In this document: one piece after another, positions 1 through 64,000 of the stretch | How the letters are laid out: each line of letters begins with the position of its first letter | How positions within the stretch are numbered: the first letter of the stretch is position 1 | Source: an uncultured Treponema sp. | GTDB taxonomy: Bacteria; Spirochaetota; Spirochaetia; Treponematales; Treponemataceae | Assembly (NCBI GenBank): GCA_946615905.1 | Contig: CAMOIE010000017.1 | Coordinates: 1 to 64,000 of the forward strand | DNA: 64,000 nt | Direction: 5' to 3' | Notes under the pieces: generated by a model | The model's input: only the letters and a program-made list of their open reading frames with translations | Databases searched by the model: none | Told to the model about the DNA's origin: nothing | Translations under genes and position numbers: made by a program

Positions 1-2
1 TT

Positions 3-581
3 TTCCCTGCAGAGCGCAAGGGCGGATACAAAATCATCGATGACTTCGGTGGTCCCTTCCCCCAGTGCACATTCATGCCCACAGGCGGAGTCAACACTGA
101 GAACGTCGCTGAATACGCAAAACGCAAGAACATCCTCTGCATGGGCGGAACTTGGATGGTCAAAAAGCCCCTCATCGAAGGCTGCAAGTGGGACGAAATC
201 ACACAGATCTGCAAAGACGCTGTAAAGGCAATGCACGGTTTCCGCGTAGAGCACATGGGAATCAACGCAAAGAACCCCGATGACGCTTCTTCAATCGCTG
301 ACGGATTCGCACCCTTCGGATTCGCCGCAAAAGTCGGAAACTCATCAATCTTCGCTTCAGACCAGATTGAAATCATGAAGCAGGACGGACGCGGAGCTAA
401 CGGACACATCTCTGTTCTCTGCAACAACGTTGAGCGCGCACTCGCTTACCTCAAACGCTTCGGCTTCAACCCTGTCGCCGGAACAGAAAAATGGGTGGGC
501 AAAGCCAACGCCTCTCCGCTCAAGGTCGTTTACCTTGACAAAGAAGTCGGCGGATTCGCAATCCACTTGAAGAGAGCATAA
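3..581 (+). CDS. KDPG/KHG aldolase with C-terminal VOC-like domain (5' truncated)
   Basis: Likely 2-keto-3-deoxy-6-phosphogluconate / 4-hydroxy-2-oxoglutarate aldolase, which makes pyruvate in sugar-acid breakdown. The frame is already open at the window edge and begins FPAE. In the family this follows the Schiff-base lysine directly, so that lysine lies just outside the window. The aldolase end is clear from MPTGGVN and CMGGTWMVKKPL. After the usual end, about 110 further residues (VEHMGINAKNPDDA, ANGHISVLCNNVERALAYLKRFGF, GGFAIHLKRA) resemble a VOC/glyoxalase fold. Stand-alone Eda proteins are about 210 residues, so this is an extended form. The function of the extra domain is not known to me. 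Confidence 0.85.
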   Translation, partial: FPAERKGGYKIIDDFGGPFPQCTFMPTGGVNTENVAEYAKRKNILCMGGTWMVKKPLIEGCKWDEITQICKDAVKAMHGFRVEHMGINAKNPDDASSIADGFAPFGFAAKVGNSSIFASDQIEIMKQDGRGANGHISVLCNNVERALAYLKRFGFNPVAGTEKWVGKANASPLKVVYLDKEVGGFAIHLKRA

Positions 582-594
582 CGCGATTCTATTT

Positions 595-645
595 TTGGAG
601 GGGAAGAGATGCCCTACTCAGAAGCGAGCACCTCTTCCCCTCCAA
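595..645. terminator. Long hairpin after the aldolase gene
   Basis: Perfect 14-bp inverted repeat (TTGGAGGGGAAGAG at 595-608, complement at 632-645) with a 23-nt loop, 14 bases after the aldolase stop. No T-run follows, so it may protect the 3' end rather than terminate. A second hairpin follows at 670-698. Confidence 0.5.
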
Positions 646-669
646 GCCACCCCATCTCCGCGGCACTGC

Positions 670-698
670 TTAGGGGATACCCCTAAGAACCCCTTTTT
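670..698 (+). terminator. Intrinsic-terminator-like hairpin
   Basis: TTAGGGG (670-676) pairs with CCCCTAA (680-686) across a 3-base loop. A T5 run at 694-698 follows after a short gap. This is the best candidate for the end of the aldolase transcript. Confidence 0.45.
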
Positions 699-714
699 CT
701 AGCCTTGCCTAGAA

Positions 715-812
715 GAATGTCACATCGAGCGAAGTCGAGATGTCTACAGATTTCTCCATTCCGTTCGCGTTTTACGTTTCTTCAGTCGAAATGACAGAAA
801 CAATCCATAACC
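715..812. repeat. Intergenic GAGCGAAGTCGAGA-type dispersed element
   Basis: The 348-base gap 582-929 holds two hairpins and this segment, with ATCGAGCGAAGTCGAGATGT near one end and TCAGTCGAAATGACAG near the other. This is the form of the short dispersed repeats common between genes in many bacteria. No gene is visible in the gap. Confidence 0.4.
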
Positions 813-929
813 AGCGAATGTCGTTAGACATGAGCAAATCCGTGTGATAAAATTTTCCCCGACGTTGCGAATTATCTTCCTTCTCTCAAAAAAAAGTGTT
901 ATCTTTAACAGAAAGAGCGGGAGGCGGAA

Positions 930-2756
930 ATGGCAATCGATGTAATCAGCAACAATGAAGAGACAGACCCGAAGCTTCTTCTTGAGTCATTTTTCGCGTC
1001 TTTCCCGGACTACACAGATTCTGACCGGGAGAAAATCTCTGCGGCCTGGAACTTTTTAATCTCAAAGACCGGGGAGCTAAAACGCGGCTGCGGAAAGCCT
1101 TATTACCTGCACCCGCTCAGAGTCGCCGCGATTCTGGCAGAAAGCAAGATGGACAGCGACTGCATTGTCTCAGGACTCTTCCACTCTCTTTTGAACGTTG
1201 AGGGAATCTCTCCGGAAGAAATAAAATCTCAGTTCGGCGAAAGCGTCCTTAAAATCGTGGCCGACACGTCAAAAATCACCAATTGGAAAATCAAGTCAAA
1301 AACGATTCAGCAGGCAGATGCGATCCGAAAAATGCTCTTTGCGATGATTGACGATGTTCGCGTAATCCTCGTAAAGCTTGCAGACCGCCTCGACCGTATG
1401 AGAAACTTAAAGTCCGTGGACGAAAAATCCCGCCGTCTTGTCGCGGCGGAAGTAATCGACATTTGGGCGCCACTTGCCGACCGCCTTGGAATGCAGTCAG
1501 TAAAGAGCGAAATGGAGGATTTGTCCCTAAAATACTCAAACCCAGATGTCTTCCAGCAGATAAAGGCGATTGTCGCGGCGAAAAAGGGCGAGCGGGCGGC
1601 GTATTTGGACAAGGCCGTGCAGTCAATCTACAAGCAGGCCGAGAAATCTGGAATCTCGGTGACAATCACAAGCCGGGCAAAGCATTTCTACTCGATTTAC
1701 CAGAAGATGCGAAAGCGCAACAAGGGGGCTGACGAACTTTACGACCTCCTTGCCCTCCGCGTAATCTGCCAGACTGTCAACGAATGTTACACTTTAATTG
1801 GAATAGTACACTCACTTTGGAAGCCCATGGACGGGCGATTCAAAGACTATATCGCAATGCCAAAGGCAAACGGCTACCAGTCTCTTCACACGACCGTGAT
1901 CTGCGAGGGAAAGCCCCTTGAGATTCAAATCCGCACGGCGGAGATGCACAACAAGGCCGAACACGGCGTCGCCTCCCACTGGCTCTACAAAAAGGGAACA
2001 AACCACGACAAGGTTGACATCTCTGACCTCGGAATCGTAAACCAGCTGCAAAATCTCAAGAACGCCGACATGAGCGATGAGGGCTTTTTTTCAGACCTCA
2101 AGAACGAGCTTTTGGGCGATGAGATTTACGTCTTTACGCCCAACGGGGATGTCAAACAGCTGCCGGCCGGCTCCTGCGCGATTGACTTTGCCTACCATGT
2201 CCATTCGGCAATCGGAGAGAAAATCGTGGGCGCAAAGGCTGACGGAAAAATCATTCCCCTCACCCGTCCACTTGAGAACACTCAGATTATCGAAGTCCTC
2301 ACAAATCCGCAGGCCCACCCGACGGAAAGCCAGCTCAAATTCGTAAAAACCGCCAAGGCAAGGCAGAAAATCCACTCATGGCTTGTGGCGAACGACCCGA
2401 ATTTTGTGGACAAGGAAGCCGAGGCAAAGCGGGCGGCAGAGCTTGCCGTCCTCAACAATTACTCAAAGCAGATTCAGGATGAGAACCGCCGGAAGCACAG
2501 GGCAGGCCTGGGACAAAAGCCGGAAGAAAAATATTCCGGGTCAATAAAAATCGAGGGCACCAAAAACATGCTCTTTTTCCTGGCCAAATGCTGCAACCCA
2601 AAACCCGGAGACCCGATTGTAGGCTACGTCTCACAAAAGAAAAAGGGCATCATGATTCACCGGGCGGACTGCCTGACAGCCCAGAGAATCCCCAACCTCG
2701 AAAGCCGTGGCGTAAAAGTTGAGTGGGAAATGAAAGCAGTCAAAAGCGAAAAATAG
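930..2756 (+). CDS. rel: Rel-family (p)ppGpp synthetase with degenerate hydrolase site
   Basis: RelA/SpoT-family stringent-response enzyme of 608 residues. An HD-type N-terminal domain covers about 40-165. The synthetase domain (about 245-355) is intact, with SRAKHFYSIYQKM, GRFKDYIAMPKANGYQSLH and EIQIRT. A TGS domain (398-460) and the C-terminal zinc-finger segment (CC at 554-555, HRADC at 577-581) follow. The chain stops there, so the usual ACT domain is absent. In the hydrolase site H61 and D152 remain, but the HD pair reads H85-S86 and the ED pair reads N89-V90. Hydrolysis is therefore predicted lost, although the synthetase carries the RxKD signature (303-306) usual in bifunctional enzymes. 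Start is the ATG after GGGAGGCGG. Confidence 0.93.
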   Translation: MAIDVISNNEETDPKLLLESFFASFPDYTDSDREKISAAWNFLISKTGELKRGCGKPYYLHPLRVAAILAESKMDSDCIVSGLFHSLLNVEGISPEEIKSQFGESVLKIVADTSKITNWKIKSKTIQQADAIRKMLFAMIDDVRVILVKLADRLDRMRNLKSVDEKSRRLVAAEVIDIWAPLADRLGMQSVKSEMEDLSLKYSNPDVFQQIKAIVAAKKGERAAYLDKAVQSIYKQAEKSGISVTITSRAKHFYSIYQKMRKRNKGADELYDLLALRVICQTVNECYTLIGIVHSLWKPMDGRFKDYIAMPKANGYQSLHTTVICEGKPLEIQIRTAEMHNKAEHGVASHWLYKKGTNHDKVDISDLGIVNQLQNLKNADMSDEGFFSDLKNELLGDEIYVFTPNGDVKQLPAGSCAIDFAYHVHSAIGEKIVGAKADGKIIPLTRPLENTQIIEVLTNPQAHPTESQLKFVKTAKARQKIHSWLVANDPNFVDKEAEAKRAAELAVLNNYSKQIQDENRRKHRAGLGQKPEEKYSGSIKIEGTKNMLFFLAKCCNPKPGDPIVGYVSQKKKGIMIHRADCLTAQRIPNLESRGVKVEWEMKAVKSEK

Positions 2757-2759
2757 ATG

Positions 2760-2872
2760 ATTCGGGCGGCCCCCTCTCTTGCGTTCGGGTCGCGCTATTC
2801 CGGGTTCCGCTTTCGCTCCATTGTCGGCAAGCCGCCAACTTCGCCCTGCATATCGCTGCCGCAGTCTGCAAT
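2760..2872. repeat. GC-rich dispersed intergenic element
   Basis: Begins TTCGGGCGGCCC just after the rel stop and runs through GGTTCCGCTTTCGCTCCATTG to GCCGCAGTCTGC. It shares its CGGGCGGyCC opening with 22308 and 29166, and TTCCGCTTTCGCTsCA with 35231. It ends before the AT-rich promoter of the next gene. Confidence 0.6.
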
Positions 2873-2940
2873 AGCTTTAATTTTTTTCAGATTCGTTATA
2901 AAATCTTCTGTGAAAAATCATTGAAATCCACGGAGTTTTT

Positions 2941-3753
2941 ATGAAAAAGAATATCAAGGCCCTTCTGGCCTCCCTTGCAATCATCACACTGGCCGGTTGT
3001 GCGACGACATCGACAACATCAGCCGGAGCCGTAGACGCGGACAGGTCTCAGCTGATGCTGATTTCCGAGGAGCAGATGGAAGAATCCGCAAAGCAGTCAT
3101 ATTCGGAAGTCCTTGCCGAGGCTAAAAAAGCCGGAACGTTGAACACGAACGCAAGCTACAACACGAGGGTCGCAAACGTCGCGAAAAAATTGATTGCCCA
3201 GACCGGAACTTTCCGCGAGGATGCCCTTAAATGGGACTGGCAGGTCAACGTGATCACAGAGGACACAGTTAACGCATGGTGTATGCCGGGCGGCAAAATC
3301 GTCGTCTACACGGGAATTATCAAAAGCCTGGACTTGACCGATGCCCAGCTTGCCGCCGTCATGGGACACGAAATCGCCCACGCCCTCCGAGAGCATTCAC
3401 GAGAACAGGCTAGCCGCGAAGTCTTGAAGTCAGCGGGAGTTTCAACTGTCTCTCAGCTTTTAGGCCTTGGAGATTTGGGCGCGTCCGCATTGAACTTGGC
3501 TGCCCAGTACACAGTCACCCTCCCCTTCTCCCGATCCCACGAGACAGAGGCTGACCACATCGGCACAGAACTGATGGCCAGAGCCGGATATGACCCGAAT
3601 GAAGCCGTCACCGTCTGGGAAAAAATGTCAGCTTTAGGTAGCTCTTCTGGTCCAGAAATCATGTCCACCCACCCGTCAAACCAGAGCCGCATTACAGACT
3701 TAAAAGAAATCGTCACAAAAGTATATCCACTTTATCAGGCAGCAAAAAAATAA
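2941..3753 (+). CDS. M48-family metalloprotease lipoprotein
   Basis: Zinc protease of the peptidase M48 family, probably anchored by lipid in the periplasm and acting in envelope protein quality control, like the LoiP/YcaL/BepA group. The N-terminus is a lipoprotein signal with lipobox LAGC. The zinc site is visible as HEIAHALREH, with the third ligand in HETEADHIG further on. Length (270) is normal for single-domain members. The gene after it starts in the base following the stop, so the two are probably translated together. The substrate cannot be told from sequence. Confidence 0.9.
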   Translation: MKKNIKALLASLAIITLAGCATTSTTSAGAVDADRSQLMLISEEQMEESAKQSYSEVLAEAKKAGTLNTNASYNTRVANVAKKLIAQTGTFREDALKWDWQVNVITEDTVNAWCMPGGKIVVYTGIIKSLDLTDAQLAAVMGHEIAHALREHSREQASREVLKSAGVSTVSQLLGLGDLGASALNLAAQYTVTLPFSRSHETEADHIGTELMARAGYDPNEAVTVWEKMSALGSSSGPEIMSTHPSNQSRITDLKEIVTKVYPLYQAAKK

Positions 3754-4245
3754 ATGACTACACCCGACTTGCTCTTGTGTCTGGCTGCGGCAATTTTAAT
3801 GTTTTCGGGAGTCTTGGGCTGCATAATCCCCGGGCTTCCGGGAACGCCACTTTGCTGGCTCTCACTTTTGGCCGCAAAATTCATAACTTTCTCTCATTTA
3901 AGCTGGAACATCGTCATAATTACGGGAATTGTCTGCGTGATTGTGGAAATTGTGAATAATTTTCTGCCCTCATATTTTTCAAAAATCTCAGGTGGCAGCA
4001 AATTGGGTGGCTGGGGTGCTTTTATCGGAACTTTTGTCGGTTTGCTCACCGGGAATATAGGCGGAATTGTACTAGGTCCTTTTTTCGGAGCCTTGGCAGG
4101 AGAACTGATTCACGACGCAAGCGATTTTAGCCGCGCCGTGAAATCAGCAAGCTATTCATTTTTAGGTTTTATTACCGGCACAGGCCTGAGACTTATAACA
4201 GCCCTCATTTTTTTGGTCGTGCTGGTAAAATCCTTCTTGAGCTAG
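3754..4245 (+). CDS. DUF456 membrane protein
   Basis: Small integral membrane protein of 163 residues with several hydrophobic segments and glycine-rich stretches (GCIIPGLPGTPLCWL, GGSKLGGWGAFIGTFVG, GPFFGALAGEL) typical of the DUF456 family. The function of that family is unknown. The ATG directly abuts the stop of the M48 protease gene, and no separate Shine-Dalgarno sequence is obvious, which suggests translational coupling. Its last four bases overlap the 3' end of the convergent gene at 4242. Confidence 0.8.
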   Translation: MTTPDLLLCLAAAILMFSGVLGCIIPGLPGTPLCWLSLLAAKFITFSHLSWNIVIITGIVCVIVEIVNNFLPSYFSKISGGSKLGGWGAFIGTFVGLLTGNIGGIVLGPFFGALAGELIHDASDFSRAVKSASYSFLGFITGTGLRLITALIFLVVLVKSFLS

Positions 4246-4934
4246 AATCTGAAAACTAGACCGACAACCGGAGCAACGACAATTTCGTTTACCCAGTTGT
4301 GATAGTTGTCAGCGTTAGTCTTTGCAGGGGCATTTGTCGTGTTTGTTTCTTTATTGTATACCCTGTAGTATGTGTGCTGGAAGAAGTCATAAGCTCCGCG
4401 AACTCCACCATACAAAGAGACTGAATCAGAAACTTTAATTTCTGCGTTTACGAAAAGGCCGATACCGAGAGAAAGCTCTGACATCGAGTATCTATTATCA
4501 GAATGCTTGATATCCTTCTGAACCTTTGCGAAGTTAAAGTTAGGTCCAATTCCGACAGGAATCACAAGCTTACTATCGCTGACAAGAACAGTGTAGGCAC
4601 CGAACATTCCGTCAATACCAAACATTCTGTTGTTCCAGTTGTTGTTTATCGTATTCGTAACACCAGATTTTCTTGCATTGTAGGCATAGGGGGAATAAAA
4701 GTTTCCGTCAACAAAGAATCCTATCTTGTTCTGAGCAATCGGAACTCTAAATCCGGCGTTAATGCCCCATGAATTGTAACATTCAACATCGATATTTCTG
4801 TTTGCAGGATTGTAGTTAAAAACCTGCGGAACAGAGACACCTACGTTAAAAGACGCTTTTCCGGCATCTTCAGCGGCAAACATGGCTGTTGCGCCAAAGA
4901 AAGCGGCAATGATAAAAGTCATAATTTTCTTCAT
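4242..4934 (-). CDS. Small outer-membrane beta-barrel candidate
   Basis: A 230-residue exported protein that I do not recognise by family. It has a clear signal peptide (MKKIMTFIIAAFFGATAMFA, cleavage after AMFA). The mature part alternates polar and hydrophobic strands, is rich in Y, N and F, and ends in phenylalanine (VGLVFRF), as expected for an outer-membrane barrel. A Shine-Dalgarno sequence AAAGGAGG lies ahead of the ATG. A ten-G tract occupies the apparent promoter spacer, so expression may be phase-variable. It resembles small OmpW-like barrels in size and layout, but I cannot show homology by eye. Confidence 0.7.
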   Translation of the reverse strand: MKKIMTFIIAAFFGATAMFAAEDAGKASFNVGVSVPQVFNYNPANRNIDVECYNSWGINAGFRVPIAQNKIGFFVDGNFYSPYAYNARKSGVTNTINNNWNNRMFGIDGMFGAYTVLVSDSKLVIPVGIGPNFNFAKVQKDIKHSDNRYSMSELSLGIGLFVNAEIKVSDSVSLYGGVRGAYDFFQHTYYRVYNKETNTTNAPAKTNADNYHNWVNEIVVAPVVGLVFRF

Positions 4935-4966
4935 AAGAAAACCTCCTTTGTGACTATATGGGAGAG

Positions 4967-4995
4967 TTTTTACCCCCCCCCCGCTTTTAAGTTAA
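4967..4995 (-). promoter_or_regulatory. Promoter with G10 homopolymer spacer
   Basis: On the minus strand TTAACT (-35-like, overlapping the lysS stop) is followed by TAAAAGC plus ten G, a spacer of 17, then TAAAAA (-10-like). The G-tract is at 4973-4982 on the plus strand as C10. Slippage of the tract would change the spacer length. A second possible -10, TATAGT, lies further downstream and would place the G-tract at its -35. Confidence 0.55.
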
Positions 4996-6602
4996 TATAC
5001 AGAAAGAATTTTCTGTAGTTTTTCCTCTCCAATTATTCTCATAAAGGAAGCAAGGCGCGGACCTTGATCCTTATTAATAAGAACATGGTACAAAGTTGTG
5101 AACAGAGATTTTGGCTCCAGTCCGATTTCCTTTGCGATGTCGTAGATTTTCTGCTGAAGTTCCTTGTCCAGGGCGATGTTTTTCATCTCTGGAACGACTT
5201 CATCGCGGACTTTAACGACAGCCTTTGTCTCTTCCATTGAAAGCTCTGCCTTAGAGCCGTCCTCACGGAGGGCAAAGCGGAATTCCTCAGGTGCGCATTC
5301 CTTTACCCAGTACCAAGCGCAGGCACAGCGGCGGCGGAAGCATTCTTCCTGCTCCGGTTTGATGTCTCCGAGAGCTTTGATTACCAAATCTACATCCCCG
5401 GAATATGTCTGCAACAATGTTGTCAGCTGGCGGAAGGCAATCGCATATGGGCGGACTTTTGGCATTCCTGGTTCAATCTGGGCAAGCTCGTAAACGCGCT
5501 TTTCCTTGAGGTAGAGGTCGTCAGACTTTGCCTTTTCCTCCCCCCAAGCGATTCTCTCAACACGGTCATAAGCCTCGTACATGGTGATAACGTCAATGTC
5601 GAATGAGATTGCAAACTCGTGGTCAGGCTTGTTGCTTGCGAAAATCCAGCGCAGGACTTCCGGCTGATAGACTGCCAACGCATCGGGAAGGGCAATGACC
5701 TTTCCCTTTGAGGATGACATTTTTCCTGGCAAGCCCTTGAGTCCTACAAAGTCGTATTTCATTGTAATCGGGGCGTCCCATCCATAGACTTTTTTTGAGA
5801 CCAGTTTCGCGGTGTCGTAAGAGCCGCCCGGCGAGATATGGTCTTTTCCACCCGGTTCAAAGACGACTTTTTCTTCATTCCATCTCATCGGCCAGTCAAC
5901 GCGCCAGCCGAGTTTGATATTGCCGCAGTTTCTGAGGTCAACTTTTTCCTCGTTGCCGCAACTTTCGCACTTGTATGTGACTCCGTAGTCACCATCGTAG
6001 TCGAGGATTTCTGTAGTGTCCTTGTTGCATTTTGAGCAGAAGGCGGCAATAGGCCAGTAAACGTCAGAATCCTTCATTTTATGCTCATCGTCGCGGTAGC
6101 AGTTAAGGCACCATTTAATCAACTCCCGGTTCTGCAGGGCTTTTTTCATTCCCTCTGCATAGCGGTTTGCGCGGTAGCGGCTGGCCTGATACAAAAATTC
6201 AGGGTGGATTCCCATGCGGGGAAGCTCCTGCTCGATGTCAACTTCGTGGTGGCGGGCGTAGTTGTCGTCACGGTTGAATGTATCGGGAACCATTGTAATC
6301 GGGAAGCGGAGGTATTTTTCCAAAACTTCGGGTTTGGGCATGTTTGCCGGGACTTTGCGGAAAACGTCGTAGTCGTCCCATGAATAGATAAAGCGGACTT
6401 TCTTGCCCCTGTCCCGCAATGCGCGTGCAACAAGGTCGACAGTCATGATTTCGCGGAAATTTCCGATGTGGACTGTTCCTGAAGGAGTAATACCGGAAGC
6501 ACAGGTATAAAGGGGCAAATCACCCTTTTCCTTGATGATTCTGGCTGCCATCTGGTCGGCCCAGTGGCACAGTTCTTTTGATTCTAAATCTTGAGTACTC
6601 AT
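4992..6602 (-). CDS. lysS: Lysyl-tRNA synthetase, class I
   Basis: Charges tRNA-Lys with lysine. This is the class I form found in archaea and spirochaetes, unrelated to the class II enzyme of most bacteria. The class I signatures are visible: the HIGH-like motif in TPSGTVHIGN and the KMSKS-like motif in KMSSSKGK. Two CxxC pairs between about 165 and 230 (CLNC, CSKC, CESC) suggest zinc binding. Length (536) is normal. No Shine-Dalgarno sequence precedes the ATG, and the promoter lies only 8 bases upstream, so the message is probably leaderless. Confidence 0.97.
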   Translation of the reverse strand: MSTQDLESKELCHWADQMAARIIKEKGDLPLYTCASGITPSGTVHIGNFREIMTVDLVARALRDRGKKVRFIYSWDDYDVFRKVPANMPKPEVLEKYLRFPITMVPDTFNRDDNYARHHEVDIEQELPRMGIHPEFLYQASRYRANRYAEGMKKALQNRELIKWCLNCYRDDEHKMKDSDVYWPIAAFCSKCNKDTTEILDYDGDYGVTYKCESCGNEEKVDLRNCGNIKLGWRVDWPMRWNEEKVVFEPGGKDHISPGGSYDTAKLVSKKVYGWDAPITMKYDFVGLKGLPGKMSSSKGKVIALPDALAVYQPEVLRWIFASNKPDHEFAISFDIDVITMYEAYDRVERIAWGEEKAKSDDLYLKEKRVYELAQIEPGMPKVRPYAIAFRQLTTLLQTYSGDVDLVIKALGDIKPEQEECFRRRCACAWYWVKECAPEEFRFALREDGSKAELSMEETKAVVKVRDEVVPEMKNIALDKELQQKIYDIAKEIGLEPKSLFTTLYHVLINKDQGPRLASFMRIIGEEKLQKILSVY

Positions 6603-6610
6603 AATATATG

Positions 6611-6639
6611 ATTATAATGTGCAAAAAGCATTTGAACAA
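6611..6639 (-). promoter_or_regulatory. lysS promoter giving a probable leaderless mRNA
   Basis: On the minus strand TTGTTC (6634-6639), a 17-base spacer and a consensus TATAAT (6611-6616). Only 8 bases separate the -10 box from the ATG, so transcription should begin about at the start codon. Confidence 0.65.
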
Positions 6640-6715
6640 TCAGAAAAAGTAAAATCTTCACTAATTAACATTGATAATATAAAAAGAAACAAAAAATTGG
6701 TGAAAATTGAGAAAT

Positions 6716-7708
6716 TCAGTCAAAGAGGGGGTAGCACTCAAAGCCTGCGTTTCTGAGCTGACTTCCAATCGTCCCGTCAGAATTCTCGTCAACGTAGACA
6801 ATGTAATAGGTCGTGCCGGAAGCCCTTTTCTCACTGGTGATTTTTCCAGCAAAGCCCTTTGACTTCAACCTTTCGACCAGTGCCTTTGCGTTCGCCTCGC
6901 TCTTGAACAAGCCAAGCTGCTCCTTTGTTGCCTTTTCATTTTTTGCAGAATCCTCAGTTTTCGAGGTCTGCTCATTTTTCTGACTTTGGACAGACTCACC
7001 CGCGATTTCTGGAACAGCATCACCTTCTTTTGTGGAAAAAAGCCAGAAGGGGGAAGGAAGCTGCTGGATTTTCCCAGAGACAACCGCCGCCTCCATGCTT
7101 GACGGATAGGCTTTTTTGAGGCTCTCAGAATACGAAGAGTCACCAGAAAAATACCAGAGGGTGAATAAAAGCTGCGGTCTGACGGACTTCATTGAGTCAA
7201 GATTTGAATAAGTTTTGAGCATTGCCAGGGCTTCGTCCGTCTTTGCCCGCTCGGAAGACCTGCTCAAGGCAATCCACTGCTCGTACAATTTTATTTTTGC
7301 GGAAATTTCCTCGTTCTGGGTCTTTCTGACTGCAGAATTCAAATAGCTTTCGGCAGTGTCGGTGTCTCCCTCGCAAAGGGCGCAGCGAACCGCGTCCAAA
7401 ACCAAGACTTCAGACGATTTTTTCTGCATTCCGGCGGCATCCTGCGCTGAGATTGCGGCGGCTTTCGCATAGGATGAGGCGGCCGCATGGTAAAGCCCCT
7501 GCTGCTCCTGTACTCCGCCCAAAAATGCGTAGAGAGAGCGTTTTTCCGCCGGACTTTTAAGCGAGGCGGCCGTTTTCTCAAGGTAGGAAATCGAGTCGAT
7601 TACGGAAGTCTTTTTCGCCGCCTCCTTGACCGCCGCGCTTGCTGTAGTAGCGGAAAAGGCTGAGAAGGAGAGAAAAATAAACACAATTACAGTAACAAGT
7701 CTCTTCAA
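6716..7708 (-). CDS. Exported SPOR-domain protein
   Basis: Signal peptide at the N-terminus (MKRLVTVIVFIFLSFSAFSA), an alanine-rich helical middle resembling TPR-type repeats (about 35-200), a charged linker, and a C-terminal SPOR domain (about 265-330: LGLFKSEANAKALVERLKSKG, YYIVYVDE). SPOR domains bind denuded septal peptidoglycan, so a role at the division site or in wall remodelling is likely. The start is TTG behind GAGGAAG. hisC lies 64 bases upstream on the same strand, with a GCGGC/GCCGC hairpin in the gap, so the two may share a transcript. Confidence 0.8.
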   Translation of the reverse strand: MKRLVTVIVFIFLSFSAFSATTASAAVKEAAKKTSVIDSISYLEKTAASLKSPAEKRSLYAFLGGVQEQQGLYHAAASSYAKAAAISAQDAAGMQKKSSEVLVLDAVRCALCEGDTDTAESYLNSAVRKTQNEEISAKIKLYEQWIALSRSSERAKTDEALAMLKTYSNLDSMKSVRPQLLFTLWYFSGDSSYSESLKKAYPSSMEAAVVSGKIQQLPSPFWLFSTKEGDAVPEIAGESVQSQKNEQTSKTEDSAKNEKATKEQLGLFKSEANAKALVERLKSKGFAGKITSEKRASGTTYYIVYVDENSDGTIGSQLRNAGFECYPLFD

Positions 7709-7772
7709 GAAAACTTCCTCGTTTTATCACACGGATTGGTTCGCGGCTAACGCCGCTCACTTTTTCATGAGA

Positions 7773-8936
7773 TTAAAATTGGCTCATCACGGACTTGAGG
7801 GTGTCCATCTGCTCTTTTGTTCCGATTGTGATTCTCAAATATTCCTCGATTCCGGGAGTGTCAAAGCGGCGGACAAGTATTCCTTCCTTTTTAATTGCCT
7901 TGTAGGCCTCAAGTCCAGAAAGTCCGTCCTTTTTGCAGAAGACAAAATTCGTCTTGTCCCCGACGACTGACCAGCCCCTCTCATTCAAAAACTGAATAAA
8001 AGATTCACGTTCAAAGGCGACTTTTTTCGCGCAGACCGCATAGTAGCCCGCGTCAGAAGCGGCGGCGATTCCGGCCTTTTGATTCAAAAAATCAATCGGA
8101 AAGTGGTTGAGGGAATTTTTCACGGTCGTCACAGCGTTCACAAGGTCGGGATTGGCCACGATGTAGCCTAGCCTCATTCCTGCCCCGCAAAGAGACTTTG
8201 AGAAAGTCCTTACAATAATAAGATTTTTGAATTCCTTCAAAAGCGGAATGCAGGACTCCCCGCCAAAATCAACGTAGGCCTCGTCAACGACAAAAACCTT
8301 GTCTTTTGGAGCCTGCAAAATCATCTGGCGGACTTCTTCTCTCGTCAATCCGATTCCAGTCGGAGCGTTCGGGTTCGCAAAGATTATCGGTGCGTCATTC
8401 TTATTCGCATCGGCAAGCATTTTCTCTGTGTCCAAAGTCCAGTCAGCTTTCAGCGGAACCCTGTCCATCGGAACGTTGTAAAATCCCGCGTAAACCGGGT
8501 AAAACGAATATGTCTGTTCGGGCAGAACGACAAGCTTGTCAAAAAATGCGTAGAAAACGAATGAAAGCACTTCGTCAGAGCCGTTGCCGCAGTAAATCAT
8601 GTTTGGCGTAACTTCAAAAGGAATTTTGTCAGACTCGGCCGGGCTGACCTTTGCGCCTGAACCATTTTCGTCCCCGCCTTCAATTTTAGCCTTGCACAAA
8701 ACTCCGCCTGTCTGGTTCAGCATTTTTGCGATTGCCGATTTCAGCTCGTTGGAGTCAGGGTCGGGGTAAAGGGCCATTTTCTGCCCCTGATTTTTCGCCG
8801 CCTCGACCACAGCCTCAATCACGCGGGGAGAAGGCGCGTAGGGATTTTCGTTCGCATTGAGTTTTATGTAGTCCCTGTCTTTTGGCTGCTCGCCTGGAAC
8901 ATAGGGATGAAGATTTTCCATTCTCGAAGAAAGCAT
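7773..8936 (-). CDS. hisC: Histidinol-phosphate aminotransferase
   Basis: PLP-dependent class I/II aminotransferase that converts imidazole-acetol phosphate to histidinol phosphate in histidine synthesis. Family marks are LNANENPYAPSP near the N-terminus, CGNGSDEVL, FANPNAPTG, VVDEAYVDFGG, and the PLP lysine in RTFSKSLCGAGMRLGY. Length is 387, slightly above usual because of a glycine/acid-rich insert at about 75-105. No other his gene is nearby. Related aminotransferases with the same fold act on aromatic substrates, so the substrate is inferred. Confidence 0.88.
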   Translation of the reverse strand: MLSSRMENLHPYVPGEQPKDRDYIKLNANENPYAPSPRVIEAVVEAAKNQGQKMALYPDPDSNELKSAIAKMLNQTGGVLCKAKIEGGDENGSGAKVSPAESDKIPFEVTPNMIYCGNGSDEVLSFVFYAFFDKLVVLPEQTYSFYPVYAGFYNVPMDRVPLKADWTLDTEKMLADANKNDAPIIFANPNAPTGIGLTREEVRQMILQAPKDKVFVVDEAYVDFGGESCIPLLKEFKNLIIVRTFSKSLCGAGMRLGYIVANPDLVNAVTTVKNSLNHFPIDFLNQKAGIAAASDAGYYAVCAKKVAFERESFIQFLNERGWSVVGDKTNFVFCKKDGLSGLEAYKAIKKEGILVRRFDTPGIEEYLRITIGTKEQMDTLKSVMSQF

Positions 8937-9046
8937 TTTTTATTTTTTGTCTCCATTATCAAACACATCAGCCGAGACACGCTCGGCTGGCACTCTAGAG
9001 AAGTCGTTTGTGCTTGCGCATCAGTGCGTCCACTTCGTTTCTGTGT

Positions 9047-9478
9047 CTAGTTGCCTTTGCCAACTAAACACATCCATTCTGCCTGGGCGCAGAGGGTGTC
9101 ACCAACGTAGGCTTTTCCGGCCTGCACGACCATGTTTTTTGAGACGCGCTTGTTCTCAACTTCCATGCGGACTGTATCACCGGGGTGAACCTGATGCTTG
9201 AATTTCACATTGTTTACGGTTGCCAAGAAAAAGAGGGAGCCTTCGTCAAATTTCTTCTGTAATGAAAGAGCGGCGCCGCCCCCCTGTGCCATAGTCTCAA
9301 TCAAAATCACGCCTGGAACAACGGGGTACTGGGGAAAGTGTCCCTTGAAAAAGAAGTCTTCATCTGTGAATTTGCGAGTGCAAACGCAACCCTTATCATC
9401 ATAAGATTCGATTGTATCAACAAAAAGAAAGGGTTTTCTGTGAGGTAAAAGAGACTCAATGTCTGTGAATGCGGCCAT
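9047..9478 (-). CDS. fabZ: 3-hydroxyacyl-ACP dehydratase FabZ
   Basis: Hot-dog-fold dehydratase of type II fatty acid synthesis, which removes water from 3-hydroxyacyl-ACP. The family signature is plain: LLPHRKPFLFVD, then GHFPQYPVVPGVILIETMAQ with the catalytic histidine and glutamate. I chose the ATG at 9478 (MAAFTDIESLLPHR) because it has a GGAG ribosome site and gives the usual length of 143. The frame is open further upstream, but that part is hydrophobic and not conserved. Confidence 0.93.
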   Translation of the reverse strand: MAAFTDIESLLPHRKPFLFVDTIESYDDKGCVCTRKFTDEDFFFKGHFPQYPVVPGVILIETMAQGGGAALSLQKKFDEGSLFFLATVNNVKFKHQVHPGDTVRMEVENKRVSKNMVVQAGKAYVGDTLCAQAEWMCLVGKGN

Positions 9479-9540
9479 AATATTCTCCAATAAAAGATAT
9501 AATAGAATTGTAAAAAAATGTGAGATTACCGTCAATAATA

Positions 9541-9651
9541 TTAATATTGCTGTTTGCAAATCCAGAAAAATCTGTAGTAGCGGCTGTAGTCGAAGTTGAT
9601 GAAGTCGGCGTACCTTTCCTCGTAACTCTTCCGAAATTTGAATTTTTTCAT
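9541..9651 (-). CDS. Possible 36-residue aromatic-rich small protein
   Basis: Short open frame upstream of fabZ on the same strand. It starts MKKFKFRKSYEERY and ends FFWICKQQY. A third of its residues are F, Y or W, and the N-terminus is basic. Only a weak AGG precedes the ATG. It ends 62 bases before fabZ and fills most of an otherwise empty gap. It could be a leader peptide, a small membrane-active protein, or chance. Confidence 0.3.
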   Translation of the reverse strand: MKKFKFRKSYEERYADFINFDYSRYYRFFWICKQQY

Positions 9652-9702
9652 GATGTTTTTACCTATCTTTTTTCGATACTTTTATATGGAAGAAAATGAG
9701 GC

Positions 9703-11106
9703 CTAGTCAAACACTATCTTCACAACGCTTTTTCCAAGCAGATTCTTTCGGTCTTTTTCATCCTTTTTAACCTTGCAATAGACCATGTAAATCGTTTTTA
9801 TGGGTTTAAAATCAGAGCCAATTTTATTTTTGCCCGCCAAATCCTTGATTGTCCTCACAGTACGCCGGGCATAAAGGTTGTCGCGGTCGTACTCAACGAT
9901 GTCAAAGCGGACCTTTTCAAAATCATCATAAGGCCAGTAATGCCATGCCTTGTCCTTCAAAAAAATATTCTGCTCTGAGTTTTGTCCTGCTTCAGCCATC
10001 CCTTTTCCGCCAACACTTATAGAGTCCCCAAGCTCCCAACCGTCAAGAACGCTGTCATACAAATCCTGACTTTCTGAAAAATTCGCATAGACGGACTCTT
10101 CCTTGCGCATGTCAAAGGCTATGGCAAATTTCTGCCGCTTCAATTTTACAGTTCCGCCAACACAGGGAACTTCCTTTCCGTCCTGAAAAATCCTAAAATT
10201 AAAACACTTCGGACTTAGCTCAACTTCACTCCCCTTGTGGGCGGAGGAAGAAACAAGGCGAATTCCTGTACCGCCGTTTCCTTTTTCCGCCAGGGCATCA
10301 AGGTAATGATCCAATTCAGAATCTTCTATATTGTAGTGACAGTTTCCACCACAGGAGATTCTTCTTGGGAATGAGAAGCCCTTGCTGTTATAGTAAAAAG
10401 CCAGATTTTCGCAGAACTCCTGCACATTTCCAGTCATGTCATAGAGGCCAAGTTCATTCGGCTTTAAAAGTCCGACCTCATGAGTCTTAGAATTACTGTT
10501 GTCAAGCCACCAGGCGACTTCATTCAAATCATCGCTTCCTGAGAACTTATAGTTCTGCGATTTTTTACCGCCACTTGCTGCAAAAAGCCATTCCTCTCTG
10601 GTTGGAAGTCTGAAACCCTTTTTATTATGATTCATTTTGACGTCAGCCTTCACAATATAAGTTTTATAGGTCGGGTCTTCTCTAATAAATTTTTCTTTCT
10701 GAGCCTTCTCATCATCGGTTTTATATTTTATGTCCGAGATTAAATAGCAGCACTCGTCTTTTCCCATAGTCAGCTCGGTCAATTTGTTGCAAAAATAAAC
10801 TGCGTCAAACCAAGTCACGAATTCAACAGGGCGATGTTTTTGACTTTCCCCAGTCTGGGGATTTTTTGAGTAATAACTGGGATTTGTGCCCATTACAGCC
10901 TCATACAATTCCTGAGTCACTTCATACCGACCGATTTTAAAATCATATTCAATTCCGTTGGAATAAAATCCCGTGACAAGAACCATATCCTCATCGTTTT
11001 TCCGCAACAATTCTTGGCTTGCAGACTTTTCCGACTTATTTTCAGTTCCGAAAGACAAGGGGGCGAAAAGTCCAAAAAGCAAAATCATCAAAAATATTTT
11101 TTTCAT
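9703..11106 (-). CDS. Exported formylglycine-generating-enzyme-like (SUMF1-family) protein
   Basis: Signal peptide (MKKIFLMILLFGLFAPLSFG), then an FGE-sulfatase fold: YEVTQELYEAVMGTNPS, RPVEFVTWFDAVYFCNKL, GFRLPTREEW, GLYDMTGNVQEFCEN and GTGIRL. About 150 extra residues with predicted strands follow and match nothing I know. The paired catalytic cysteines of true sulfatase-activating enzymes are not evident, so a binding or structural role is as likely as modification. The ATG at 11106 sits 6 bases after AAGGAG. The ATG two codons upstream would leave no spacing. Confidence 0.75.
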   Translation of the reverse strand: MKKIFLMILLFGLFAPLSFGTENKSEKSASQELLRKNDEDMVLVTGFYSNGIEYDFKIGRYEVTQELYEAVMGTNPSYYSKNPQTGESQKHRPVEFVTWFDAVYFCNKLTELTMGKDECCYLISDIKYKTDDEKAQKEKFIREDPTYKTYIVKADVKMNHNKKGFRLPTREEWLFAASGGKKSQNYKFSGSDDLNEVAWWLDNSNSKTHEVGLLKPNELGLYDMTGNVQEFCENLAFYYNSKGFSFPRRISCGGNCHYNIEDSELDHYLDALAEKGNGGTGIRLVSSSAHKGSEVELSPKCFNFRIFQDGKEVPCVGGTVKLKRQKFAIAFDMRKEESVYANFSESQDLYDSVLDGWELGDSISVGGKGMAEAGQNSEQNIFLKDKAWHYWPYDDFEKVRFDIVEYDRDNLYARRTVRTIKDLAGKNKIGSDFKPIKTIYMVYCKVKKDEKDRKNLLGKSVVKIVFD

Positions 11107-11249
11107 CACCATCTCCTTTTTAAATCGCTACAAAAGTATCAAAGTCAGCCTTTTCTCTCAATATTTTTTCTGTGGATTGAAAGGACTTTTGTAAAAAAAA
11201 CTGACAGGCCTAAAGATTTTGGAGAAATAATTTAGCCGGACTACTTTCA

Positions 11250-11279
11250 TTGCAATCTTTTACGGACAAATGCTATAAT
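11250..11279 (+). promoter_or_regulatory. Promoter of the dGTPase gene
   Basis: TTGCAA (11250-11255), an 18-base spacer and consensus TATAAT (11274-11279). A GGGAGG ribosome site lies just ahead of the ATG at 11302. Confidence 0.6.
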
Positions 11280-11301
11280 TTTTGAGTTTTCGGGAGGCTC
11301 T

Positions 11302-12573
11302 ATGAAGGATTCTTTTGCAAGCGTAAAAACTGACTGCCTTAGCAGCAAGTGGAAGGACGCGACAAAACGCGAGATTGAGATTTACGGGCGGGGAAACGAA
11401 ATCCGGTCAGAATTCGAGCGGGACTACACAAGAATTCTGCACAGTCAGGCCTTCCGCCGCCTCAAACACAAGACTCAAGTTTTTTTCGCCCCCCACAACG
11501 ACCACGTTTGCACGCGGATGGAACACGTGATGCACGTAGCTTCCGTCGCGACTACAATCGCCCAGTATCTGGGACTCAACGAAAAACTTACCGAGGCAAT
11601 CGCAATCGGCCACGACATAGGACACGCCCCCTTCGGACATTCTGGCGAGGAGATTTTGAACTCGATTCTCGCGGAAAGCGACAAGGGCGGAATCAAGAAA
11701 TTCTGGCACGAGCGCAACTCGCTTTTCTTCGCCGACTACATAGAGACTTTGCAAGACCCGGACGGAACCTCCAAAACCCTGAACCTGACTTACGCAGTCC
11801 GCGACGGCCTTATCTGCCACTGCGGAGAAATCGACCAGCAGGGAATAAAGCCCCGGAGCGAGGCGATGAATCTCTACAATATAAAGAGGCCGGGTTTAGT
11901 CCAGCCCTTCACATGGGAAGGCTGCGTGGTTAAAGTCGCGGACAAAATCGCATTTTTAGGCCGGGACATCGAGGACGCCCGCCTTTACCACATTCTCGAC
12001 ATGGGCTCCTACCGGCAGCTGCGCGAAATCGTCTCCGAGACAATAGGACTTTCAAAGGACGGCCAGCCCTTGAGCCACCGTTCTGGAAAGGCTGTGAACA
12101 CGACCGTCTTAATCAACGATTTAATAGTAGACTTGTGCGAGCAGTCCTCCCCGGAAAAAGGGCTTTATTTTTCTGACCAGTATTTCCGCTTTATCGGAGA
12201 GCTTAAAAAATTCAACTACGCCAACATATACAACCACTGGCGGCTGCGGGAATTCCAAAAATACGCGGAAGTCGTCCTCAAAACGATTTTCGACACACTT
12301 GAGAAAATCAGGCCTTTTGTGATCCACGGGCGGCTTCCCTCAGGATTGAAAAGGTTCCCGGATTTATACAAGACTTTCGACGAATGGCTTTCAAAATACT
12401 CGAACTACAGGCCGGACGGGCGGGATGACCGCAGGCAGGTTTTCCGCTGGCAGACTCCGCAGGTCTTCGACATTCACGACGCGGACTCATACCGCAAGTG
12501 CATAATAGAATACATTTCCGGCATGACCGACCAGTTTGCAATCTCCTGCTTTAACGAAATCGTTTCATTTTGA
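11302..12573 (+). CDS. dgt: HD-domain deoxyguanosinetriphosphate triphosphohydrolase
   Basis: Hydrolyses dGTP (or dNTPs) to the nucleoside and triphosphate, affecting nucleotide pools and sometimes phage resistance. The HD-domain residues are intact: RMEHVMHVASVA, then IGHDIGHAPFGHSGEE, with FRRLKHKTQVF just before. A later aspartate in KVADKIAFLGRDIEDA completes the usual metal site. Length 423 fits dGTPase-like proteins of the short type. The stop overlaps the -35 box of the next gene, which has its own promoter. Confidence 0.9.
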   Translation: MKDSFASVKTDCLSSKWKDATKREIEIYGRGNEIRSEFERDYTRILHSQAFRRLKHKTQVFFAPHNDHVCTRMEHVMHVASVATTIAQYLGLNEKLTEAIAIGHDIGHAPFGHSGEEILNSILAESDKGGIKKFWHERNSLFFADYIETLQDPDGTSKTLNLTYAVRDGLICHCGEIDQQGIKPRSEAMNLYNIKRPGLVQPFTWEGCVVKVADKIAFLGRDIEDARLYHILDMGSYRQLREIVSETIGLSKDGQPLSHRSGKAVNTTVLINDLIVDLCEQSSPEKGLYFSDQYFRFIGELKKFNYANIYNHWRLREFQKYAEVVLKTIFDTLEKIRPFVIHGRLPSGLKRFPDLYKTFDEWLSKYSNYRPDGRDDRRQVFRWQTPQVFDIHDADSYRKCIIEYISGMTDQFAISCFNEIVSF

Positions 12574-12598
12574 CATAAAAAGTCTCTTGTATTATTAT
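12570..12598 (+). promoter_or_regulatory. Strong promoter of the TctC-type gene
   Basis: A consensus TTGACA (12570-12575), spacer of 17, and TATTAT (12593-12598). It overlaps the stop codon of the dGTPase gene. GGGAG precedes the ATG at 12632. Confidence 0.7.
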
Positions 12599-12631
12599 AT
12601 GACTAAATAAAAAATTGTTACGGGAGAAAAT

Positions 12632-13603
12632 ATGAAAAAAACTCTCATTGCCGTTGGAATAGCAATTTTCGCATTCTGCGGAATTTTTTATTCCTGCAAA
12701 AAAAATTCAAAACCTATCAACTATCCGCAGAAAAAAATCACAGTAATTTGCCCCTGGGGACAAGGGGGAGGAACAGACGCTATACTCAGAGCTTTATGCA
12801 AGAGTGCCGAGAAATTCCTAGACGTTCCTGTCGAAGTTAAAAACATCACTGGCGGAGCAGGAGGTCTCGGTCACGCGGCAATTAAAGACGCAAATACAGA
12901 CGGTTACACATTGGGAATGATAACATTTGAGCTGAATTCCCTGCCCCAGCAAAAGTTGATTGACTTTACATATAAAAATATTGACCCCTTAATCCGGGTA
13001 AATACGGATGCAGCAACCCTCACAGTAAACAAAAATGCGCCCTACAATACGATTCAGGAATTCGTGGACTACTGCAAGGCAAATCCCGGACAGGTGACTA
13101 TAGGAAATTCCGCTCCTGGTTCAGTTTGGAATATTGCGGCAGGTCTTTTCGCATCTGAGGCAAAAATCGATGTGAGGCACTTTCCATTTGAAGGTGCGGC
13201 CGGTGCAGTTGAAGCCGTAGCTGGAGGCCACATAGATGCAATCACGGTTTCACTGCCAGAAGTCAAAACTCAGCTCGATGCAGGAAAGGTAAAAGTTCTT
13301 GGAATCATGACTGAAAAACGCTTGAGATCATACCCGAACATTCCAACTTTTAAGGAACAGGGCTACGATTTGAACTTCGGAACATGGAGGGGGTTAGCTC
13401 TGCCAATCGGCGTAAATTCTCAAATCAAGCAGATTTTAATTGATGCCTTTACAAAGGCAGAAGAAGACATGGAATTCAAAGAAACGGCACTGAATCTTAA
13501 TTTGTCCTTGGCCTACCAGAATTCAGACGACTTTGAGAAATTCCTAGAACAGAATTTCACAGACACAGCCTCAACCATGCAGGCTATCGGACTTACACAC
13601 TAA
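12632..13603 (+). CDS. TctC/Bug-family substrate-binding lipoprotein
   Basis: Extracytoplasmic solute receptor of the tripartite tricarboxylate transporter type. The N-terminus is a lipoprotein signal ending FYSC. The family pattern follows at once: YPQKKITVICPWGQGGGTDAILR, then NITGGAGGLGHAAIKDANTDGY and later GAAGAVEAVAGGHIDA. These receptors bind carboxylates such as citrate or other organic acids. No tctA or tctB membrane gene is nearby, so it is an orphan receptor within this window. Confidence 0.88.
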   Translation: MKKTLIAVGIAIFAFCGIFYSCKKNSKPINYPQKKITVICPWGQGGGTDAILRALCKSAEKFLDVPVEVKNITGGAGGLGHAAIKDANTDGYTLGMITFELNSLPQQKLIDFTYKNIDPLIRVNTDAATLTVNKNAPYNTIQEFVDYCKANPGQVTIGNSAPGSVWNIAAGLFASEAKIDVRHFPFEGAAGAVEAVAGGHIDAITVSLPEVKTQLDAGKVKVLGIMTEKRLRSYPNIPTFKEQGYDLNFGTWRGLALPIGVNSQIKQILIDAFTKAEEDMEFKETALNLNLSLAYQNSDDFEKFLEQNFTDTASTMQAIGLTH

Positions 13604-13615
13604 ACAACAGAATTG

Positions 13616-13714
13616 CAGAGTGTGGGCATTGAGCCTGCGGTTACTGAGCATGTCGAAGTATCGAAATGTCCACACTCTATATGTTTCGACCCTTCAACAA
13701 GCTCAACCGCCGTT
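13616..13714. repeat. Dispersed GAGC-TGTCGAAG type inverted element
   Basis: Between the convergent TctC gene and glmS. It carries GAGCATGTCGAAGTATCGAAA in one direction and TTCGACCCTTCAACAAGCTCAAC in the other, so the two halves are rough inverted copies. A related half-element lies at 22328-22372. Confidence 0.5.
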
Positions 13715-13732
13715 TTTGCTATTTTTTGTCGC

Positions 13733-15670
13733 TTACTCAACCGTGACAGACTTTGCAAGATTGCGGGGTTTGTCAGGGTCATTTCCCTTTTGAACGGCGC
13801 AGTAGTATGCGAAAAGCTGGGCCGGAATTATCGCAAGCATCGGAGATAGGGCTGACTCAACAGGCGGAATCGTAATCACAGTGTCGGCGCATTCCTTAAA
13901 GGCTCCCTTTGTATCATCCGTAATCACCATAGTTGAACAGCCGCGAGATTTTACTTCAACGATATTCGAGGCGATTTTTTCATAAAGCTCTGCATCAGTG
14001 GCAATAGCAACGACAAGGGTATTTTTGTCGACAAGGGCAATCGGTCCGTGCTTAAGCTCTCCCGCGCTAAAAGCCTCACAGTGCATGTATGAAACTTCCT
14101 TTAGCTTGAGGGCTGCTTCAAGGGAAGAAGCGGAGTCAAAAAGACGGCCGATATAGAAAATCTTTTCCTTATTGAACTGGCGTGAGGCGAATTTCTGGAT
14201 TTCAGTCTGATTGTCAACAATTGTCTGTGTTTTTTCAGGAATCTGCTCAAGTTCACCGATTACGCGGATATATTCTGCGTCTGAAATCTGGCCACGGACT
14301 TTAGCCATTTTCAAAGCGAGAAGATAGAGGCACATAAGCTGGGTCGTGTAGGCCTTTGTAGATGCAACCGCGATTTCAGGACCCGCCCAAGTGTAAATCA
14401 CCTCGTCAGCCTCGCGGCTCACTGTAGAACCTACACAGTTCGTCACGGCGATTACCTTTGCCCCTGCTTTTTTTGCAAGGCGGAGGGCGGCCAAAGTGTC
14501 GGCAGTCTCACCGGACTGGGAAATCACGATGAAAATATCTTTGTCTGTCAAAATCGGATTTCTATAGCGGAATTCACTTGCGACATCAACTGAAACAGGA
14601 ATTCTGGCGAATTTTTCAAAGGCATATTTTGCAACAACTCCGGCATGGTAAGCGGTTCCGCAGGCTGTAATCACGATGCGGTTTGCCTCATTCCAAGATT
14701 TTCCAAAGTCGATTTCCTCAAAGTTGATGTCAACAGGCTTCTCTCCATCGTAGACAAGTCGGGGGCGGAGGGTGTCGGTCAGTGCCTTGGGCTGCTCGTG
14801 GATTTCCTTAAGCATAAAGTGGGCATACCCACCCTTCTCCGCACTCTCAAGGTTCCATTCAACGTGTGAAGGCTCCCTGTGGATTTTCTCGCCCATCTCG
14901 TTGAAAAGGTCAACGTGGTCGCTGTACAAAACAGCAAGCTCGTTCTGCTCAAGATAGTAGACATCACGAGTATATTCCAGAACCGGAGGAACGTCAGAAG
15001 CGATGAAATTCTCATTTTTGCCCAAGCCGACAATCAAGGGGCTTTCCTTACGGGCAGCGATAATTCTGTCGGGATAATTTTTGCAGACAACGCCAAGGGC
15101 ATAGCTTCCTTCAAGACGGTGAAGAGTCTCAAGGACAGCCTTAAAAAGGTCTCCACATTTTTCGTAAAAATAATTAATCAGGTGGGCAATCACTTCCGTG
15201 TCAGTCTGGCTGCGGAAGACAATTCCCTCGCTCTGCAAAGTCGCCTTGAGCTTGGCGTAATTTTCGATGATTCCGTTATGGACGACTGCAATTGAGCCGG
15301 AGACATTTGTCTGAGGATGTGAGTTAGTGTCGCTCGGCTCTCCGTGGGTCGCCCAACGGGTATGTCCGATTCCGACTGTTCCCTTTACAAAATCAGGAGT
15401 TTTTTCGATTAAAGCGTTAAGATTCTCATCGTTCTCTTTTTCGGCTTCTGCCGGGTCGGACTTTGAAGACTTTTTTACGACCTCCCCGGTGATTTTTTCG
15501 ACCAGAAATTTGAGCGCCCCCTTTGATTTCTTTACGAGAATATCATCAGCAGAATCTGAGAGAACAGCGATTCCGGCTGAGTCATAGCCGCGATACTCAA
15601 GTTTTTTAAGACCTTTTATCAAAACTGGGGCGGCATTCTTTGCGCCGACATATCCTACGATTCCACACAT
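13733..15670 (-). CDS. glmS: Glucosamine-6-phosphate synthase (glutamine-fructose-6-phosphate aminotransferase)
   Basis: Makes glucosamine-6-phosphate from fructose-6-phosphate and glutamine, the first step to UDP-GlcNAc and cell wall. The mature N-terminus MCGIVGYVG gives the catalytic Cys2 of the glutaminase domain, with GHTRWATHG and NGIIENY. Two SIS sugar-isomerase domains follow (ITACGTAYHAG, ISQSGETADT, IAVTNCVGSTVSREAD). It ends NLAKSVTVE, as in the family. It is 645 residues against about 608 usually, owing to a charged insert at about 65-100 before the GHTRW motif. I see no glmS ribozyme upstream. Confidence 0.96.
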   Translation of the reverse strand: MCGIVGYVGAKNAAPVLIKGLKKLEYRGYDSAGIAVLSDSADDILVKKSKGALKFLVEKITGEVVKKSSKSDPAEAEKENDENLNALIEKTPDFVKGTVGIGHTRWATHGEPSDTNSHPQTNVSGSIAVVHNGIIENYAKLKATLQSEGIVFRSQTDTEVIAHLINYFYEKCGDLFKAVLETLHRLEGSYALGVVCKNYPDRIIAARKESPLIVGLGKNENFIASDVPPVLEYTRDVYYLEQNELAVLYSDHVDLFNEMGEKIHREPSHVEWNLESAEKGGYAHFMLKEIHEQPKALTDTLRPRLVYDGEKPVDINFEEIDFGKSWNEANRIVITACGTAYHAGVVAKYAFEKFARIPVSVDVASEFRYRNPILTDKDIFIVISQSGETADTLAALRLAKKAGAKVIAVTNCVGSTVSREADEVIYTWAGPEIAVASTKAYTTQLMCLYLLALKMAKVRGQISDAEYIRVIGELEQIPEKTQTIVDNQTEIQKFASRQFNKEKIFYIGRLFDSASSLEAALKLKEVSYMHCEAFSAGELKHGPIALVDKNTLVVAIATDAELYEKIASNIVEVKSRGCSTMVITDDTKGAFKECADTVITIPPVESALSPMLAIIPAQLFAYYCAVQKGNDPDKPRNLAKSVTVE

Positions 15671-15728
15671 AAACTTTCCTTTTGCCCGCTGAAGTTAAAA
15701 TCTTCAAAAAGAGCGGACTTGCGATATT

Positions 15729-17135
15729 TTATACGATTGCGTCGAGTACGGCAACAACATCTGGGTCGTAGAATCCGGGAGTCTTTTTAAGCTCTTCGAC
15801 TGCGGATTCCTTGTCTTTGATTTCCTTGTAGTTGCGGCGGCTGATAAGCGAGTTGTAGCTTTCGGCCACGTGGATAAGACGGGCGACCTGCGGAATTTCC
15901 TCTCCCAAAAGTCTGAATGGGAATCCTGTTCCGTCCATATTCTCGTGGTGGTAGCGGGCAGCCCCGTCAAAAATCTTAAAGTATTTTTCGGGTACAAAGC
16001 CAAGATAATCAGAGGCTTTTTCAACATGCTTTCGCAAATCCTCACGTTCGGTCTCAGTCAATTCAGCCTCACCGAACATGTCCTCTGGGTAAGCCAAAAA
16101 TCCTGCATCGTAAACCATTGCCGCACAGAAGTAAATCATCGAAGTGTTCTGGTTTAAACCAAGTTGCATCGCCAACTTGTAGACGAGTTCCGAGATATTC
16201 TTAGAGTTGTTCTTGCGTTTTGTATATTGGTCGATTTTTACGCCCAAAGCTTCGCAGTCAATTGCAAGCTGCTTGAGTTCAGCCTTTTCTTTTTCAGACA
16301 TTTCTGGAGCGGGAAGAGCGTTCTGCCCCCAAGTTGAAGAGCCTGCAAGTTTCAAGCCCCCGTTGATTCCATGCAAGTCGGTGACTCCACCCAAAAGAAG
16401 CTGGTTGTTTGCCTGCTGCATTCCGGCAATCATCTTCAAAGTAGAGTCCAAGGCATCGTTGCGGCGTTTTGCGGCACGGGCAGCGGCGGCAACTCCGAAG
16501 AAGACCAAAATAAATACACAAAGAAGAATCACCACGACAATCAAAATAAGCCAGAAAATCTTTCCAGTTGACTTGGAGGACTCATGGACTGAATCACTCA
16601 GCGACTTTAAATTGTCAGCCATTGCCTGCTGGTTTTTATTGATTGCCTCAAGGACCTTCTCTGAGTCAGCAGAATTTTTGTCAATCATGTCCTGATAAAT
16701 CTGATACTGTTCCTCCCGCTCTGCTTTTGCGGCGGCGGCCTGCTTTTCCTTAAGTTCCTCTTCCTGCTGCTTGTAAATCTGCTTTACCTTGGACTTTATT
16801 TTTGAGTCAGCAATTACAGAATATTCTTCCAGATTCGCAGTGACCTCTTCAAAAAAAACATAATCTTTTTTCTCGGCGATTTCATCGAGGACTTTTGTGT
16901 AAATTTGGGTTCCGATTACAATCACGTTGGCCGGCATTGCGTCAGCGTTCAAATGAAGGGCAGCATTCACAGCCTTGTAGGCTTCCTTGTAATTCTTTGC
17001 GTCATACTGACCTTGAGCTTTTTCAAGATACCGCTCGGTCAGTTTGCTTACGCCTGAAGAATTTTCTTGGGCGAAAAGTAAAGAAAAAGCAAAAATAGCT
17101 AAGATTGCACAAAATATTTTTTTACTTGTAAACAT
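15729..17135 (-). CDS. Membrane-anchored degenerate HD-GYP-type protein
   Basis: Signal peptide, a TPR-like helical region (about 35-125), a charged coiled coil (about 120-190), a transmembrane helix (about 195-218), then a cytoplasmic HD-GYP-type domain to the end. The GYP part is well kept (ARYHHENMDGTGFPFRLLGEEIP), but the HD pair reads Y-D in AAMVYDAGFLAYP, where active c-di-GMP phosphodiesterases have HDxGK. It may bind rather than cleave the nucleotide. I chose the ATG at 17135, 6 bases after GGAG. The TTG two codons earlier overlaps that site. It overlaps the preceding gene by 14 bases. Confidence 0.75.
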   Translation of the reverse strand: MFTSKKIFCAILAIFAFSLLFAQENSSGVSKLTERYLEKAQGQYDAKNYKEAYKAVNAALHLNADAMPANVIVIGTQIYTKVLDEIAEKKDYVFFEEVTANLEEYSVIADSKIKSKVKQIYKQQEEELKEKQAAAAKAEREEQYQIYQDMIDKNSADSEKVLEAINKNQQAMADNLKSLSDSVHESSKSTGKIFWLILIVVVILLCVFILVFFGVAAAARAAKRRNDALDSTLKMIAGMQQANNQLLLGGVTDLHGINGGLKLAGSSTWGQNALPAPEMSEKEKAELKQLAIDCEALGVKIDQYTKRKNNSKNISELVYKLAMQLGLNQNTSMIYFCAAMVYDAGFLAYPEDMFGEAELTETEREDLRKHVEKASDYLGFVPEKYFKIFDGAARYHHENMDGTGFPFRLLGEEIPQVARLIHVAESYNSLISRRNYKEIKDKESAVEELKKTPGFYDPDVVAVLDAIV

Positions 17136-18246
17136 TTCCAACTCCTATTCCAAGGCTTCCTTTGGCGCGGTTGTCGATTCCGCTGTCTTTTATAAATAGC
17201 ATATCGCTGACTCCCAGCTCAATGCCAATTTTTATCTTGTCATTCATGGAAAGGGGAATCAAAACAGAAGCCCCTCCCTCCATGGCAAAATTCACGTCCT
17301 TGTATGCCAGGTGTCCAGGATAATAATCCGCATGAAAGGCAAAAGTTGACTTGCCCAACAAAATATTGTCAAATCCAAGTCCGACCGCCGGGGTCAGAAA
17401 AGTCTTTACGGATCCGGTCTCCTCACGCTTGCCACTAGCCAAAATTGCAGAGGCAAATCCAAGGCGCAAAAATAAATTCTTGTTGAAGTTGGCGAAGGCG
17501 AGTTCTGGCACAAGTCTGGCAGATGCGAGAATTTCGTTCTCCCCCTTCCCCATGGTCAAAAATTGGCCACCTGCATAAAGTTCTCCGCCCAAAACAAAAT
17601 CATCGGTAACATGGAAGGCTTTAAATCCGCCGGAAAGACCATACTTTAAGCTTGAGTAATCCGGCTCGCTAGCCTTTTGGAACATAAAATCCGCAATGCC
17701 CAAAGAGGCAGTCCACAAAAACTGGGAAAATGACTGCTGATCCGCACTGATGTAGACAGATTTTCCATCGGCAGTGCTGACAGCCTGATAGTTATTGCGA
17801 TTTTCAACCTGGGCCTTGGCCTTTTCCGCAAGTTGGCGTCTGCGCTCTTCCTCAGCTTTCCGTTGGGCTTCTTCAGCGGCAAGTCGGTTCTTTTCCTGGG
17901 TCATCGCCCGGTCAATATATGAATAAAGGTCGACCGCCTCGTAATTTTCAAGATTATTGTCAATAATAGCCAAGTCCATCTGACTGGCCAAATCCAGCTG
18001 ATTTTGAATTACAAGAAGCCTGACTTTTTTTAAAGCGTAGGATTCATAAGTCGCATAAGATTTTGAGGCTGAATATTCTGCAAGGATTTTAGAAAGTTCG
18101 TCCGGCGAAGCCTGCTCAAAGGCAGAGTCAATCCGCCCGTAAACATTTTTGTTTTCCGCCGCAGACTGTGAAAAAGCCGGTATGCAAGAACAGATTGCTA
18201 AAAAAACAAAAAAGCAATAAAAAAATTTTACAAATCTAGCAAACAT
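17122..18246 (-). CDS. Exported protein with helical N-terminal half and barrel-like C-terminal half
   Basis: No family recognised. Signal peptide (MFARFVKFFYCFFVFLAICSCIPAFS), an alpha-helical region to about 115, an alanine/arginine/glutamate-rich coiled segment (AEEAQRKAEEERRRQLAEKAK), then about 220 residues alternating in the way of a beta-barrel (LGLGGELYAGG, LGIGVGNVYK at the end). The Shine-Dalgarno sequence is AAGGCGG. It is the first gene of a two-gene operon with the HD-GYP-type protein. The shared envelope layout suggests the two act together in the cell surface. Confidence 0.6.
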   Translation of the reverse strand: MFARFVKFFYCFFVFLAICSCIPAFSQSAAENKNVYGRIDSAFEQASPDELSKILAEYSASKSYATYESYALKKVRLLVIQNQLDLASQMDLAIIDNNLENYEAVDLYSYIDRAMTQEKNRLAAEEAQRKAEEERRRQLAEKAKAQVENRNNYQAVSTADGKSVYISADQQSFSQFLWTASLGIADFMFQKASEPDYSSLKYGLSGGFKAFHVTDDFVLGGELYAGGQFLTMGKGENEILASARLVPELAFANFNKNLFLRLGFASAILASGKREETGSVKTFLTPAVGLGFDNILLGKSTFAFHADYYPGHLAYKDVNFAMEGGASVLIPLSMNDKIKIGIELGVSDMLFIKDSGIDNRAKGSLGIGVGNVYK

Positions 18247-18320
18247 TTAAATCCGCCTTGTTAACAAACTGATTTTATCACAAACCTCCAAAAAGTGCAT
18301 TAGTCCACCGTAAATAACAA

Positions 18321-19730
18321 CTATTTTCCTACGCAAAAATGTGCGAAAACAGAGCCGAGAACATCATCAGGAGTGACTTCACCGGTGACTTCTCCGAGAG
18401 CGTCAAGAGAATCCTCCAAATCCTGAACGACCGCATCGAGCGTGTAGTCTTTCGTAAGACTCAGCGCATGGGTGACAGACTCAAGGGCGTTTTGAACCGC
18501 GACTTTCTGCCGCTCGGAGCCAAGCCCCGTGATGTTACGCTCGGATTTCTGCCCATTTGTCAAAACATCACAGACTGTCTGGGCAAGGTCGCCGATTCCA
18601 AGATTTTTTTTGGCGGAAATTTTGCAGATTTTTACGGCTCCCGCTTTTTCTTCGCCAGAAAAGTCAGGATTCTCGATTTTGTCCACCTTGTTCCAAATTA
18701 AAATCAGCGGAATTTTTGAAGACTTTATCGAGTCAAAAAAATCCTCGTCGTCTTTCGTGATTCCTGCGCTTGAGTCGACCAAATACAAAATCGCGTCGGC
18801 TTCCTTGGTCAAATCCTTGGTAAGTTCCACGCCTTTTTGCTCGATTATGTCGCTAGTTTCGCGCAATCCTGCCGTGTCAAAAAGCCTGGCGGGAATTCCC
18901 TTAAAGCTGACGTAGGACTCAATCCAGTCGCGGGTTGTTCCCGCAATGTCAGAGACGATTGCCCGGTCTTCCTTCAAAAGAGCATTGAAAAGAGAGGATT
19001 TTCCGGCGTTTGTGCGTCCCGCAAGAACGATTCTCGCCCCGTCCTGATAGATTTTTTCGCTTTCCCAAGAAGAGGCCAGCTCCTCAAGCTCCGACTTCGC
19101 CTTTTCCAAATCAGCGGGATTGAAAGTCTCGGAAATCGTCTCCTCGTCCTCAGGGTATTCAATCTCAACTTCGATTGAGGCAAGGGTATCGACAATCAGT
19201 TTTTTTACACCGTCAATAATGTCAAAGAGATTTCCAGAAAGCCGGCCGGCCGCACGCGAGCGGGAGAGGTCAGTCTTTGAGTCGATGATTTCGCGGACAG
19301 CCTCAGCCTTTGTCAAGTCAGTTTTGCCGTTGATGTATGCACGGAATGTGAATTCTCCCCTTTCCGCCGGACGAAAACCGTTATTTAATAGAAGATTATA
19401 AACTGCCGTGACGACAGAAACGCCCCCGTGGCAGGAGATTTCAGCCATTTCCTCCCCGGTGTAGGATTTTGGGGCGCGGTAGACTGAGACCATAACTTCG
19501 TCCACACGATTTGATTCAACAGAGTCATCGGAAATCGAAGGATTTACAATCCAGCCGTAGACGAGGGAATTTCCGCTAGCTTCGTTCAAGGCCTTTGGCC
19601 GCGAGAACACTTTTGAGAGCAATTTTACAGAGTCTTTTCCAGAAGTCCTGATAATTCCGAGGGCAGCAGGAGCCAAAGCCGTGGCGATAGCCGCAATAGG
19701 CTCCTCATTTGAGTAACCGGTATTGTCCAT
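18321..19730 (-). CDS. mnmE: tRNA modification GTPase MnmE
   Basis: With MnmG, modifies uridine-34 in the wobble position of several tRNAs. The N-terminal folate-binding domain is followed by the GTPase domain with P-loop GRTNAGKSSLFNALL, the K-loop/G2 SDIAGTTRDWIE, G3 DTAGLRE and G4 NKVD. The C-terminus is CVGK, matching the family's conserved end with its cysteine. Length (469) is normal. It begins within the stop of the upstream gene (TAATG), so it is translationally coupled to the DUF4015 protein. Confidence 0.97.
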   Translation of the reverse strand: MDNTGYSNEEPIAAIATALAPAALGIIRTSGKDSVKLLSKVFSRPKALNEASGNSLVYGWIVNPSISDDSVESNRVDEVMVSVYRAPKSYTGEEMAEISCHGGVSVVTAVYNLLLNNGFRPAERGEFTFRAYINGKTDLTKAEAVREIIDSKTDLSRSRAAGRLSGNLFDIIDGVKKLIVDTLASIEVEIEYPEDEETISETFNPADLEKAKSELEELASSWESEKIYQDGARIVLAGRTNAGKSSLFNALLKEDRAIVSDIAGTTRDWIESYVSFKGIPARLFDTAGLRETSDIIEQKGVELTKDLTKEADAILYLVDSSAGITKDDEDFFDSIKSSKIPLILIWNKVDKIENPDFSGEEKAGAVKICKISAKKNLGIGDLAQTVCDVLTNGQKSERNITGLGSERQKVAVQNALESVTHALSLTKDYTLDAVVQDLEDSLDALGEVTGEVTPDDVLGSVFAHFCVGK

Positions 19731-22255
19731 TAAGATTCACCGTCCTGACCGTAGGCCTGCCAGAGTCTTTTTATGTCTCCGATTGAGGGAAAAGTCGAAG
19801 CCTTTTGAATGCTCTGCGTATTTTGAATTTCAACTTTCGTCTCCGAATGCGCCTTCCTGTCATCGATGGAGTCCCGACTGGGGGAGTCAAGAAGGGAAAG
19901 AGGTTTCTCGTATTTTTCTTCCGCCAAATGACTGACAGGTTTGAAGATTTCTTCTTTTTCGCTGGAGAGGGCGGGCTTTCTGAATTCTGCGGAAGCCTCT
20001 GTGGCAGTCCATGGGTATTTTGAGTCGCCGACATCCGGGGTCAGGTCGTCATAGCGGCCGGAATTGTTCCAGTACATGTAGCCCTTGTTAACTGAGTCGC
20101 GGACCCCGTAAACTTCCTTGCGAACGTAGTCCGAGTTGTAATACTGGCGGTCATAGGAGACGTTCAGATAAAAAGCCTGTACCCAAGGGCGGACTATGAT
20201 CCTGTTCCTGCCGATTACAGTGTTGCGGTAGGTTCCGTAGAAGTAGATTCTGTAGGGACGCTCCGGCCAGGGCGAGTAATTCAAGAATGAATTCTCAAAG
20301 TGGTTCGGATAGAACATTGGGCAGATTACGTCAACATAGTCAGCCAAAAGCTCCACTTCCTGACCAGTGCGGGTTCCAGACCTGTACCAGCCGTTCGCCC
20401 CGTAAATGTCGATTCCAATCGGAGCATTGATGTTCTTGCGGGCGTATCTCAAAAATGAGACAAGCGCGGATTCCTTGTCCATTCCCTCGGATTTGTAGCG
20501 GTAGCTTGCCTGACCGAGATTCTTTCCGTCAGTCGGGAAGCGGATATAGTCAAACTGGATTTCATCAAAGCCCTTTTGAATCAGTTCCTGGGCGATTTTC
20601 ACGTTGTATTCCCAGACATCCGGGCAGTAAGGGTCAACCCAGTTTTCGTCATAGTATGAAGTCTTGCTGCCGGTCACGTTTCCGTTCTCGTCCTTGACCT
20701 CTTCGGTGCCTTTTGTTCCAATCCAAGGGCGGTTCGTAGACTTGTTCCAAATTGCGTAGCGGCCGTTTGCGTACTGGGAGAGATTCTTGTCCTTGAAGGT
20801 CACGATTCTCGCGACTAAGTAAACTCCGTCCTCTTTGAATGACTTTACGAATTTGTCGATGTCGATGTGGTAGCGGCTGACGTAGGCCATCTCCTTGATT
20901 TCGGGATTGGTCGTCTCGTAGCGCAAAAGTCCGTAGTCGTCCTTCATGTCGATTACGAGGGCGTTCAATTTGTTGTCCTTCAACAATTTTCGGTATTTTG
21001 CGATTCCTGCGTCACTTGTTGCTCTGTTTGCCGGGCAGTAGACAGCCTTTTTGTCCAAAGCCTTTGAGGCATAAGCGTCTGCACAAAAGGATGGCTTCAA
21101 AAGCCAAAGTTCGCTCAAAGAAAGTCCTTTTTCCAAAAGTTCGGGGCTTTCAGGAATCCAAGCGGCGTACAAGGTGTCAGTCGGGGCGTGAACAGAGAAC
21201 AAGCCGCACCAGTCATAATAATTCTGCGGAATCTGTCCGGCATCTCCTGTCGCAGGATTGTAGGAGGCGATTTCACCAGGCCTTGTGTACAAAAGTTCGG
21301 AGCCGTCCCAGTAAAGTCCGTCGATTGTGTCGGCAGGTTCCTTTCCACCCTGCAAAAGCTGACCGCGCTTAGTCGCCCAGTCAAATCTGTAAAGGCGGGG
21401 CATAAAAGTCTGAGAGACAAAAACCTCTGTCTCAGGGAAACCGTCCGTTCCTGTAAAGACAACCGGAAGAATATCGGAGATTTCATCTGGATAGCCCTGG
21501 GTTTTCAAATTGTCAAAGCCCCCGTTGCAGTCATTCCAAGCCGGGCGATTTTTCTCAGGCAGATAGTATGAGAATCCGTAAATCGTGTGTGACATAAAGA
21601 CCACAAGCTGAGTCTGCGGGGCGACAGCCGGAATCGCAAGTCCGTTCGCGTCAACAGAAGCCTTTTTTCCAGTTCCGGGAATATTAATAGAACAAACCGC
21701 TACAGCCTTGATTCCGCTGGTTGCATTGCTTGTCGAGCCTAGAGACTTCCATGAAAGACCCGCATCGTAAGTGATGTAAACCGCGTCCTTTGTTGCCGTG
21801 ACCAAAATCGAGGAATTCTGAGGGTGGACTGCCAAATCTTTTAACGGGGCCGTCTGCTTGCGGAAAGTAATTTCTTTATTTTCGTACTGTTTGATTGTCA
21901 GGGCGGGAAGACCGTTATTGCGCAGCTCAAAATGAGCCAAGTCAGTTGAGGAGAGAACGCCTTCCGCAGTCAAAAAATACCAGCGGTCAAAAGTCTTGAT
22001 GATTTTCGTGACCTTGCCTTCAGTCCACAAGGGCAGACTAGTCCTGTCCTCGAAAACCTTGTAGAGTCCTGACTGGGCGCCTGTCAAAATCCAGCCTTTA
22101 GCTTTGGGAATTTCAGACGAATTCCTCTGAATCACCGCAGATTCTGATGGCGAGTCGGCAGAATCATATAAAGCGGCCGGACTTTCCGCCTGAGCCAGAC
22201 AAGCTGTAAATATAAAAACTGATAATAATAACTGAAGAAAAAAGACTTTTCGCAT
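19730..22255 (-). CDS. Exported DUF4015 glycosidase-like protein with beta-propeller-like N-terminal half
   Basis: Signal peptide (MRKVFFLQLLLSVFIFTACLAQA). The N-terminal half (about 50-400) has sialidase/BNR-type repeats such as ITYDAGLSWKSLG and reads like a propeller. The C-terminal half (about 415-760) matches the putative glycoside hydrolase family DUF4015: NALVIDMKDDYGLLRY, VYLVARIVTFKD, FDEIQFDYIRFPTDG, IGIDIYGANGWYR, DVICPMFYPNHF. The substrate is unknown. I start at the ATG at 22255, where the signal peptide begins. The frame runs 46 codons further upstream through repeat DNA. Confidence 0.8.
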   Translation of the reverse strand: MRKVFFLQLLLSVFIFTACLAQAESPAALYDSADSPSESAVIQRNSSEIPKAKGWILTGAQSGLYKVFEDRTSLPLWTEGKVTKIIKTFDRWYFLTAEGVLSSTDLAHFELRNNGLPALTIKQYENKEITFRKQTAPLKDLAVHPQNSSILVTATKDAVYITYDAGLSWKSLGSTSNATSGIKAVAVCSINIPGTGKKASVDANGLAIPAVAPQTQLVVFMSHTIYGFSYYLPEKNRPAWNDCNGGFDNLKTQGYPDEISDILPVVFTGTDGFPETEVFVSQTFMPRLYRFDWATKRGQLLQGGKEPADTIDGLYWDGSELLYTRPGEIASYNPATGDAGQIPQNYYDWCGLFSVHAPTDTLYAAWIPESPELLEKGLSLSELWLLKPSFCADAYASKALDKKAVYCPANRATSDAGIAKYRKLLKDNKLNALVIDMKDDYGLLRYETTNPEIKEMAYVSRYHIDIDKFVKSFKEDGVYLVARIVTFKDKNLSQYANGRYAIWNKSTNRPWIGTKGTEEVKDENGNVTGSKTSYYDENWVDPYCPDVWEYNVKIAQELIQKGFDEIQFDYIRFPTDGKNLGQASYRYKSEGMDKESALVSFLRYARKNINAPIGIDIYGANGWYRSGTRTGQEVELLADYVDVICPMFYPNHFENSFLNYSPWPERPYRIYFYGTYRNTVIGRNRIIVRPWVQAFYLNVSYDRQYYNSDYVRKEVYGVRDSVNKGYMYWNNSGRYDDLTPDVGDSKYPWTATEASAEFRKPALSSEKEEIFKPVSHLAEEKYEKPLSLLDSPSRDSIDDRKAHSETKVEIQNTQSIQKASTFPSIGDIKRLWQAYGQDGES

Positions 22256-22307
22256 ATCTCTGTTATCGGCTTTTTTTTGTGAACAATTTATAAGGAACGA
22301 GTAAAAA

Positions 22308-22462
22308 TTAACCGGGCGGTCCTCCGCAGGTTTCGACAAGTGGTTCCTGAGCTTGCCGAAGGACAACCACCGCGTCGGCCGGGCTATCCGCACTTCGCCG
22401 TCTACCGCGGCTCATACCCGCTTCGCGGGTACTCCGGTGCTTCTATCCCTACCGCATTGGCA
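22308..22462. repeat. GC-rich dispersed intergenic element with embedded GAGCTTGCCGAAGG half-element
   Basis: Fills most of the 388-base gap 22256-22643. It starts AACCGGGCGGTCC, contains TTTCGACAAG and GAGCTTGCCGAAGGA, then CGGGCTATCC, hairpin ACCCGCTTCGCGGGT and CTCCGGTGCTTC..TATCCCTACCGC. Its plan is the same as the 29166-29312 element. The rest of the gap is AT-rich, with no gene. Confidence 0.6.
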
Positions 22463-22643
22463 AATAATAAAACATTTAGTTATACGTTGCGTTTTTCTAA
22501 CGTTTTTTCGCAAAATCTCTATTTTATCCATTGAATTTTCTAGTCTCCATGATTAAAATCGTTCCTAAAAGTTCTGGATAAAAAGCCTATTAGCAAAGCT
22601 AAATCTTGAACGTCTCTCTCAAAATTCTGGATTTATAAAAAAA

Positions 22644-24218
22644 ATGAAACGACAATCTTTTCTCGCTGCCGCGTTCCTGTGCATTGCAGGATGCGGGCTT
22701 TTGCATGCCGAAGATGATTCTGGCAAACTTTTTCCTTCGTTCAAAGATTTGCGGCTTACGAATGTTTTTTTTGAGGCAAACGCAGGCTACGCAAGTCCCC
22801 TCTTTTTTACAAGTCAGGACTTAAGACCCATGACTGACAAGGGCTGGGAATTTTCCGCGGCGGTCGGCTACAATTTCGGAGGCTGGCTCTTTAGCCTTGA
22901 ATTCAGCCGGGATTCATGGGGCGAAGGAAAGCGCGAAAAAGCCCTGATGGAAAATTTCCACAACAATATTTTCCTATTCAAGGCAAAAAAAATCATAACG
23001 AACCGCACTTGGAGCAAAATTCCCGCGTGGATTCAGTTTACGCCCGGCATGGGAATCGGCTTGGACTGCATCACAACAGATTACTACCGTTCAACTTTGA
23101 AAAAACAGCTTCAAGAAGTCACTTCAATAGAATTCGGCGACAAAAACGCCCAGTGTCTCTTTCTCAAACCCTTTCTGGAAATTGATTTTTATGTCGGGAA
23201 CGACTTGTTCATTCCATTTATCGGCGGCGACTACAACCTTTTCTTTGACAAGAGCATAGGCGGCGGTTCTGGAGAATTTTTTACAGTCTACGCAGGAATC
23301 AGAACTTATCCATTGGGACTTTTCCACAGGAACGAAATAAAAGCCGCAAGAAAAGCCCGCGAGGCAGAAAAAGCAAAGGCAGAACTTCCCATTGTAAAAA
23401 CGGAAGTACCGAAAGCGGAGCCGGAAAAACCAGTAGAACTTGGCGAGGCTAAAGCCGAGATTCGCGCAGACATTCATGAAAATTTCACCCCTGATGATGA
23501 CGGAATAAACGATTTTGAAACATTGATTCCGTCTGCTGGAGGACTGGAGTTCGCCCCTGACTCATGGAAAATCGAGATTTTCGACCCGAAAGAAAATCTT
23601 TTCCGCACATTTGAAGGCAAGGGCCCTCTGCCGGAAAGCCTCAAGTGGGACGGAAAGTCAGATTCCGGCGAGCGAGTCTATTCTCTGAACGTCTACAAAA
23701 TCAAGTTGACAGTCCTACCGTCAGAAGGCGACAAAAAGCGTACCGGCAAGACGGAACTTCTGGCAGAGGATTCAATAAAAACCGGAGTCGCCCTGATTGA
23801 AGTCATTCCGAACAAAAAATGGAAGATGATTGTAAACACAATCCATTTTGACCCGGACAGGGCGACATTCAACAAGATTCCAAAAGATCAGATTGCCGAA
23901 AACGAGGAGACAATTTCAGCGGTCGCGGCCCAGCTCAAAGCCCATTCCGACTGCGAGGTTATGGTTGTCGGCTATGCAAACAACGTCACGAACACAGCAC
24001 GGGAAGACCGGGAAGAGCTGATTCCCCTTTCAAGAGAGAGGGCTGCGGCAGTTCTGGGGCTTCTGAATAAAGCAGGCTTTGACACAAGCACGATGCAGTC
24101 CCAGGGACGCGGCGGGGCAAATGCAATCGCAGCTTGGAAAGACCATGACAACTGGTGGAAAAACCGCCGGGTCGAATTTGAGCTGACAAAGCCCGGAGCA
24201 GACCAAATTACGGAATAA
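22644..24218 (+). CDS. OmpA-family outer-membrane/peptidoglycan-linking protein
   Basis: Signal peptide ending GLLHA, an N-terminal barrel-like region (about 25-230), a lysine/alanine/proline linker (about 235-275), a FlgD/Ig-like segment beginning ENFTPDDDGINDFETL, and a C-terminal OmpA domain (about 390-520) with IHFDPDRATF, LSRERAAAVLGLL and the terminal NRRVEFEL motif that binds diaminopimelate-type peptidoglycan. It likely ties the outer envelope to the wall. No Shine-Dalgarno sequence precedes the ATG. TTATAA lies a few bases upstream, so it may be leaderless. The next gene follows after 43 bases. Confidence 0.88.
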   Translation: MKRQSFLAAAFLCIAGCGLLHAEDDSGKLFPSFKDLRLTNVFFEANAGYASPLFFTSQDLRPMTDKGWEFSAAVGYNFGGWLFSLEFSRDSWGEGKREKALMENFHNNIFLFKAKKIITNRTWSKIPAWIQFTPGMGIGLDCITTDYYRSTLKKQLQEVTSIEFGDKNAQCLFLKPFLEIDFYVGNDLFIPFIGGDYNLFFDKSIGGGSGEFFTVYAGIRTYPLGLFHRNEIKAARKAREAEKAKAELPIVKTEVPKAEPEKPVELGEAKAEIRADIHENFTPDDDGINDFETLIPSAGGLEFAPDSWKIEIFDPKENLFRTFEGKGPLPESLKWDGKSDSGERVYSLNVYKIKLTVLPSEGDKKRTGKTELLAEDSIKTGVALIEVIPNKKWKMIVNTIHFDPDRATFNKIPKDQIAENEETISAVAAQLKAHSDCEVMVVGYANNVTNTAREDREELIPLSRERAAAVLGLLNKAGFDTSTMQSQGRGGANAIAAWKDHDNWWKNRRVEFELTKPGADQITE

Positions 24219-24261
24219 GACTTAAAGGTAAAAAAAGACAAGTGGGAATGAGGCAAATAAA

Positions 24262-27200
24262 TTGAAAACTATTAAAAACACATCGCTTAATGGAAAGATA
24301 AAAAACTTTTTAATTGTGGCAACAGGGCTCATACTTTTTGCCGGCTGCTCGAACCTCTTTGAAACCTACGAAGACAGCTTGGAGGCGCAAAAGTCATTTT
24401 CATCTTCTTCAAATTCAGGGGGCAGCTCTAGCTCAGCAAACAATCCCTCAGGCAATATCGTTCCGATAAACAGCAAAAACGAAGAAGCCGCCGAGACAAT
24501 CAGTCCGCAGGAAGGTTCATCCTCAAGTTCAAAGAGCCGGACTCTTGACTCCGGGATTGTCGTAATAAAGTCATCAGCTCCAACCGTGAACCAGATTTTC
24601 TTTAACTCTTCGCATACAGAATATTCTGTCGGACACGATTCAAATGACTCAAGCCTGAACACATACGCCTCATACACTTACCTATATCCAAAGGACACCT
24701 GGGCGACAGTCGAAGTCCGCCCCGATTTGACTCCAGATTCTAAGAAAATCGATTTTGCCGCAGTCCAGACTTATGCCGCCGATGAAAACGGAACTTTAAC
24801 TGCAAGTGCTGAGAATCCGTCCGTGGCATTCACGCAGGAAGGAAACAAAATCAAATTCACAGAGCTTCCCTACGGAACGACAAAAGTCACAATTCCCCTC
24901 GCAGAAAAAACATACACAGTCAATCTGACCCGCCTCTACGGAACTGACTTGTACATCGAAAAAGACGCAGAGCTTTATTCAGGACTCGCCGTATTAAAAG
25001 AATCAGACGGCTTCAATAAGAACCAAGTTTCATACACAAGCGGAGTCTCAGACTACCGGGTCGGCTATATTTCTGGCGCGGAAGATTTTGACGAACTTTC
25101 AAAAGAGGCTTCATCAAAATACGGAACGGCAAGTTTGCTCACAGGAAGCGACAGCGCGGTTTATCTCAAGCTCGTTCCAGGCGACACAAGCGCAACCATC
25201 ACTTGGACTGCGGAAAGACTTGCAAAACCTGTCTATTCTTACACTTATGTGATTGCAAAAACAACGACCGTAATGAAAATCTCAGAAGACGGCTCGATTT
25301 CATCAAATTCCAGCTCCACGACTTACAGCTCAAAAAATTCCGAACCGTCAGCAAGCGAAGTTGCAGGAACGAACGAGTCGGTCACAAACAGCGACGGCTC
25401 CACGACTTACACAAGCGTCTCCTACACAGTCAGAAAGACAATCTCAGGAATTTCAGGCCTCGAAGCTTTGGACGAGGGCGACTCAAGCGAAATCACACTG
25501 AACGCAGACTCAGCCAACAACACTGACCGGGTTCGCGTGACAAATCTTCCATACGGACTTTCTCTCGTAAAGGCCACGGTGACAAACGGCTCATACAGTC
25601 AGACTTACACGATTTCTCTGATAAAAACTGGAATCTCAGAGAGCGCAGATTCTTCATCGGCAGAAAAACTTGCGGCGGCCGACGAGACTTCAAAGCTCAG
25701 CGAAATGACGATTTCCACAGACTCAGACAGTCCGGTTGAAATCAACTTCTCAAAGGACAAGGACGTTTATTCTGTCAGCTTGGACGAAAACGTTGATGAA
25801 ATCACAATCAACACAAAAAGCGACTCAAACGTCAAAGTCGAAAACTTCACTCAAGTTTCAAAATACTCAAGCCTGACGACTTACGAAAACAATTCAGTCT
25901 CACTTTTGGGCGGACTTCAAGTAATCACATTCACGGTAACGGAAGAAGGATGCGAAAGCAGGACTTACACGATTTATGCCTACAAGGCGACCGGAAACAC
26001 TGTCCTTGAGTCAATCTCCATCGGCGCAAAAACAGGATTCGCAAAATCCAACGGAAAATATTCAAGCGAAAGTTTTGCGTCAATCGGAAGCGCAAGCCAA
26101 GAATCAGAACTTGCAGCGAATTTTGACAGGGGAACAAGTTCCCTCGCAAAAATTCAGGACAAAAACGGCGGCAGCATTGACTCCCCAATCGAATACACAA
26201 TGACAGTCAGTGCGGACAACCGGGCAAACGTTGAAAGCCTTGCCCTCACCGCAGTGCCAAAAGACTCCTACACAAGCGTCTCATTCTATGTAGGCTCCGA
26301 CCCAGCCAACGCGACCTGGACTTCTTCACTTACAAAGGCTCAAGCAGAAGCAAAAAGCTCCGGCTCCTCGGATTCTGACTACGCGATTTCTTCTATTTTA
26401 AATGATTCCGGCAAGAGCGGGGAAACTCACTTTTGGATCAAGACGACTTCCCGCGTCTACGACCACGGCTCTGAGCGGCCTGACTCAAACGGAAATACAA
26501 AATACTCTGACGTGACCTATCACAAAGTGACCGTAAATAAGGCCGGAAGCGAGTCTACAGGATTTACAGCTCTCATGGGCTACACGATGGCAGAAAATGC
26601 AGGCGAATATTCAGCCGGAAGCTCTATGTCTTCATACAGCTCCACAGCTGTGGCATACACGCCTTCAATGGAAGACGAAAGCTGGTCAGTCACAACCGAC
26701 ATCGACAGCGTAAAAATCTTCTTCAGACTCTTGAATTCAGACTCAAGTCATAAAGTCTACTATTCGGTGACAAACTCACGCTACCAAAGCTACGACTCAG
26801 AAAAAGCTGAGACAGGCTGGACTTCATCGCTGACAGAAATCACGGCAGGCTCTCAATCTCCGTCACTCGAAAGCGGAAGCAACGCAAGCGATATTTCAGC
26901 CCAATGCGCAAGTTCCGAGACAGCAGAATCATCTTCCGCCCTTGAATACTACACGATTACAATCGGAAGCAATGATAAAGACACAGATGTTTCAGCAGCC
27001 CGCGCAGACTTGCAGCCAGGAACCACGACCGTAAGCATTTACGTTGACGGAACTAAGACTCCTGTAAAAACAATCTCCATCGTAAAGCCAGACCTGGACA
27101 CAACAAATATGACCGTGAACAATACCGTCACTGGAAATGGCAGCGGAGGCTCGGTCTCTTACCGGGACTCAATCATTTACATCAGCGGAAACATTTACTC

Positions 27201-29145
27201 GCTCAACCTCAGCCTCAAAACCTATCAGGAGAACGAGGAAATCACAGTTGAAAACGGCGGCTACGTCCTCAAATCCGGCGAAAACGGAGAGTCACTTGCC
27301 TCCGGTGCGCAGACAAACTATATGAATTGCATCGAAAGTCAGCCACAAAGAAGCGAAAGTAGCAAGACAAGCTGGACAAGCACAATCGGAAGCGAGACGA
27401 ATCAGATTCCGGCCGGAACTTCGGTAATCACATACACGGTCTGGAACAAAAACAAGACAACTTCTAAGACTTTCACCGTGACAATCATAAAATCCGCAAA
27501 TTCAGAAGTCCGTCTGAGTGCCCTTTCGCTGCATCCGTCTGCAAGCACGGCTTCAATTATCAGCGGATTCGAGAAAAATTCCATCGGAACGGCAGAATCT
27601 TCTTCCCCAAAGGCCTACTATAACTCATACACGACTTCAAAAGACGGCGAGACCGGAACTGAATACACATTCTCAGCGACCGCCGCAAACGCAAGCGCAA
27701 ATGTAACTGCCACAGTCCTGAGAAACACAGATTCTTCCGCAGGATACGACTACGCTTCCCCGGCAAATTCAAGCACTGAATGGAGCGATTTTGCGACGGC
27801 AAGCGGCACTGGCACAGTCTCAGGCTCCTTCACGACGACAGACGCGGCGGCAATCTACATTCTCAAAGTCACAGTCTCAGTCGCCCAGTACAAGCACAGC
27901 TACTACGTGCGCATGGGTGTTCCTTACGACATCAAGGCGGAGGTCGGTGTCTCAATCAACCAGTTCGCCTCTGACGAAAGCACGGCCTCTTACTCGCTGA
28001 CACCGGCCAAGTCTGACCTCGATTATGACGAAGGAAGCGAAAAATCATACACAACGGCGACAAACTTGGATTACGTTGGTGCGATTGTCCTCACGGGCGA
28101 AAAATCTCCAAAAGCCACATGGAAGAGCCTGTCTGTCAGCGGAAGCGGAATCAGCTCAAGCGACTACGAAATCGACGAATCTTCCGCAAAAGTGACACTC
28201 TTCTCTTCCATCTACAAAAACTACGCCGGAAAAGAAATCTCTGTCACATTCGCTGCGACAAGCGAAAGCGGAACAGTCACAACAAGAAAAACTTACGTGA
28301 TAAGCGTGAGCGAACTTAAAGAAACGACCGTTACAGAAAAGAACATGACCTTCAAAACAAAGCAGGGAACAGAAGTCTTCTATACGACATCCGCTGACGG
28401 CTACAAAAATCAGCTGGGCTTCCAAATCGGCTCTAAAGTCCTCGACGAGTCCAACCCGATTCAAATCAGCGCATCGGGCAACGGTGGAATCGACATCATA
28501 GGTTCAACTGACAGCGGAATCTCCTGGGGTGTCTCATCATACAACTTCTCAGGCTTGCAGTATTTCATCAAAAAAGGCGGTGAACTCTACCTCGCAAAAC
28601 TGGAGTCCGAAGACAGCACGAGCGCAAAGGCGACCGCATTCTACAAAGTCACAAAATCAGGCTCCGGCTACACAGGCGAAACGTCATTCACAAAGGTAGA
28701 CTTGCCGGACGTAAACCTGACAGTAAAGGCCAGCATAAAATACGATGGCACAGACAAAAACTCAGCAAAGCCATACCTGTCGCTCACCCACGCAGTGACG
28801 GGCGCGGACAGATTAGGCGCGGTAATGGACACACTTGTAGGCCCGACATCAAAGGCAACCGATGCGGAAGCGGACTCTGTTACAGTCTCAAAGACAAACA
28901 ACGGATTTGCGATGAAAGGCGATGGCTACACATTCAAGCTCTACCTCAAGGACGCATCCGGGGTGGACAACGTGTCCCGCTCATGGTACGGAGCCTACAC
29001 GACCGGAACCGAATACAACTACTTCAGAACCGTATTTGACGACGAAGTTTCATCACTGTCGGTGGGAACAGACTCCGCCCTCTCATTCAGCTGGGACGAC
29101 CTTTCTTCCACCGAAACAAAGTCAATCCGATTGAGCGTGCAGTAA
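24262..29145 (+). CDS. Giant serine-rich lipoprotein with cadherin-like beta-sandwich repeats
   Basis: Surface or periplasmic lipoprotein of 1,627 residues. The start is TTG preceded by GAGG. The lipobox is LFAGC, followed by a serine-rich low-complexity stalk (SSSSNSGGSSSSANN). The body is built of repeated beta sandwiches, each ending with a pattern such as LPYGLSLVKATV..YTISLIKTG, GLQVITFTVTEEG..YTIYAYKATG and IPAGTSVITYTV..FTVTIIKSA, which resembles the cadherin-like beta-sandwich domain (PF12733). I count at least five. Serine and threonine are very abundant throughout. There are no catalytic motifs. An adhesin or structural surface role is an inference. Same strand as the OmpA-type gene, 43 bases on. 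Confidence 0.8.
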   Translation: MKTIKNTSLNGKIKNFLIVATGLILFAGCSNLFETYEDSLEAQKSFSSSSNSGGSSSSANNPSGNIVPINSKNEEAAETISPQEGSSSSSKSRTLDSGIVVIKSSAPTVNQIFFNSSHTEYSVGHDSNDSSLNTYASYTYLYPKDTWATVEVRPDLTPDSKKIDFAAVQTYAADENGTLTASAENPSVAFTQEGNKIKFTELPYGTTKVTIPLAEKTYTVNLTRLYGTDLYIEKDAELYSGLAVLKESDGFNKNQVSYTSGVSDYRVGYISGAEDFDELSKEASSKYGTASLLTGSDSAVYLKLVPGDTSATITWTAERLAKPVYSYTYVIAKTTTVMKISEDGSISSNSSSTTYSSKNSEPSASEVAGTNESVTNSDGSTTYTSVSYTVRKTISGISGLEALDEGDSSEITLNADSANNTDRVRVTNLPYGLSLVKATVTNGSYSQTYTISLIKTGISESADSSSAEKLAAADETSKLSEMTISTDSDSPVEINFSKDKDVYSVSLDENVDEITINTKSDSNVKVENFTQVSKYSSLTTYENNSVSLLGGLQVITFTVTEEGCESRTYTIYAYKATGNTVLESISIGAKTGFAKSNGKYSSESFASIGSASQESELAANFDRGTSSLAKIQDKNGGSIDSPIEYTMTVSADNRANVESLALTAVPKDSYTSVSFYVGSDPANATWTSSLTKAQAEAKSSGSSDSDYAISSILNDSGKSGETHFWIKTTSRVYDHGSERPDSNGNTKYSDVTYHKVTVNKAGSESTGFTALMGYTMAENAGEYSAGSSMSSYSSTAVAYTPSMEDESWSVTTDIDSVKIFFRLLNSDSSHKVYYSVTNSRYQSYDSEKAETGWTSSLTEITAGSQSPSLESGSNASDISAQCASSETAESSSALEYYTITIGSNDKDTDVSAARADLQPGTTTVSIYVDGTKTPVKTISIVKPDLDTTNMTVNNTVTGNGSGGSVSYRDSIIYISGNIYSLNLSLKTYQENEEITVENGGYVLKSGENGESLASGAQTNYMNCIESQPQRSESSKTSWTSTIGSETNQIPAGTSVITYTVWNKNKTTSKTFTVTIIKSANSEVRLSALSLHPSASTASIISGFEKNSIGTAESSSPKAYYNSYTTSKDGETGTEYTFSATAANASANVTATVLRNTDSSAGYDYASPANSSTEWSDFATASGTGTVSGSFTTTDAAAIYILKVTVSVAQYKHSYYVRMGVPYDIKAEVGVSINQFASDESTASYSLTPAKSDLDYDEGSEKSYTTATNLDYVGAIVLTGEKSPKATWKSLSVSGSGISSSDYEIDESSAKVTLFSSIYKNYAGKEISVTFAATSESGTVTTRKTYVISVSELKETTVTEKNMTFKTKQGTEVFYTTSADGYKNQLGFQIGSKVLDESNPIQISASGNGGIDIIGSTDSGISWGVSSYNFSGLQYFIKKGGELYLAKLESEDSTSAKATAFYKVTKSGSGYTGETSFTKVDLPDVNLTVKASIKYDGTDKNSAKPYLSLTHAVTGADRLGAVMDTLVGPTSKATDAEADSVTVSKTNNGFAMKGDGYTFKLYLKDASGVDNVSRSWYGAYTTGTEYNYFRTVFDDEVSSLSVGTDSALSFSWDDLSSTETKSIRLSVQ

Positions 29146-29165
29146 AAATAAAAATAGAGAAAATT

Positions 29166-29312
29166 AATCGGGCGGCCCGGCGACTCCATTCCATTCCGCC
29201 GCCGTCGGGCTATCCAGGGCTACGGCGGCTAACCGCGCCTCCGGTGCTTGCCCATGGCTGCGCACGTGCTCCACGCCCCTTCCTATCCCTGCCGCAAACT
29301 GCCGCGAAAAAA
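29166..29312. repeat. GC-rich dispersed intergenic element
   Basis: Begins AATCGGGCGGCCCGGCGA and contains CGTCGGGCTATCC, GGCGGCTAACCGCG, CTCCGGTGCTTG and CCTATCCCTGCCGCA. It shares opening, order of motifs and end with the 22308 element. It separates the giant lipoprotein from the convergent restriction operon. Confidence 0.6.
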
Positions 29313-29315
29313 GAA

Positions 29316-31169
29316 TTAAACAATGGTTGCAATAAAATTTTCACGCCATCTAAAATCAAAGTTAGTATCAACTTTAAAAAGTTTCATCACATCATCAATT
29401 ATTTTGTCATAATCCTTTTCTTTATCAAGCAGGGCACATAGTTCCGCATTATTTACCGGCATGATAGCAACATTATCGGTAAACTTATCTTTGTCGACAG
29501 AAGACTGCAATGGAACGGCGGCAACAGCTTTCCAGATATTGATTGTATTCCAGTCAAATTTATCAGATAAGAAGAAGGTGACAACTCTCCGTCCAGTTCC
29601 GGCTGCCTCCTCATCAATTTTCAAGTTGACGGAATGACGCAAGACAGGCTCCCACTCGCCCCGTTTTTGGGAATTCTCGTTCATTAAAGTCGCTTCAAGC
29701 ATTACAACTTTATCTTTACTGTAAATTACAATATCGCCCTGTCCGCCGCCAGCGTGCAAAAGAGGCTCAAAATTTGCAGAAAGAGTAAGATTCAAACTAC
29801 TAAGCAAATCAATGCTTTTTCCAGAAAAATAATACCAAGCGATTCCAACGACATATTCGTAAATCGTAGGGACGCTTGCATTGTCGCTAACAATTTCCTT
29901 AATCAAACGGTCATTTTTTCTGTCGCTGAACAGATTCAATAAATTTCGGACTTCGTCTTTTGGATATTTTTCCGCAATAAATTTCTCAAATTCTTTCCGC
30001 CGTCTAGCCTCTAGCAATTTTGAAATGCCATCAACGCTTTCACTTCCGAAAGTTTTGCTGACTGAATTTTCAATATCATTGACAGACTTTGAATCATAAT
30101 CAAAAATTTCTGAGAGCGAATAATTTGAACAAAAATAAGAAGCCAGACTTCCTTCATAACCTGAGTAATCTTTATAATTCGGAGATTTTTCATCACAAAT
30201 CTTTCCAAAAATTCTTTCCTTCAAAATTGTCTCTGAAAAGATAAGAGCGCATAAATCTTTGTTCACCAATTCCACATAACCATTGTCAAACGAAATTATA
30301 CCTGTCGCTTTGAAAATACGAATTGTCGTGTCAGAATACTCGTGGATTAAATCAAGCCTTTTTGACTTTGTGAATTTTTCATAAATAAGGCCGTTGAATC
30401 CTGATGTGAAAAATTCTTCATAATCTGAAATAAAATCTGTAATTTCAGGGCGTTCAGCACGGCGCAAAGAAAAGAGGTTTCGCTCATAACCAAATGCCTT
30501 GTTTATAGCCGCCTTTGCCTCGTCATAAAAATCTAAGAAATTATTCAAGTCAGTCTGCTTTTTTGATTTTACTAGCGTAAAAAACAGAGTATAGAACCGA
30601 TAATACTGTTTTACCGTAGTCTCAGATTTTCCGTTTTTAAAATAAATTTTAAATTCATCGTAAGGAATTAATTCTTCAGAAAAAGGATTTTCAACTTTCA
30701 AATTTTCAACGATACTTGTCGTCTTATAATTCTTAACAAAATCATCTATATTTTCGATTTCTGAATAAGGACTCAAACCTTGAATCATTTCACAGAAATC
30801 TTCTGTAGAAATTCTGTCATTTTTTAAGAGCATATAAAGAGCAAACGCAAAAGGTGAATAAAATGATTTTTCATCTTCTGCAAAGATTCTCACTTTTAGC
30901 AGCTGCCTCAAATATAAGACATTCAACGCCGACAAAGGCAAAAGCTTTTCAAGTTCATCTTTTTGAAGTTTTTCTGATACGGCAGATTTTCCAACCTCGC
31001 TCAAATCTGTGCGTTTTTCATCTGTGAATCCAAGTTTTACAAGGTTACTTGTGTAATGCCTTGCACGGTCTTCTATTCCGTTGTCAAAAGAATGAATCAA
31101 GCCTGAATATTTTTCAGAGTTCTGTTTAATCCAGTAGATGTCATCATTATTAGTGTTTGAATATAACAT
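29316..31169 (-). CDS. AlwI-like type II restriction endonuclease
   Basis: 617 residues, AT-rich coding, last gene of the operon. The C-terminal catalytic region reads GGGQGDIVIYSKDKVVMLEATL (D479, E492, T494) and then GEWEPVLRH (507-512). This arrangement of GD, ExT and EPVxRH is what I know from the AlwI family of restriction enzymes, a PD-(D/E)xK-type nuclease group. AlwI itself cuts GGATC at a distance. The specificity here cannot be read from sequence. The long N-terminal part (1-450) would hold DNA recognition. It overlaps the HNH gene by 20 bases. No frameshift is visible. Confidence 0.75.
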   Translation of the reverse strand: MLYSNTNNDDIYWIKQNSEKYSGLIHSFDNGIEDRARHYTSNLVKLGFTDEKRTDLSEVGKSAVSEKLQKDELEKLLPLSALNVLYLRQLLKVRIFAEDEKSFYSPFAFALYMLLKNDRISTEDFCEMIQGLSPYSEIENIDDFVKNYKTTSIVENLKVENPFSEELIPYDEFKIYFKNGKSETTVKQYYRFYTLFFTLVKSKKQTDLNNFLDFYDEAKAAINKAFGYERNLFSLRRAERPEITDFISDYEEFFTSGFNGLIYEKFTKSKRLDLIHEYSDTTIRIFKATGIISFDNGYVELVNKDLCALIFSETILKERIFGKICDEKSPNYKDYSGYEGSLASYFCSNYSLSEIFDYDSKSVNDIENSVSKTFGSESVDGISKLLEARRRKEFEKFIAEKYPKDEVRNLLNLFSDRKNDRLIKEIVSDNASVPTIYEYVVGIAWYYFSGKSIDLLSSLNLTLSANFEPLLHAGGGQGDIVIYSKDKVVMLEATLMNENSQKRGEWEPVLRHSVNLKIDEEAAGTGRRVVTFFLSDKFDWNTINIWKAVAAVPLQSSVDKDKFTDNVAIMPVNNAELCALLDKEKDYDKIIDDVMKLFKVDTNFDFRWRENFIATIV

Positions 31170-31869
31170 CTCGATGATATTCCATATTAGACAATAATTC
31201 TGAAGAAGGATTTTTTATAAAAACACGATTCGTATCTAATTCTATCTTTACTTTGTCTTCTGAATTTAACTCTCCTGATATTAATAATTTCATTTGATTA
31301 TCAAAACTTATAAGACCTATATCGAAAAGCTTATCATAAAGCATTGACAATAAAAGTCCATTTTCAGAACTTATTCTTTCCCTGTTATCTGAGTCTCTCC
31401 AAGGCTTTATATGACTTGCAATCAAAAGTCGCGAATCTTTTATTCCTGTTATCAAACAATGTTGATATTTGGAAATTAAATTAGTTCTAAACAATCCCTG
31501 TCCAATTCTCGCAGTAGTAATTACTTCTTTCTGAGTTTGAGTAAGTGTAGAATCATTATTAATGGCTGAGATTTGTCTTTGAATAATCGGATTTTCTGAT
31601 TGTAGCGATTGAGATTTTTTATATGAAATAAGTCCCCAATAACCTTCTCCTAACCCATAAACAGAATAAAATAAATTTTCAGCCCCTCGGTATGAATTAG
31701 TTTGATTACAATGTCTTTGAATTGTAGCTCGTATATTATCTTTCCAATTAGGGTTCGTATGAATTGCCTCAAGAGTATTATTATGTTCTATAATTTCATT
31801 AATTTCTTTTAGAGATCCCATTCCTTCTAATTCTTTAAGTGCAATTTTTATCTCTTCTAAATATGTCAT
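31150..31869 (-). CDS. HNH endonuclease with N-terminal winged-helix-like domain
   Basis: 239 residues. The N-terminal part (about 1-80: YLEEIKIALKELEGMGSLKEI, NPNWKDNIRATIQRH, LGEGYWGL) looks like the DNA-binding winged helix often attached to restriction nucleases. The C-terminal part is an HNH_2-type nuclease: CLITGIKDSRLLIASHIKPWRDSDN (H153), ERISSENGLLL (N170), YDKLFDIGLISF (D179). It overlaps the gene before by 4 bases and the AlwI-like gene after by 20 bases. It probably cuts unmodified DNA as a second nuclease of the system, or acts on DNA carrying foreign modification. Confidence 0.85.
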   Translation of the reverse strand: MTYLEEIKIALKELEGMGSLKEINEIIEHNNTLEAIHTNPNWKDNIRATIQRHCNQTNSYRGAENLFYSVYGLGEGYWGLISYKKSQSLQSENPIIQRQISAINNDSTLTQTQKEVITTARIGQGLFRTNLISKYQHCLITGIKDSRLLIASHIKPWRDSDNRERISSENGLLLSMLYDKLFDIGLISFDNQMKLLISGELNSEDKVKIELDTNRVFIKNPSSELLSNMEYHRDVIFKH

Positions 31870-32276
31870 AACTTTGCCTTTTCTTCTGGATCCAAAACAA
31901 CATATTGAGAATTATTTACATAAAATAGTTGTTCTTTATAAGAGTGCTCTCCCCTAATAGCACTCATTTGTTCCCATGTCAAACCATTTGTTTTTATACC
32001 ATCAGCCTCTAGGCTCTGCTCCAGTTCACTTACAAAATAATCATACCAATATGTGTACAATCTTTCGATAATTGCTTCCACCCCTACATCAGATGCCTCT
32101 ACTTCAAAATCTCTAATTGTTCCCAAATAAACATTAGTTTTATCAATAAGTCTTATTACTTTTTCTCCTTTCTTAAAGTATTCATCACCGGGACTTGCAA
32201 TAATTTTATAATCAAACTCGATATAATCGAGCAATTCCCTAAGTGGCATTAATTTTATGCCTTCTTTTCGTTCCAT
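31866..32276 (-). CDS. Unknown 136-residue protein inside the restriction operon
   Basis: I do not recognise it. It is acidic, with a beta-rich first half (IEFDYKIIASPGDEYFKKGEKVIRLIDK, YLGTIRDFEVEASDVG) that could be a small barrel, then helices rich in aromatics (IIERLYTYWYDYFVSELEQSL). No signal peptide, membrane segment or metal motif. Its ATG follows the methyltransferase stop with no gap, and its stop overlaps the HNH start by 4 bases, so it is made in step with both. A specificity, control or inhibitor subunit is possible. None can be shown from sequence. Confidence 0.7.
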   Translation of the reverse strand: MERKEGIKLMPLRELLDYIEFDYKIIASPGDEYFKKGEKVIRLIDKTNVYLGTIRDFEVEASDVGVEAIIERLYTYWYDYFVSELEQSLEADGIKTNGLTWEQMSAIRGEHSYKEQLFYVNNSQYVVLDPEEKAKL

Positions 32277-33233
32277 CTAAAATCTCCTAGTCAGTAAAAA
32301 ATAGAGGTTTCCACCTCTTGCATTCAAAGAATCAAGAATCTCTTTATCAGAAATGCGGGCGTTTGAGCGGTCATTTCCCTTGTTTTCCATGTTGTTGTAG
32401 GAAACCAAAATATACTGGGCATCTAGATTGCTTATTAAATCATCAAAGGCTTTTGGTGCAGAGCGGGTACAATAGTCGCTTTTCAACGCAGTTCTGTCCA
32501 TTTTGCGGGCGACACCAAAAACTTCCGGCTTCTGCCAGCGGGCAACATTTTCAACCAAATGATAGGCATCGCAATACTGACGTGAATTATAAGGTGGATC
32601 CAGATAAACCAAACCGCTTTTTATATTTTTTGCCAACTCGTTGGAATCTTCGTTGTAACAGTGATTTTTTTGGTTCAAGCCTTTTTGGGCAGCAAGCATT
32701 CGCATCTCAAGAACTTGTTCCGATAAATCTATATTTTTGCGGTAAGCATCATAATGACCACATGTATTTGCAATTCTATCCATTGCATAAAGCAGAGATG
32801 TTATGAGAATCGCATATTCACGGCTATTAATTTCTTTGGAAACTTTTTTATTTTCAATGTCCTGCCGTATATGACCAATTTTAGAACAGACCTGCCGAGA
32901 AAAATATGTGTCAGAAAAATTCTCTGTCATATAGTTTTCTTCATTGCAGTCCAAAGAGTTATAATCACAAATCAGCCTAACAAGTTTTGTCGTGTCATAG
33001 TCTTCTGGCGAAAACCACGCGGTATTAGAAATGTAATTGCTAAAAAGAATGTCGTTCGTATTAAGCTGTTTGTCTGTAAAAGCTGAAGATACAGCTCCAG
33101 TCCCCGCAAAAATATCCGTAAAGACATCAAAATCCGGGCAATTTTCCTTTACAACGCCTGTAATAAAAGGGAGAAGTTTATATTTGTTGCCGAGATAACG
33201 GCGATTGTTGATTTTGGTGTACTGGACTTCCAT
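32277..33233 (-). CDS. D12-class DNA adenine-N6 methyltransferase
   Basis: Methylates adenine in the target of the restriction system and so protects the host. RRYLGNKYKLLPFI at the N-terminus and DIFAGTGAVSSAF (about 40-52) form the SAM-binding site. LDPPYNSRQY (DPPY at 212-215) is the catalytic motif. The motif order is that of the D12 (Dam/DpnM-type) class, and DPPYNSRQY with ILVSYNNM further on is typical. Length 318. It is the first gene of the four-gene operon. No Shine-Dalgarno sequence precedes the ATG. AT-rich like its partners. Confidence 0.88.
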   Translation of the reverse strand: MEVQYTKINNRRYLGNKYKLLPFITGVVKENCPDFDVFTDIFAGTGAVSSAFTDKQLNTNDILFSNYISNTAWFSPEDYDTTKLVRLICDYNSLDCNEENYMTENFSDTYFSRQVCSKIGHIRQDIENKKVSKEINSREYAILITSLLYAMDRIANTCGHYDAYRKNIDLSEQVLEMRMLAAQKGLNQKNHCYNEDSNELAKNIKSGLVYLDPPYNSRQYCDAYHLVENVARWQKPEVFGVARKMDRTALKSDYCTRSAPKAFDDLISNLDAQYILVSYNNMENKGNDRSNARISDKEILDSLNARGGNLYFLLTRRF

Positions 33234-33348
33234 GGATTATCAATCTATTGTAACAAAAAAATCAACTTGGTGGAATAAGACATTTTTTCCTTAGTCAATA
33301 TTGGGGCGGCCAAGTAGGCTGGAGTCTTCCACTGACTTTCACAGCCAT

Positions 33349-33373
33349 AAAAAAAAGCCGGCGATTCGCCGGC
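33349..33373 (-). terminator. groEL intrinsic terminator
   Basis: On the minus strand a 7-bp stem GCCGGCG/CGCCGGC with a 3-base loop, followed by eight T. It stands between the groEL stop and the start of the methyltransferase gene. Confidence 0.85.
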
Positions 33374-33390
33374 CTTCATTCTTAATTTTT

Positions 33391-35121
<1,731 letters not shown>

Positions 35122-35230
35122 CTATATTTTGAATGCTCCAGCCATTCCAGCCTTCGCAAAATTTACTTACAAGTTAGAAAATACTAAAAAAACATGTAAA
35201 AAGGCAAGGAAAAAATAAAAATTTTAATTT

Positions 35231-35386
35231 TACGGGCGCGTGGGCAGACTGCATCGGGGCTTTCCGTGGTTCCGCTTTCGCTGCAATGCTGCGCATCGGC
35301 TCCGCCGCCACTCCAATCCTTGCGCAACTGCCGCTAACGCGGCGATTCTGTAGGCAGCAATTTTATCTGCCTAGCGGGGGAAAATC
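35231..35386. repeat. GC-rich intergenic element ending in an 87-bp direct repeat (copy 1)
   Basis: Opens ACGGGCGCGTGGGC and holds GGTTCCGCTTTCGCTGCAATG. The last 87 bases (35299-35385, from GCTCCGCCGCC to GCGGGGGAAAAT) are repeated without change at 35973-36059. Inside is the hairpin TAGGCAG...CTGCCTA. The gap 35110-35400 holds this element plus the groEL promoter region. Confidence 0.8.
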
Positions 35387-35400
35387 GACATTTTAGCTAT

Positions 35401-35670
35401 TCATTCATAAAACTTGACCGGATGGAGTTTTTTCCAGAAGTCAATAAAATCAAAATAGTAATTCTGCATGACGGAGAAAATCTTTGTCAAATCAGAAGCC
35501 GGAATCCGGCCTTTGTTATGTGCGACCTTGAACGCCCCGTCTGACAGCAACCAGATTTTCGTATCATTTTCGCCAGGATTACCTTTTGTCACATGAAAAT
35601 GAACAGGTTCACCGTCTTCATTTGACCAGATATAAACTTTGTATCCGACCGCTCTAAGATATATCGGCAT
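35401..35670 (-). CDS. DUF4160 protein
   Basis: 89-residue protein of the DUF4160 type: an N-terminal IYLRAVGYKVYIWSNEDGEPVHFHV segment with the HFHV histidines, then a GAFKVAHNKGRIPASDL segment. Family members usually occur as pairs with a second small protein, and such pairs have been suggested to behave as toxin-antitoxin-like modules. That is prediction only. It starts inside the stop of the upstream gene (TAATG). The two-gene unit lies between two identical 87-bp direct repeats. Confidence 0.75.
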   Translation of the reverse strand: MPIYLRAVGYKVYIWSNEDGEPVHFHVTKGNPGENDTKIWLLSDGAFKVAHNKGRIPASDLTKIFSVMQNYYFDFIDFWKKLHPVKFYE

Positions 35671-35900
35671 TATGCACTCTCCAGACTGTCCAGACTGCGG
35701 AGCATCGTTACGGACGGGTAAATTTTCTTGAAATATTTTTTATAATATTCTGTCGTTGCTTCGTCAAAATTGTTTATAGAAATCGTTCCGTCATTGTTGA
35801 ACAAAATCGCCTCTGCGGTCCTCTGGTCCTCAAAGCAGACATTCTCCGCATTGTACGTAATCAAAATATTATCCTTAAGGCAGAATTCTCGTCTTTCCAT
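35670..35900 (-). CDS. Small partner protein of the DUF4160 gene
   Basis: 76 residues, family not recognised. It begins MERREFCLKDNILITYNAENV. The first half looks like beta strands (EAILFNNDGTISINNFDEA). The second half is helical. The position upstream of a DUF4160 gene is often held by a DUF2442-like protein, but I cannot match that by eye. The ATG at 35900 lies 7 bases after GGAGG. The TTG five codons earlier overlaps that site and is unlikely. Confidence 0.65.
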   Translation of the reverse strand: MERREFCLKDNILITYNAENVCFEDQRTAEAILFNNDGTISINNFDEATTEYYKKYFKKIYPSVTMLRSLDSLESA

Positions 35901-35922
35901 AATCAAAGCCTCCAAGATACAT

Positions 35923-35951
35923 TATATAACCTTATGTTGAAAAAAGTAATA
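35923..35951 (-). promoter_or_regulatory. Promoter of the DUF4160 module
   Basis: On the minus strand TTACTT, a 17-base spacer and consensus TATAAT. A GGAGG ribosome site follows shortly. The module therefore carries its own promoter inside the direct-repeat-bounded segment. Confidence 0.6.
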
Positions 35952-35972
35952 AATAAAAACTCCGATTTTCCT

Positions 35973-36059
35973 GCTCCGCCGCCACTCCAATCCTTGCGCA
36001 ACTGCCGCTAACGCGGCGATTCTGTAGGCAGCAATTTTATCTGCCTAGCGGGGGAAAAT
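35973..36059. repeat. 87-bp direct repeat (copy 2)
   Basis: Identical over 87 bases to 35299-35385 and in the same orientation, 674 bases apart. The copies bracket the DUF4160 gene pair and its promoter. Confidence 0.9.
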
Positions 36060-36109
36060 TCCGAAATTTTCTACTTTTCCACGCACAGGGGAATTTATAT
36101 AATAAAAGC

Positions 36110-36859
36110 ATGAAGATTATTTTTATGGGCGACTCAATCATGCAGTACAACGACTGCACGACTTACCCGCAGACCGGCTGGCCCCAGCTGATGCCACGCT
36201 TTTTCCCGGCGGGAACGCTTTTTGAAAATTATGCGAGAAACGGCCGTAGCACAAAGTCTTTTATTGACGAGGGACGTTTTGACGAAGTGCTGAACTCTGC
36301 ATCGAAAGGCGACTTTGTTCTGATTGGATTTGCCCATAATGACGAAAAATCTGCCGACCCGACCCGCTACACAAGCCCAGAAGAAGGCGGGACTTTCCGC
36401 AAAAACCTTGAATTTTTTGCCACCGAATTGCAGAAAAAAGGCGCACTGCCGCTTTTGTTGACCCCGGTCGTCCGCCGCAAATTTGACGAGAATGGCAAAT
36501 TGCTCTCGACACACGGGGAATACCCGGAGGCAATCCGCGAGACGGCAAAAAAACTCTCGCTTCCGCTCATCGACTTGACAAAATACACAGCCCAGGCCGT
36601 TGAGAGGGCCGGAATAGAAAAAAGCCTTTCCTTTTACATGAATTTTCAGCCGGGAATTTACGAGAATTACCCGGACGGCAAAGAGGACAACTCCCACCTT
36701 CGACCTGACGGAGCCTTTATGGTGAGTTCTATTGCCGCAAGGGAACTTTCCAAGTTGGACGGGGCTTATTCGCCGCTTGCAAAGTCTGTGATTCTCCCCG
36801 CATTTGCAGACCGCGAGGCCTTGGAAAAAGAAGTGAACGACGAGTTGATTTATAATTGA
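36110..36859 (+). CDS. SGNH hydrolase, rhamnogalacturonan acetylesterase-like
   Basis: GDSL/SGNH-family esterase of 249 residues, most like enzymes that remove acetyl groups from pectic rhamnogalacturonan. The blocks are visible: FMGDSIMQ (nucleophile serine), ARNGRSTKSF (glycine), IGFAHND (asparagine), and the C-terminal DNSHLRPDGA with the Asp/His pair. No signal peptide, so it should be cytoplasmic and act on imported oligosaccharides. The pectate lyase 2.2 kb downstream supports pectin as the substrate. There is no Shine-Dalgarno sequence. TATAAT ends 6 bases before the ATG, so the message is probably leaderless. Confidence 0.85.
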   Translation: MKIIFMGDSIMQYNDCTTYPQTGWPQLMPRFFPAGTLFENYARNGRSTKSFIDEGRFDEVLNSASKGDFVLIGFAHNDEKSADPTRYTSPEEGGTFRKNLEFFATELQKKGALPLLLTPVVRRKFDENGKLLSTHGEYPEAIRETAKKLSLPLIDLTKYTAQAVERAGIEKSLSFYMNFQPGIYENYPDGKEDNSHLRPDGAFMVSSIAARELSKLDGAYSPLAKSVILPAFADREALEKEVNDELIYN

Positions 36860-36866
36860 CAATTTT

Positions 36867-36965
36867 GATGCGTTAGCGATGGTAGCCCCGAAGTTGGCGG
36901 CAGTTTGCTGCCGGCAATGAGCGTGAGCGAAGGGCGGACGTAGCGACCGCGCCGTTGGCGGGGGA
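36867..36965. repeat. GC-rich dispersed element (GATGC-TAGCGATGGTAGCCCCG type)
   Basis: Between the esterase and glnA. It opens with GATGCGTTAGCGATGGTAGC, then has a hairpin GGCGGCAGTTTGCTGCCGGC, GAGCGTGAGCGAAGGGCGG and ACGTAGCGACC. The element at 62098-62208 is a reverse-orientation relative with 22 of the first 24 bases identical, but with a different hairpin. Confidence 0.65.
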
Positions 36966-37002
36966 ACGCAAAGAATTTTTTTTATTTTTGATTGGAGTGA
37001 AT

Positions 37003-38274
37003 ATGCGCTACACGGAAGAAGAGGCACTGGAATACATCAAGGAAAACGATGTAAAGTTCATAAAGCTTTTTTTTACGGACATTTTCGGGCAGATAAAGTC
37101 GCTTTCGGTTCAGCCGGCGGAAATGCCCCGCGCCTTTTCTTCGGGAATCGCATTTGACGCGGAGGTTGTGAAGGGCTTTCAGGACCCTGACCACTCAGAC
37201 CTATTTTTGGTTCCAGACCCGGCGACATTGTGCGTCCTTCCATGGAGACCCCAGAACGGCCGCGTAATCCGATTTTTTTGCAACGTCCGCTATGTTGACG
37301 GCTCTCCGTTCGAGGGGGACCCCCGCTATTTACTGAAAAAAGTCGTTCAAAAAGCCGCAGACAAGGGCTATACGTTCAACATCGGAACCGAGTGCGAATT
37401 TTACCTTTTCAAAAACGACGAGAACGGTCAGCCGACAAAAATTCCCCAGGACCAGGCCGGTTACTGCGACCTTGCCCCCCGCGACCGTGGAGAAAACGTC
37501 CGCCGTGAAATCTGCCTGACCCTTGAGCAGATGGGCTTGCACCCGGAGGCCAGCCACCACGAGTCAGGACCGGGACAGAACGAGGTTGACTTCCGCTTTG
37601 ACTCCCCCTTGCAGGCAGCCGACAACCTCGCGACTTTTAAAATCGTCGTCAAGACAATCGCAGACAGGAACGGACTTTTCGCCTCCTTTATGCCCAAGCC
37701 CCTCGCAGACTCCGCCGGGAACGGACTTCATATCAACATTTCCCTTGCCAAGGACGGAAAAAATCTTTTTTCTGACGATGACATCGCGGTTGAGGGGCGG
37801 TCATTTATGGCGGGAATTTTGGAGCTGGTTCCGGAATTCACTGCCTTTACGAATCCCCTGCCTTCATCCTACAGGCGTTTCGGAGCTTTTGAGGCACCAC
37901 ACTACATCTCATGGGCACGGGAAAAACGCTGCCAGCTTTTGAGGATTCCCGCGTCAAACGAGCCGAGGGCCAGATTCGAGCTTCGTTCCCCCGACCCTTC
38001 GTGCAACCAGTACCTTGCCCTTGCCCTTGTCCTTTCCGCCGGAATGGAAGGAATCGAGAAAAAATCAGTCTTGCCGCCACAGAAGAACATTGACCTCTAC
38101 AAGGCTCTTCCATCTGATTTGCAGGGACTTGGAACTTTGCCCCACAGCCTTGCCGAGGCGGTAAAAAACGCCCTTTCAAGCCAATTTGTCTCGTCAGTCC
38201 TGCCGGATGTCACGATGAACGCCTTCCGGGAGGCCGAGGCGAACGCAAAAGACCCGGATTTCGGCGAGATTTAG
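37003..38274 (+). CDS. glnA: Glutamine synthetase, type I
   Basis: Makes glutamine from glutamate, ammonia and ATP. Family marks are FTDIFGQIKS near the N-terminus, TECEFYLF, HHESGPGQNEVDFRF, NGLHINISL, and NEPRARFELRSPDPSCNQYLALA. It has 423 residues, a little short for GlnA but with all core motifs. The ATG at 37003 lies behind GGAG. An earlier in-frame ATG falls in repeat DNA. An ANTAR-type regulator gene follows after 19 bases and probably controls nitrogen genes. Confidence 0.93.
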   Translation: MRYTEEEALEYIKENDVKFIKLFFTDIFGQIKSLSVQPAEMPRAFSSGIAFDAEVVKGFQDPDHSDLFLVPDPATLCVLPWRPQNGRVIRFFCNVRYVDGSPFEGDPRYLLKKVVQKAADKGYTFNIGTECEFYLFKNDENGQPTKIPQDQAGYCDLAPRDRGENVRREICLTLEQMGLHPEASHHESGPGQNEVDFRFDSPLQAADNLATFKIVVKTIADRNGLFASFMPKPLADSAGNGLHINISLAKDGKNLFSDDDIAVEGRSFMAGILELVPEFTAFTNPLPSSYRRFGAFEAPHYISWAREKRCQLLRIPASNEPRARFELRSPDPSCNQYLALALVLSAGMEGIEKKSVLPPQKNIDLYKALPSDLQGLGTLPHSLAEAVKNALSSQFVSSVLPDVTMNAFREAEANAKDPDFGEI

Positions 38275-38293
38275 CTTTCAGGACGAATTGCCG

Positions 38294-38863
38294 ATGGACT
38301 CTGTTCTAATCGTTTCCAACACAAGCTCCACGATGGGCATTCTCTCACAGATGCTTGCCTCACAGCCCTTTAGCCGGATTGCCGCAAGCCAGAGCGGAAG
38401 CCAGGCCAGGCGGTCGCTTTTGGATGGAGACTTTGACATCGTGATTATCGACTCCCCCCTTCCCGATGAAAACGGAGACGACCTTGCCCTGCACGCAAGC
38501 GAAAATCAGACTGCCGGGGTGATTTTGCTAGCCCCCGCAGAACGTCTTATGGACATTCCCGGAGACCTTGAGGAGTCCGGAGTCTTTGTCCTGCCCAAGC
38601 CCCTAAGCCCGGAGCTTTTTTACCAGTCCGTCAAACTTCTGATGGCTACAAAAAACAAAATTCAGCGGCTGGAAGAGGAGAATAAAAATCTCCTACGCAA
38701 AATCGAAGAGATAAAAACTGTCAGCCAGGCCAAGTGCCTTTTAATCGAGCGGCGCAAAATGACTGAAAGCGAAGCCCACCGATACATCGAAAAAGAAGCC
38801 ATGAACCGCCGCGAATCCCGCCTGATTGTGGCAGAGTCAATTCTCAAGAGTTACGGGTTTTAG
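38294..38863 (+). CDS. ANTAR-domain response regulator (NasT/AmiR type)
   Basis: N-terminal receiver-like domain (DSVLIVSNTSSTMGILSQML, IVIIDSPLPDENGDDLAL, LPKPLSP), a coiled coil at about 115-140, then an ANTAR RNA-binding domain (TVSQAKCLLIERRKMTESEAHRYIEKEAMNRRESRLIVAESIL). Such proteins relieve transcription termination by holding paired hairpins in leader RNA. The position directly behind glnA points to nitrogen control. A TTG two codons upstream, closer to AGGA, is an alternative start. I did not identify its RNA target. Confidence 0.88.
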   Translation: MDSVLIVSNTSSTMGILSQMLASQPFSRIAASQSGSQARRSLLDGDFDIVIIDSPLPDENGDDLALHASENQTAGVILLAPAERLMDIPGDLEESGVFVLPKPLSPELFYQSVKLLMATKNKIQRLEEENKNLLRKIEEIKTVSQAKCLLIERRKMTESEAHRYIEKEAMNRRESRLIVAESILKSYGF

Positions 38864-38918
38864 TGAACAAGATATAAAATCTGCCAAAAAGAGCAATATT
38901 TCGTAGAACGATTTTTAA

Positions 38919-38999
38919 CAATGTCACTTTTGTGCAAAAAGTCGTTTTTCTTGGATAATAAAGTTCTCACGATAATAAATTATAAATAAAGCGACATTG
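38919..38999. repeat. 12-bp inverted repeat upstream of the pectate lyase
   Basis: CAATGTCACTTT at 38919-38930 pairs with AAAGCGACATTG at 38988-38999 with one mismatch, 57 bases apart. The AT-rich interior includes the likely promoter. It may be chance or a loop-forming operator. Confidence 0.35.
38930..38959 (+). promoter_or_regulatory. Candidate promoter of the pectate lyase
   Basis: TTGTGC, an 18-base spacer and GATAAT. It would give a leader of about 88 bases before the ATG at 39054, which has GAGGGG ahead of it. Confidence 0.4.
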
Positions 39000-39053
39000 G
39001 GAAAGTCCAAAATCAAACTTTTCCAATACTTATTCATCATCGAGGGGAACTCT

Positions 39054-41840
39054 ATGTTTAAAAAGTATTTTGGCCGGACAGTGATTCCGGCAGCAGCGAG
39101 CTTGCTATTGCTGGCAATGCCATCTTGCAGCATGTCTTCTGGGGGAGGAGGCGGAGATGACGATTCGTACGTTACTCCAAGTAGCACACCTTCATCATCG
39201 AAGTCTAGCAATCCATCAGGAGCCATACCTTCTGGAAATACAAGCCAGTACGGAAACGGCGATGTCTCAGAGGGGGTGTTCACTGCACCTACCGCTGCCG
39301 ACGTGTCAAATGCTTCTGTAAAAATCGTAAAATCAGAAGGTTGGCTCAACTCTGCCTACATCATCTTCGAGCAGGTCGAGGGGGCGGCATACAAAGTCCT
39401 CGCAGACGATGTTGAAATCGATGCTCCTCTTATCCGCTACTACGACACTTATGTCTACAACACTTACGATGAGGCGACTTCAACTTGGACTGAACAGACC
39501 CTTACAAACGTCGTGCGCGCTGACGCTCTCGGACTCAAGGCGGGAAGCCACACGATGAAGGTTTGCGCTGTCGGAACTGAGAACACTTCAGACTATTCAA
39601 GCGCAACAATGACAGTCGCTGACCACGACCGCTCAGGCTTTGCCTTTACTGGAAGCACGACTCCGGGTGCCTACAACATGGACGGTACGCTCAAAAACGG
39701 TGCTGTCGTCATCTACCTCACACAGGGAAACAAAAAGACTTTGACAGCGACGATCGGCGGAAAGTCATACACAGGCATTCAGGACATCACTCAGGCAATC
39801 AAGAAGAAGAACACAGGCTCTACTCCGATTGACATCCGTATCATCGGGCAGGTGACTGCCGAAAGCAACGACCTCTCTTGCGCCGACATGAAGAGCGCCT
39901 ACGCTCTCGGCGTAAAAGAGGCTTCAAACGTCACAATCGAAGGTGTCGGACACGACGCTACATTGAAGGGGGCGGGAGTTGCCGCTTTCCAGAGCGAATA
40001 CATCGAAGTCGCGAACCTCGGTCTTGTCAAATGGGGTGGCGGACATGATGGCGACGGTGTTTCAATCAAGGCAAGCGGTTACGTCTGGGTTCACAACAAC
40101 GACTACTTCTACGGTGACGCTGGTGGAGACAAAGACCAGGTTAAGGGCGACGGCTCCATGGACATGAAGGACGACTCAAATCACGTCACAATTTCCTACA
40201 ACCACTTCTACGACTCAGGAAAGATGTCACTCTGCGGTATGAAGTCTGAGTCAGGTCCCAACTACATCACCTTCCATCACAACTGGTTCGACCATTCAGA
40301 CTCTCGCCATCCGAGAATCCGCACGATGACCGTCCATGTCTACAACAACTACTTTGACGGAAACGCAAAATACGGCGTTGGCGTTACGACTGGCGCGAAC
40401 TGCTTTGTCGAAGGAAACTACTTCAGAAACGCGCACGACCCGATGATGTCTTCAATGCAGGGAACTGACGCGCTTGGCGGCGGAACGTTCTCAGGCGAAA
40501 AGGGCGGCGTAATCAAATCTTGGAACAACAAATTCGCGGAGAACAACACGAACGGCGTTAAGTTCCAGTTCATCACGAACAAATGGGACTACACGAACGA
40601 CAAAGAACTCGGCGAGTACAAGGAATGGTACGAGACTGTTGGAACTGACAACGGCGACGGAACTTGGACAATCTACGATGAGAAAGTGACCAACACTGAA
40701 GACGGATTCGCGTCAAATTCTTTGATCGGCGTGGACGAGGCTACAAAAAAAGGTGCCTACTATCAGGCTTCAAAGGGAAAGACTGCGTTCGGACTCTGTG
40801 TTCCGGCGAATGTTCTCAAAGTCATCGTCACGGCAAAATGTGGTTCTTCGACAAGCGGCGCGACGACAAAGATGACTCTGAAAGGCGTTTCAAGCGATTC
40901 TGTTGGAAACACTGAATATGCGGAATACACATTCGACATCACCGGCGTAACATCAGACGATACGCTTGAACTGGTCAATTCAGGCTCTAACTCTCTGAAC
41001 ATCAGGGAAATCAAGGTCATCGCCTCCAGCGGTTGGAAAACAAAACTCACTTCTGGTGCGGATCTTTCAAACATCGACGCTTACGAGGTTGACGCGAGAA
41101 ACCAGCTCGTTCCTGAAAGTGTGAAAGCCCGGAGCGGTGGAGCGACCTACTCCAACTTTGACCAGAAGATGGGCGACTCAGGTCTCGGTCTCAACGTCGC
41201 TCCGACAGACCCGGACAAAGCGAAGAAGATTGTTATCGGCTACTCTGGCCGCCACAACCCGGACATCATGTGGAACTTCAACAACGCCGTCGATGATGCA
41301 AGCTATGAGGTTAACACCCAGCTGAACGCAATGCTCGTCGCCTATTCTGGTAAGATGCTGAAAATCCAGGGCAACGCCGCGTCATCACCGGCAAATCCGG
41401 GAGTCACACCAGAAAACCCTGACGACCCGACACCGGAGCCGACTCCGACACCGAGCGAGCCTGTGACAGTTCCAGAGGGTACAATCACCGTAACGTTTGA
41501 TTCTTTCACGAGCGGAACATCAACGATAAATGGCGTTACAGTTATGGCAAATCTTCTTGCAGCTAAAAATACTACTCCAACGGTATACAATGGTGTAACG
41601 TACAACAGCGCAATCAAAATGGAAGGTGAAACAAAGACAAAAATCACCTTCACGTTGGAAAAAGCGTCAACGATCACTGTTGTAACCGACACTGCTTCAA
41701 AGAAAATCAAGTTTGATGGAGAAAAGATTGTTACAGATGCAGAAGGTATTGCAGCCAAGGATTTGGAGGTCGGAGACCACACAATTTTGAAGAGCGATTC
41801 GATGAATGTCTACGCAATCATCATCACCCCTAAAAGCTGA
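39054..41840 (+). CDS. Multi-domain pectate lyase lipoprotein (PL1-like)
   Basis: Exported lipoprotein (MFKKYFGRTVIPAAASLLLLAMPSC) with a serine/glycine/acid-rich stalk. After a fibronectin-like segment (about 80-190) comes a parallel beta-helix pectate lyase domain (about 200-500): IRIIGQVT, VTIEGVGHDATLKGAG, HDGDGVSIKASGYVWVHNN, VTISYNHFYDS, the arginine motif DHSDSRHPRIR, and VHVYNNYF. It cuts polygalacturonate by elimination. Two further beta-rich domains follow (about 570-660 and 820-928), joined by a proline/threonine linker (PDDPTPEPTPTPSEP), and are likely carbohydrate-binding. The ATG at 39054 is chosen for its GAGGGG site and signal peptide. Confidence 0.9.
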   Translation: MFKKYFGRTVIPAAASLLLLAMPSCSMSSGGGGGDDDSYVTPSSTPSSSKSSNPSGAIPSGNTSQYGNGDVSEGVFTAPTAADVSNASVKIVKSEGWLNSAYIIFEQVEGAAYKVLADDVEIDAPLIRYYDTYVYNTYDEATSTWTEQTLTNVVRADALGLKAGSHTMKVCAVGTENTSDYSSATMTVADHDRSGFAFTGSTTPGAYNMDGTLKNGAVVIYLTQGNKKTLTATIGGKSYTGIQDITQAIKKKNTGSTPIDIRIIGQVTAESNDLSCADMKSAYALGVKEASNVTIEGVGHDATLKGAGVAAFQSEYIEVANLGLVKWGGGHDGDGVSIKASGYVWVHNNDYFYGDAGGDKDQVKGDGSMDMKDDSNHVTISYNHFYDSGKMSLCGMKSESGPNYITFHHNWFDHSDSRHPRIRTMTVHVYNNYFDGNAKYGVGVTTGANCFVEGNYFRNAHDPMMSSMQGTDALGGGTFSGEKGGVIKSWNNKFAENNTNGVKFQFITNKWDYTNDKELGEYKEWYETVGTDNGDGTWTIYDEKVTNTEDGFASNSLIGVDEATKKGAYYQASKGKTAFGLCVPANVLKVIVTAKCGSSTSGATTKMTLKGVSSDSVGNTEYAEYTFDITGVTSDDTLELVNSGSNSLNIREIKVIASSGWKTKLTSGADLSNIDAYEVDARNQLVPESVKARSGGATYSNFDQKMGDSGLGLNVAPTDPDKAKKIVIGYSGRHNPDIMWNFNNAVDDASYEVNTQLNAMLVAYSGKMLKIQGNAASSPANPGVTPENPDDPTPEPTPTPSEPVTVPEGTITVTFDSFTSGTSTINGVTVMANLLAAKNTTPTVYNGVTYNSAIKMEGETKTKITFTLEKASTITVVTDTASKKIKFDGEKIVTDAEGIAAKDLEVGDHTILKSDSMNVYAIIITPKS

Positions 41841-41881
41841 TGTAATTTCTAACTAATCTGACTTCGGCTCAACCACCAAAG

Positions 41882-41916
41882 TCCCCCCGTTCACCTCCGT
41901 GGGCGGGGATTTTTTT
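41882..41916 (+). terminator. Intrinsic terminator after the pectate lyase
   Basis: TCCCC...GGGGA stem with a mostly paired inner part and a T7 run at 41910-41916, 40 bases after the stop. Confidence 0.8.
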
Positions 41917-41983
41917 AACTTAATGAAAATTTAAGTTTAGTTTATGTATTGAACAAACGCCCCCAAAACTTTAAACTAGAAAC

Positions 41984-42508
41984 ATGGCAGAATTAATTAA
42001 AGAATTTATCGGCGACGATGTATTTAACGCACAAAACACACTTATTTCATCAAATGACATTGCAAAAGTAGCAGATGCTGCAAAAATTGTATCTCAGGCA
42101 TTCGGAACAGGCGGACAGTTGGACGTTGCCCCGGAGGCTGACTCAAAACTTTTGGAAAGTTTCAAAAAAAATCTCTCGCTTTTAGTCCAGAAAACTTGGG
42201 TTGAAAAATCCGATGAAATGCTCAAAGAGCAGGTTCTGTACAAACTGGAAGAATTCTGCAATGCTGTCGGCAAAAACGACTGGGAGGACGCATTCGACCG
42301 CTTCCCCGAAGTCATCTCCGACGTGGTTTTCCTCATGTTCGGCAGCCAGTCCAAGGCGAAAGATTTTGACGAATATTCTCTGGCCATCGACCCGGAATTC
42401 GGCATTTTTTGGTGGTACATTGCCTCCCTTCCCGTAAAAAACGACTGGTCAGCGGACAAAAAACGCCTCGCCCTCCTTGTCGGCATGTTCTTTTTGGCAA
42501 ATTATTAG
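41984..42508 (+). CDS. Unknown 174-residue protein
   Basis: No family recognised. It is soluble, largely helical and acidic (MAELIKEFIGDDVFNAQNTLISSNDIAKVADAAKIVSQAFG), with a more hydrophobic C-terminus (FGIFWWYIASLPV, LALLVGMFFLANY) that could be one buried or membrane-associated helix. It stands alone between the pectate lyase terminator and a repeat element. Codon use looks like its neighbours, so it is probably a native gene. Confidence 0.65.
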   Translation: MAELIKEFIGDDVFNAQNTLISSNDIAKVADAAKIVSQAFGTGGQLDVAPEADSKLLESFKKNLSLLVQKTWVEKSDEMLKEQVLYKLEEFCNAVGKNDWEDAFDRFPEVISDVVFLMFGSQSKAKDFDEYSLAIDPEFGIFWWYIASLPVKNDWSADKKRLALLVGMFFLANY

Positions 42509-42547
42509 AAAATCCGATGGAGTCAGTCAAAAAAAATTTTCTTTTTG

Positions 42548-42660
42548 ATTTGGCTGCTCCCCTCCTGCGTCGGGTCGGCAGTTCCAGGGCTTGCTAACGC
42601 GCGGTGCCATTTGCTTTCAGCAAACGGCACTGGCCTCCGGCCACCCTTCCATTGCCTAGC
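42548..42660. repeat. GC-rich dispersed intergenic element
   Basis: Lies between the unknown gene and proA. It contains GCGTCGGGTCGGCAGTTCC, GGGCTTGCTAACGCG, the hairpin GTGCCATTTGCT/AGCAAACGGCAC, CTGGCCTCCGGCCAC and CCATTGCCTAGCAG. Its end resembles the GCCTAGCGGGG end of the 87-bp repeat. Confidence 0.5.
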
Positions 42661-42688
42661 AGATATAAAAAAAATCTGGCGGTGAAAC

Positions 42689-43984
42689 ATGAAATTAGAC
42701 GAAAGCCTTTCAAACTTGCGCACAGCCGCACAAAAACTCGCCCTGATGAACTCAAGGCAAAAAAATTCCGCCCTAAAAGCTGTCGCTTCTTCAATCCTAA
42801 AGAATAAAGAAAAAATCCTTGCCGCAAACCAGGCCGACTTGGAATCTTCCCGCGCGTCCGGCATGAGCGAGGCTTTGCTTGAGCGTCTTATGCTTGACTC
42901 AAAGCGCATTGACGGCATCGTCGACTCGATGCAGGTCGTAATCGACCAGGCCGACCCGGTCGGCGAGGTTACTTCCGGCTGGACGACTCCAGGCGGTCTT
43001 TCAATCCGCCAGACAAGGGTTCCGCTCGGAGTCGTCGCGATTATCTATGAGAGCCGCCCCAATGTCACAGTTGACGCTTTCTGCCTTGCCTATAAGAGCG
43101 GCAACGCTATTTTGCTCCGAGGCTCCAAGTCCGCCCTGAACTCAAACCGCGCCATTGTTGCCGCAATAAAAGAAGGGCTGGCCGAGGCCGGACAGGACGG
43201 AATGGTCGGAGCCGTGGAGCTTGCAGAGCCAATGGCAGACCATTCCGATGTCAATGAGATTTTGTCTGCCCGTGGAAAAATCGACTGTGTTCTTCCAAGA
43301 GGCGGCGCAAAATTGATTAAAAACGTCGTTGAAAACGCAAAAATCCCGGTGATTGAGACAGGAGCAGGAGTCTGCCACCTTTATGTTCATTCCGACGCTG
43401 ACGTTGAAATGGCGGCCAAAATCGCCGAAAACGCCAAAATCCAGAGACCGGGAGCCTGCAACGCAATCGAGTGCATTTTGGTTCATGAAAAAATCGCTGG
43501 CAAATTTCTGCCGGCCCTCGCAAAAATTCTTTCAGGCCGAGTCCAGCTCCGTGCCGATGAAAAATCTTACTCAATCCTTGAGAATGAAATAAAAAATCAA
43601 GACGCAGCATCCAGTCGCTGGGGAAAAGAAGTCCTTGTCCATGCAAATGATGCGGACTTCGGCTTTGAATTCTTGGATTTGGTCTGCTCGGTAAAAATCG
43701 TCTCCTCATTCGACGAGGCCGTTGAATATATCAACACACACTCAACGAAACATTCTGAGTCAATCTGCACGAACGACAGAAAGCTGGCCCGTGAATTTCA
43801 GGCTAGAATCGACTCCGCCTGCGTCTACGTGAACGCCTCAACCCGCTTTACCGATGGCGGTGAATTCGGTTTTGGGGCGGAACTTGGAATCAGCACGCAA
43901 AAGCTCCACGCCCGAGGCCCCATGGGAATCAAAGCTTTGACCACAACGAAATTTCTGATAGACGGTGAAGGGCAGATTCGCTAA
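42689..43984 (+). CDS. proA: Gamma-glutamyl phosphate reductase
   Basis: Second step of proline synthesis: reduces gamma-glutamyl phosphate to glutamate semialdehyde with NADPH. Aldehyde-dehydrogenase fold with VPLGVVAIIYESRPNVTVDAF, the ProA-specific DCVLPRGGAKLI, the catalytic cysteine in IETGAGVCHLYV, and RFTDGGEFGFGAELGIST. Length 431 is normal. First gene of a proA-proB-proC run with gaps of 9 and 22 bases, so the whole glutamate-to-proline pathway is made together. Confidence 0.97.
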   Translation: MKLDESLSNLRTAAQKLALMNSRQKNSALKAVASSILKNKEKILAANQADLESSRASGMSEALLERLMLDSKRIDGIVDSMQVVIDQADPVGEVTSGWTTPGGLSIRQTRVPLGVVAIIYESRPNVTVDAFCLAYKSGNAILLRGSKSALNSNRAIVAAIKEGLAEAGQDGMVGAVELAEPMADHSDVNEILSARGKIDCVLPRGGAKLIKNVVENAKIPVIETGAGVCHLYVHSDADVEMAAKIAENAKIQRPGACNAIECILVHEKIAGKFLPALAKILSGRVQLRADEKSYSILENEIKNQDAASSRWGKEVLVHANDADFGFEFLDLVCSVKIVSSFDEAVEYINTHSTKHSESICTNDRKLAREFQARIDSACVYVNASTRFTDGGEFGFGAELGISTQKLHARGPMGIKALTTTKFLIDGEGQIR

Positions 43985-43993
43985 AATTACGTT

Positions 43994-44824
43994 ATGGCTT
44001 CAATTAAAGAGACAATCGCCTCATCAAGAAAAATCGTTATAAAAATCGGTTCAAACACGCTGGCAAAGGCGGACGGAACAATCAATTATGACTTTTTGCA
44101 GAATCTCTCGGCTTCCTGCGCGGCTTTAATCGCAAAGGGCAAGCAGATTGTAATCGTTTCTTCAGGCGCACAAGTCGGCGGACTTTCGACAATTTCCGGC
44201 TGGGCAAGGAGAAAGGACATCCACTACAGGCAGGCCCTCTGCGCGATCGGTCAGGTGGAGTTGATTGACAAGTGGCGGCAGGCCTTCAACGAAAAAAATC
44301 TCCACATCGGCCAGCTTCTTTTGACCAAGGACGACTTTGAGAACGACCACCGGTCTTTGAATATCCGCAACACACTTTTTACCCTGGTTGACGAGGGGGT
44401 GGTTCCGATTATCAACGAGAATGACTCCGTTTCTATAGAAGAATTCTCAATCGGAGACAACGACAACCTTTCCGCCCTGACAGCGATTCTCTGGTCAGCT
44501 GATCTTTTGGTGCTTTTCAGCGACATTGACGGCGTTTACACTGACAATCCAAAGACAAACCCCAAGGCTACGATTATCGAGTCTGTCCCGGACGTGGACG
44601 AGCTGAGAAAGAAAATCAAAATCGGTGCGACAAACTCCTTCGGAACGGGCGGAATCGAGACGAAGCTTCAGGCCGCCCACAAGGCTTCCGGCTACGGAAT
44701 CCCGACGATTCTCGCCAACGGCGGAAAGTCCGACATTTTGACACATCTGGCCGACGGCTCCGAAAAAGCGACCCTCTTCCTCGCCGACGAGGACTGCCTG
44801 AGAAGAGTTTTGGCTAACAAATAG
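43994..44824 (+). CDS. proB: Glutamate 5-kinase without PUA domain
   Basis: First step of proline synthesis: phosphorylates the gamma-carboxyl of glutamate. Amino-acid-kinase fold with IVIKIGSNTLAKADG, VSSGAQVGG, INENDSVSIEEFSIGDNDNLSALTA, LFSDIDGVYT and GTGGIETKLQAA. It has 276 residues, against about 370 for the E. coli enzyme, because the C-terminal PUA domain is missing. Short forms are known in several lineages. Feedback control by proline resides mostly in the kinase domain, so it may be retained. Confidence 0.96.
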   Translation: MASIKETIASSRKIVIKIGSNTLAKADGTINYDFLQNLSASCAALIAKGKQIVIVSSGAQVGGLSTISGWARRKDIHYRQALCAIGQVELIDKWRQAFNEKNLHIGQLLLTKDDFENDHRSLNIRNTLFTLVDEGVVPIINENDSVSIEEFSIGDNDNLSALTAILWSADLLVLFSDIDGVYTDNPKTNPKATIIESVPDVDELRKKIKIGATNSFGTGGIETKLQAAHKASGYGIPTILANGGKSDILTHLADGSEKATLFLADEDCLRRVLANK

Positions 44825-44846
44825 CGTCCGCAAGAGAGGAAGGATT

Positions 44847-45653
44847 ATGAAAGTTTCGTTTTTAGGCTGCGGTGCCATGGGTGGGGCGATTGCTTCCGCT
44901 CTGGCAAAATCCAATATAATTGAAAAAAAAGACATATTCGTGACGGCAAAACACGCTGAAAAAGCCTCAGCCTTCGCAAAAGAACACGGACTGTCCGCCG
45001 TCCCTTCAAATGAGGAGGCCGCAAAAGACGCGGAAGTGATTTTTCTTGCCGTAAAACCCGCCTTCATCGCTGATATCCTTGATGAGATAAAAGCCTCGCT
45101 CAAAAATGACGCGGTAATCGTATCAATGGCTGCTGGAATCTCAACTGAGACAATCAGCAAAAAACTCGGCTCTGATTTTAGGAGCGTAATCCGCATAATG
45201 CCCAACATGCCGGCCGCAATTGGTCAGGCTATGACGGCACTTTCCGCCGGGGAAAATTGCCCGCCTTCTGCCGTGGAAAGTGCGAAAAAGTTGTTGGCTC
45301 CATCTGGAATCGTTGAGGAAGTTCCCGAAAGACTCATGGACTGCGTGACAGCTGTCTCCGGATCCGGACCTGCCTTTGTCTTTATGTTCATCGAGGCGAT
45401 GGCGGACGCGGCCGTAAGATGCGGAATGCCCCGCGCTCAGGCCTATATTTACGCCGCCCAGACTGTCAAAGGCTCAGCCCAAATGGCTTTGGATAGCGGA
45501 AAGTCTCCGGCCCAGCTCAAGGATTCTGTCTGCTCACCCGCAGGAACAACAATCGAGGGGGTTGCGGCCTTGGAAAGGCTTGGAATGAGGTCAGCCGTAA
45601 TCGAAGCTGTGACCGCCGCCTGCGAAAAATCAAAGGCACTGGGAAAGCGTTAG
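44847..45653 (+). CDS. proC: Pyrroline-5-carboxylate reductase
   Basis: Last step of proline synthesis: reduces pyrroline-5-carboxylate with NAD(P)H. The Rossmann start VSFLGCGAMGGAIASAL, IFLAVKPAFI, VSMAAGIS, IRIMPNMPAAIGQAMTAL, the dimer motif DCVTAVSGSGPAFVFMFIEAM, and CSPAGTTIEGVAALE are all standard. Length 268 is normal. GGAAGG stands ahead of the ATG. Confidence 0.97.
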   Translation: MKVSFLGCGAMGGAIASALAKSNIIEKKDIFVTAKHAEKASAFAKEHGLSAVPSNEEAAKDAEVIFLAVKPAFIADILDEIKASLKNDAVIVSMAAGISTETISKKLGSDFRSVIRIMPNMPAAIGQAMTALSAGENCPPSAVESAKKLLAPSGIVEEVPERLMDCVTAVSGSGPAFVFMFIEAMADAAVRCGMPRAQAYIYAAQTVKGSAQMALDSGKSPAQLKDSVCSPAGTTIEGVAALERLGMRSAVIEAVTAACEKSKALGKR

Positions 45654-45685
45654 CGGATTGACGGAAGTTTCCAACATCATCCTGA

Positions 45686-45714
45686 TTCTCACACCGTCAA
45701 AATCTCGCTATAAT
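45686..45714 (+). promoter_or_regulatory. Promoter of the MATE gene, probable leaderless start
   Basis: TTCTCA, a 17-base spacer and consensus TATAAT (45709-45714), which ends 8 bases before the ATG at 45723. No Shine-Dalgarno sequence is present. The geometry is the same as at lysS. Confidence 0.6.
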
Positions 45715-45722
45715 CTCTTTCC

Positions 45723-47057
45723 ATGAAGGACATGACTCAAGGCTCCATCAGCGGGCATTTGATTTCTTTTGCCATTCCGCTGATTTTGGGAAACTTTTTT
45801 CAACTTACATACAACGCTGTCGATTCTATGATTCTTGGCCAGTTTGCCGGAGTTGACTGTCTTGCGGCCGCCGGGGTTGCCAACCCGATTATGAACATCA
45901 TGATTTTTTTCATAGTCGGCATTTCCTGGGGGGCCGGAGTTTTAATCTCAGAATTTTACGGAGCCAAGGACTTTGCCAGGCTCAAAAAAGAGATTTCCAC
46001 CACCCTTGCAATCGGCTTTGTCTTTACGGTCTTTGTCTCCACAGTCTGCTTTGTCTTTGCGGTTCCGATTCTCCACCTTGTCCGTACACCGGAAGAACTA
46101 ATAGCCCCATCAAGCCACTACCTGAGGATTGTCTTTTGCGGCCTGCTATTCACCTTTTTCTACAATATGTTCGCGGCCACCCTCCGAGCCTGCGGGGACT
46201 CAAAGACCCCGATTGTCTGCGTTGCAATTTCGGCTGTGATAAACGGAATTTTGGACTTCATTCTCGTGGCGGTCTTCAGCCTTGGAATGACTGGTGCCGC
46301 AACAGCAACAGTCGCAAGTCAGGCGATTTCATGTATTCTCTGCATAGGCTGGGTTTACTGGAAGGAGCCAGATTTGGCAGTCCGTCCGCGGGAATTTAGG
46401 ATTGACACAAGTCTAATCGGCAAAACCGTAAATTATTCCCTTGCGACCGCAATGCAGCAAACTGTTCTTTACGTGGGCAAATTATTAGTCCAGTCGGCTG
46501 TGAACCCTCTCGGGGTGAACGCAATCGCCACATTCAACGCGGGCACAAAAATCGACGACTTTTGCTATCAGCCTCAGCAGTCCATAGGCCAGGCGATGAC
46601 CACATTCACTGCCCAGAACCACGGGGCAAAAAATACCCGCCGCATGAGAAACGGTCTTTGGCGGGGACTTGCGATCGAGGCTGTCTACGGAATATTGATT
46701 GGTCTTGCGGTCTTCTTGACCCGCGCCCCCCTTATGAGCCTTTTTGCCGGCAAGGAAAATCCAGAAGTCATTGAGCTTGGCAAAAATTACCTTTTGATTA
46801 TGGCCTGTCTCTACTTGATGCCTGCTCTGACCAACGGAATTCAGGGATTTTTCAGGGGACTAGGAAACATGAGCATCACCGTGGCTTCGACTTCGATCCA
46901 AATGACAGGCCGGGCTGCCTTTGCCCTGATTCTTGCGCCAAAATTCGGAATCAACGGAGTTGCCTATGCCTGCGGACTTGGCTGGCTTTGCATGATGATA
47001 TACGAAGTTCCATTTTTAATCCGAAAAATTTTAAAGATGAATGCAGAATTAAAATGA
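45723..47057 (+). CDS. MATE-family efflux transporter
   Basis: Twelve-helix multidrug and toxin extrusion type transporter of 444 residues (family MatE, NorM/DinF-like), using a Na+ or H+ gradient. Family features include the opening GSISGHLISFAIPLILGNFFQLTYNAVDSMILGQFAG, the repeat in the second half (NYSLATAMQQTVLYVGKLLVQS), and GINGVAYACGLGWL near the end. The substrate is unknown. It is transcribed on its own, between proC and a convergent argD, and ends at a strong bidirectional hairpin. Confidence 0.92.
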   Translation: MKDMTQGSISGHLISFAIPLILGNFFQLTYNAVDSMILGQFAGVDCLAAAGVANPIMNIMIFFIVGISWGAGVLISEFYGAKDFARLKKEISTTLAIGFVFTVFVSTVCFVFAVPILHLVRTPEELIAPSSHYLRIVFCGLLFTFFYNMFAATLRACGDSKTPIVCVAISAVINGILDFILVAVFSLGMTGAATATVASQAISCILCIGWVYWKEPDLAVRPREFRIDTSLIGKTVNYSLATAMQQTVLYVGKLLVQSAVNPLGVNAIATFNAGTKIDDFCYQPQQSIGQAMTTFTAQNHGAKNTRRMRNGLWRGLAIEAVYGILIGLAVFLTRAPLMSLFAGKENPEVIELGKNYLLIMACLYLMPALTNGIQGFFRGLGNMSITVASTSIQMTGRAAFALILAPKFGINGVAYACGLGWLCMMIYEVPFLIRKILKMNAELK

Positions 47058-47065
47058 AATGTAGA

Positions 47066-47111
47066 TTGTACAAAAAGCAGGGAACACATAAGCTCCATGC
47101 TTTTTGTACAA
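47066..47111. terminator. Bidirectional terminator between MATE and argD
   Basis: Perfect 14-bp inverted repeat (TTGTACAAAAAGCA / TGCTTTTTGTACAA) with an 18-base loop, placed between the ends of two convergent genes. Confidence 0.85.
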
Positions 47112-47117
47112 GTGTCG

Positions 47118-48284
47118 CTAGAAATTTTCCAACGTCTTTTTGAGAATTGAAAGTCCCTCGTCGATTTCTTCCATGGAAATATTGAGCGGGGGAACGATTC
47201 TCAATGTATTTTTTCCTGCTGTTGATGTGAGCAAACCGTTTGCAAGAAGTTTTTTCTCCAGTTCGACTGCAGATTTGCCGTCAACGATGTCAACTCCAAT
47301 CATAAGGCCTTTACCTCGGACTTCGCCTGTTGCCGGAGACTTCCAGCCTGCGATTGTCTTTCTCATGTATTCGCCTTTTTCTTTGACAGAATCAAGGAAT
47401 CCTGGGGCGGTCAGTGTGTCAAGGACGACGTTTGCCGCCGCACATGCAAGCGGGTTTCCTCCGAAAGTTGACTGGTGGTCACCTGCGACAAAAACTTCCG
47501 CAGCCTTTCCACGGAAGAGGATTCCTCCCATCGGAAGGCCGCCAGCGACTCCCTTTGCGAAAGAGACGACTTCTGGCTCAAAACCAAGCTGCTCGGAGGC
47601 AAGCAGTGTGCCCGTGCGTCCGAATCCGGTCTGAACTTCGTCCGCCATGACGATTGCTCCTGCATCGCGGGCGGCCTTGGCGGCGGCTTTTGCCCATTGT
47701 GGGTCTATGAGATTTACGCCGCCTTCTCCCTGAACGCATTCAATCATGAGGGCTGCTGTCGTGTCGTCAAAAGCTGTCTTAATCGCTTCCCAGTCGTTGG
47801 CTTTTATCGTCTTGAAATGCTCGGCGTAGGGGGCGAAACATGCGGGGTGGAATTTTTCCTGACCGGTTGCCGTCAGAGTTGCCAGAGTGCGGCCGTGGAA
47901 GGAGGATTCCAGCGTATAAATTACCCTGCGCTTTTCCCCGCCGTTCAAGTAGCCGTACTTGCGGGCGAGTTTGAAGGCTGCCTCGTTGCCTTCCGCGCCG
48001 GAATTTCCAAAATATGCCCTTTCAAAGCCTGTGGCCTTAAGGAGCTTTTTGACGTATTTTACGCCGATGTCGCTCAAAAAATAATTGCAGACGTGGATTT
48101 CCTTTGCGGCCTGTTCAGAAATCGCCTTTACAAGAGGCTCGTAATTTGTTCCAAGGGAATTGACCGCGATTCCGGCCAGAAAGTCGATGTATTTTTTTCC
48201 GCTTTCGTCATACATCGTGGAGCCTTTTCCGTGGGTCATCACGATGTCGAAAGAGCCGTAGTTGTTTGCAACAAGTTTTTCCAT
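47118..48284 (-). CDS. argD: Acetylornithine aminotransferase
   Basis: PLP-dependent class III aminotransferase of arginine synthesis, converting N-acetylglutamate semialdehyde to N-acetylornithine. Features are YFGNSGAEGNEAAFKLARKY, SSFHGRTLATLTATGQ, IECVQGEGGV, MADEVQTGFGRTG, the PLP lysine in VSFAKGVAGGLPMGGI, and HQSTFGGNPLACAAA. Length 388 fits ArgD. Ornithine aminotransferases of the same fold are longer at the N-terminus. A GGAG site precedes the ATG. No other arg gene is in the window. Confidence 0.93.
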   Translation of the reverse strand: MEKLVANNYGSFDIVMTHGKGSTMYDESGKKYIDFLAGIAVNSLGTNYEPLVKAISEQAAKEIHVCNYFLSDIGVKYVKKLLKATGFERAYFGNSGAEGNEAAFKLARKYGYLNGGEKRRVIYTLESSFHGRTLATLTATGQEKFHPACFAPYAEHFKTIKANDWEAIKTAFDDTTAALMIECVQGEGGVNLIDPQWAKAAAKAARDAGAIVMADEVQTGFGRTGTLLASEQLGFEPEVVSFAKGVAGGLPMGGILFRGKAAEVFVAGDHQSTFGGNPLACAAANVVLDTLTAPGFLDSVKEKGEYMRKTIAGWKSPATGEVRGKGLMIGVDIVDGKSAVELEKKLLANGLLTSTAGKNTLRIVPPLNISMEEIDEGLSILKKTLENF

Positions 48285-48296
48285 TTGAAATATTCT

Positions 48297-48383
48297 CCTT
48301 TGCGGGGCGTTACGGGGCAGCGCCCCGTAGAAGGGGGTGTCGGCGCAACGCAGTGCGACGCAGGGGGAAGGCTTTCCCCCTCT
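48297..48383. repeat. Hairpin-rich GC element
   Basis: Two perfect hairpins, ACGGGGC/GCCCCGT at 48312-48328 and GGGGGAA/TTCCCCC at 48363-48380, joined by GGCGCAACGCAGTGCGACG. It lies between the divergent argD and UDP-sugar dehydrogenase genes. This is a second kind of intergenic hairpin element, unlike the CGGGCGGCC group. Confidence 0.55.
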
Positions 48384-48449
48384 AAAGTATAAATATGCAA
48401 AATAATAAATAAAAATGAATATTTATGCAAGTGAAATTTTCGAAGGGTA

Positions 48450-48478
48450 TTGATTATATTAAAAGTTCGTTTTATACT
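48450..48478 (+). promoter_or_regulatory. Promoter of the UDP-sugar dehydrogenase gene
   Basis: TTGATT, a 17-base spacer and TATACT. AGGAG occurs at 48505-48509, but 17 bases before the ATG, which is wider than normal. Confidence 0.55.
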
Positions 48479-48526
48479 AAATTTAGTGCGTTTTTGCACA
48501 AAATAGGAGTTATCAAAAGTACAACT

Positions 48527-49318
48527 ATGAGCAAATTTGAGAAAGAACAGGTTTACAAGTACCCGAAAGTTTTAATCTGCGGATACGGAATCGTCGGAAA
48601 GCATTTGAAAATCGAATTTCCTTTTGCTGAAACTTACGACCCGGACAAAGACATGGGGGCTGACTTCACGGAGCCGCCGGCAAAAGAATACGAAATCACC
48701 TTTGTTTCAGTCCCGACTCCGAACGCGGGGGACGGCCACTGTGACACTAGATTCGTAAAGGAAGCACTGGAAGCTGTGAAAAGCGACATTTACGTTTTGA
48801 AGTCAACGGTTCCGCCTGAGACAACGGCGACACTCGCAAAGGAAATGGGAAAGCACATTATCTTCTCGCCGGAATTCTACGGGAACACGCCGCAAAGCAA
48901 CGCCTCAAAGGGCTTTGTGATTCTCGGAGGAGAGAGGGATGACCGCCACAAGGTTCGCCAGCTTTACGAATACGTCCACACTGGCGACTTTGTTTTCAAC
49001 GAAATCACTTCGACCGAGGCTGAAATAGTAAAGTATATGGAAAACTGCTTTTTGGGTCTGAAGGTGATTTTCTTCAACCAGTTCAAGGATATAGCCGACC
49101 TTTACAAGGCCGACTACGACAGAATCCGCGACGCCCTGATTTTGGACACTAGAATCGGGACATCGCACACATTCGTCTTTGACAACTACCGGGGCTATGA
49201 CAGCAAGTGCCTGAACAAGGACATTCCTGCAATCATCAGTGCGGTAAAGGACAAGGGCTACACGACACCCCAACTCATGGAGCGGGTCGAGGAAATCAAC
49301 CGTAGCTACAGAAAATAA
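48527..49318 (+). CDS. Shortened UDP-glucose/GDP-mannose dehydrogenase family protein
   Basis: Nucleotide-sugar 6-dehydrogenase family, which oxidises a sugar C6 alcohol to a uronic acid for surface polysaccharide. The NAD fold starts VLICGYGIVGKHL. FVSVPTPNAGDGHCDT, VLKSTVPPETT, SPEFYGNTP and TEAEIVKYMENCFLGLKVIFFNQ are the family blocks, and the catalytic cysteine fits in YDSKCLNKDI. The protein stops about 40 residues later, at 263, while the family is normally over 400 residues, so the C-terminal UDP-binding domain is missing. It could be a distinct short subfamily. Confidence 0.8.
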   Translation: MSKFEKEQVYKYPKVLICGYGIVGKHLKIEFPFAETYDPDKDMGADFTEPPAKEYEITFVSVPTPNAGDGHCDTRFVKEALEAVKSDIYVLKSTVPPETTATLAKEMGKHIIFSPEFYGNTPQSNASKGFVILGGERDDRHKVRQLYEYVHTGDFVFNEITSTEAEIVKYMENCFLGLKVIFFNQFKDIADLYKADYDRIRDALILDTRIGTSHTFVFDNYRGYDSKCLNKDIPAIISAVKDKGYTTPQLMERVEEINRSYRK

Positions 49319-49327
49319 ACTTTTTGC

Positions 49328-50311
49328 CTACAGAATGCCGAGGAGCCTGAGAATCACAATTGTCACGAAGATTGTCAGGCCGGACAAGAGAGTCGTCCAT
49401 ACGAGAATCTGTCCGGCAAGCTCCCCGTCATTGTGCATTTGGTTTGCCATAATCGCGCTTGCCACAGCGACAGGACTACCGAAGAGGGGCACTAGAGCCG
49501 CGAATTCCTGTGCGGAAAAATGCGGAAAGCAGAGGTGGGCCGCGGTGAGTCCTGCGAGCGGGGCAAAAATAAGGCGGGCGATGACAGCAACGCTGATTTG
49601 CGGCAGCAGACGTTTTGTGGCGGAAAAGCGGAACTGGCCGCCGAGAATAATCAATGCGAATGGCGATGTTATTTTGGAAAGACTCTCAAAAGTTCTGTAG
49701 ATAAAGCGGATTTCTCCTTTTTCAAGAGTCCAACCGCCAAAATGCGGGCGCAAAAGCTGGCAGACAAGACCGAGCAGAATACCATCGATAAGGGGATTTG
49801 TCAGGATTTTCTTGACTATGCTCCATAGGCTGATTTTCTGTCCCTCGGCGCGGACAAAGATTGTTAGAAAGATGACGGCAGACGCATTGAACACGGGAAT
49901 CGTGCAGGCTAAAACAATCGCAGCAACAGCCCCGTTGCCCTCTCCGAACAGCATTGTGACAAGGGGAATGCCGATAATCGCGTAGTTTGACCGGTAAAAA
50001 GCCTGAATCATCACGCCTTTTTGGCGCGGGTCTTTTATGAAAATCAAGGCATAGACAAGTCCGATTGCCATAAGGACAAGAATTGAAATGACTGTGAAAA
50101 CCGCGAGGTCAGCATATACCGGGTCAAATTTCTCAATTTTGTAGATATTGATAAACATCGTGCTGAAAAAACAGAAGCGGAAGCAGAATTTGTTTGCAAT
50201 GCGCAGGAATTCATCAGTAAAAAGACCTTTTTTCCGCAGCAGATAACCAATCAGCACCAGTAAAATCAGGGGCAGAACAGCGTTCAATGAAAAAATTAAA
50301 GTATCAATCAT
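49328..50311 (-). CDS. AEC-family (auxin efflux carrier type) transporter
   Basis: Ten-helix carrier of 327 residues in the AEC family, which in bacteria moves malate, malonate and other organic acids. Features are the N-terminal LPLILLVLIGYLLRKKGLF, ANKFCFRFCFFSTMF, and FGSPVAVASAIMANQMHNDGELAGQILVWTTLLS near the end. It is the last gene of the citrate lyase cluster and overlaps citG by 4 bases. Export of a citrate-fermentation product, or exchange of a dicarboxylate, is a reasonable inference. Confidence 0.88.
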   Translation of the reverse strand: MIDTLIFSLNAVLPLILLVLIGYLLRKKGLFTDEFLRIANKFCFRFCFFSTMFINIYKIEKFDPVYADLAVFTVISILVLMAIGLVYALIFIKDPRQKGVMIQAFYRSNYAIIGIPLVTMLFGEGNGAVAAIVLACTIPVFNASAVIFLTIFVRAEGQKISLWSIVKKILTNPLIDGILLGLVCQLLRPHFGGWTLEKGEIRFIYRTFESLSKITSPFALIILGGQFRFSATKRLLPQISVAVIARLIFAPLAGLTAAHLCFPHFSAQEFAALVPLFGSPVAVASAIMANQMHNDGELAGQILVWTTLLSGLTIFVTIVILRLLGIL

Positions 50312-51207
50312 AGGGCAATTATAGCAGACTGGATTGACAGGAGAAAGAGCGACGCGGCAAGAATATCCGCAGCTCCACCCGGACTCACGTTACGAGCGAT
50401 ACATTCTTTGTTCAGCTTTTTCAGTTCCTCAATGTCGTCTGCGCTGAGCTGTGATTTCTTTCCGGCGATAGAGCTAGCCCTTTCTTTAAGCCAAAGGAGG
50501 GTTTCCGGGGACGACCGGGAAAGGACGTTTGTATCTTCAAGGGAAACGATAATATGTAGCAGGACAAGAAGATTTCTCTCGTTTTCATCTTTAGCTGTTT
50601 TTGCAAAGGTTAGCAGGCGGGGAAATGCGACATCCGCGATTATAGGAAATCCCTGCCCGGCTTCGCCCCTTATGCCACGGGAGCCGTAGAGGGCAAACAA
50701 TTTTTCACCATGTGTGACAGGCTTTCTGGCCTTCATTGCCGCAAAGTCAGCTTCCAGTGCGTCATGCGTCATATCTCTGGAAGTCTGGAAAATCTTATCA
50801 ATAATCTCTTTGGGATTCGCCCTTGTCAGTCCCTGTTGCCTGTCGGCGGCCAAAACTACACCTGTGCTTGCGGCGAGAATTCCAAGCGTAAAGATTATGC
50901 CCTTGTGGGTGTTTACGCCTCCTGTTGCGGAAAACATGGCTTTTTCTGCCTCTATGCCGAGAGTCCGTATGCGGGTAAAAAGTTCATGGAGACTGCCCTG
51001 CCAGAAAAGACCTTCGGAATACATGCGGCCTAAAAAGGGGGCGATTGCGTCACTGCTTTTTTCAAAGGTCGTCACATCCATGTCTGTATGCGCGCCATTG
51101 TCCGCGAGATCCACCAGCCCTGGCTTGGGCGTTGTGTACACTTCATCCAGCAAGGCGCGGCGGCAGAATTCAGAGACTTCCGACTCGCTGAAAAGGCGGC
51201 TCATCAT
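50308..51207 (-). CDS. citG: Triphosphoribosyl-dephospho-CoA synthase
   Basis: Makes the precursor of the citrate lyase prosthetic group from ATP and dephospho-CoA. The family blocks ALLDEVYTTPKPGLVDLADNGAHTDMDV, TGGVNTHKGIIFTLG, YGSRGIRGEAGQGFP, LEDTNVLSRSS and NVSPGGAADILAASLFL are present. I start at the ATG at 51207, which overlaps the citX stop as ATGA. An ATG ten codons upstream is possible but lies deeper inside citX, without a ribosome site. Confidence 0.94.
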   Translation of the reverse strand: MMSRLFSESEVSEFCRRALLDEVYTTPKPGLVDLADNGAHTDMDVTTFEKSSDAIAPFLGRMYSEGLFWQGSLHELFTRIRTLGIEAEKAMFSATGGVNTHKGIIFTLGILAASTGVVLAADRQQGLTRANPKEIIDKIFQTSRDMTHDALEADFAAMKARKPVTHGEKLFALYGSRGIRGEAGQGFPIIADVAFPRLLTFAKTAKDENERNLLVLLHIIVSLEDTNVLSRSSPETLLWLKERASSIAGKKSQLSADDIEELKKLNKECIARNVSPGGAADILAASLFLLSIQSAIIAL

Positions 51208-51770
51208 ATTTGGGCTACCGGCTGAGATGATTTCCATGCACTGATAGTCGCCGTAATCGCGGAAAGAAGCTCTGCGACGCTGTGGCTTCGGCTTCTAGCA
51301 CAGGCGTGAGCGTCATTTTCACAAAGCAGGCAGCGTCTTTCTGCCGCACCGATGTCGCCTCTAGAAACTTTCCTGCCGTCAGCTCGAAGTACGTCAATGT
51401 CAAAAAGTCGACCCAGGGAGTCTGCTTCTTCGGCCTTCATTAAAAGTCTTTTTATCTCTTCTGCGCTAGGAGAATTTTCTTTTTTCTTTGCACTGTTTGA
51501 CTCACCGATGACCGCATAGAATTCGTTCCCGGTGAATTCTTGGAAGACAGCCCGCTCTGCGACAAAAAAGTCAGCCTCTCGCAAGAGTTGCTCAATCCGC
51601 CTTACGCCTTCATCAAATGCCGAGTCAAAAAGGTCTCCTCTTTTTATCGCGCCGGGAATATTCAGCATAAAGCTTATAAGAGGCCGATTATAGCGGGTGA
51701 GAAAGTCTCGCTGTCGTTCTGCGCGCCTTTCGCGGGAGGAGGCCATGTCGCTTACAGTCACTTCACGCAT
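51204..51770 (-). CDS. citX: Holo-citrate lyase synthase
   Basis: Transfers the phosphoribosyl-dephospho-CoA group to the serine of the CitD acyl carrier. CitX marks: RERRAERQRDFLTRYNRPLISFMLNIPGAIK near the N-terminus, and GRLFDIDVLRADGRKVSRGDIGAAERRCLLCENDAHACARSRSHS near the end. Length 188 is normal for the stand-alone form. In some bacteria CitX is fused to CitG. Here they are separate with overlapping ends. It overlaps citC by 13 bases. Confidence 0.95.
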   Translation of the reverse strand: MREVTVSDMASSRERRAERQRDFLTRYNRPLISFMLNIPGAIKRGDLFDSAFDEGVRRIEQLLREADFFVAERAVFQEFTGNEFYAVIGESNSAKKKENSPSAEEIKRLLMKAEEADSLGRLFDIDVLRADGRKVSRGDIGAAERRCLLCENDAHACARSRSHSVAELLSAITATISAWKSSQPVAQI

Positions 51771-52783
51771 TTTAAATACTCATAGCTTGTCTTTGGCAAC
51801 AAGAAGGCCGCGCTTTCCAGTCCTTCAGTTTGAATTAAATGTCGCACGGTCGACGCACTGACTACGGTTCCGTCTTTTTCAAGCCTCTCAAGCTCTGTGA
51901 CATCGATTCCGTGAGGGGGCAGCTCCGATTTTAGGCAGACATTGTAGGCGTTTGTCACCGCGCTTGCCGGTTCTGTGCCGACAAAACGGCGTGTAATGCC
52001 AAGAGCCTTTGCGATATGCCCACGGAAAATCTCTATGTCGAGCATACAGTTCATCGTAAAGGCATTGTCTTTGTCCTTGATAAAATATGTCGGAAAGACG
52101 ACCGGTGAAATCAGATAGTCCGACGTGACATGAAGAATAACGTTCGGCAAATCCTGCGTTCCTGCCTTCACCATGTTGAAACGGTCCTGGGCGGAAATCC
52201 AGCCCTGCTCTGCGGAAAGGACAAATACGTGCAGCCACCGGCAAGATGAGGCGGCCTGCTCCACAAGGTAGCGGTGTCCCAGTGTAAAGGGGTTGCAGTT
52301 TGCGACAATCGCGCCGATTCCGTTCCCGTCTGTGTTTTCCTTGCCGGAAGCCATTTTAGCCGCCGTCTCCTCGTGCAGAGCGTCAACGTAACGGGCAAAG
52401 CCGTCCTTTTTGTTCTCAAGCAGAAGAATATGGTCAGTTTCCGCGACAGGATACAGTCCCATGTGGGTAAAAACTGCCTTGTTTTTTGGTTTTGTAAAGC
52501 CGAAATAGTGAAAGATTCCCTCGTCAGCAAGATGCTGGAAGAGAGCCGACATCACCGGGGCAAGGAGATTTTGTCCCTGATAGTCGGGGGAGACAGCTAT
52601 ACATTTTAGAACATTGCCCTCGCAGGAGCCGGAAGCGATAATCGCACCGTCATCGTCCACAAGCTCCACTGTGTAAGTTATATGCTCGTCATAATCAAGG
52701 TCTTCCTCTCGCAAAAATGCCTTGAGTTTTTCAAGTTCTCGTCCTGTAAAAGGAGAGCCGGTCTGCATTGTGTAGTCGCTCAT
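51758..52783 (-). CDS. citC: [Citrate (pro-3S)-lyase] ligase
   Basis: Activates citrate lyase by acetylating its prosthetic group with acetate and ATP. It has an N-terminal GNAT-like part (IASGSCEGNVLKCIAVSPDYQGQNLLAPVMSAL) and a nucleotidyltransferase part with IGAIVANCNPFTLGHRYLVEQAA (the HxGH-type motif), DLPNVILHVTSDYLISPVVFPTYF, and the late SASTVRHLI motif. Length 341 is normal. It begins 2 bases after the yitT stop. Confidence 0.96.
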   Translation of the reverse strand: MSDYTMQTGSPFTGRELEKLKAFLREEDLDYDEHITYTVELVDDDGAIIASGSCEGNVLKCIAVSPDYQGQNLLAPVMSALFQHLADEGIFHYFGFTKPKNKAVFTHMGLYPVAETDHILLLENKKDGFARYVDALHEETAAKMASGKENTDGNGIGAIVANCNPFTLGHRYLVEQAASSCRWLHVFVLSAEQGWISAQDRFNMVKAGTQDLPNVILHVTSDYLISPVVFPTYFIKDKDNAFTMNCMLDIEIFRGHIAKALGITRRFVGTEPASAVTNAYNVCLKSELPPHGIDVTELERLEKDGTVVSASTVRHLIQTEGLESAAFLLPKTSYEYLKCVK

Positions 52784-52785
52784 TG

Positions 52786-53649
52786 CTAGTCCTCGCGTTT
52801 TTGATAAAAGTGCCCGTAGAGGTGCTCTGTCCGTATTGAATTCACAAAGGATTCCGGGTCGACTTCTTTTATGCGGTTAATGACTTTGTGGTACTCAGCT
52901 TTTGAGACAATCGAGTAGACTGTCGGTCGTATTGAATGGTCATAAGCTCCTTCTCCGCGCAAAATCGTCGCGCCGTGATGGCTGACCTCGTAAATTGCGG
53001 CGCAAACTTTTTCTGGCATAGTCGTGACAACGAGAAGGGTTTCCTGCTGATACTTGCGGTAGACGTAGTGCAGAACTTGCGTGGAAACGTACTGAAATAT
53101 GATTGAGTACAGGGCCTTGTCCCAACCGAACAAAAATCCGGCCGTCGAAAGAATCACGATGTTTATCACGAGGACGAGGTTCCAGGACTCCATGTTCTTT
53201 TTTTCTGACAGATAGATGGCGATAAAATCCGTGCCGCCGCTCGTCGCCCCCATAATCAGACAGAGGCTTATTGCAAGCCCGTTGATCAGGCCGCCGAAAA
53301 TACTTATCAGCAGGGTGTCATAAGTGATTACGTAGCCGGGAATCAAGTCGGTGAAAAGGCCGGTGAGAACAATCATCAGGCATGAATACAGAGTGAATTT
53401 TTTTCCGATAAAACGGAAGCCGATGTATACAGGAATCGAATTCAAGATGACGTTTATGACGGTAAAGGGAAGGGAGATGTGAAAAAGCATTTCAGCCGCG
53501 CGCTGAATCAGGATTGTAAGTCCCGTAGCTCCGCCTGGGTAAAGTCCCCCTGTCCGGACAAAAGTCTTTATGTTCATCGCCATTAGGAGGGAGGCAAAAC
53601 AAATGACGAGTATGCGCCGAATGTCTTTTTTAAGCGTGTCGTTGTTCAT
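52786..53649 (-). CDS. YitT-family (DUF161/DUF2179) membrane protein
   Basis: About six membrane helices followed by a soluble C-terminal DUF2179 domain (LVVTTMPEKVCAAIYEVSHHGATILRGEGAYD...HKVINRIKEVDPESFVN). The opening MNIKTFVRTGGLYPGGATGLTILIQRA and GATSGGTDFIAIYLS are typical. The role of the family is unsettled. It sits between citF and citC and is spaced 2 bases from citC, so it belongs to the citrate operon here, which is unusual and suggests an auxiliary transport or sensing role. Confidence 0.88.
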   Translation of the reverse strand: MNNDTLKKDIRRILVICFASLLMAMNIKTFVRTGGLYPGGATGLTILIQRAAEMLFHISLPFTVINVILNSIPVYIGFRFIGKKFTLYSCLMIVLTGLFTDLIPGYVITYDTLLISIFGGLINGLAISLCLIMGATSGGTDFIAIYLSEKKNMESWNLVLVINIVILSTAGFLFGWDKALYSIIFQYVSTQVLHYVYRKYQQETLLVVTTMPEKVCAAIYEVSHHGATILRGEGAYDHSIRPTVYSIVSKAEYHKVINRIKEVDPESFVNSIRTEHLYGHFYQKRED

Positions 53650-53725
53650 AGGAATTCATGATAGCAGAGAAAACCCGAAAAATCGAGTATTTGCAGACTG
53701 TGGAAATATTGCGCCGATAGACGAA

Positions 53726-53772
53726 GTTCACAGAATCCGCGCACATTCAGAATATACGCGAATCCTGTGAAC
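53726..53772 (-). other. Intercistronic hairpin between citF and yitT
   Basis: 16-bp inverted repeat (GTTCACAG...CGCG at 53726-53741 with 53757-53772) with a 15-base loop. The two mismatches are transitions that allow G-U pairs in one strand's RNA. It lies 27 bases after the citF stop, with no T-run, so it may stabilise or process the upstream citM-citF message. Confidence 0.5.
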
Positions 53773-53798
53773 AAAGTTTTTACCTGCGCAAATGTCGC

Positions 53799-55355
53799 TT
53801 ATTTGAAGGTGTAGGGCTTAATCTGACGGACAACATCCATAATTGTGCCGTCGCGGGCCTCGATAATGCCGACAACGCGGTCACCGAACTGAACTTTTTC
53901 AGGCTCTCCGGTGATGCTGTAGGCGATGTCGCGCAGCTCTTCGATTGTCTTGAACGGAAGATTTACGTCTTTCATCGCCTCAATCAAGTCCTTGCGCAAG
54001 GGATTAATCGCAATGCCGTAATCTGTGATAACGACATCAACAGTTTCGCCAGGTGTTGTCACCGTGGTTACGTCTGTACAGATGGCCGGAATACGTCCCT
54101 GCAAGAGGGGGGTAATCACGATTGTACATTTAGCACCTGCGGCAGTGTCCGGGTGTCCGCCCTGGGCACCAGTGATAACTCCGTCAGAACCTACGACAAC
54201 GTTGCAGTTAAAATGAACGTCGACTTCGAGTGCTGCCAAAATGACAAAATCCAGCTTGTTGACAACCGCGCCCTTGTTGAAGGGATCTGCGTATTCACCG
54301 GCTGAAATGCGGAAGTGGCGAACCTGCTTGACGTTTTCGATTGCGTCCTGGTCAAAGTCCTGGGTGTCAAGAAGACAGTCAACCTGATCGTTGTTCAGCA
54401 AATCGCACATCGGTTTTGTAAGGCCACCGACACCGAATCTCATGCGGATTCCCCGCTCCTTCATCACTTTTGCAAGTGAGATAGTTGACGCAATGGAAGC
54501 TCCGCCTACGCCAGTCTGATATGAGAAGCCGTCCTTGAAATAGGGCGTGTTTACGACGAACTGAGTGCAGTAGTCCGCCATCATCAGCTTGCGCATGTCT
54601 TTTGTCGGTTTTGCGGCACCTGTCGCAATCTTTGCAGGATCACCAATCGCATCGACAACAACGACGTAATCAACTTTTGTCATTGAAATATGAGCCGGGA
54701 AGTTCGGGAAGGGAACCAGAGTGTCAGTAATCGCGACAACTTTGTCCGCATAGTCTCCGTCGACCATCGCGTAAGAAAGAACACCGCAGTTTGACTTACC
54801 GCCGATACCTCGGCAGTTGCCGTATTCGTCACAGCTTGGGGAACCGACAAACGCAATGTCGATGTGGGTCTCGCCGCTTTCAATTGTGCGGACGCGTCCT
54901 CCGTGTGAATACATGACCGCAATGCCCTTGAGTTTGCCCTCAGAGATTGCCTGACCGATTTTTCCGCGAACACCGGAAGACTTGATGTTTGTAATCGTTC
55001 CGTCCTCGATGTATGGAACAATCGGGTCATGTGCCTTGCCGAGAGAGCTGGCGCAGATTGTGATGTCCTTTATGCCCATATCGTGAATTTCTTTCATAAC
55101 CATATTCACAACATGGTCGCCCTCGCGGAAGTGGTGGTGGAAACTGATTGTCATGCCGTCCTTGATGCCGCATTTTACAAGGACATCGTGGATTGAGTCG
55201 ACAAGCTTGGAGCCGTTTGAGTTAATCACACAGCGGGTCTTAGGACCGTCTTTTTTGTATTCAAAGCCGTCAAAATGATGGGTGCCTTGGAATACCTCTT
55301 TTTTTGTCTGCTTGAGTATGTCTTCTGGAATATCTCGTCCAACTGCGTTAATCAT
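53799..55355 (-). CDS. citF: Citrate lyase alpha chain (citrate:acetyl-ACP transferase)
   Basis: Swaps acetyl for citryl on the acyl carrier, the first half of citrate cleavage. Features are KKDGPKTRCVINSNGSKLVDSIHDVL, ISFHHHFREGDHVVNMVM, SSGVRGKIGQAISEGKL, SPSCDEYGNCRGI and GAQGGHPDTAAGAKCTIVITPLLQGRIP. Length 518 is normal. Its ATG overlaps the citE stop (TAATG). Confidence 0.97.
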   Translation of the reverse strand: MINAVGRDIPEDILKQTKKEVFQGTHHFDGFEYKKDGPKTRCVINSNGSKLVDSIHDVLVKCGIKDGMTISFHHHFREGDHVVNMVMKEIHDMGIKDITICASSLGKAHDPIVPYIEDGTITNIKSSGVRGKIGQAISEGKLKGIAVMYSHGGRVRTIESGETHIDIAFVGSPSCDEYGNCRGIGGKSNCGVLSYAMVDGDYADKVVAITDTLVPFPNFPAHISMTKVDYVVVVDAIGDPAKIATGAAKPTKDMRKLMMADYCTQFVVNTPYFKDGFSYQTGVGGASIASTISLAKVMKERGIRMRFGVGGLTKPMCDLLNNDQVDCLLDTQDFDQDAIENVKQVRHFRISAGEYADPFNKGAVVNKLDFVILAALEVDVHFNCNVVVGSDGVITGAQGGHPDTAAGAKCTIVITPLLQGRIPAICTDVTTVTTPGETVDVVITDYGIAINPLRKDLIEAMKDVNLPFKTIEELRDIAYSITGEPEKVQFGDRVVGIIEARDGTIMDVVRQIKPYTFK

Positions 55356-56278
55356 TACAGGTCCCCCTTGTACACGCCTGAAGCTTTTGCAAGAGCGATT
55401 GTACGCTTTGCACCGTCATAGAAGGCAATGTCAATCATCTTGCCGTCAACCGTGAATACGCCGATTCCCTTCGCTTTTTTGTCGTCGATTTCCTTTACGA
55501 CTTTTTCCGCAAAAGTGATGTCCTTTTCACTCGGTGTGAAAATATCATGAACAACGTTAATCTGGCGGGGATTGATAATTGATTTTCCGTCAAAGCCCAT
55601 AAGGTGAATGTTCTCAACGTCCTTGCGGAAGCCTTCCATGTCGCTCAAGTCAGTGTAAACAGTGTCGAAGCACTGCACACCTGCGGCACGGGCTGCGATA
55701 ATCATCTGCTGGCGTGCGCCCATCAACTCAATTCCGGTACCTGTGATATGAGTCTGCAAGTCCTTTGTGTAGTCACCGCCTGAAAGTGCGATTCCGAACA
55801 TACGGTCAGAGGCCTGGCAGATGTCCAAGGCCTTCATAATGCCGAGCGCGCTTTCGAGAGCCGCCATAATCAGGACGCTTCCCTCTGGGCGGTTGAATTC
55901 ACGCTCTGCGCGGATAATTTCAGCCTCAACCAGCTCTACGTCAGCCGCACTCTCCGTTTTCGGAATGCGGATTGCGTCACAGCCTCCGGCGACTGAGCAG
56001 CGGATGTCTTCTTTCCAGTAAGGAGAGTCAAGTCCGTTAATGCGTACAACACGCTCACAGCCATGATAGTCAATGGTTTTAAGCGCGTGATAGAGTGAAA
56101 AGCGGGCCGCGTCCTTTTGGTTTTCAGCTACGGCATCTTCCAAGTCGAGCATGATGGAGTCCGGCTTGTAAATGAAAGGGTCCTTTATGAGGGCTGGTTT
56201 CTGCGCGTTCAAGAACATCATCGTCCTGCGAAGGCGTTTTTTGTTAGGATTGTCATTCTGTTTTTTCTGTGTGCTCAT
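55355..56278 (-). CDS. citE: Citrate lyase beta chain (citryl-ACP lyase)
   Basis: Splits citryl-ACP to oxaloacetate and acetyl-ACP. HpcH/HpaI-type fold with LRRTMMFLNAQKPALIKDPFIYKPDSIMLDLEDAV, RINGLDSPYWKEDI, MAALESALGIMKALDI and GFDGKSIINPRQINVVH. The ATG at 56278 overlaps the citD stop by 4 bases (ATGA) and follows GGAGGAG by 7. The frame stays open six codons further but without a ribosome site. Confidence 0.97.
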   Translation of the reverse strand: MSTQKKQNDNPNKKRLRRTMMFLNAQKPALIKDPFIYKPDSIMLDLEDAVAENQKDAARFSLYHALKTIDYHGCERVVRINGLDSPYWKEDIRCSVAGGCDAIRIPKTESAADVELVEAEIIRAEREFNRPEGSVLIMAALESALGIMKALDICQASDRMFGIALSGGDYTKDLQTHITGTGIELMGARQQMIIAARAAGVQCFDTVYTDLSDMEGFRKDVENIHLMGFDGKSIINPRQINVVHDIFTPSEKDITFAEKVVKEIDDKKAKGIGVFTVDGKMIDIAFYDGAKRTIALAKASGVYKGDL

Positions 56279-56574
56279 CTGATTTCTCCTCCCCACGGCA
56301 GGTTGTCAATCTGACCCTCACTGCGGAATGCCGCAGCTTCAATGCGGGCTTTAATCGTGCAGTCAAGCGCGCCTTTGTCCACAATCGAAATTTTCACATT
56401 GTCAATATGCAGGCGTTTCAGCGTGTCGAGTGCAACCGCGCGAATCTGTTTTCCAAACTGATGGATGACAACGCTGTCTAAAGAAAAATCAACTTTTCCG
56501 TCGCCAGGCTCCAGTGTGACCATGCAGTCACTAGATTCTAGCGTACCTGCGACTGCCGGCTTTTTAATTTCCAT
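56275..56574 (-). CDS. citD: Citrate lyase acyl carrier protein (gamma chain)
   Basis: Small carrier that holds the 2'-(5''-triphosphoribosyl)-3'-dephospho-CoA arm. It begins MEIKKPAVAGTLESSDCMV, where the serine of LESSD (Ser14) is the attachment site. Length 99 is normal. It lies between the transporter gene and citE, and a good ribosome site (AGGAG) precedes it. Confidence 0.96.
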   Translation of the reverse strand: MEIKKPAVAGTLESSDCMVTLEPGDGKVDFSLDSVVIHQFGKQIRAVALDTLKRLHIDNVKISIVDKGALDCTIKARIEAAAFRSEGQIDNLPWGGEIR

Positions 56575-56652
56575 AGGAACTCCTTTCCAGCAAGCGATGC
56601 TGGCGTATGAATGAAGAAAAGGGCATAGCTGCCCTTTTCGTAAAATCTGTTT

Positions 56653-58059
56653 TTAGAAGTGAATAATACCGAGGATGATACCCGTCAACAGACATACAAC
56701 GCTGACGCCCCATACCCACAGGAAACTGAACTTGATGTGGTCTTTAATGTCCACGTTTGCAAGACCGATACCAAGGAAGGTTGCCGGAACACAAGGACTG
56801 ATGAAGGCACCACAGTTGCGGCAGACGACCATTGCGATTGCAGTGTGAGCCGGATTTACGCCAAAGGCATTTCCGACTGTGATAAGAACCGGAAGGATTC
56901 CGTAGAAGTATGCGTCTGTTGAGAAGAAAATCGCGAGCGGTACAGAAAGAACACCGATGATGAGCGGCAGGAAGCGCGCCATGTTCTGAGGAATACCGTG
57001 TGCAATCATAAGGGCCATCTGTGTCATGATGTTGGAATCTTTTACAGCCTTTCCAGCTTCGTCAAGGAAGTTGCCCTGCAAAATACCGAGGAAGACACCT
57101 GCGCCGATAATAGTTGTAGCCATCATCATTGCGCTGTCAGCATGGCTTTTGATAATCTGCTTCTGGAGCTTTACGCCAGGATAGTTTACGAAAAGTGCGA
57201 TTACACAGCCAATCATGAATGTGACGTTTGTCGGAATCGGTGCCCAAACGAGAGCCGCGATAACAGCAAGCGTGATAACGATGTTTACAATGAAGAACTT
57301 CGGGCGGGCGAGCTTGTTTTCTTCTGAAGAAGAGGCTTTTTCTGCCAAGTCGTCATCACCGTAGTCAACCTGACGTGTGCTGTTGAGACCTGCACCGTTT
57401 TTCTTTTCGATGATTCCCCAGAATACTGCTGTGAACAAGGCGATTACAAGACCAACGAACTGCATCGGGATAATCTGCTTCCAAAGCAAGTTTGCCTCGT
57501 AGCCGTCAGGATAGATTTCTTTGAATCCGCTCAAGATGGAGGCAGCGCGCATTGTCGGGCCGCCCCAAGGAAGGAGGTTCATAACACCCATAGCCGTAAC
57601 ACAGATAAGCATAAGGACTTCTGCACGGATTTTGAGCTTTTTGAATACCGGATACATTGCAGGAACTGTGATAAGGAATGTTGATGCTCCGCCGCCGTCA
57701 AGGTGTCCAATCATAGCGATAAGACAGGCGATTACACAAACACCAACAACATTGTTTCCAACGCGCTTTGTAAGAGCTGAAATGATTACATCGAACATTC
57801 CCGCATCGGTCATAATACCGAAGAAGAGAACCGAGAATATGAACAAGATTGCCGTAGACTGTACGGAACTGATTCCAGCCTTAGCAAAGTTGCCGATTGT
57901 CTTCAAGTTTGCGTTTCCGCAGAGAACGAGAATCGCTCCAACTACAACGGCAACAGCGAGGAACGCCAGAGCAGGCGTTGTCCAGTTTTTCATCAAAACC
58001 ACGATTATTCCAATCATGGCCGCAAAGCCCAAAAGGGCAAGCAATGTTGGGGTAAGCAT
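56653..58059 (-). CDS. citM: CitMHS-family citrate transporter
   Basis: Integral membrane carrier of 468 residues. The CitMHS family imports citrate complexed with a divalent metal, driven by protons. Marks: MLTPTLLALLGFAAMIGIIVVLM, the loop IGHLDGGGASTFLITVPAMYPVFKKL, MNLLPWGGPTMRAAS, and CRNCGAFISPCVPATFLGIGLA near the end. The ATG at 58059 lies 4 bases after AAAGGAGG. An earlier in-frame start has none. First structural gene of the citrate operon. Confidence 0.92.
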   Translation of the reverse strand: MLTPTLLALLGFAAMIGIIVVLMKNWTTPALAFLAVAVVVGAILVLCGNANLKTIGNFAKAGISSVQSTAILFIFSVLFFGIMTDAGMFDVIISALTKRVGNNVVGVCVIACLIAMIGHLDGGGASTFLITVPAMYPVFKKLKIRAEVLMLICVTAMGVMNLLPWGGPTMRAASILSGFKEIYPDGYEANLLWKQIIPMQFVGLVIALFTAVFWGIIEKKNGAGLNSTRQVDYGDDDLAEKASSSEENKLARPKFFIVNIVITLAVIAALVWAPIPTNVTFMIGCVIALFVNYPGVKLQKQIIKSHADSAMMMATTIIGAGVFLGILQGNFLDEAGKAVKDSNIMTQMALMIAHGIPQNMARFLPLIIGVLSVPLAIFFSTDAYFYGILPVLITVGNAFGVNPAHTAIAMVVCRNCGAFISPCVPATFLGIGLANVDIKDHIKFSFLWVWGVSVVCLLTGIILGIIHF

Positions 58060-58165
58060 AAAACCTCCTTTTATGCATTCAAAAAAAGCTTTTGGATTGG
58101 CCTTATTGTAAGGTGACTTTTCCGGCAAAGGAATTAAAGGAGGCTTATTTTTCTGTAAGATTCGG

Positions 58166-58181
58166 CTTAATTTTTATTAAG
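58166..58181. promoter_or_regulatory. Short palindrome upstream of citM
   Basis: CTTAAT TTTT ATTAAG, a perfect 6-bp inverted repeat in the gap between the regulator and citM. It is a candidate operator or a weak hairpin. I have no direct evidence for a binding protein. Confidence 0.3.
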
Positions 58182-58215
58182 GTTGGACGGCTGACAAAAG
58201 ATTTTATTCGCCCCG

Positions 58216-58917
58216 TCAGTCCGGGCAAAATCTGTAGCCCGCGCCTTTTACAGTGACGATGTAAGAAGGATTTTTCGGGTCCTTCTCGATTTTGCTGCGC
58301 AGACGGTTCATGTAGACCATAATCGCGTTGTCATCGATTGCAAAAGTTTCGCTCCACACGTGTTCGTGGATTTCGTCTTTTGAGACAACCCTGTTGGGAT
58401 TTTTAAGGAACATCAGCAGAAGGGAAGATTCTTTTACCGAAAGCAAAAGCTCTTCTCCGTCTTTAAAGAATTTCATTGTGGCTGGCTCATAACGGAAGGG
58501 ACCGGCTTTAATTTCATAGGCGGATTTTTCTCCTAACGGCGGAAGCGCGTCATGACTGCGGCGTATCAAGGCCTTTACCTTTGCCCCCAAGACGACCGGA
58601 CGGAAGGGTTTTGTCACGTAGTCATCTGCACCGATTGAAAGTCCGTAGAGGGAGTCGTAATCTTCGTTCCGCCCGCTGATAATCATCACCGGAGTATGAA
58701 TGCCGTCGGCGCGAATCTGCTTTATAACGTCAAAGCCTTCCATGTCGCCAAGCATAACGTCAATCAAGATGATGTCGTAAGTCTTTTCTTTTAGCCGCTC
58801 CAGTGCCTGGCCGCCGCTGCTTACACATTCTGACTCAAGGCCGTTTATGCCCATGATTTTTTGCAGCAGCTTTCGTATTGAATCATCATCGTCAACAATA
58901 AGCACTGTGTCAGCCAT
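58216..58917 (-). CDS. OmpR-type response regulator
   Basis: N-terminal receiver domain with DDDDS and the phospho-acceptor D53 in IILIDVMLGDMEGFDV, the switch threonine/serine region MIISGRN, and the lysine in VTKPF. The C-terminal winged helix (about 135-230) has LLMFLKNPNRVVSKDEIHEHVW and YMNRLRSKIEKDPKNPSYIVTVKGAGYRF. Citrate operons elsewhere are usually controlled by CitB or LysR types, so this OmpR type is different. It is transcribed towards citM, 156 bases away, and divergent from the histidine kinase. Confidence 0.93.
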   Translation of the reverse strand: MADTVLIVDDDDSIRKLLQKIMGINGLESECVSSGGQALERLKEKTYDIILIDVMLGDMEGFDVIKQIRADGIHTPVMIISGRNEDYDSLYGLSIGADDYVTKPFRPVVLGAKVKALIRRSHDALPPLGEKSAYEIKAGPFRYEPATMKFFKDGEELLLSVKESSLLLMFLKNPNRVVSKDEIHEHVWSETFAIDDNAIMVYMNRLRSKIEKDPKNPSYIVTVKGAGYRFCPD

Positions 58918-58937
58918 TGCTCCCCCTGCTTTCTACT

Positions 58938-58966
58938 ATTATAATGGCATAAAAATCACTCGTCAA
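58938..58966 (-). promoter_or_regulatory. Promoter of the response regulator gene
   Basis: On the minus strand TTGACG (58961-58966), a 17-base spacer and consensus TATAAT (58938-58943). It lies inside the 62-base gap shared with the divergent kinase gene. Confidence 0.7.
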
Positions 58967-58979
58967 TCTTGGAGCTGAT

Positions 58980-61163
58980 ATGAAAAAGGCACTGACTTCC
59001 AGCCGCAGAAGCTTCTTTAACCGCGCACTCATCGCAGTAAGCACCGCAATGATTGTCTTTATGGTCGCGGTCGTCTACTTCGGACTCGTCATTGCGCGCA
59101 GGTACCGGGCGGCGCTCAGCGGGAACCAAAATCAGGCTATGCTCCAGACTGTCCAGAGTACCGCCGACAGTATGCAGGCCCTTTTTAAAGAATATCAGGC
59201 CGACCTTGAGTCGCTCTGTGCATGTGCCGGCGACAAGGCTGCCTCAGTGGAACTTTTATGTGACAGCTATTTGGCCACCCATCAGCCGCAGGTGGTCGGG
59301 GTCTCTTTGGAAAACGAAAATGAAGAAATCTTCTCAGGTCATAACTGGGACGGACAGATTGCCACAGTCTGCTCTCTTGTTCAGGTGAGCGAAAATTGCC
59401 AAATCCGCCTGGTCCGACTGAAAAACAACTGGATCGGCCTCCTTTTCAGCCTGACGGACAAAAGGGGCTTTCACGCCACAATCGCGATTGACATCAAGCA
59501 TTTTTATGAAGACCGTCTTGCGAAATTCCGCTTTGGTGAGGACGGCTATTTTGTCATCAAGGATTCACAAGGAATAATCCTGCTGCACCCAGAAGAGAGG
59601 CAGTGGGGAATTCAAGTTATCGAGGGCAGAAACGTCCTTTACCCTGGCAAGGACATGGCCAGCCTTGAAAAACTTATACAGCACCAGCTTGAGGGCAAAA
59701 CCGGCATAGAAACCTATTATTCGTATTGGTGGGCACAGGACGGGGCACCCCGCTCCCGCAAAGTCAGCGCATATACGCCTGTGGTTTTGGGCAATGATTT
59801 TATCGTAGTAAGCGCCGTAATCAAGGCGGATGAGTTTGACAGCACAATAACAGAAAGCCTCTCCCACATGTTCTTGCTCTTCGGTCTGTTCACCGTGGGA
59901 GTCATCAGCATGGTGTCATACATGATGTATCTTTATATTCAGAACCGAAAGCACAGCGAAACCGCCACATATTTTGCAAAAATGAACGACGTTCTTGAGC
60001 AAATGCACCAGAGCGAGGAAAACATAGCCCACCAGCAGCGACTTCAAATCATCGGAACGATGACCGGTGGAATCGCACATGAATTCAACAATTTGCTCAC
60101 ACCGATTATGGGTTACGCAGAGCTTTTGACCTACAGCCTTGACCCGAAAAGTGACGAATACGATAATGCCGCCGAAATTTACGACGCGTCGCAAAAAGCA
60201 AAGGACATCATTCAGCAACTTTCCAGCATGAGCCGCAAAAACATCGAGGCAGCCTTCAAGACAATTCATGTACAGGAATTTCTCACCCGCGTACTCAAAA
60301 TGGTGCGGACTATTTGCCCGGAAAACGTTCAGCTTATGGAAAACTTCAACGTGGATGACGAATGTATTGTAGGAAATACGACCCAACTGAACCAGGCGCT
60401 GCTGAACCTATGCGGAAACGCCATCTACGCAATCGGACATGAAAACGGCCACCTGCAGGTTGTTGCGGAAGTCGTGGGAAAAGAAGAGCTTCTTGAAATC
60501 GACGCAATCAGCCGTGTCGAGGAAAACTGGGACCGCTACCTGCGCATCGATGTTATTGACGATGGCTGCGGTATGAGCGAGGCTGTCATGAAGCAGATGT
60601 TCGAGCCTTTCTTTACGACAAAAAAAAGCGGTCAGGGAACAGGACTTGGACTTTCCGTAACGGAGCAGATTATTACGGCACACCGGGGCTACATCTATGC
60701 CCACAGTGTTCTTGGAAGCGGCACGGTTTTTCACCTTTATTTCCCGATTATCAGCGAGGAAAGCAACGTGAATGTTAGTCACGCTCTCGAACGGACAAAA
60801 TCAAAGATGTCCCTGCTCGTTGTCGATGACAATCGCAAAGTTTTGAGTCAGCTGGAAAAAAGCTTCCGTAAACTTCCTGTCTCGATTACGCCGGTGACAA
60901 GTTTTGAGGCCGCCCGTGACGCTCTTAAAAAGCAGGCCTTTGACGTGGTTGTGACAGAAGAATACATTGACGGAGACAGCGCGATTGACTTCTGCATGGC
61001 GATTAATTCTCACGAACAGCCGATGAAGCTTATCATGGCGAATATGGTGGACAGGGAGCTAGCAGAAGCAAAGCAATATCACATAATCGATGACTACGTG
61101 ATTAAGCCCGTGTCGGAAGTGTCGCTGATTCGCGCGATGAAAAACATCCGCCGGGAAATGTAG
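58980..61163 (+). CDS. Hybrid sensor histidine kinase with Cache-type sensor and degenerate receiver
   Basis: Membrane sensor of 727 residues. A helix (about 15-38), an extracytoplasmic Cache-like domain (about 45-275) and a second helix (about 285-310) precede the kinase core: H-box GTMTGGIAHEFNNLLTPI with H367, N-box NQALLNLCGNAIYAI, G1 DDGCGM, and G2 GQGTGLGLS. A C-terminal receiver (about 612-727) has DDN and the lysine of VIKPV, but the acceptor aspartate is glutamate (VVVTEEY, E660). The sensor probably reads citrate or a related acid. Start after TTGGAG. Confidence 0.92.
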   Translation: MKKALTSSRRSFFNRALIAVSTAMIVFMVAVVYFGLVIARRYRAALSGNQNQAMLQTVQSTADSMQALFKEYQADLESLCACAGDKAASVELLCDSYLATHQPQVVGVSLENENEEIFSGHNWDGQIATVCSLVQVSENCQIRLVRLKNNWIGLLFSLTDKRGFHATIAIDIKHFYEDRLAKFRFGEDGYFVIKDSQGIILLHPEERQWGIQVIEGRNVLYPGKDMASLEKLIQHQLEGKTGIETYYSYWWAQDGAPRSRKVSAYTPVVLGNDFIVVSAVIKADEFDSTITESLSHMFLLFGLFTVGVISMVSYMMYLYIQNRKHSETATYFAKMNDVLEQMHQSEENIAHQQRLQIIGTMTGGIAHEFNNLLTPIMGYAELLTYSLDPKSDEYDNAAEIYDASQKAKDIIQQLSSMSRKNIEAAFKTIHVQEFLTRVLKMVRTICPENVQLMENFNVDDECIVGNTTQLNQALLNLCGNAIYAIGHENGHLQVVAEVVGKEELLEIDAISRVEENWDRYLRIDVIDDGCGMSEAVMKQMFEPFFTTKKSGQGTGLGLSVTEQIITAHRGYIYAHSVLGSGTVFHLYFPIISEESNVNVSHALERTKSKMSLLVVDDNRKVLSQLEKSFRKLPVSITPVTSFEAARDALKKQAFDVVVTEEYIDGDSAIDFCMAINSHEQPMKLIMANMVDRELAEAKQYHIIDDYVIKPVSEVSLIRAMKNIRREM

Positions 61164-61194
61164 CGACAGTATTGAAAGGGAGGAAGGTAAAAAA

Positions 61195-61641
61195 ATGTAT
61201 TACAATCCGCATCACAATGAAATCAAAGCCGTCAACAAAATCTATCCGGGAATCGAAAGTCTGGATGACTTGTATGACGCACTCTGTCACTGCTGGACAC
61301 GGGAAACTTGCACGGAACGCCTGCGGAACAAGTGGAGCGAATCCAACAAGACCGCCGGTCAGTGCGCAATCACGGCTTTTATCGTCCAGGACATATTCGG
61401 GGGCGAAATCCACGAGATGGACACTGGCCGGGGGCTCCACTGCTATAACGTGATAGACGGAATTGCAATCGACTTGACCTCTGAGCAGTTCGGTGATGAA
61501 GCGGAAAAACTCAGTTATGAGAACAATCCACTCCAGCCGGAACGCGAAATCCGCATGAATCAGACCCAAAAACGCGAGCGTTACGAGCTTTTAAAGGCGA
61601 ATCTTGAGGCTTTCTGCAAAAAAGCCCCTTTGCCAGACTGA
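61195..61641 (+). CDS. YunG-like protein
   Basis: 148 residues resembling the B. subtilis YunG family. The pattern CTERLRNKWSESNKTAGQCAITAFIVQDIFGGEI, followed by GRGLHCYNVIDGIAIDLTSEQFGDEAE, is what I recognise. The GQC cysteine, a later histidine and the aspartate of DLTSEQF could form a papain-like triad, but no activity is known to me. GGGAGGAAGG lies ahead of the ATG. It starts 31 bases after the kinase stop and may be cotranscribed. Nothing links it clearly to citrate. Confidence 0.75.
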   Translation: MYYNPHHNEIKAVNKIYPGIESLDDLYDALCHCWTRETCTERLRNKWSESNKTAGQCAITAFIVQDIFGGEIHEMDTGRGLHCYNVIDGIAIDLTSEQFGDEAEKLSYENNPLQPEREIRMNQTQKRERYELLKANLEAFCKKAPLPD

Positions 61642-61649
61642 CTCTGATT

Positions 61650-62075
61650 CTACTGCAACTCCTCGATGTCAATCACTTTAAATCCTGACTCCTTCACGAG
61701 ACTGGCAAAAATTCCCTGGCCGGAAATTTTCTTTCCAGAAAAAGAGCCGTCATAAATCTGATTGACCCCGCAGCTGGGGCTTCTCGACTGCAAAATCACT
61801 AAGTCAGGATTTTCCCGCCTTACAATCTCCAGAGCTTTTGCAGCCCCCTGGCGGAATTCCCTGTCAGTTGATTTTCCATCCTTGCTCATGACCTTCCCGG
61901 CAACGATTTCGCATGGAACTCTGGGAACAGGAAGGACTCCAAGAATCTCCGGGCAGACTTTTATTATTTCAGCCTTCTTTTTGGCGGCGAAGTCAGCAAG
62001 TTTTTCACTGTAATTGTTTCCGCCGTTGTATTTGCAATTTTCGCCCGCAAGACAGGCACTTACCACGATTTTCAT
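61650..62075 (-). CDS. DUF523 protein
   Basis: 141 residues of the DUF523 family: MKIVVSACLAGENCKYNGGNNY at the start, then VCPEILGVLPVPRVPCEI, DREFRQGAAKALEI, and ILQSRSPSCGVNQIYDG. The four conserved cysteines (about 8, 14, and those in VCPE and SPSCG) suggest a metal or Fe-S site. Function unknown. The first 26 codons are partly duplicated at the start of the gene upstream (62199-62954). Confidence 0.9.
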   Translation of the reverse strand: MKIVVSACLAGENCKYNGGNNYSEKLADFAAKKKAEIIKVCPEILGVLPVPRVPCEIVAGKVMSKDGKSTDREFRQGAAKALEIVRRENPDLVILQSRSPSCGVNQIYDGSFSGKKISGQGIFASLVKESGFKVIDIEELQ

Positions 62076-62097
62076 GTCGAATCCTCTTTTTTAAATC

Positions 62098-62208
62098 TAT
62101 TTGGGCAGTCCCCGCCGCTGCGCGGCAGGTCGCTACGTTCGCCCTTCCGCTGTCGCTCCATACCGCTTCGCGGTACGCCGTCGGCGGGGCTACCATCGCT
62201 ACTGCATC
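62098..62208. repeat. GC-rich dispersed element, reverse orientation
   Basis: Fills the gap between the AlkD-type gene and the DUF523 gene. Read on the minus strand it opens GATGCAGTAGCGATGGTAGC and contains hairpins TACCGCGAAGCGGTA and CTGCCGCGCAGCGGCGGGG. It is a relative of 36867-36965. Its first bases supply the last codons and the stop of the AlkD-type gene. Confidence 0.65.
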
Positions 62209-62954
62209 TCAAGCAGATATTTTTTATGCGCGTCGCTCACTCGGAATGACTCCCTGGCCTTTTGAATCGTCTTTTTGTGGGTCCACTCGTCCAGCCGCTT
62301 TTCCTCGATGATTTTTATTGCAGATTCATACTGTTTTGCAAGCGCAGTCGCAAAATACCAGGCGCGCATCATGTTGACGTAATAGTGGTCCGAGCGGATT
62401 GAGGCGACAGTTTCCAGATGGTCGGCGGAAAAATCCCCGTCTAAAAAATGCGACATCAAAAGTCCTATTCCATACCGGCAAGTGTAAGGCTTCCCGGATT
62501 TTATCCAGCGCAAAATCTGGGGCAAAGCCAGCCCATGATTTTTTTTGACCGCAAGCGAATTGTAATTGTCGCACACAGCCCAGTTGCTTATATATGGAAG
62601 AAACCGCTCGATTTCCGAAAGCCACTTGTCAAAATCACTGATCATATTCAAAAGATAAATGTGAATGAGATTTTCCTCGTGGTATTCATGGGGAAGAACG
62701 GAGAGAAAAGCATTTTTTTCATCAGCAAGAGGAGTCGGCAGAAAATCAGCAGTGCCGGAATTTATTTCCTTCGCCATTTTCCGCAGCTGGGGCACGCGTA
62801 CCCCGATGATTTTTGCCGCCGGGTCGTTTACAATCGGCAGGTTAAATTCGCGGTATCTTTTATCCTGCAAGGAAAAAAGTTTTTCGCTGTAATTGTTCCT
62901 GTCATTGTATCCGCTCTTTTCACCCGCAAGGCTGCCTCTTGCTTCTAGTTTCAT
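62199..62954 (-). CDS. AlkD-type DNA glycosylase with a borrowed DUF523 N-terminus
   Basis: HEAT-repeat protein of the AlkD family, which removes alkylated purines. Family parts include IIGVRVPQLRKMAKEI, YISNWAVCDNYNSL (W125 and D129 fit the active site), and YTCRYGIGLLMSHFL. The first 26 residues are foreign to the family: 15 match the N-terminus of the DUF523 protein encoded next to it (LAGExxxYNxxNNYSEKL), with both of that protein's cysteines changed to serine. The stop codon comes from a repeat element. The ATG lies 1 base after the hydrolase stop. Confidence 0.85.
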   Translation of the reverse strand: MKLEARGSLAGEKSGYNDRNNYSEKLFSLQDKRYREFNLPIVNDPAAKIIGVRVPQLRKMAKEINSGTADFLPTPLADEKNAFLSVLPHEYHEENLIHIYLLNMISDFDKWLSEIERFLPYISNWAVCDNYNSLAVKKNHGLALPQILRWIKSGKPYTCRYGIGLLMSHFLDGDFSADHLETVASIRSDHYYVNMMRAWYFATALAKQYESAIKIIEEKRLDEWTHKKTIQKARESFRVSDAHKKYLLEMQ

Positions 62955-62955
62955 A

Positions 62956-63633
62956 TCAAATCATCATCCCCATTACAGCCAGCATGGACATCACAGCAGG
63001 CGCATGCACGTAGCCGGAAAAAGTCTTGTCAGACAAAATCCAGTCGTCCAAAAATTTCATCTGGTCAGGCGTATGGAACCAATGCTCCCCTCCGTCCATA
63101 ACCGTAAGCGGGGCGTTGATTTCCTTTGCAAAGGCCGTAATTCTCTCACGCGGCACAAGAAAGTCCGTGCTTCCATACAAGATTTTAGTCGGAATTTTCC
63201 AATTTTGCATGACCGTCTGCCGAGCATTCCTTACAAAAGTCAGATACCGCCACGAAAGAGGCTCTCCGACAGGATTTTCAATCTCTCCCCTTTCCTCCAG
63301 TTCCTTTTCGCTGACCTTGAGACCTTTCATCATGCCCAAAATCAAGCCCTCAAGGTTGACCATTGGGGAAATCAGCCATGCCCTCTTAATCGGCTTTTCG
63401 GCAAGCGAAATCATTGAAAAATAAGCTCCAATGCTGTTGGCAATCAATTGAACATTATCGTATCCGGACGAAAGCCGGTCAAACAAGGCCGGAAATTCTT
63501 CCTTGGCCTCCCAGGGAGTCTCCGCCTTATAATCCACTCCAACAAGATCACAATTTGGGAAAAGTCTTCCGTAATGCTCTGATTCCGCAGGACTTCCACC
63601 CTTCCCGTGAATGTACAAAATCACTTTTTTCAT
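62956..63633 (-). CDS. Alpha/beta-hydrolase
   Basis: 225-residue serine hydrolase fold. VILYIHGKGGSPAESEHY forms the oxyanion region, IANSIGAY carries the nucleophile serine in place of the usual GxSxG, KILYGSTDFLVP has the aspartate, and GGEHWFH the histidine. It ends in a hydrophobic methionine-rich tail (AVMSMLAVMGMMI). The substrate is unknown. First gene of the hydrolase-alkD-type unit, with a leader of about 85 bases. Its promoter lies inside a 45-bp dyad, so a repressor is likely, probably the TetR protein encoded upstream. Confidence 0.85.
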   Translation of the reverse strand: MKKVILYIHGKGGSPAESEHYGRLFPNCDLVGVDYKAETPWEAKEEFPALFDRLSSGYDNVQLIANSIGAYFSMISLAEKPIKRAWLISPMVNLEGLILGMMKGLKVSEKELEERGEIENPVGEPLSWRYLTFVRNARQTVMQNWKIPTKILYGSTDFLVPRERITAFAKEINAPLTVMDGGEHWFHTPDQMKFLDDWILSDKTFSGYVHAPAVMSMLAVMGMMI

Positions 63634-63704
63634 TTTTTCTCTCTCCCTATAAAGTCTCGGCGACAGCCACGCCCAATGGACGGAGCAAATGGCAGTTGCA
63701 AAAA

Positions 63705-63753
63705 CAGGTTAATGATTAATAACTATGATAGTTACAAACCGTTAACCTGTCAA
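63705..63753 (-). promoter_or_regulatory. Promoter overlapped by a 45-bp dyad operator
   Basis: On the minus strand TTGACA (63748-63753), spacer 17, TATCAT (63725-63730). The region 63705-63749 is symmetric about 63727: CAGGTTAA/TTAACCTG outside and TAACTAT-G-ATAGTTA inside. It sits between a TetR gene and the hydrolase gene that it should control. Confidence 0.75.
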
Positions 63754-63797
63754 GGGAAAATTCTCGAAAAAATGAACTTTCTTATAAAATCACAAGC

Positions 63798-64000
63798 TCA
63801 TATTCTGTAGTTTCTGTTGAATTCCTTTACGTGATCAGCAATCACCTTCATCGCCTCTTCTTCCTTCTCAGGCTCCCGGTCGATGTAGCCAATCATCACG
63901 ATTGCGGCTGATATGTAGTTGACTGCCAGCGTGTGCGGGTCTGCCTTTTTGAGTTTTCCAGCTTCCATCATCATTTTGAAGAGGGCTTCGTACTGACGGT
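63798..64000 (-). CDS. TetR-family regulator, C-terminal end (start outside window)
   Basis: The frame runs in from the right edge and ends at the TGA at 63798. The visible residues (YEALFKMMMEAGKLKKADPH, TLAVNYISAAIVMIGYIDRE, then VIADHVKEFNRNYRI) match the ligand-binding C-terminal helices of TetR-type repressors. The DNA-binding part is outside the window. Its neighbour is a promoter wrapped in a dyad, typical of a TetR operator. Confidence 0.65.
   Translation of the reverse strand, partial: RQYEALFKMMMEAGKLKKADPHTLAVNYISAAIVMIGYIDREPEKEEEAMKVIADHVKEFNRNYRI

Follow-up and report, generated by a model that had tools for sequence, protein, structure and literature searches.

The window, by which we mean the whole stretch of 64,000 nucleotides from an uncultured Treponema sp. 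analyzed here, contains on its minus strand a class I lysyl-tRNA synthetase gene (lysS) and, downstream of it on the same strand, a gene for a predicted small outer-membrane protein (hereafter the OMP gene), with a gap of 57 bp between the two. This gap harbors a tract of ten guanines: the plus strand reads CCCCCCCCCC at 4973-4982, i.e. G10 on the coding strand, and the order along the minus strand is TGTATATTAACTTAAAAGC-G10-TAAAAACTCTCCCATATAGTCACAAAGGAGGTTTTCTT-ATG. The features of the locus, the two genes being taken from their ORFs and the remainder read directly from the DNA, are as follows:

4992..6602, minus strand: upstream lysS gene, class I lysyl-tRNA synthetase (Pfam tRNA-synt_1f, E = 3.7e-124)
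4990..4995, minus strand: candidate -35 element TTAACT, matching TTGACA at 4/6 positions
4989-4973, minus strand: 17-base spacer, TAAAAGC+G10
4973..4982, minus strand: homopolymeric G10, at which slippage is proposed to occur
4967..4972, minus strand: candidate -10 element TAAAAA, immediately 3' of the tract, matching TATAAT at 4/6 positions
4953..4958, minus strand: alternative -10 element TATAGT, matching TATAAT at 5/6 positions
4942..4947, minus strand: Shine-Dalgarno sequence AGGAGG
4242..4934, minus strand: OMP gene, 230 codons, for a predicted small outer-membrane beta-barrel, with its ATG at 4934

An earlier note on this DNA had reported the ten guanines of the coding strand and a distance of exactly 17 bases between TTAACT and TAAAAA, and both readings are correct. 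It passed over the overlap between TTAACT and the stop codon of lysS (TAA, 4994-4992). The candidate -10 element lies 32 nt from the ATG of the OMP gene and does not have the T at position 6 that belongs to the TANNNT layout found across the genus (see below). No clear terminator was found between lysS and the OMP gene, the nearest hairpin (5066-5051) lying inside the end of lysS; hence, readthrough from lysS could mask any switch operating at this locus.

Taken on its own the locus makes a weak case for a promoter. The G10 is the only run of eight or more guanines within the 64-kb window; 11 of 100 dinucleotide shuffles of the same 64 kb gave at least as many G8 matches, and the count in the window alone is not extreme. 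On a larger scale, G7-8 runs are strongly depleted in 464 kb of the same genome (2 observed vs ~23 expected) while those of G9 and longer are not (3 observed vs ~1.3 expected), which indicates that the long G tracts form a separate population; 14 of them, including that of the window, are present in the 2.96-Mb genome. The tract is framed by hexamers that each match consensus at four positions. Of the 12 G9+ tracts in this genome that run directly into TA, 5 are preceded by a -35-like match of at least 4/6, as against 3.5 expected from shuffled upstream DNA; we accordingly attach no significance to the match of TTAACT to the -35 consensus, which is no better than AT-rich upstream DNA yields by chance. 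A consensus promoter scan likewise called no promoter at the locus. The hexamer pair by itself is not better than chance.

The OMP displays a signal-peptide-like N-terminus and a C-terminus of the form ...VGLVFRF, with phenylalanine as the last residue. Searches against Pfam recovered no family at E-values up to 1, OmpW included; the protein is not detectably OmpW-like, and its apparent relatives are TDE1717-type and Opa-type barrels. The NCBIfam model outer_TDE1717 (NF049866) matched the protein with 21.9 bits (E = 1.4e-4), under its curated cut-off of 135 bits, which is reached by none of the 118 genomes of the genus. Likewise, a profile derived from nine homologues of the OMP matched Neisseria Opa60 (E = 0.006) over one stretch of 60 residues, and simple strand counting yielded eight alternating strands, above the level of shuffled sequences. 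A single-sequence AlphaFold model was unusable (pLDDT 32). Together, these features of the sequence suggest that the protein is a small, probably 8-stranded outer-membrane barrel of the TDE1717/Opa-like type. The signal-peptide-like start, the terminal phenylalanine, the eight strands and the Opa60 and TDE1717 matches are also those to be expected of a surface-exposed product.

Homologues of the OMP were recovered in 17 of 200 genomes, its own included, and only the window's copy is preceded by a G run. The 16 homologues in other species show at most 39% identity to it; lysS adjoins none of the six that were checked, and they apparently possess promoters of their own. Given that these 16 lack the tract, the putative switch would be a recent, gene-independent addition, or else the OMP gene would have been recruited to it.

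To place the locus in context we searched 118 genomes of the genus Treponema with the pattern TTGACA-N4..12-G8-TANNNT, and recovered 135 sites in 48 species. The reversed pattern, run as a control on the same 118 genomes, gave no sites, and replacement of poly-G by poly-C gave one. The tracts are mostly G8-G10 and typically stand directly before the -10 element, which takes forms such as TAAAAT, TATAAT, TATTAT and TAATAT. The downstream genes code mostly for lipoproteins and small barrels. By a heuristic for export that is crude but was applied as an identical rule to both sets, signal-peptide-like starts were seen in 79/86 downstream genes, as opposed to 100/251 control genes from 400 kb of the window's own genome (Fisher p ~1e-18), and lipobox-like motifs in 48/86 as opposed to 20/251 (Fisher p ~1e-18). 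In most of these promoters the -10 element lies 28-37 nt from the start codon, a range into which the 32 nt of the window falls. Among 73 proteins encoded downstream, five match the TDE1717 family, one of these being the window's OMP, and others match OMP_b-brl; conversely, exact TTGACA-G9/10-TANNNT promoters occur, in other species, at 3 of the 30 TDE1717-family loci examined. The window locus thus resembles this set in the position of its tract, in the distance from the -10 element to the ATG and in the exported nature of the products, including TDE1717-type barrels; it differs in its hexamers, TTAACT and TAAAAA, the other sites having consensus -35 elements.

Across 393 genomes of the phylum the same architecture proved frequent in two families of the class, the window's own and f13 (genus g50), and is absent from most of the distant families. 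Among the matches listed in named genomes it also occurs in gut Clostridia, Bacilli, Alphaproteobacteria, Coriobacteria and others, which indicates that it is convergent or general rather than a treponemal invention. In genus g50 (G396, G446, G473 and others) the promoters often read TACC-G9-TAG, so that the tract is flanked by an imperfect inverted repeat, as exemplified by TTGACAAATTGCTACC-G9-TAGTCT.

Promoters recognized as orthologous by the conservation of their flanks and of the genes behind them have tracts of unequal length: G11/G9 (L325/L353), G10/G11 (L349/L351), G8/G10 (L295/L354), G13/G9 (L357/L358) and G11/G8 (L362/L363). These are differences between species, as distinct from switching at the level of populations. 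The spacers of the poly-G promoters of the genus number 34 at 15-16, 13 at 17 and 71 at 18-19, compared with a peak at 17 for the ordinary promoters of the window's genome. The scarcity of poly-G promoters with a spacer of 17 might mean that the assembled states are mostly off-optimum; lineage structure could cause the same dip, and for this reason we do not use it as evidence.

Among the remaining long tracts of the window's own genome, one (G000:C4:172471-172501, L008) lies in a near-ideal promoter, TTGACA-19(G12)-TAAAAT, 67 nt upstream of a start codon, and is a cleaner poly-G promoter than that of the window. The protein encoded downstream, which starts MKAIFIVAPGKVEIRD..., we take to be zinc-dehydrogenase-like. 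Five further G9-G10 tracts (G000:C25:1390, 19812, 21790, 26219 and 28778; L020, L021, L023, L025 and L026) fall within ~27 kb of a surface-glycan cluster coding for an O-antigen ligase, a DegT aminotransferase, CTP transferases, a formyl transferase and a PIG-L deacetylase. They are situated mostly within ORFs or at their ends, and the assembled length of L023 breaks the frame. A G9 near an ORF start (G000:C2:69495, L007) is in a state that looks OFF as assembled: the frame from the ATG stops after 17 codons, and would be open for ~207 codons at G8 or G11. In another genome (G110; L093, L098, L103, L104 and L106) G9-G10 tracts lie inside the signal-peptide codons of lipoprotein-like genes.

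A second regularity concerns the bases that follow the tracts. TA stands directly after 54% of the 1244 G9+ tracts of the 118 genomes of the genus, and after 12/14 in the window's genome, as compared with 4-7% of G4-G6 runs; one species alone has 66 G9+ tracts, of which 83% are then followed by TA. In sampled genomes from other families of the class, T follows most of the tracts among the matches listed. TA also comes after long tracts within ORFs and on non-coding strands; because the regularity holds for ORF-internal tracts, it is not explained by -10 elements, and we rejected the TA that follows a tract as proof of one. It is conceivable, if improbable, that the tracts are generated or preserved by some process that depends on the sequence itself, such as a context favored by slippage or repair, or a protein recognizing GGGGTA; this process would supply promoter and coding switches alike in place of independent selection for each gene.

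Poly-G tracts of this kind have known precedents. In T. pallidum the OmpW homologue tp0126, with its poly-G between the -35 and -10 elements, is reported to have an optimal hexamer spacing of 17, and 76% of 17 other poly-G tracts examined vary in length (PMC7864442). The poly-G length upstream of tprE/G/J and tprL of the same organism modulates transcription of outer-membrane protein genes, with ~8 or fewer guanines being permissive (PMC7864442). Further afield, porA of Neisseria meningitidis has a poly-G spacer with an optimum spacing of 17, and the meningococcal opc promoter carries a poly-C at its -35 position (PMC7864442). Homopolymeric tracts have also been treated as a general regulatory device in earlier literature (PMC2831843), and tract counts have been tabulated for several treponemes, among which T. 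ruminis, a rumen species, has few (PMC8049484).

Within the same family as the window, a T. pallidum-like genome of 1.1 Mb (G196:C1, ~148.35 kb) shows TCGACA-18(G9)-TAGAAT before a 223-aa OMP_b-brl gene, and a second gene in it is preceded by TCGACA-19(G9)-TAGAAT. From its layout and its protein, among other things, the former gene is probably tp0126, and the parallel with T. pallidum drawn in the earlier note is a good one. The window shares with tp0126 a small outer-membrane barrel and a G9/G10 tract that abuts the -10 element, at a spacing of 17 as against 18 in the T. pallidum-like genome; it differs in its weaker hexamers and in a protein that is not detectably OmpW. With the tpr genes it shares the combination of poly-G and an outer-membrane protein gene, whereas our reading of the window is of a spacer effect centered on 17. 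The likeness to porA, a G tract between the -35 and -10 elements of an outer-membrane protein gene, is convergent, as both lineage and protein are unrelated. The poly-G contingency genes of Campylobacter and Helicobacter also have G8-G12 tracts and concern surface structures, as do the glycan-gene tracts of the window's own genome; those contingency genes are mostly switched translationally within ORFs, whereas the tract of the window is intergenic.

We therefore favor, with moderate confidence and mainly on comparative grounds, the reading that the G10 is part of a phase-variable promoter of the OMP gene. Situated at the -10 end of the spacer, the tract would be altered by one or two bases through slipped-strand mispairing, giving a distance between the -35 and -10 elements of 15 at G8, 16 at G9, 17 at G10, 18 at G11 and 19 at G12. 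Transcription would be highest near a spacing of 17, and the assembled state, with its spacing of 17 at G10, is thereby predicted to be ON; individual cells would differ stochastically in whether they make the surface barrel. We infer that the window's copy slips, that TTAACT and TAAAAA are the elements used and that expression tracks the length of the spacer as reported for tp0126. The proposal of the earlier note, a slippage-controlled promoter for an outer-membrane protein gene, is strengthened by the genus-wide architecture with its clean controls, the exported genes, the distance from the -10 element to the ATG and the differences in length between orthologs, and is weakened by hexamers at the level of chance.

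The reading that competes best with the phase-variable promoter, one that we regard as unlikely, is that the tract varies with minor effect: the OMP would be made mainly by readthrough from lysS, leaving the G10 in a transcribed leader or as a near-neutral remnant. The weak hexamers, the failure of the consensus scan to call a promoter, the 57-bp same-strand gap without a convincing terminator and the fact that homologues manage without a tract all speak for it. Yet long tracts are maintained in a genome in which G7-8 runs are depleted, tract and start codon are spaced as in bona fide poly-G promoters, and the homologues checked in other species have no lysS neighbor and apparently use their own promoters. 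Less probable still is a different geometry, in which the tract overlaps the -35 position of TATAGT (4958-4953), as the poly-C does at opc (PMC7864442), or alters DNA shape or the site of an upstream regulator. TATAGT is indeed a better match to TATAAT than TAAAAA is, and a 17-bp spacing from it puts the -35 element in the G run; however, tracts of the genus typically sit directly before the -10 element, and transcripts from TATAGT would begin at the Shine-Dalgarno sequence with a leader of only ~11-12 nt, which makes this hexamer a less likely -10 element.

Very improbable, in our estimate, is a translational switch, whereby G8 or G11 would join a TTG-started frame, beginning 16 codons upstream of the tract, to the OMP and yield an extended protein of ~262 aa. 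Frame analysis does show a continuous frame at these two lengths, and other tracts of this genome act inside ORFs; nevertheless, chance alone would leave the frame open at every third tract length, the non-ATG start has no good Shine-Dalgarno sequence, and the OMP has its own ATG, its AGGAGG and a normal signal peptide. Least credible of all is an artefact of homopolymer sequencing or assembly: a draft of 47 contigs leaves the exact length of a homopolymer uncertain, but such tracts are also found in genomes of the genus assembled as a single contig, for example G066, and in a T. denticola-sized genome, and their placement is specific to strand and context, unlike that of artefacts.

With the phase-variable promoter as the preferred reading, the window locus is apparently a further case of a known type of poly-G promoter, and the set found across the genus, in commensal treponemes, is larger and apparently undescribed; in the literature searched we found no description of it. 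The genus-wide set is the more interesting result of the two. The extension to a commensal treponeme suggested in the earlier note is understated in its framing around a single locus, as promoters of this type are present in several copies in many species of the genus. Poly-G phase variation of Treponema surface proteins has been discussed as a means of immune evasion by T. pallidum, an organism that is hard to manipulate. If the proposed switching holds for dozens of surface lipoprotein and barrel genes in treponemes of the gut and rumen, stochastic variation of the surface would be a general trait of the group, the switch could be studied in harmless species, and variation relevant to phages, competitors and mucosal immunity would become testable from existing metagenome reads.

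Follow-up and report, generated by a model that had tools for sequence, protein, structure and literature searches.

Why should a restriction operon that ends in an AlwI-like endonuclease gene also encode an HNH nuclease and a small protein of 136 residues? The question is raised by a 64,000-nt stretch of DNA from an uncultured Treponema sp. (hereafter the window), which holds a compact island of four open reading frames, all on the minus strand. The first, M1 (32277–33233, 318 aa), is a D12 (alpha-class) N6-adenine DNA methyltransferase (Pfam MethyltransfD12, E 2.7e-31; PADLOC MTase_II, E 1.2e-131). It is abutted by the gene for P136 (31866–32276), a small acidic protein of 136 aa, which overlaps by 4 nt the gene for a winged-helix (wH)-HNH nuclease (31150–31869, 239 aa; Pfam HNH_2, E 2.7e-11), a predicted 6mA-dependent type IV endonuclease. 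The latter gene overlaps by 20 nt that of the AlwI-type endonuclease R′ (29316–31169, 617 aa; RE_AlwI, E 3.7e-32). The GC content of the island genes is 0.30–0.42, as compared with 0.44–0.55 in the flanks. A first-pass annotation had described four overlapping or abutting genes, more AT-rich than their neighbours, and both points hold, with all four frames confirmed.

The parent of the island is an AlwI-type Type IIS restriction-modification (RM) system, with GGATC as the specificity predicted from family resemblance. Loci of this type have the standard order M1-M2-R, with two D12 adenine methyltransferases and an endonuclease, and M2 is the usual occupant of the position held here by the P136 and HNH genes. 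Neither of these genes is found in any of the 69 loci of this type taken from the GTDB species collection, nor in the plasmid and treponeme AlwI-type loci examined first; the proposal of the first-pass annotation that both are fixed parts of one system is therefore abandoned. The same absence argues against the HNH protein being the second-strand subunit of a BspD6I-like heterodimer. In such a heterodimer, a large nicking subunit is paired with a small catalytic one of PD-(D/E)XK type, encoded beside R, while the neighbour of R′ is the HNH protein.

The extent of the change was delimited by tblastn of the relatives' M1, M2 and R against the window and by the open reading frames of loci L019 and L020. 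In a replacement segment of ∼1.16 kb (31149–32309), the P136 and HNH genes take the place of the end of M1, the whole of M2 and an N-terminal stretch of ∼93 residues of R. The corresponding segment of intact relatives is ∼1.3 kb long and encodes M2 in full (306–307 aa), preceded by the C-terminal ∼30 residues of M1 and followed by the N-terminal ∼93 of R. Similarity to intact M1 (335 aa) stops at 32310. The last ∼26–30 residues of the family, with the conserved FxxFTTGKS...ERLFVC segment, are gone and ∼10 unrelated residues stand instead. Homology of R′ begins at about 31148, and the N-terminal ∼93 residues that relatives have, with the NLxDTNGRRxDVINAY segment, are lacking. M2 is found neither in the window, by tblastn with the M2 of relatives, nor elsewhere in this genome, so that its relocation is rejected; P136 is not a split-off N-terminus of R either, since the two have no similarity. 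Thus, the window has an AlwI-family endonuclease and lacks both the pair of methyltransferases and the full-length forms of M1 and R. What remains is well preserved. M1 retains its DPPY motif, with one of 84 near-invariant columns changed, and R′ keeps the catalytic PD-(D/E)XK region, with eight of 176 such columns changed, a number inside the range of intact enzymes. Decay cannot serve as proof of inactivation because the retained parts of both proteins show none. M1 and R′ have presumably lost their functions.

The wH-HNH protein has a putative N-terminal winged helix (about residues 1–85) and a C-terminal HNH domain (residues 103–238). The closest match of the HNH domain is the modification-dependent EVE-HNH enzyme VcaM4I (PDB 6YEX, E 3e-23 over residues 102–238). 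The winged helix matches a treponeme wH-nuclease profile weakly (hhalign probability 67%), and the single-sequence AlphaFold model of the protein is poor (pLDDT 39). The predicted layout and the size (239 aa) fit the known Gm6ATC-dependent wH-HNH nucleases (published range 224–283 aa). Fusions of the wH type are Gm6ATC-dependent (PMC11037411, PMC10101028), and the predicted domain order and the size are those of the wH-HNH type IV endonucleases SruGXI and HspR68I (PMC11037411) and of the wH-HNH portion of HHPV4I (PMC10101028). Like DpnI and its wH-fusion relatives, the protein most likely cuts DNA in which both strands carry N6-methyladenine within a GATC-type context, 6mA dependence and GATC specificity both being predicted properties. 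The characterised wH-HNH members come mostly from haloarchaea, and in a survey of wH-fusion genes 87% had no nearby methyltransferase gene; unlike those enzymes, the predicted nuclease of the window sits inside a broken adenine-methyltransferase operon. The earlier suggestion that two DNA states are cut survives in so far as this nuclease probably acts on a different, methylated state, but not as the work of a fixed four-gene system.

P136 has no match in Pfam, PADLOC or NCBIfam and none to DpnD-PcfM, and its single-sequence AlphaFold model is poor (pLDDT 51). Single-sequence searches of plasmids, viral contigs and 85k species genomes found no relatives. A family-wide genome search revealed one in treponeme G380 (E 2.7e-24), and another occurs in G292; the family is small, with members in three replaced treponeme loci, and phages and viral contigs searched with the relatives and their profile gave no matches. 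As the closest relative aligns only from about residue 10, the true start of P136 may be an internal ATG at 32249. A profile–profile match (probability 94.5%) connects P136 to a domain of giant polyvalent proteins of treponemes, which also carry Eco57I-methylase and YodL domains, and P136 is probably a distant solo relative of this domain. It differs from the polyvalent proteins of conjugative elements (PMC5512222) in having a gene of its own within a defence locus, and its domain is not equated with any named there. In two further treponemes, a P136-type protein adjoins a winged-helix nuclease in a broken M1 locus, the nucleases being different. Therefore, the P136-type gene and the wH nuclease form a recurring cassette, and a chance neighbourhood of the HNH and P136 genes is rejected. 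In this altered form, the first-pass idea of a link between these two genes survives, but not their link with the AlwI-type enzyme.

The same swap is found in other treponemes with other nuclease types. Parallel replacements involve a PLD-wH nuclease (G380) or a wH-PD-(D/E)XK nuclease (G292, G236, G187 and G316), and other RM families are affected as well (G296, G346, G259 and DpnM-like loci). None of the 16 D12 genes adjoining such wH nucleases is intact, as against 73 of the 76 without such a nuclease, a control count that excludes the wH-bearing locus L022 and duplicate records (L019 = L078, L020 = L075). Most of the replaced relatives have an M1 or an R that is clearly destroyed. In G236, M1 is almost complete and R′ still open, and G187 has the first 74 residues of R, so that R does not always lose its N-terminus. 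One chromosomal site beside murD carries, in related species, an intact system (G019), a half-replaced one (G187) or a bare nuclease (G031); this series, in which intact RM and nuclease alternatives share a site, belongs to relatives and not to the window's own site. DpnI itself adjoins the replaced locus in G236, a DpnD-like partner is present in L240, and related treponeme loci include DpnI, DpnM-, DpnA- and DpnD-like genes. Most wH-nuclease loci are without a P136 relative.

The replacement of M2, and the clipping of M1 and R, by a cassette of P136 and wH-HNH in an AlwI-type locus is probably a DpnI/DpnII-like exchange of incompatible defences. AlwI-type methyltransferases produce GGm6ATC and Gm6ATCC (PMC3526280, PMC4081073), and an intact M1 and M2 would put these marks on the host's own DNA. 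Because this is exactly the mark that wH-HNH would cut, the nuclease would be tolerable at the locus only with the pair broken. The swap would turn a rule of marking self and cutting unmarked DNA into one of leaving self unmarked and cutting marked DNA, with P136 in the place that DpnD has as the small partner of DpnI. In Streptococcus pneumoniae, DpnI and DpnII are alternative alleles at one locus (PMC4081073, PMC3573125). Common to both cases is a 6mA-dependent nuclease (predicted here) that, with a small partner, alternates with a GATC-type methyltransferase and endonuclease set. In contrast, the nuclease here is of the wH-HNH and not the PD-(D/E)XK-wH type, the parent system is of AlwI type and has two methyltransferases, the insert is still flanked by remnants of M1 and R, and P136 is not DpnD. 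With AlwI, EacI and GmeI (PMC3526280, PMC4081073) the locus shares an AlwI-family endonuclease and a D12 methyltransferase; it differs from them in the missing second methyltransferase and the truncated M1 and R. Defences with opposite rules thus appear to displace one another at a single location, and the either-or rule of DpnI/DpnII would extend to AlwI-type systems. As G259 has an intact M1-M2-R elsewhere in its genome (L027), the subgroup to which its nuclease belongs does not exclude such systems absolutely, and N241-type nucleases occupy loci with a motif that may lack GATC. Counting against an exchange are the undecayed state of the retained M1 and R′, the winged-helix match of only 67% and an activity that is predicted.

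What is left of M1 and R′ is as conserved as in intact homologues and would also suit a composite working system, in which M1 half-methylates GGATC, thereby blocking R′ and escaping wH-HNH, R′ cuts unmethylated and wH-HNH fully methylated invaders, and P136 acts as regulator. The operon-like abutting and overlapping genes, the observation that HHPV4I hardly cleaves hemimethylated sites and the comparable state of G236 are consistent with it. Such a system is nevertheless quite unlikely, since M1 is without a C-terminal and R without an N-terminal segment conserved in their families, most replaced relatives have plainly lost M1 or R, and after replication one daughter would have unprotected sites. 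A two-sided version, with half-methylated DNA as self, M1 marking one strand, R′ killing unmarked and wH-HNH fully marked DNA, and P136 coordinating both nucleases, seems very unlikely. The composite system resembles the earlier idea of cutting two DNA states.

Other alternatives concern the insert itself. Many HNH relatives adjoin C5 or N4/N6 methyltransferases, and in PADLOC the HNH domain best matches restriction-enzyme models, so that wH-HNH might be an ordinary Type II endonuclease that cuts unmethylated DNA, with M1 recruited for protection and R′ a remnant. This is unlikely: those relatives have other N-terminal domains and match over the HNH part only, M1 beside such nucleases is repeatedly broken instead of kept, and its mark belongs to the AlwI site. 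There is little likelihood that P136 is an immunity-like inhibitor of the wH nuclease and the insert a toxin–antitoxin-like selfish pair landing in RM loci by chance. A small acidic protein beside nucleases of three different folds would fit, but the P136 relative is missing from most wH-nuclease loci, its only distant relatives are polyvalent-protein domains, and the repeated loss of adenine methyltransferases is left unaccounted for. An assembly artefact fusing two loci is highly improbable; the genome assembly comprises 47 contigs and the identical arrangement occurs in no other genome searched, but open frames and start/stop overlaps are intact at both junctions and the same class of replacement occurs in independent genomes, including contigs of >2.7 Mb (G031 and G187).

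Under the exchange of defences, these loci are natural experiments in which defence systems conflict within a single bacterial genus. Adenine-methyltransferase genes from at least three RM families have time and again been invaded and broken by nucleases that belong to three folds and share a predicted 6mA-reading winged helix, and the remnants can be ordered. They show how an 'extra' nuclease may sit in an RM operon without belonging to it, allow a specificity to be predicted for uncharacterised treponeme nucleases and point to a small partner family, P136, common to the polyvalent proteins of mobile elements. As to the host, no Dam/DpnM-like gene is found in its genome (96% complete), and the only candidates besides M1 for a conflicting GATC methyltransferase are a D12-like enzyme of 561 aa, encoded solo, and a YhdJ-like one of 321 aa, neither with an assigned motif. 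In keeping with an exchange, GATC is the host's most avoided 4-mer, at 0.15–0.22 of expectation.

The four-gene island in the window is flanked by groEL and a long serine-rich gene. The first-pass annotation placed its ORFs correctly: all four are present on the minus strand, each abutting or overlapping its neighbour, and their AT-richness is borne out over a 4-kb stretch (GC 0.30–0.42). By family search, the genes encode a D12-type adenine methyltransferase (M1), a protein of the HNH_2 family and an endonuclease of the AlwI family (R′), whose relatives also include the nicking enzyme BspD6I; the 136-aa protein (P136) has no match. Beside groEL, at 35401–35915, two small overlapping genes resemble DUF4160/DUF2442 on sequence reading and may possibly be toxin–antitoxin-like.

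AlwI-type loci have a recurring layout. Two treponemes with 53% identical endonucleases show the order M1-M2-R, in which a 10-nt overlap joins M1 (335 aa) to M2, another D12 methyltransferase (306–307 aa), and the endonuclease R (685–705 aa) follows; fused M1M2 and R occur on S. aureus and Enterococcus plasmids. Scanning the species collection with an R alignment yields 69 loci in many phyla, where M1-M2-R recurs, fused or split and occasionally divergent. None of the 69 contains a match to HNH or P136, and thus the island is not the single fixed four-gene defence system that had been proposed. In G263 (L020, 7950–13501), the gene directly behind an intact AlwI-type system encodes an ATPase-like protein of >1850 aa that by eye resembles sacsin, and is possibly a further defence gene. 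On a Priestia megaterium plasmid (L016, 1–6839), two AlwI-family endonuclease genes enclose those for a fused methyltransferase and a hypothetical protein of 327 aa, and in Geobacter an uncharacterized 333-aa ORF lies between M.GmeI and GmeIP (PMC3526280).

In the window, the middle of such a locus is replaced. M1 homology ends at 32310, ahead of the conserved C-terminal FxxFTTGKS...ERLFVC segment, and R homology starts at ∼31148, past the conserved N-terminal NLxDTNGRRxDVINAY segment. The intervening ∼1.16 kb encodes P136 and HNH, in place of the ∼1.3 kb that in relatives covers the C-terminal end of M1, the complete M2 and the N-terminal part of R. The window retains no trace of M2, and M2 was not found in the rest of the host genome either.

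The replacement recurs in related genomes. In G380, a P136 relative (E 2.7e-24) directly follows an M1 truncated at residue 222 and precedes a PLD-type nuclease whose C-terminal end resembles a winged helix, then an AlwI-family endonuclease with lost N-terminus and a frameshift. In G292, where M1 is reduced to 66 residues, a more distant P136 relative lies between the winged-helix nuclease N250 and an N-terminally truncated endonuclease; N250 weakly matches a restriction enzyme in PADLOC, and we read its fold as probably PD-(D/E)XK. Searches with this endonuclease and N250 recovered intact M1-M2-R in G344, G019 and G235, and further replaced forms with M1 cut at 328/335 (G236) or 53 (G187) or frameshifted (G316), or with a different single methyltransferase cut at 107/285 (G296, G346 and G259). 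Truncated DpnM-like genes, with differing breakpoints, occur in G313, G116, G238, G244, G251, G201 and at a second G380 locus, several with DpnA-like remnants downstream. Loss of the R N-terminus is not universal among replaced loci, since G187 keeps its first 74 residues, with a later internal deletion. Downstream of stand-alone N250-type nucleases (L231 in G223, 2090–3266; L234 in G216, 5033–6209) lies a conserved small-gene set including a 163-aa protein, by eye like DUF3990-type (ADP-ribosyltransferase-like) toxins.

A murD-adjacent site carries an intact system, a half-replaced one and a bare nuclease in three related genomes (G019, G187 and G031, respectively). Full-length D12 genes next to such nucleases number 0/16, versus 76/79 for M1 in AlwI-type loci (73/76 after removal of one winged-helix-bearing locus and two duplicates); the Fisher p of 7e-15 for the 76/79 count overstates independence, because the 16 are partly kin by descent, with three sharing one breakpoint and ∼13 distinct breakpoints. 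Two of them (G236 and G316) come close to full length.

Among solved structures, the sole relative of the HNH domain is VcaM4I, a modification-dependent nuclease with EVE-HNH architecture. The first 100 residues of the window protein align with a treponeme winged-helix nuclease profile (probability 67%), and one of the nucleases in the profile's set has a Pfam HARE-HTH match (E 6e-4). Gm6ATC is the target of winged-helix fusions with PD-(D/E)XK, HNH, GIY-YIG and probably PLD domains, and several winged-helix HNH proteins of 224–283 aa have proved toxic to dam+ E. coli (PMC11037411); HHPV4I requires full methylation (PMC10101028). AlwI-type methyltransferases produce GGm6ATC and Gm6ATCC (PMC3526280, PMC4081073), expected substrates for such a nuclease. 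GATC avoidance gives independent support: no other tetramer in the window is as depleted (36 occurrences against 233 expected), and across the window and five 20-kb samples from other host contigs (L251–L255) the GATC ratio is 0.15–0.22, each time the lowest of all 256. Many related genomes share this depletion, and in G146, G111 and G056 the frequency is near expectation. No Dam/DpnM-like gene is found in the host genome, which has two other methyltransferases. One of these, encoded beside suf/iron-sulfur genes on host contig C6 (L249, 646–2331), is a solo D12-like enzyme of 561 aa that is long extended at its C-terminus.

The island is thus probably an AlwI-type treponeme locus that has undergone a DpnI/DpnII-like exchange. 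The winged-helix HNH protein would cut incoming DNA methylated at GATC-type sites, host DNA would stay unmarked because M2 is gone and M1 probably crippled, and R′ would be idle or being lost. The retained parts of M1 and R′ show no decay, which suggests a recent swap or else would allow a less likely composite system, in which M1 would mark one strand, R′ cut unmarked DNA and the HNH protein cut fully marked DNA. For the exchange there are counterparts: DpnI and DpnII are allelic alternatives (PMC4081073), and mutual exclusion of restriction–modification methyltransferases and methyl-dependent nucleases has experimental precedents (PMC8989522). In G236 (L195, 812–1787), the replaced AlwI-type locus is immediately followed by a gene for DpnI (E 9.4e-93 to the PADLOC methyl-directed restriction enzyme) and a DpnD-like gene, and relative L240 has a DpnD-like partner, as in DpnI cassettes. 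The principle has been glimpsed before, since a survey of winged-helix fusions saw some adjacent methyltransferases inactivated by frameshift (PMC11037411); no description of the recurrent multi-nuclease form was found in the open-access literature searched.

P136 looks like one among several interchangeable partners, as its relatives occur in three replaced loci and the small proteins of other replaced loci are DpnD-like or unrelated. A P136 profile hits a domain of giant treponeme proteins, some of them with Eco57I-methylase and YodL domains; polyvalent proteins of conjugative elements have been described with this architecture (PMC5512222).
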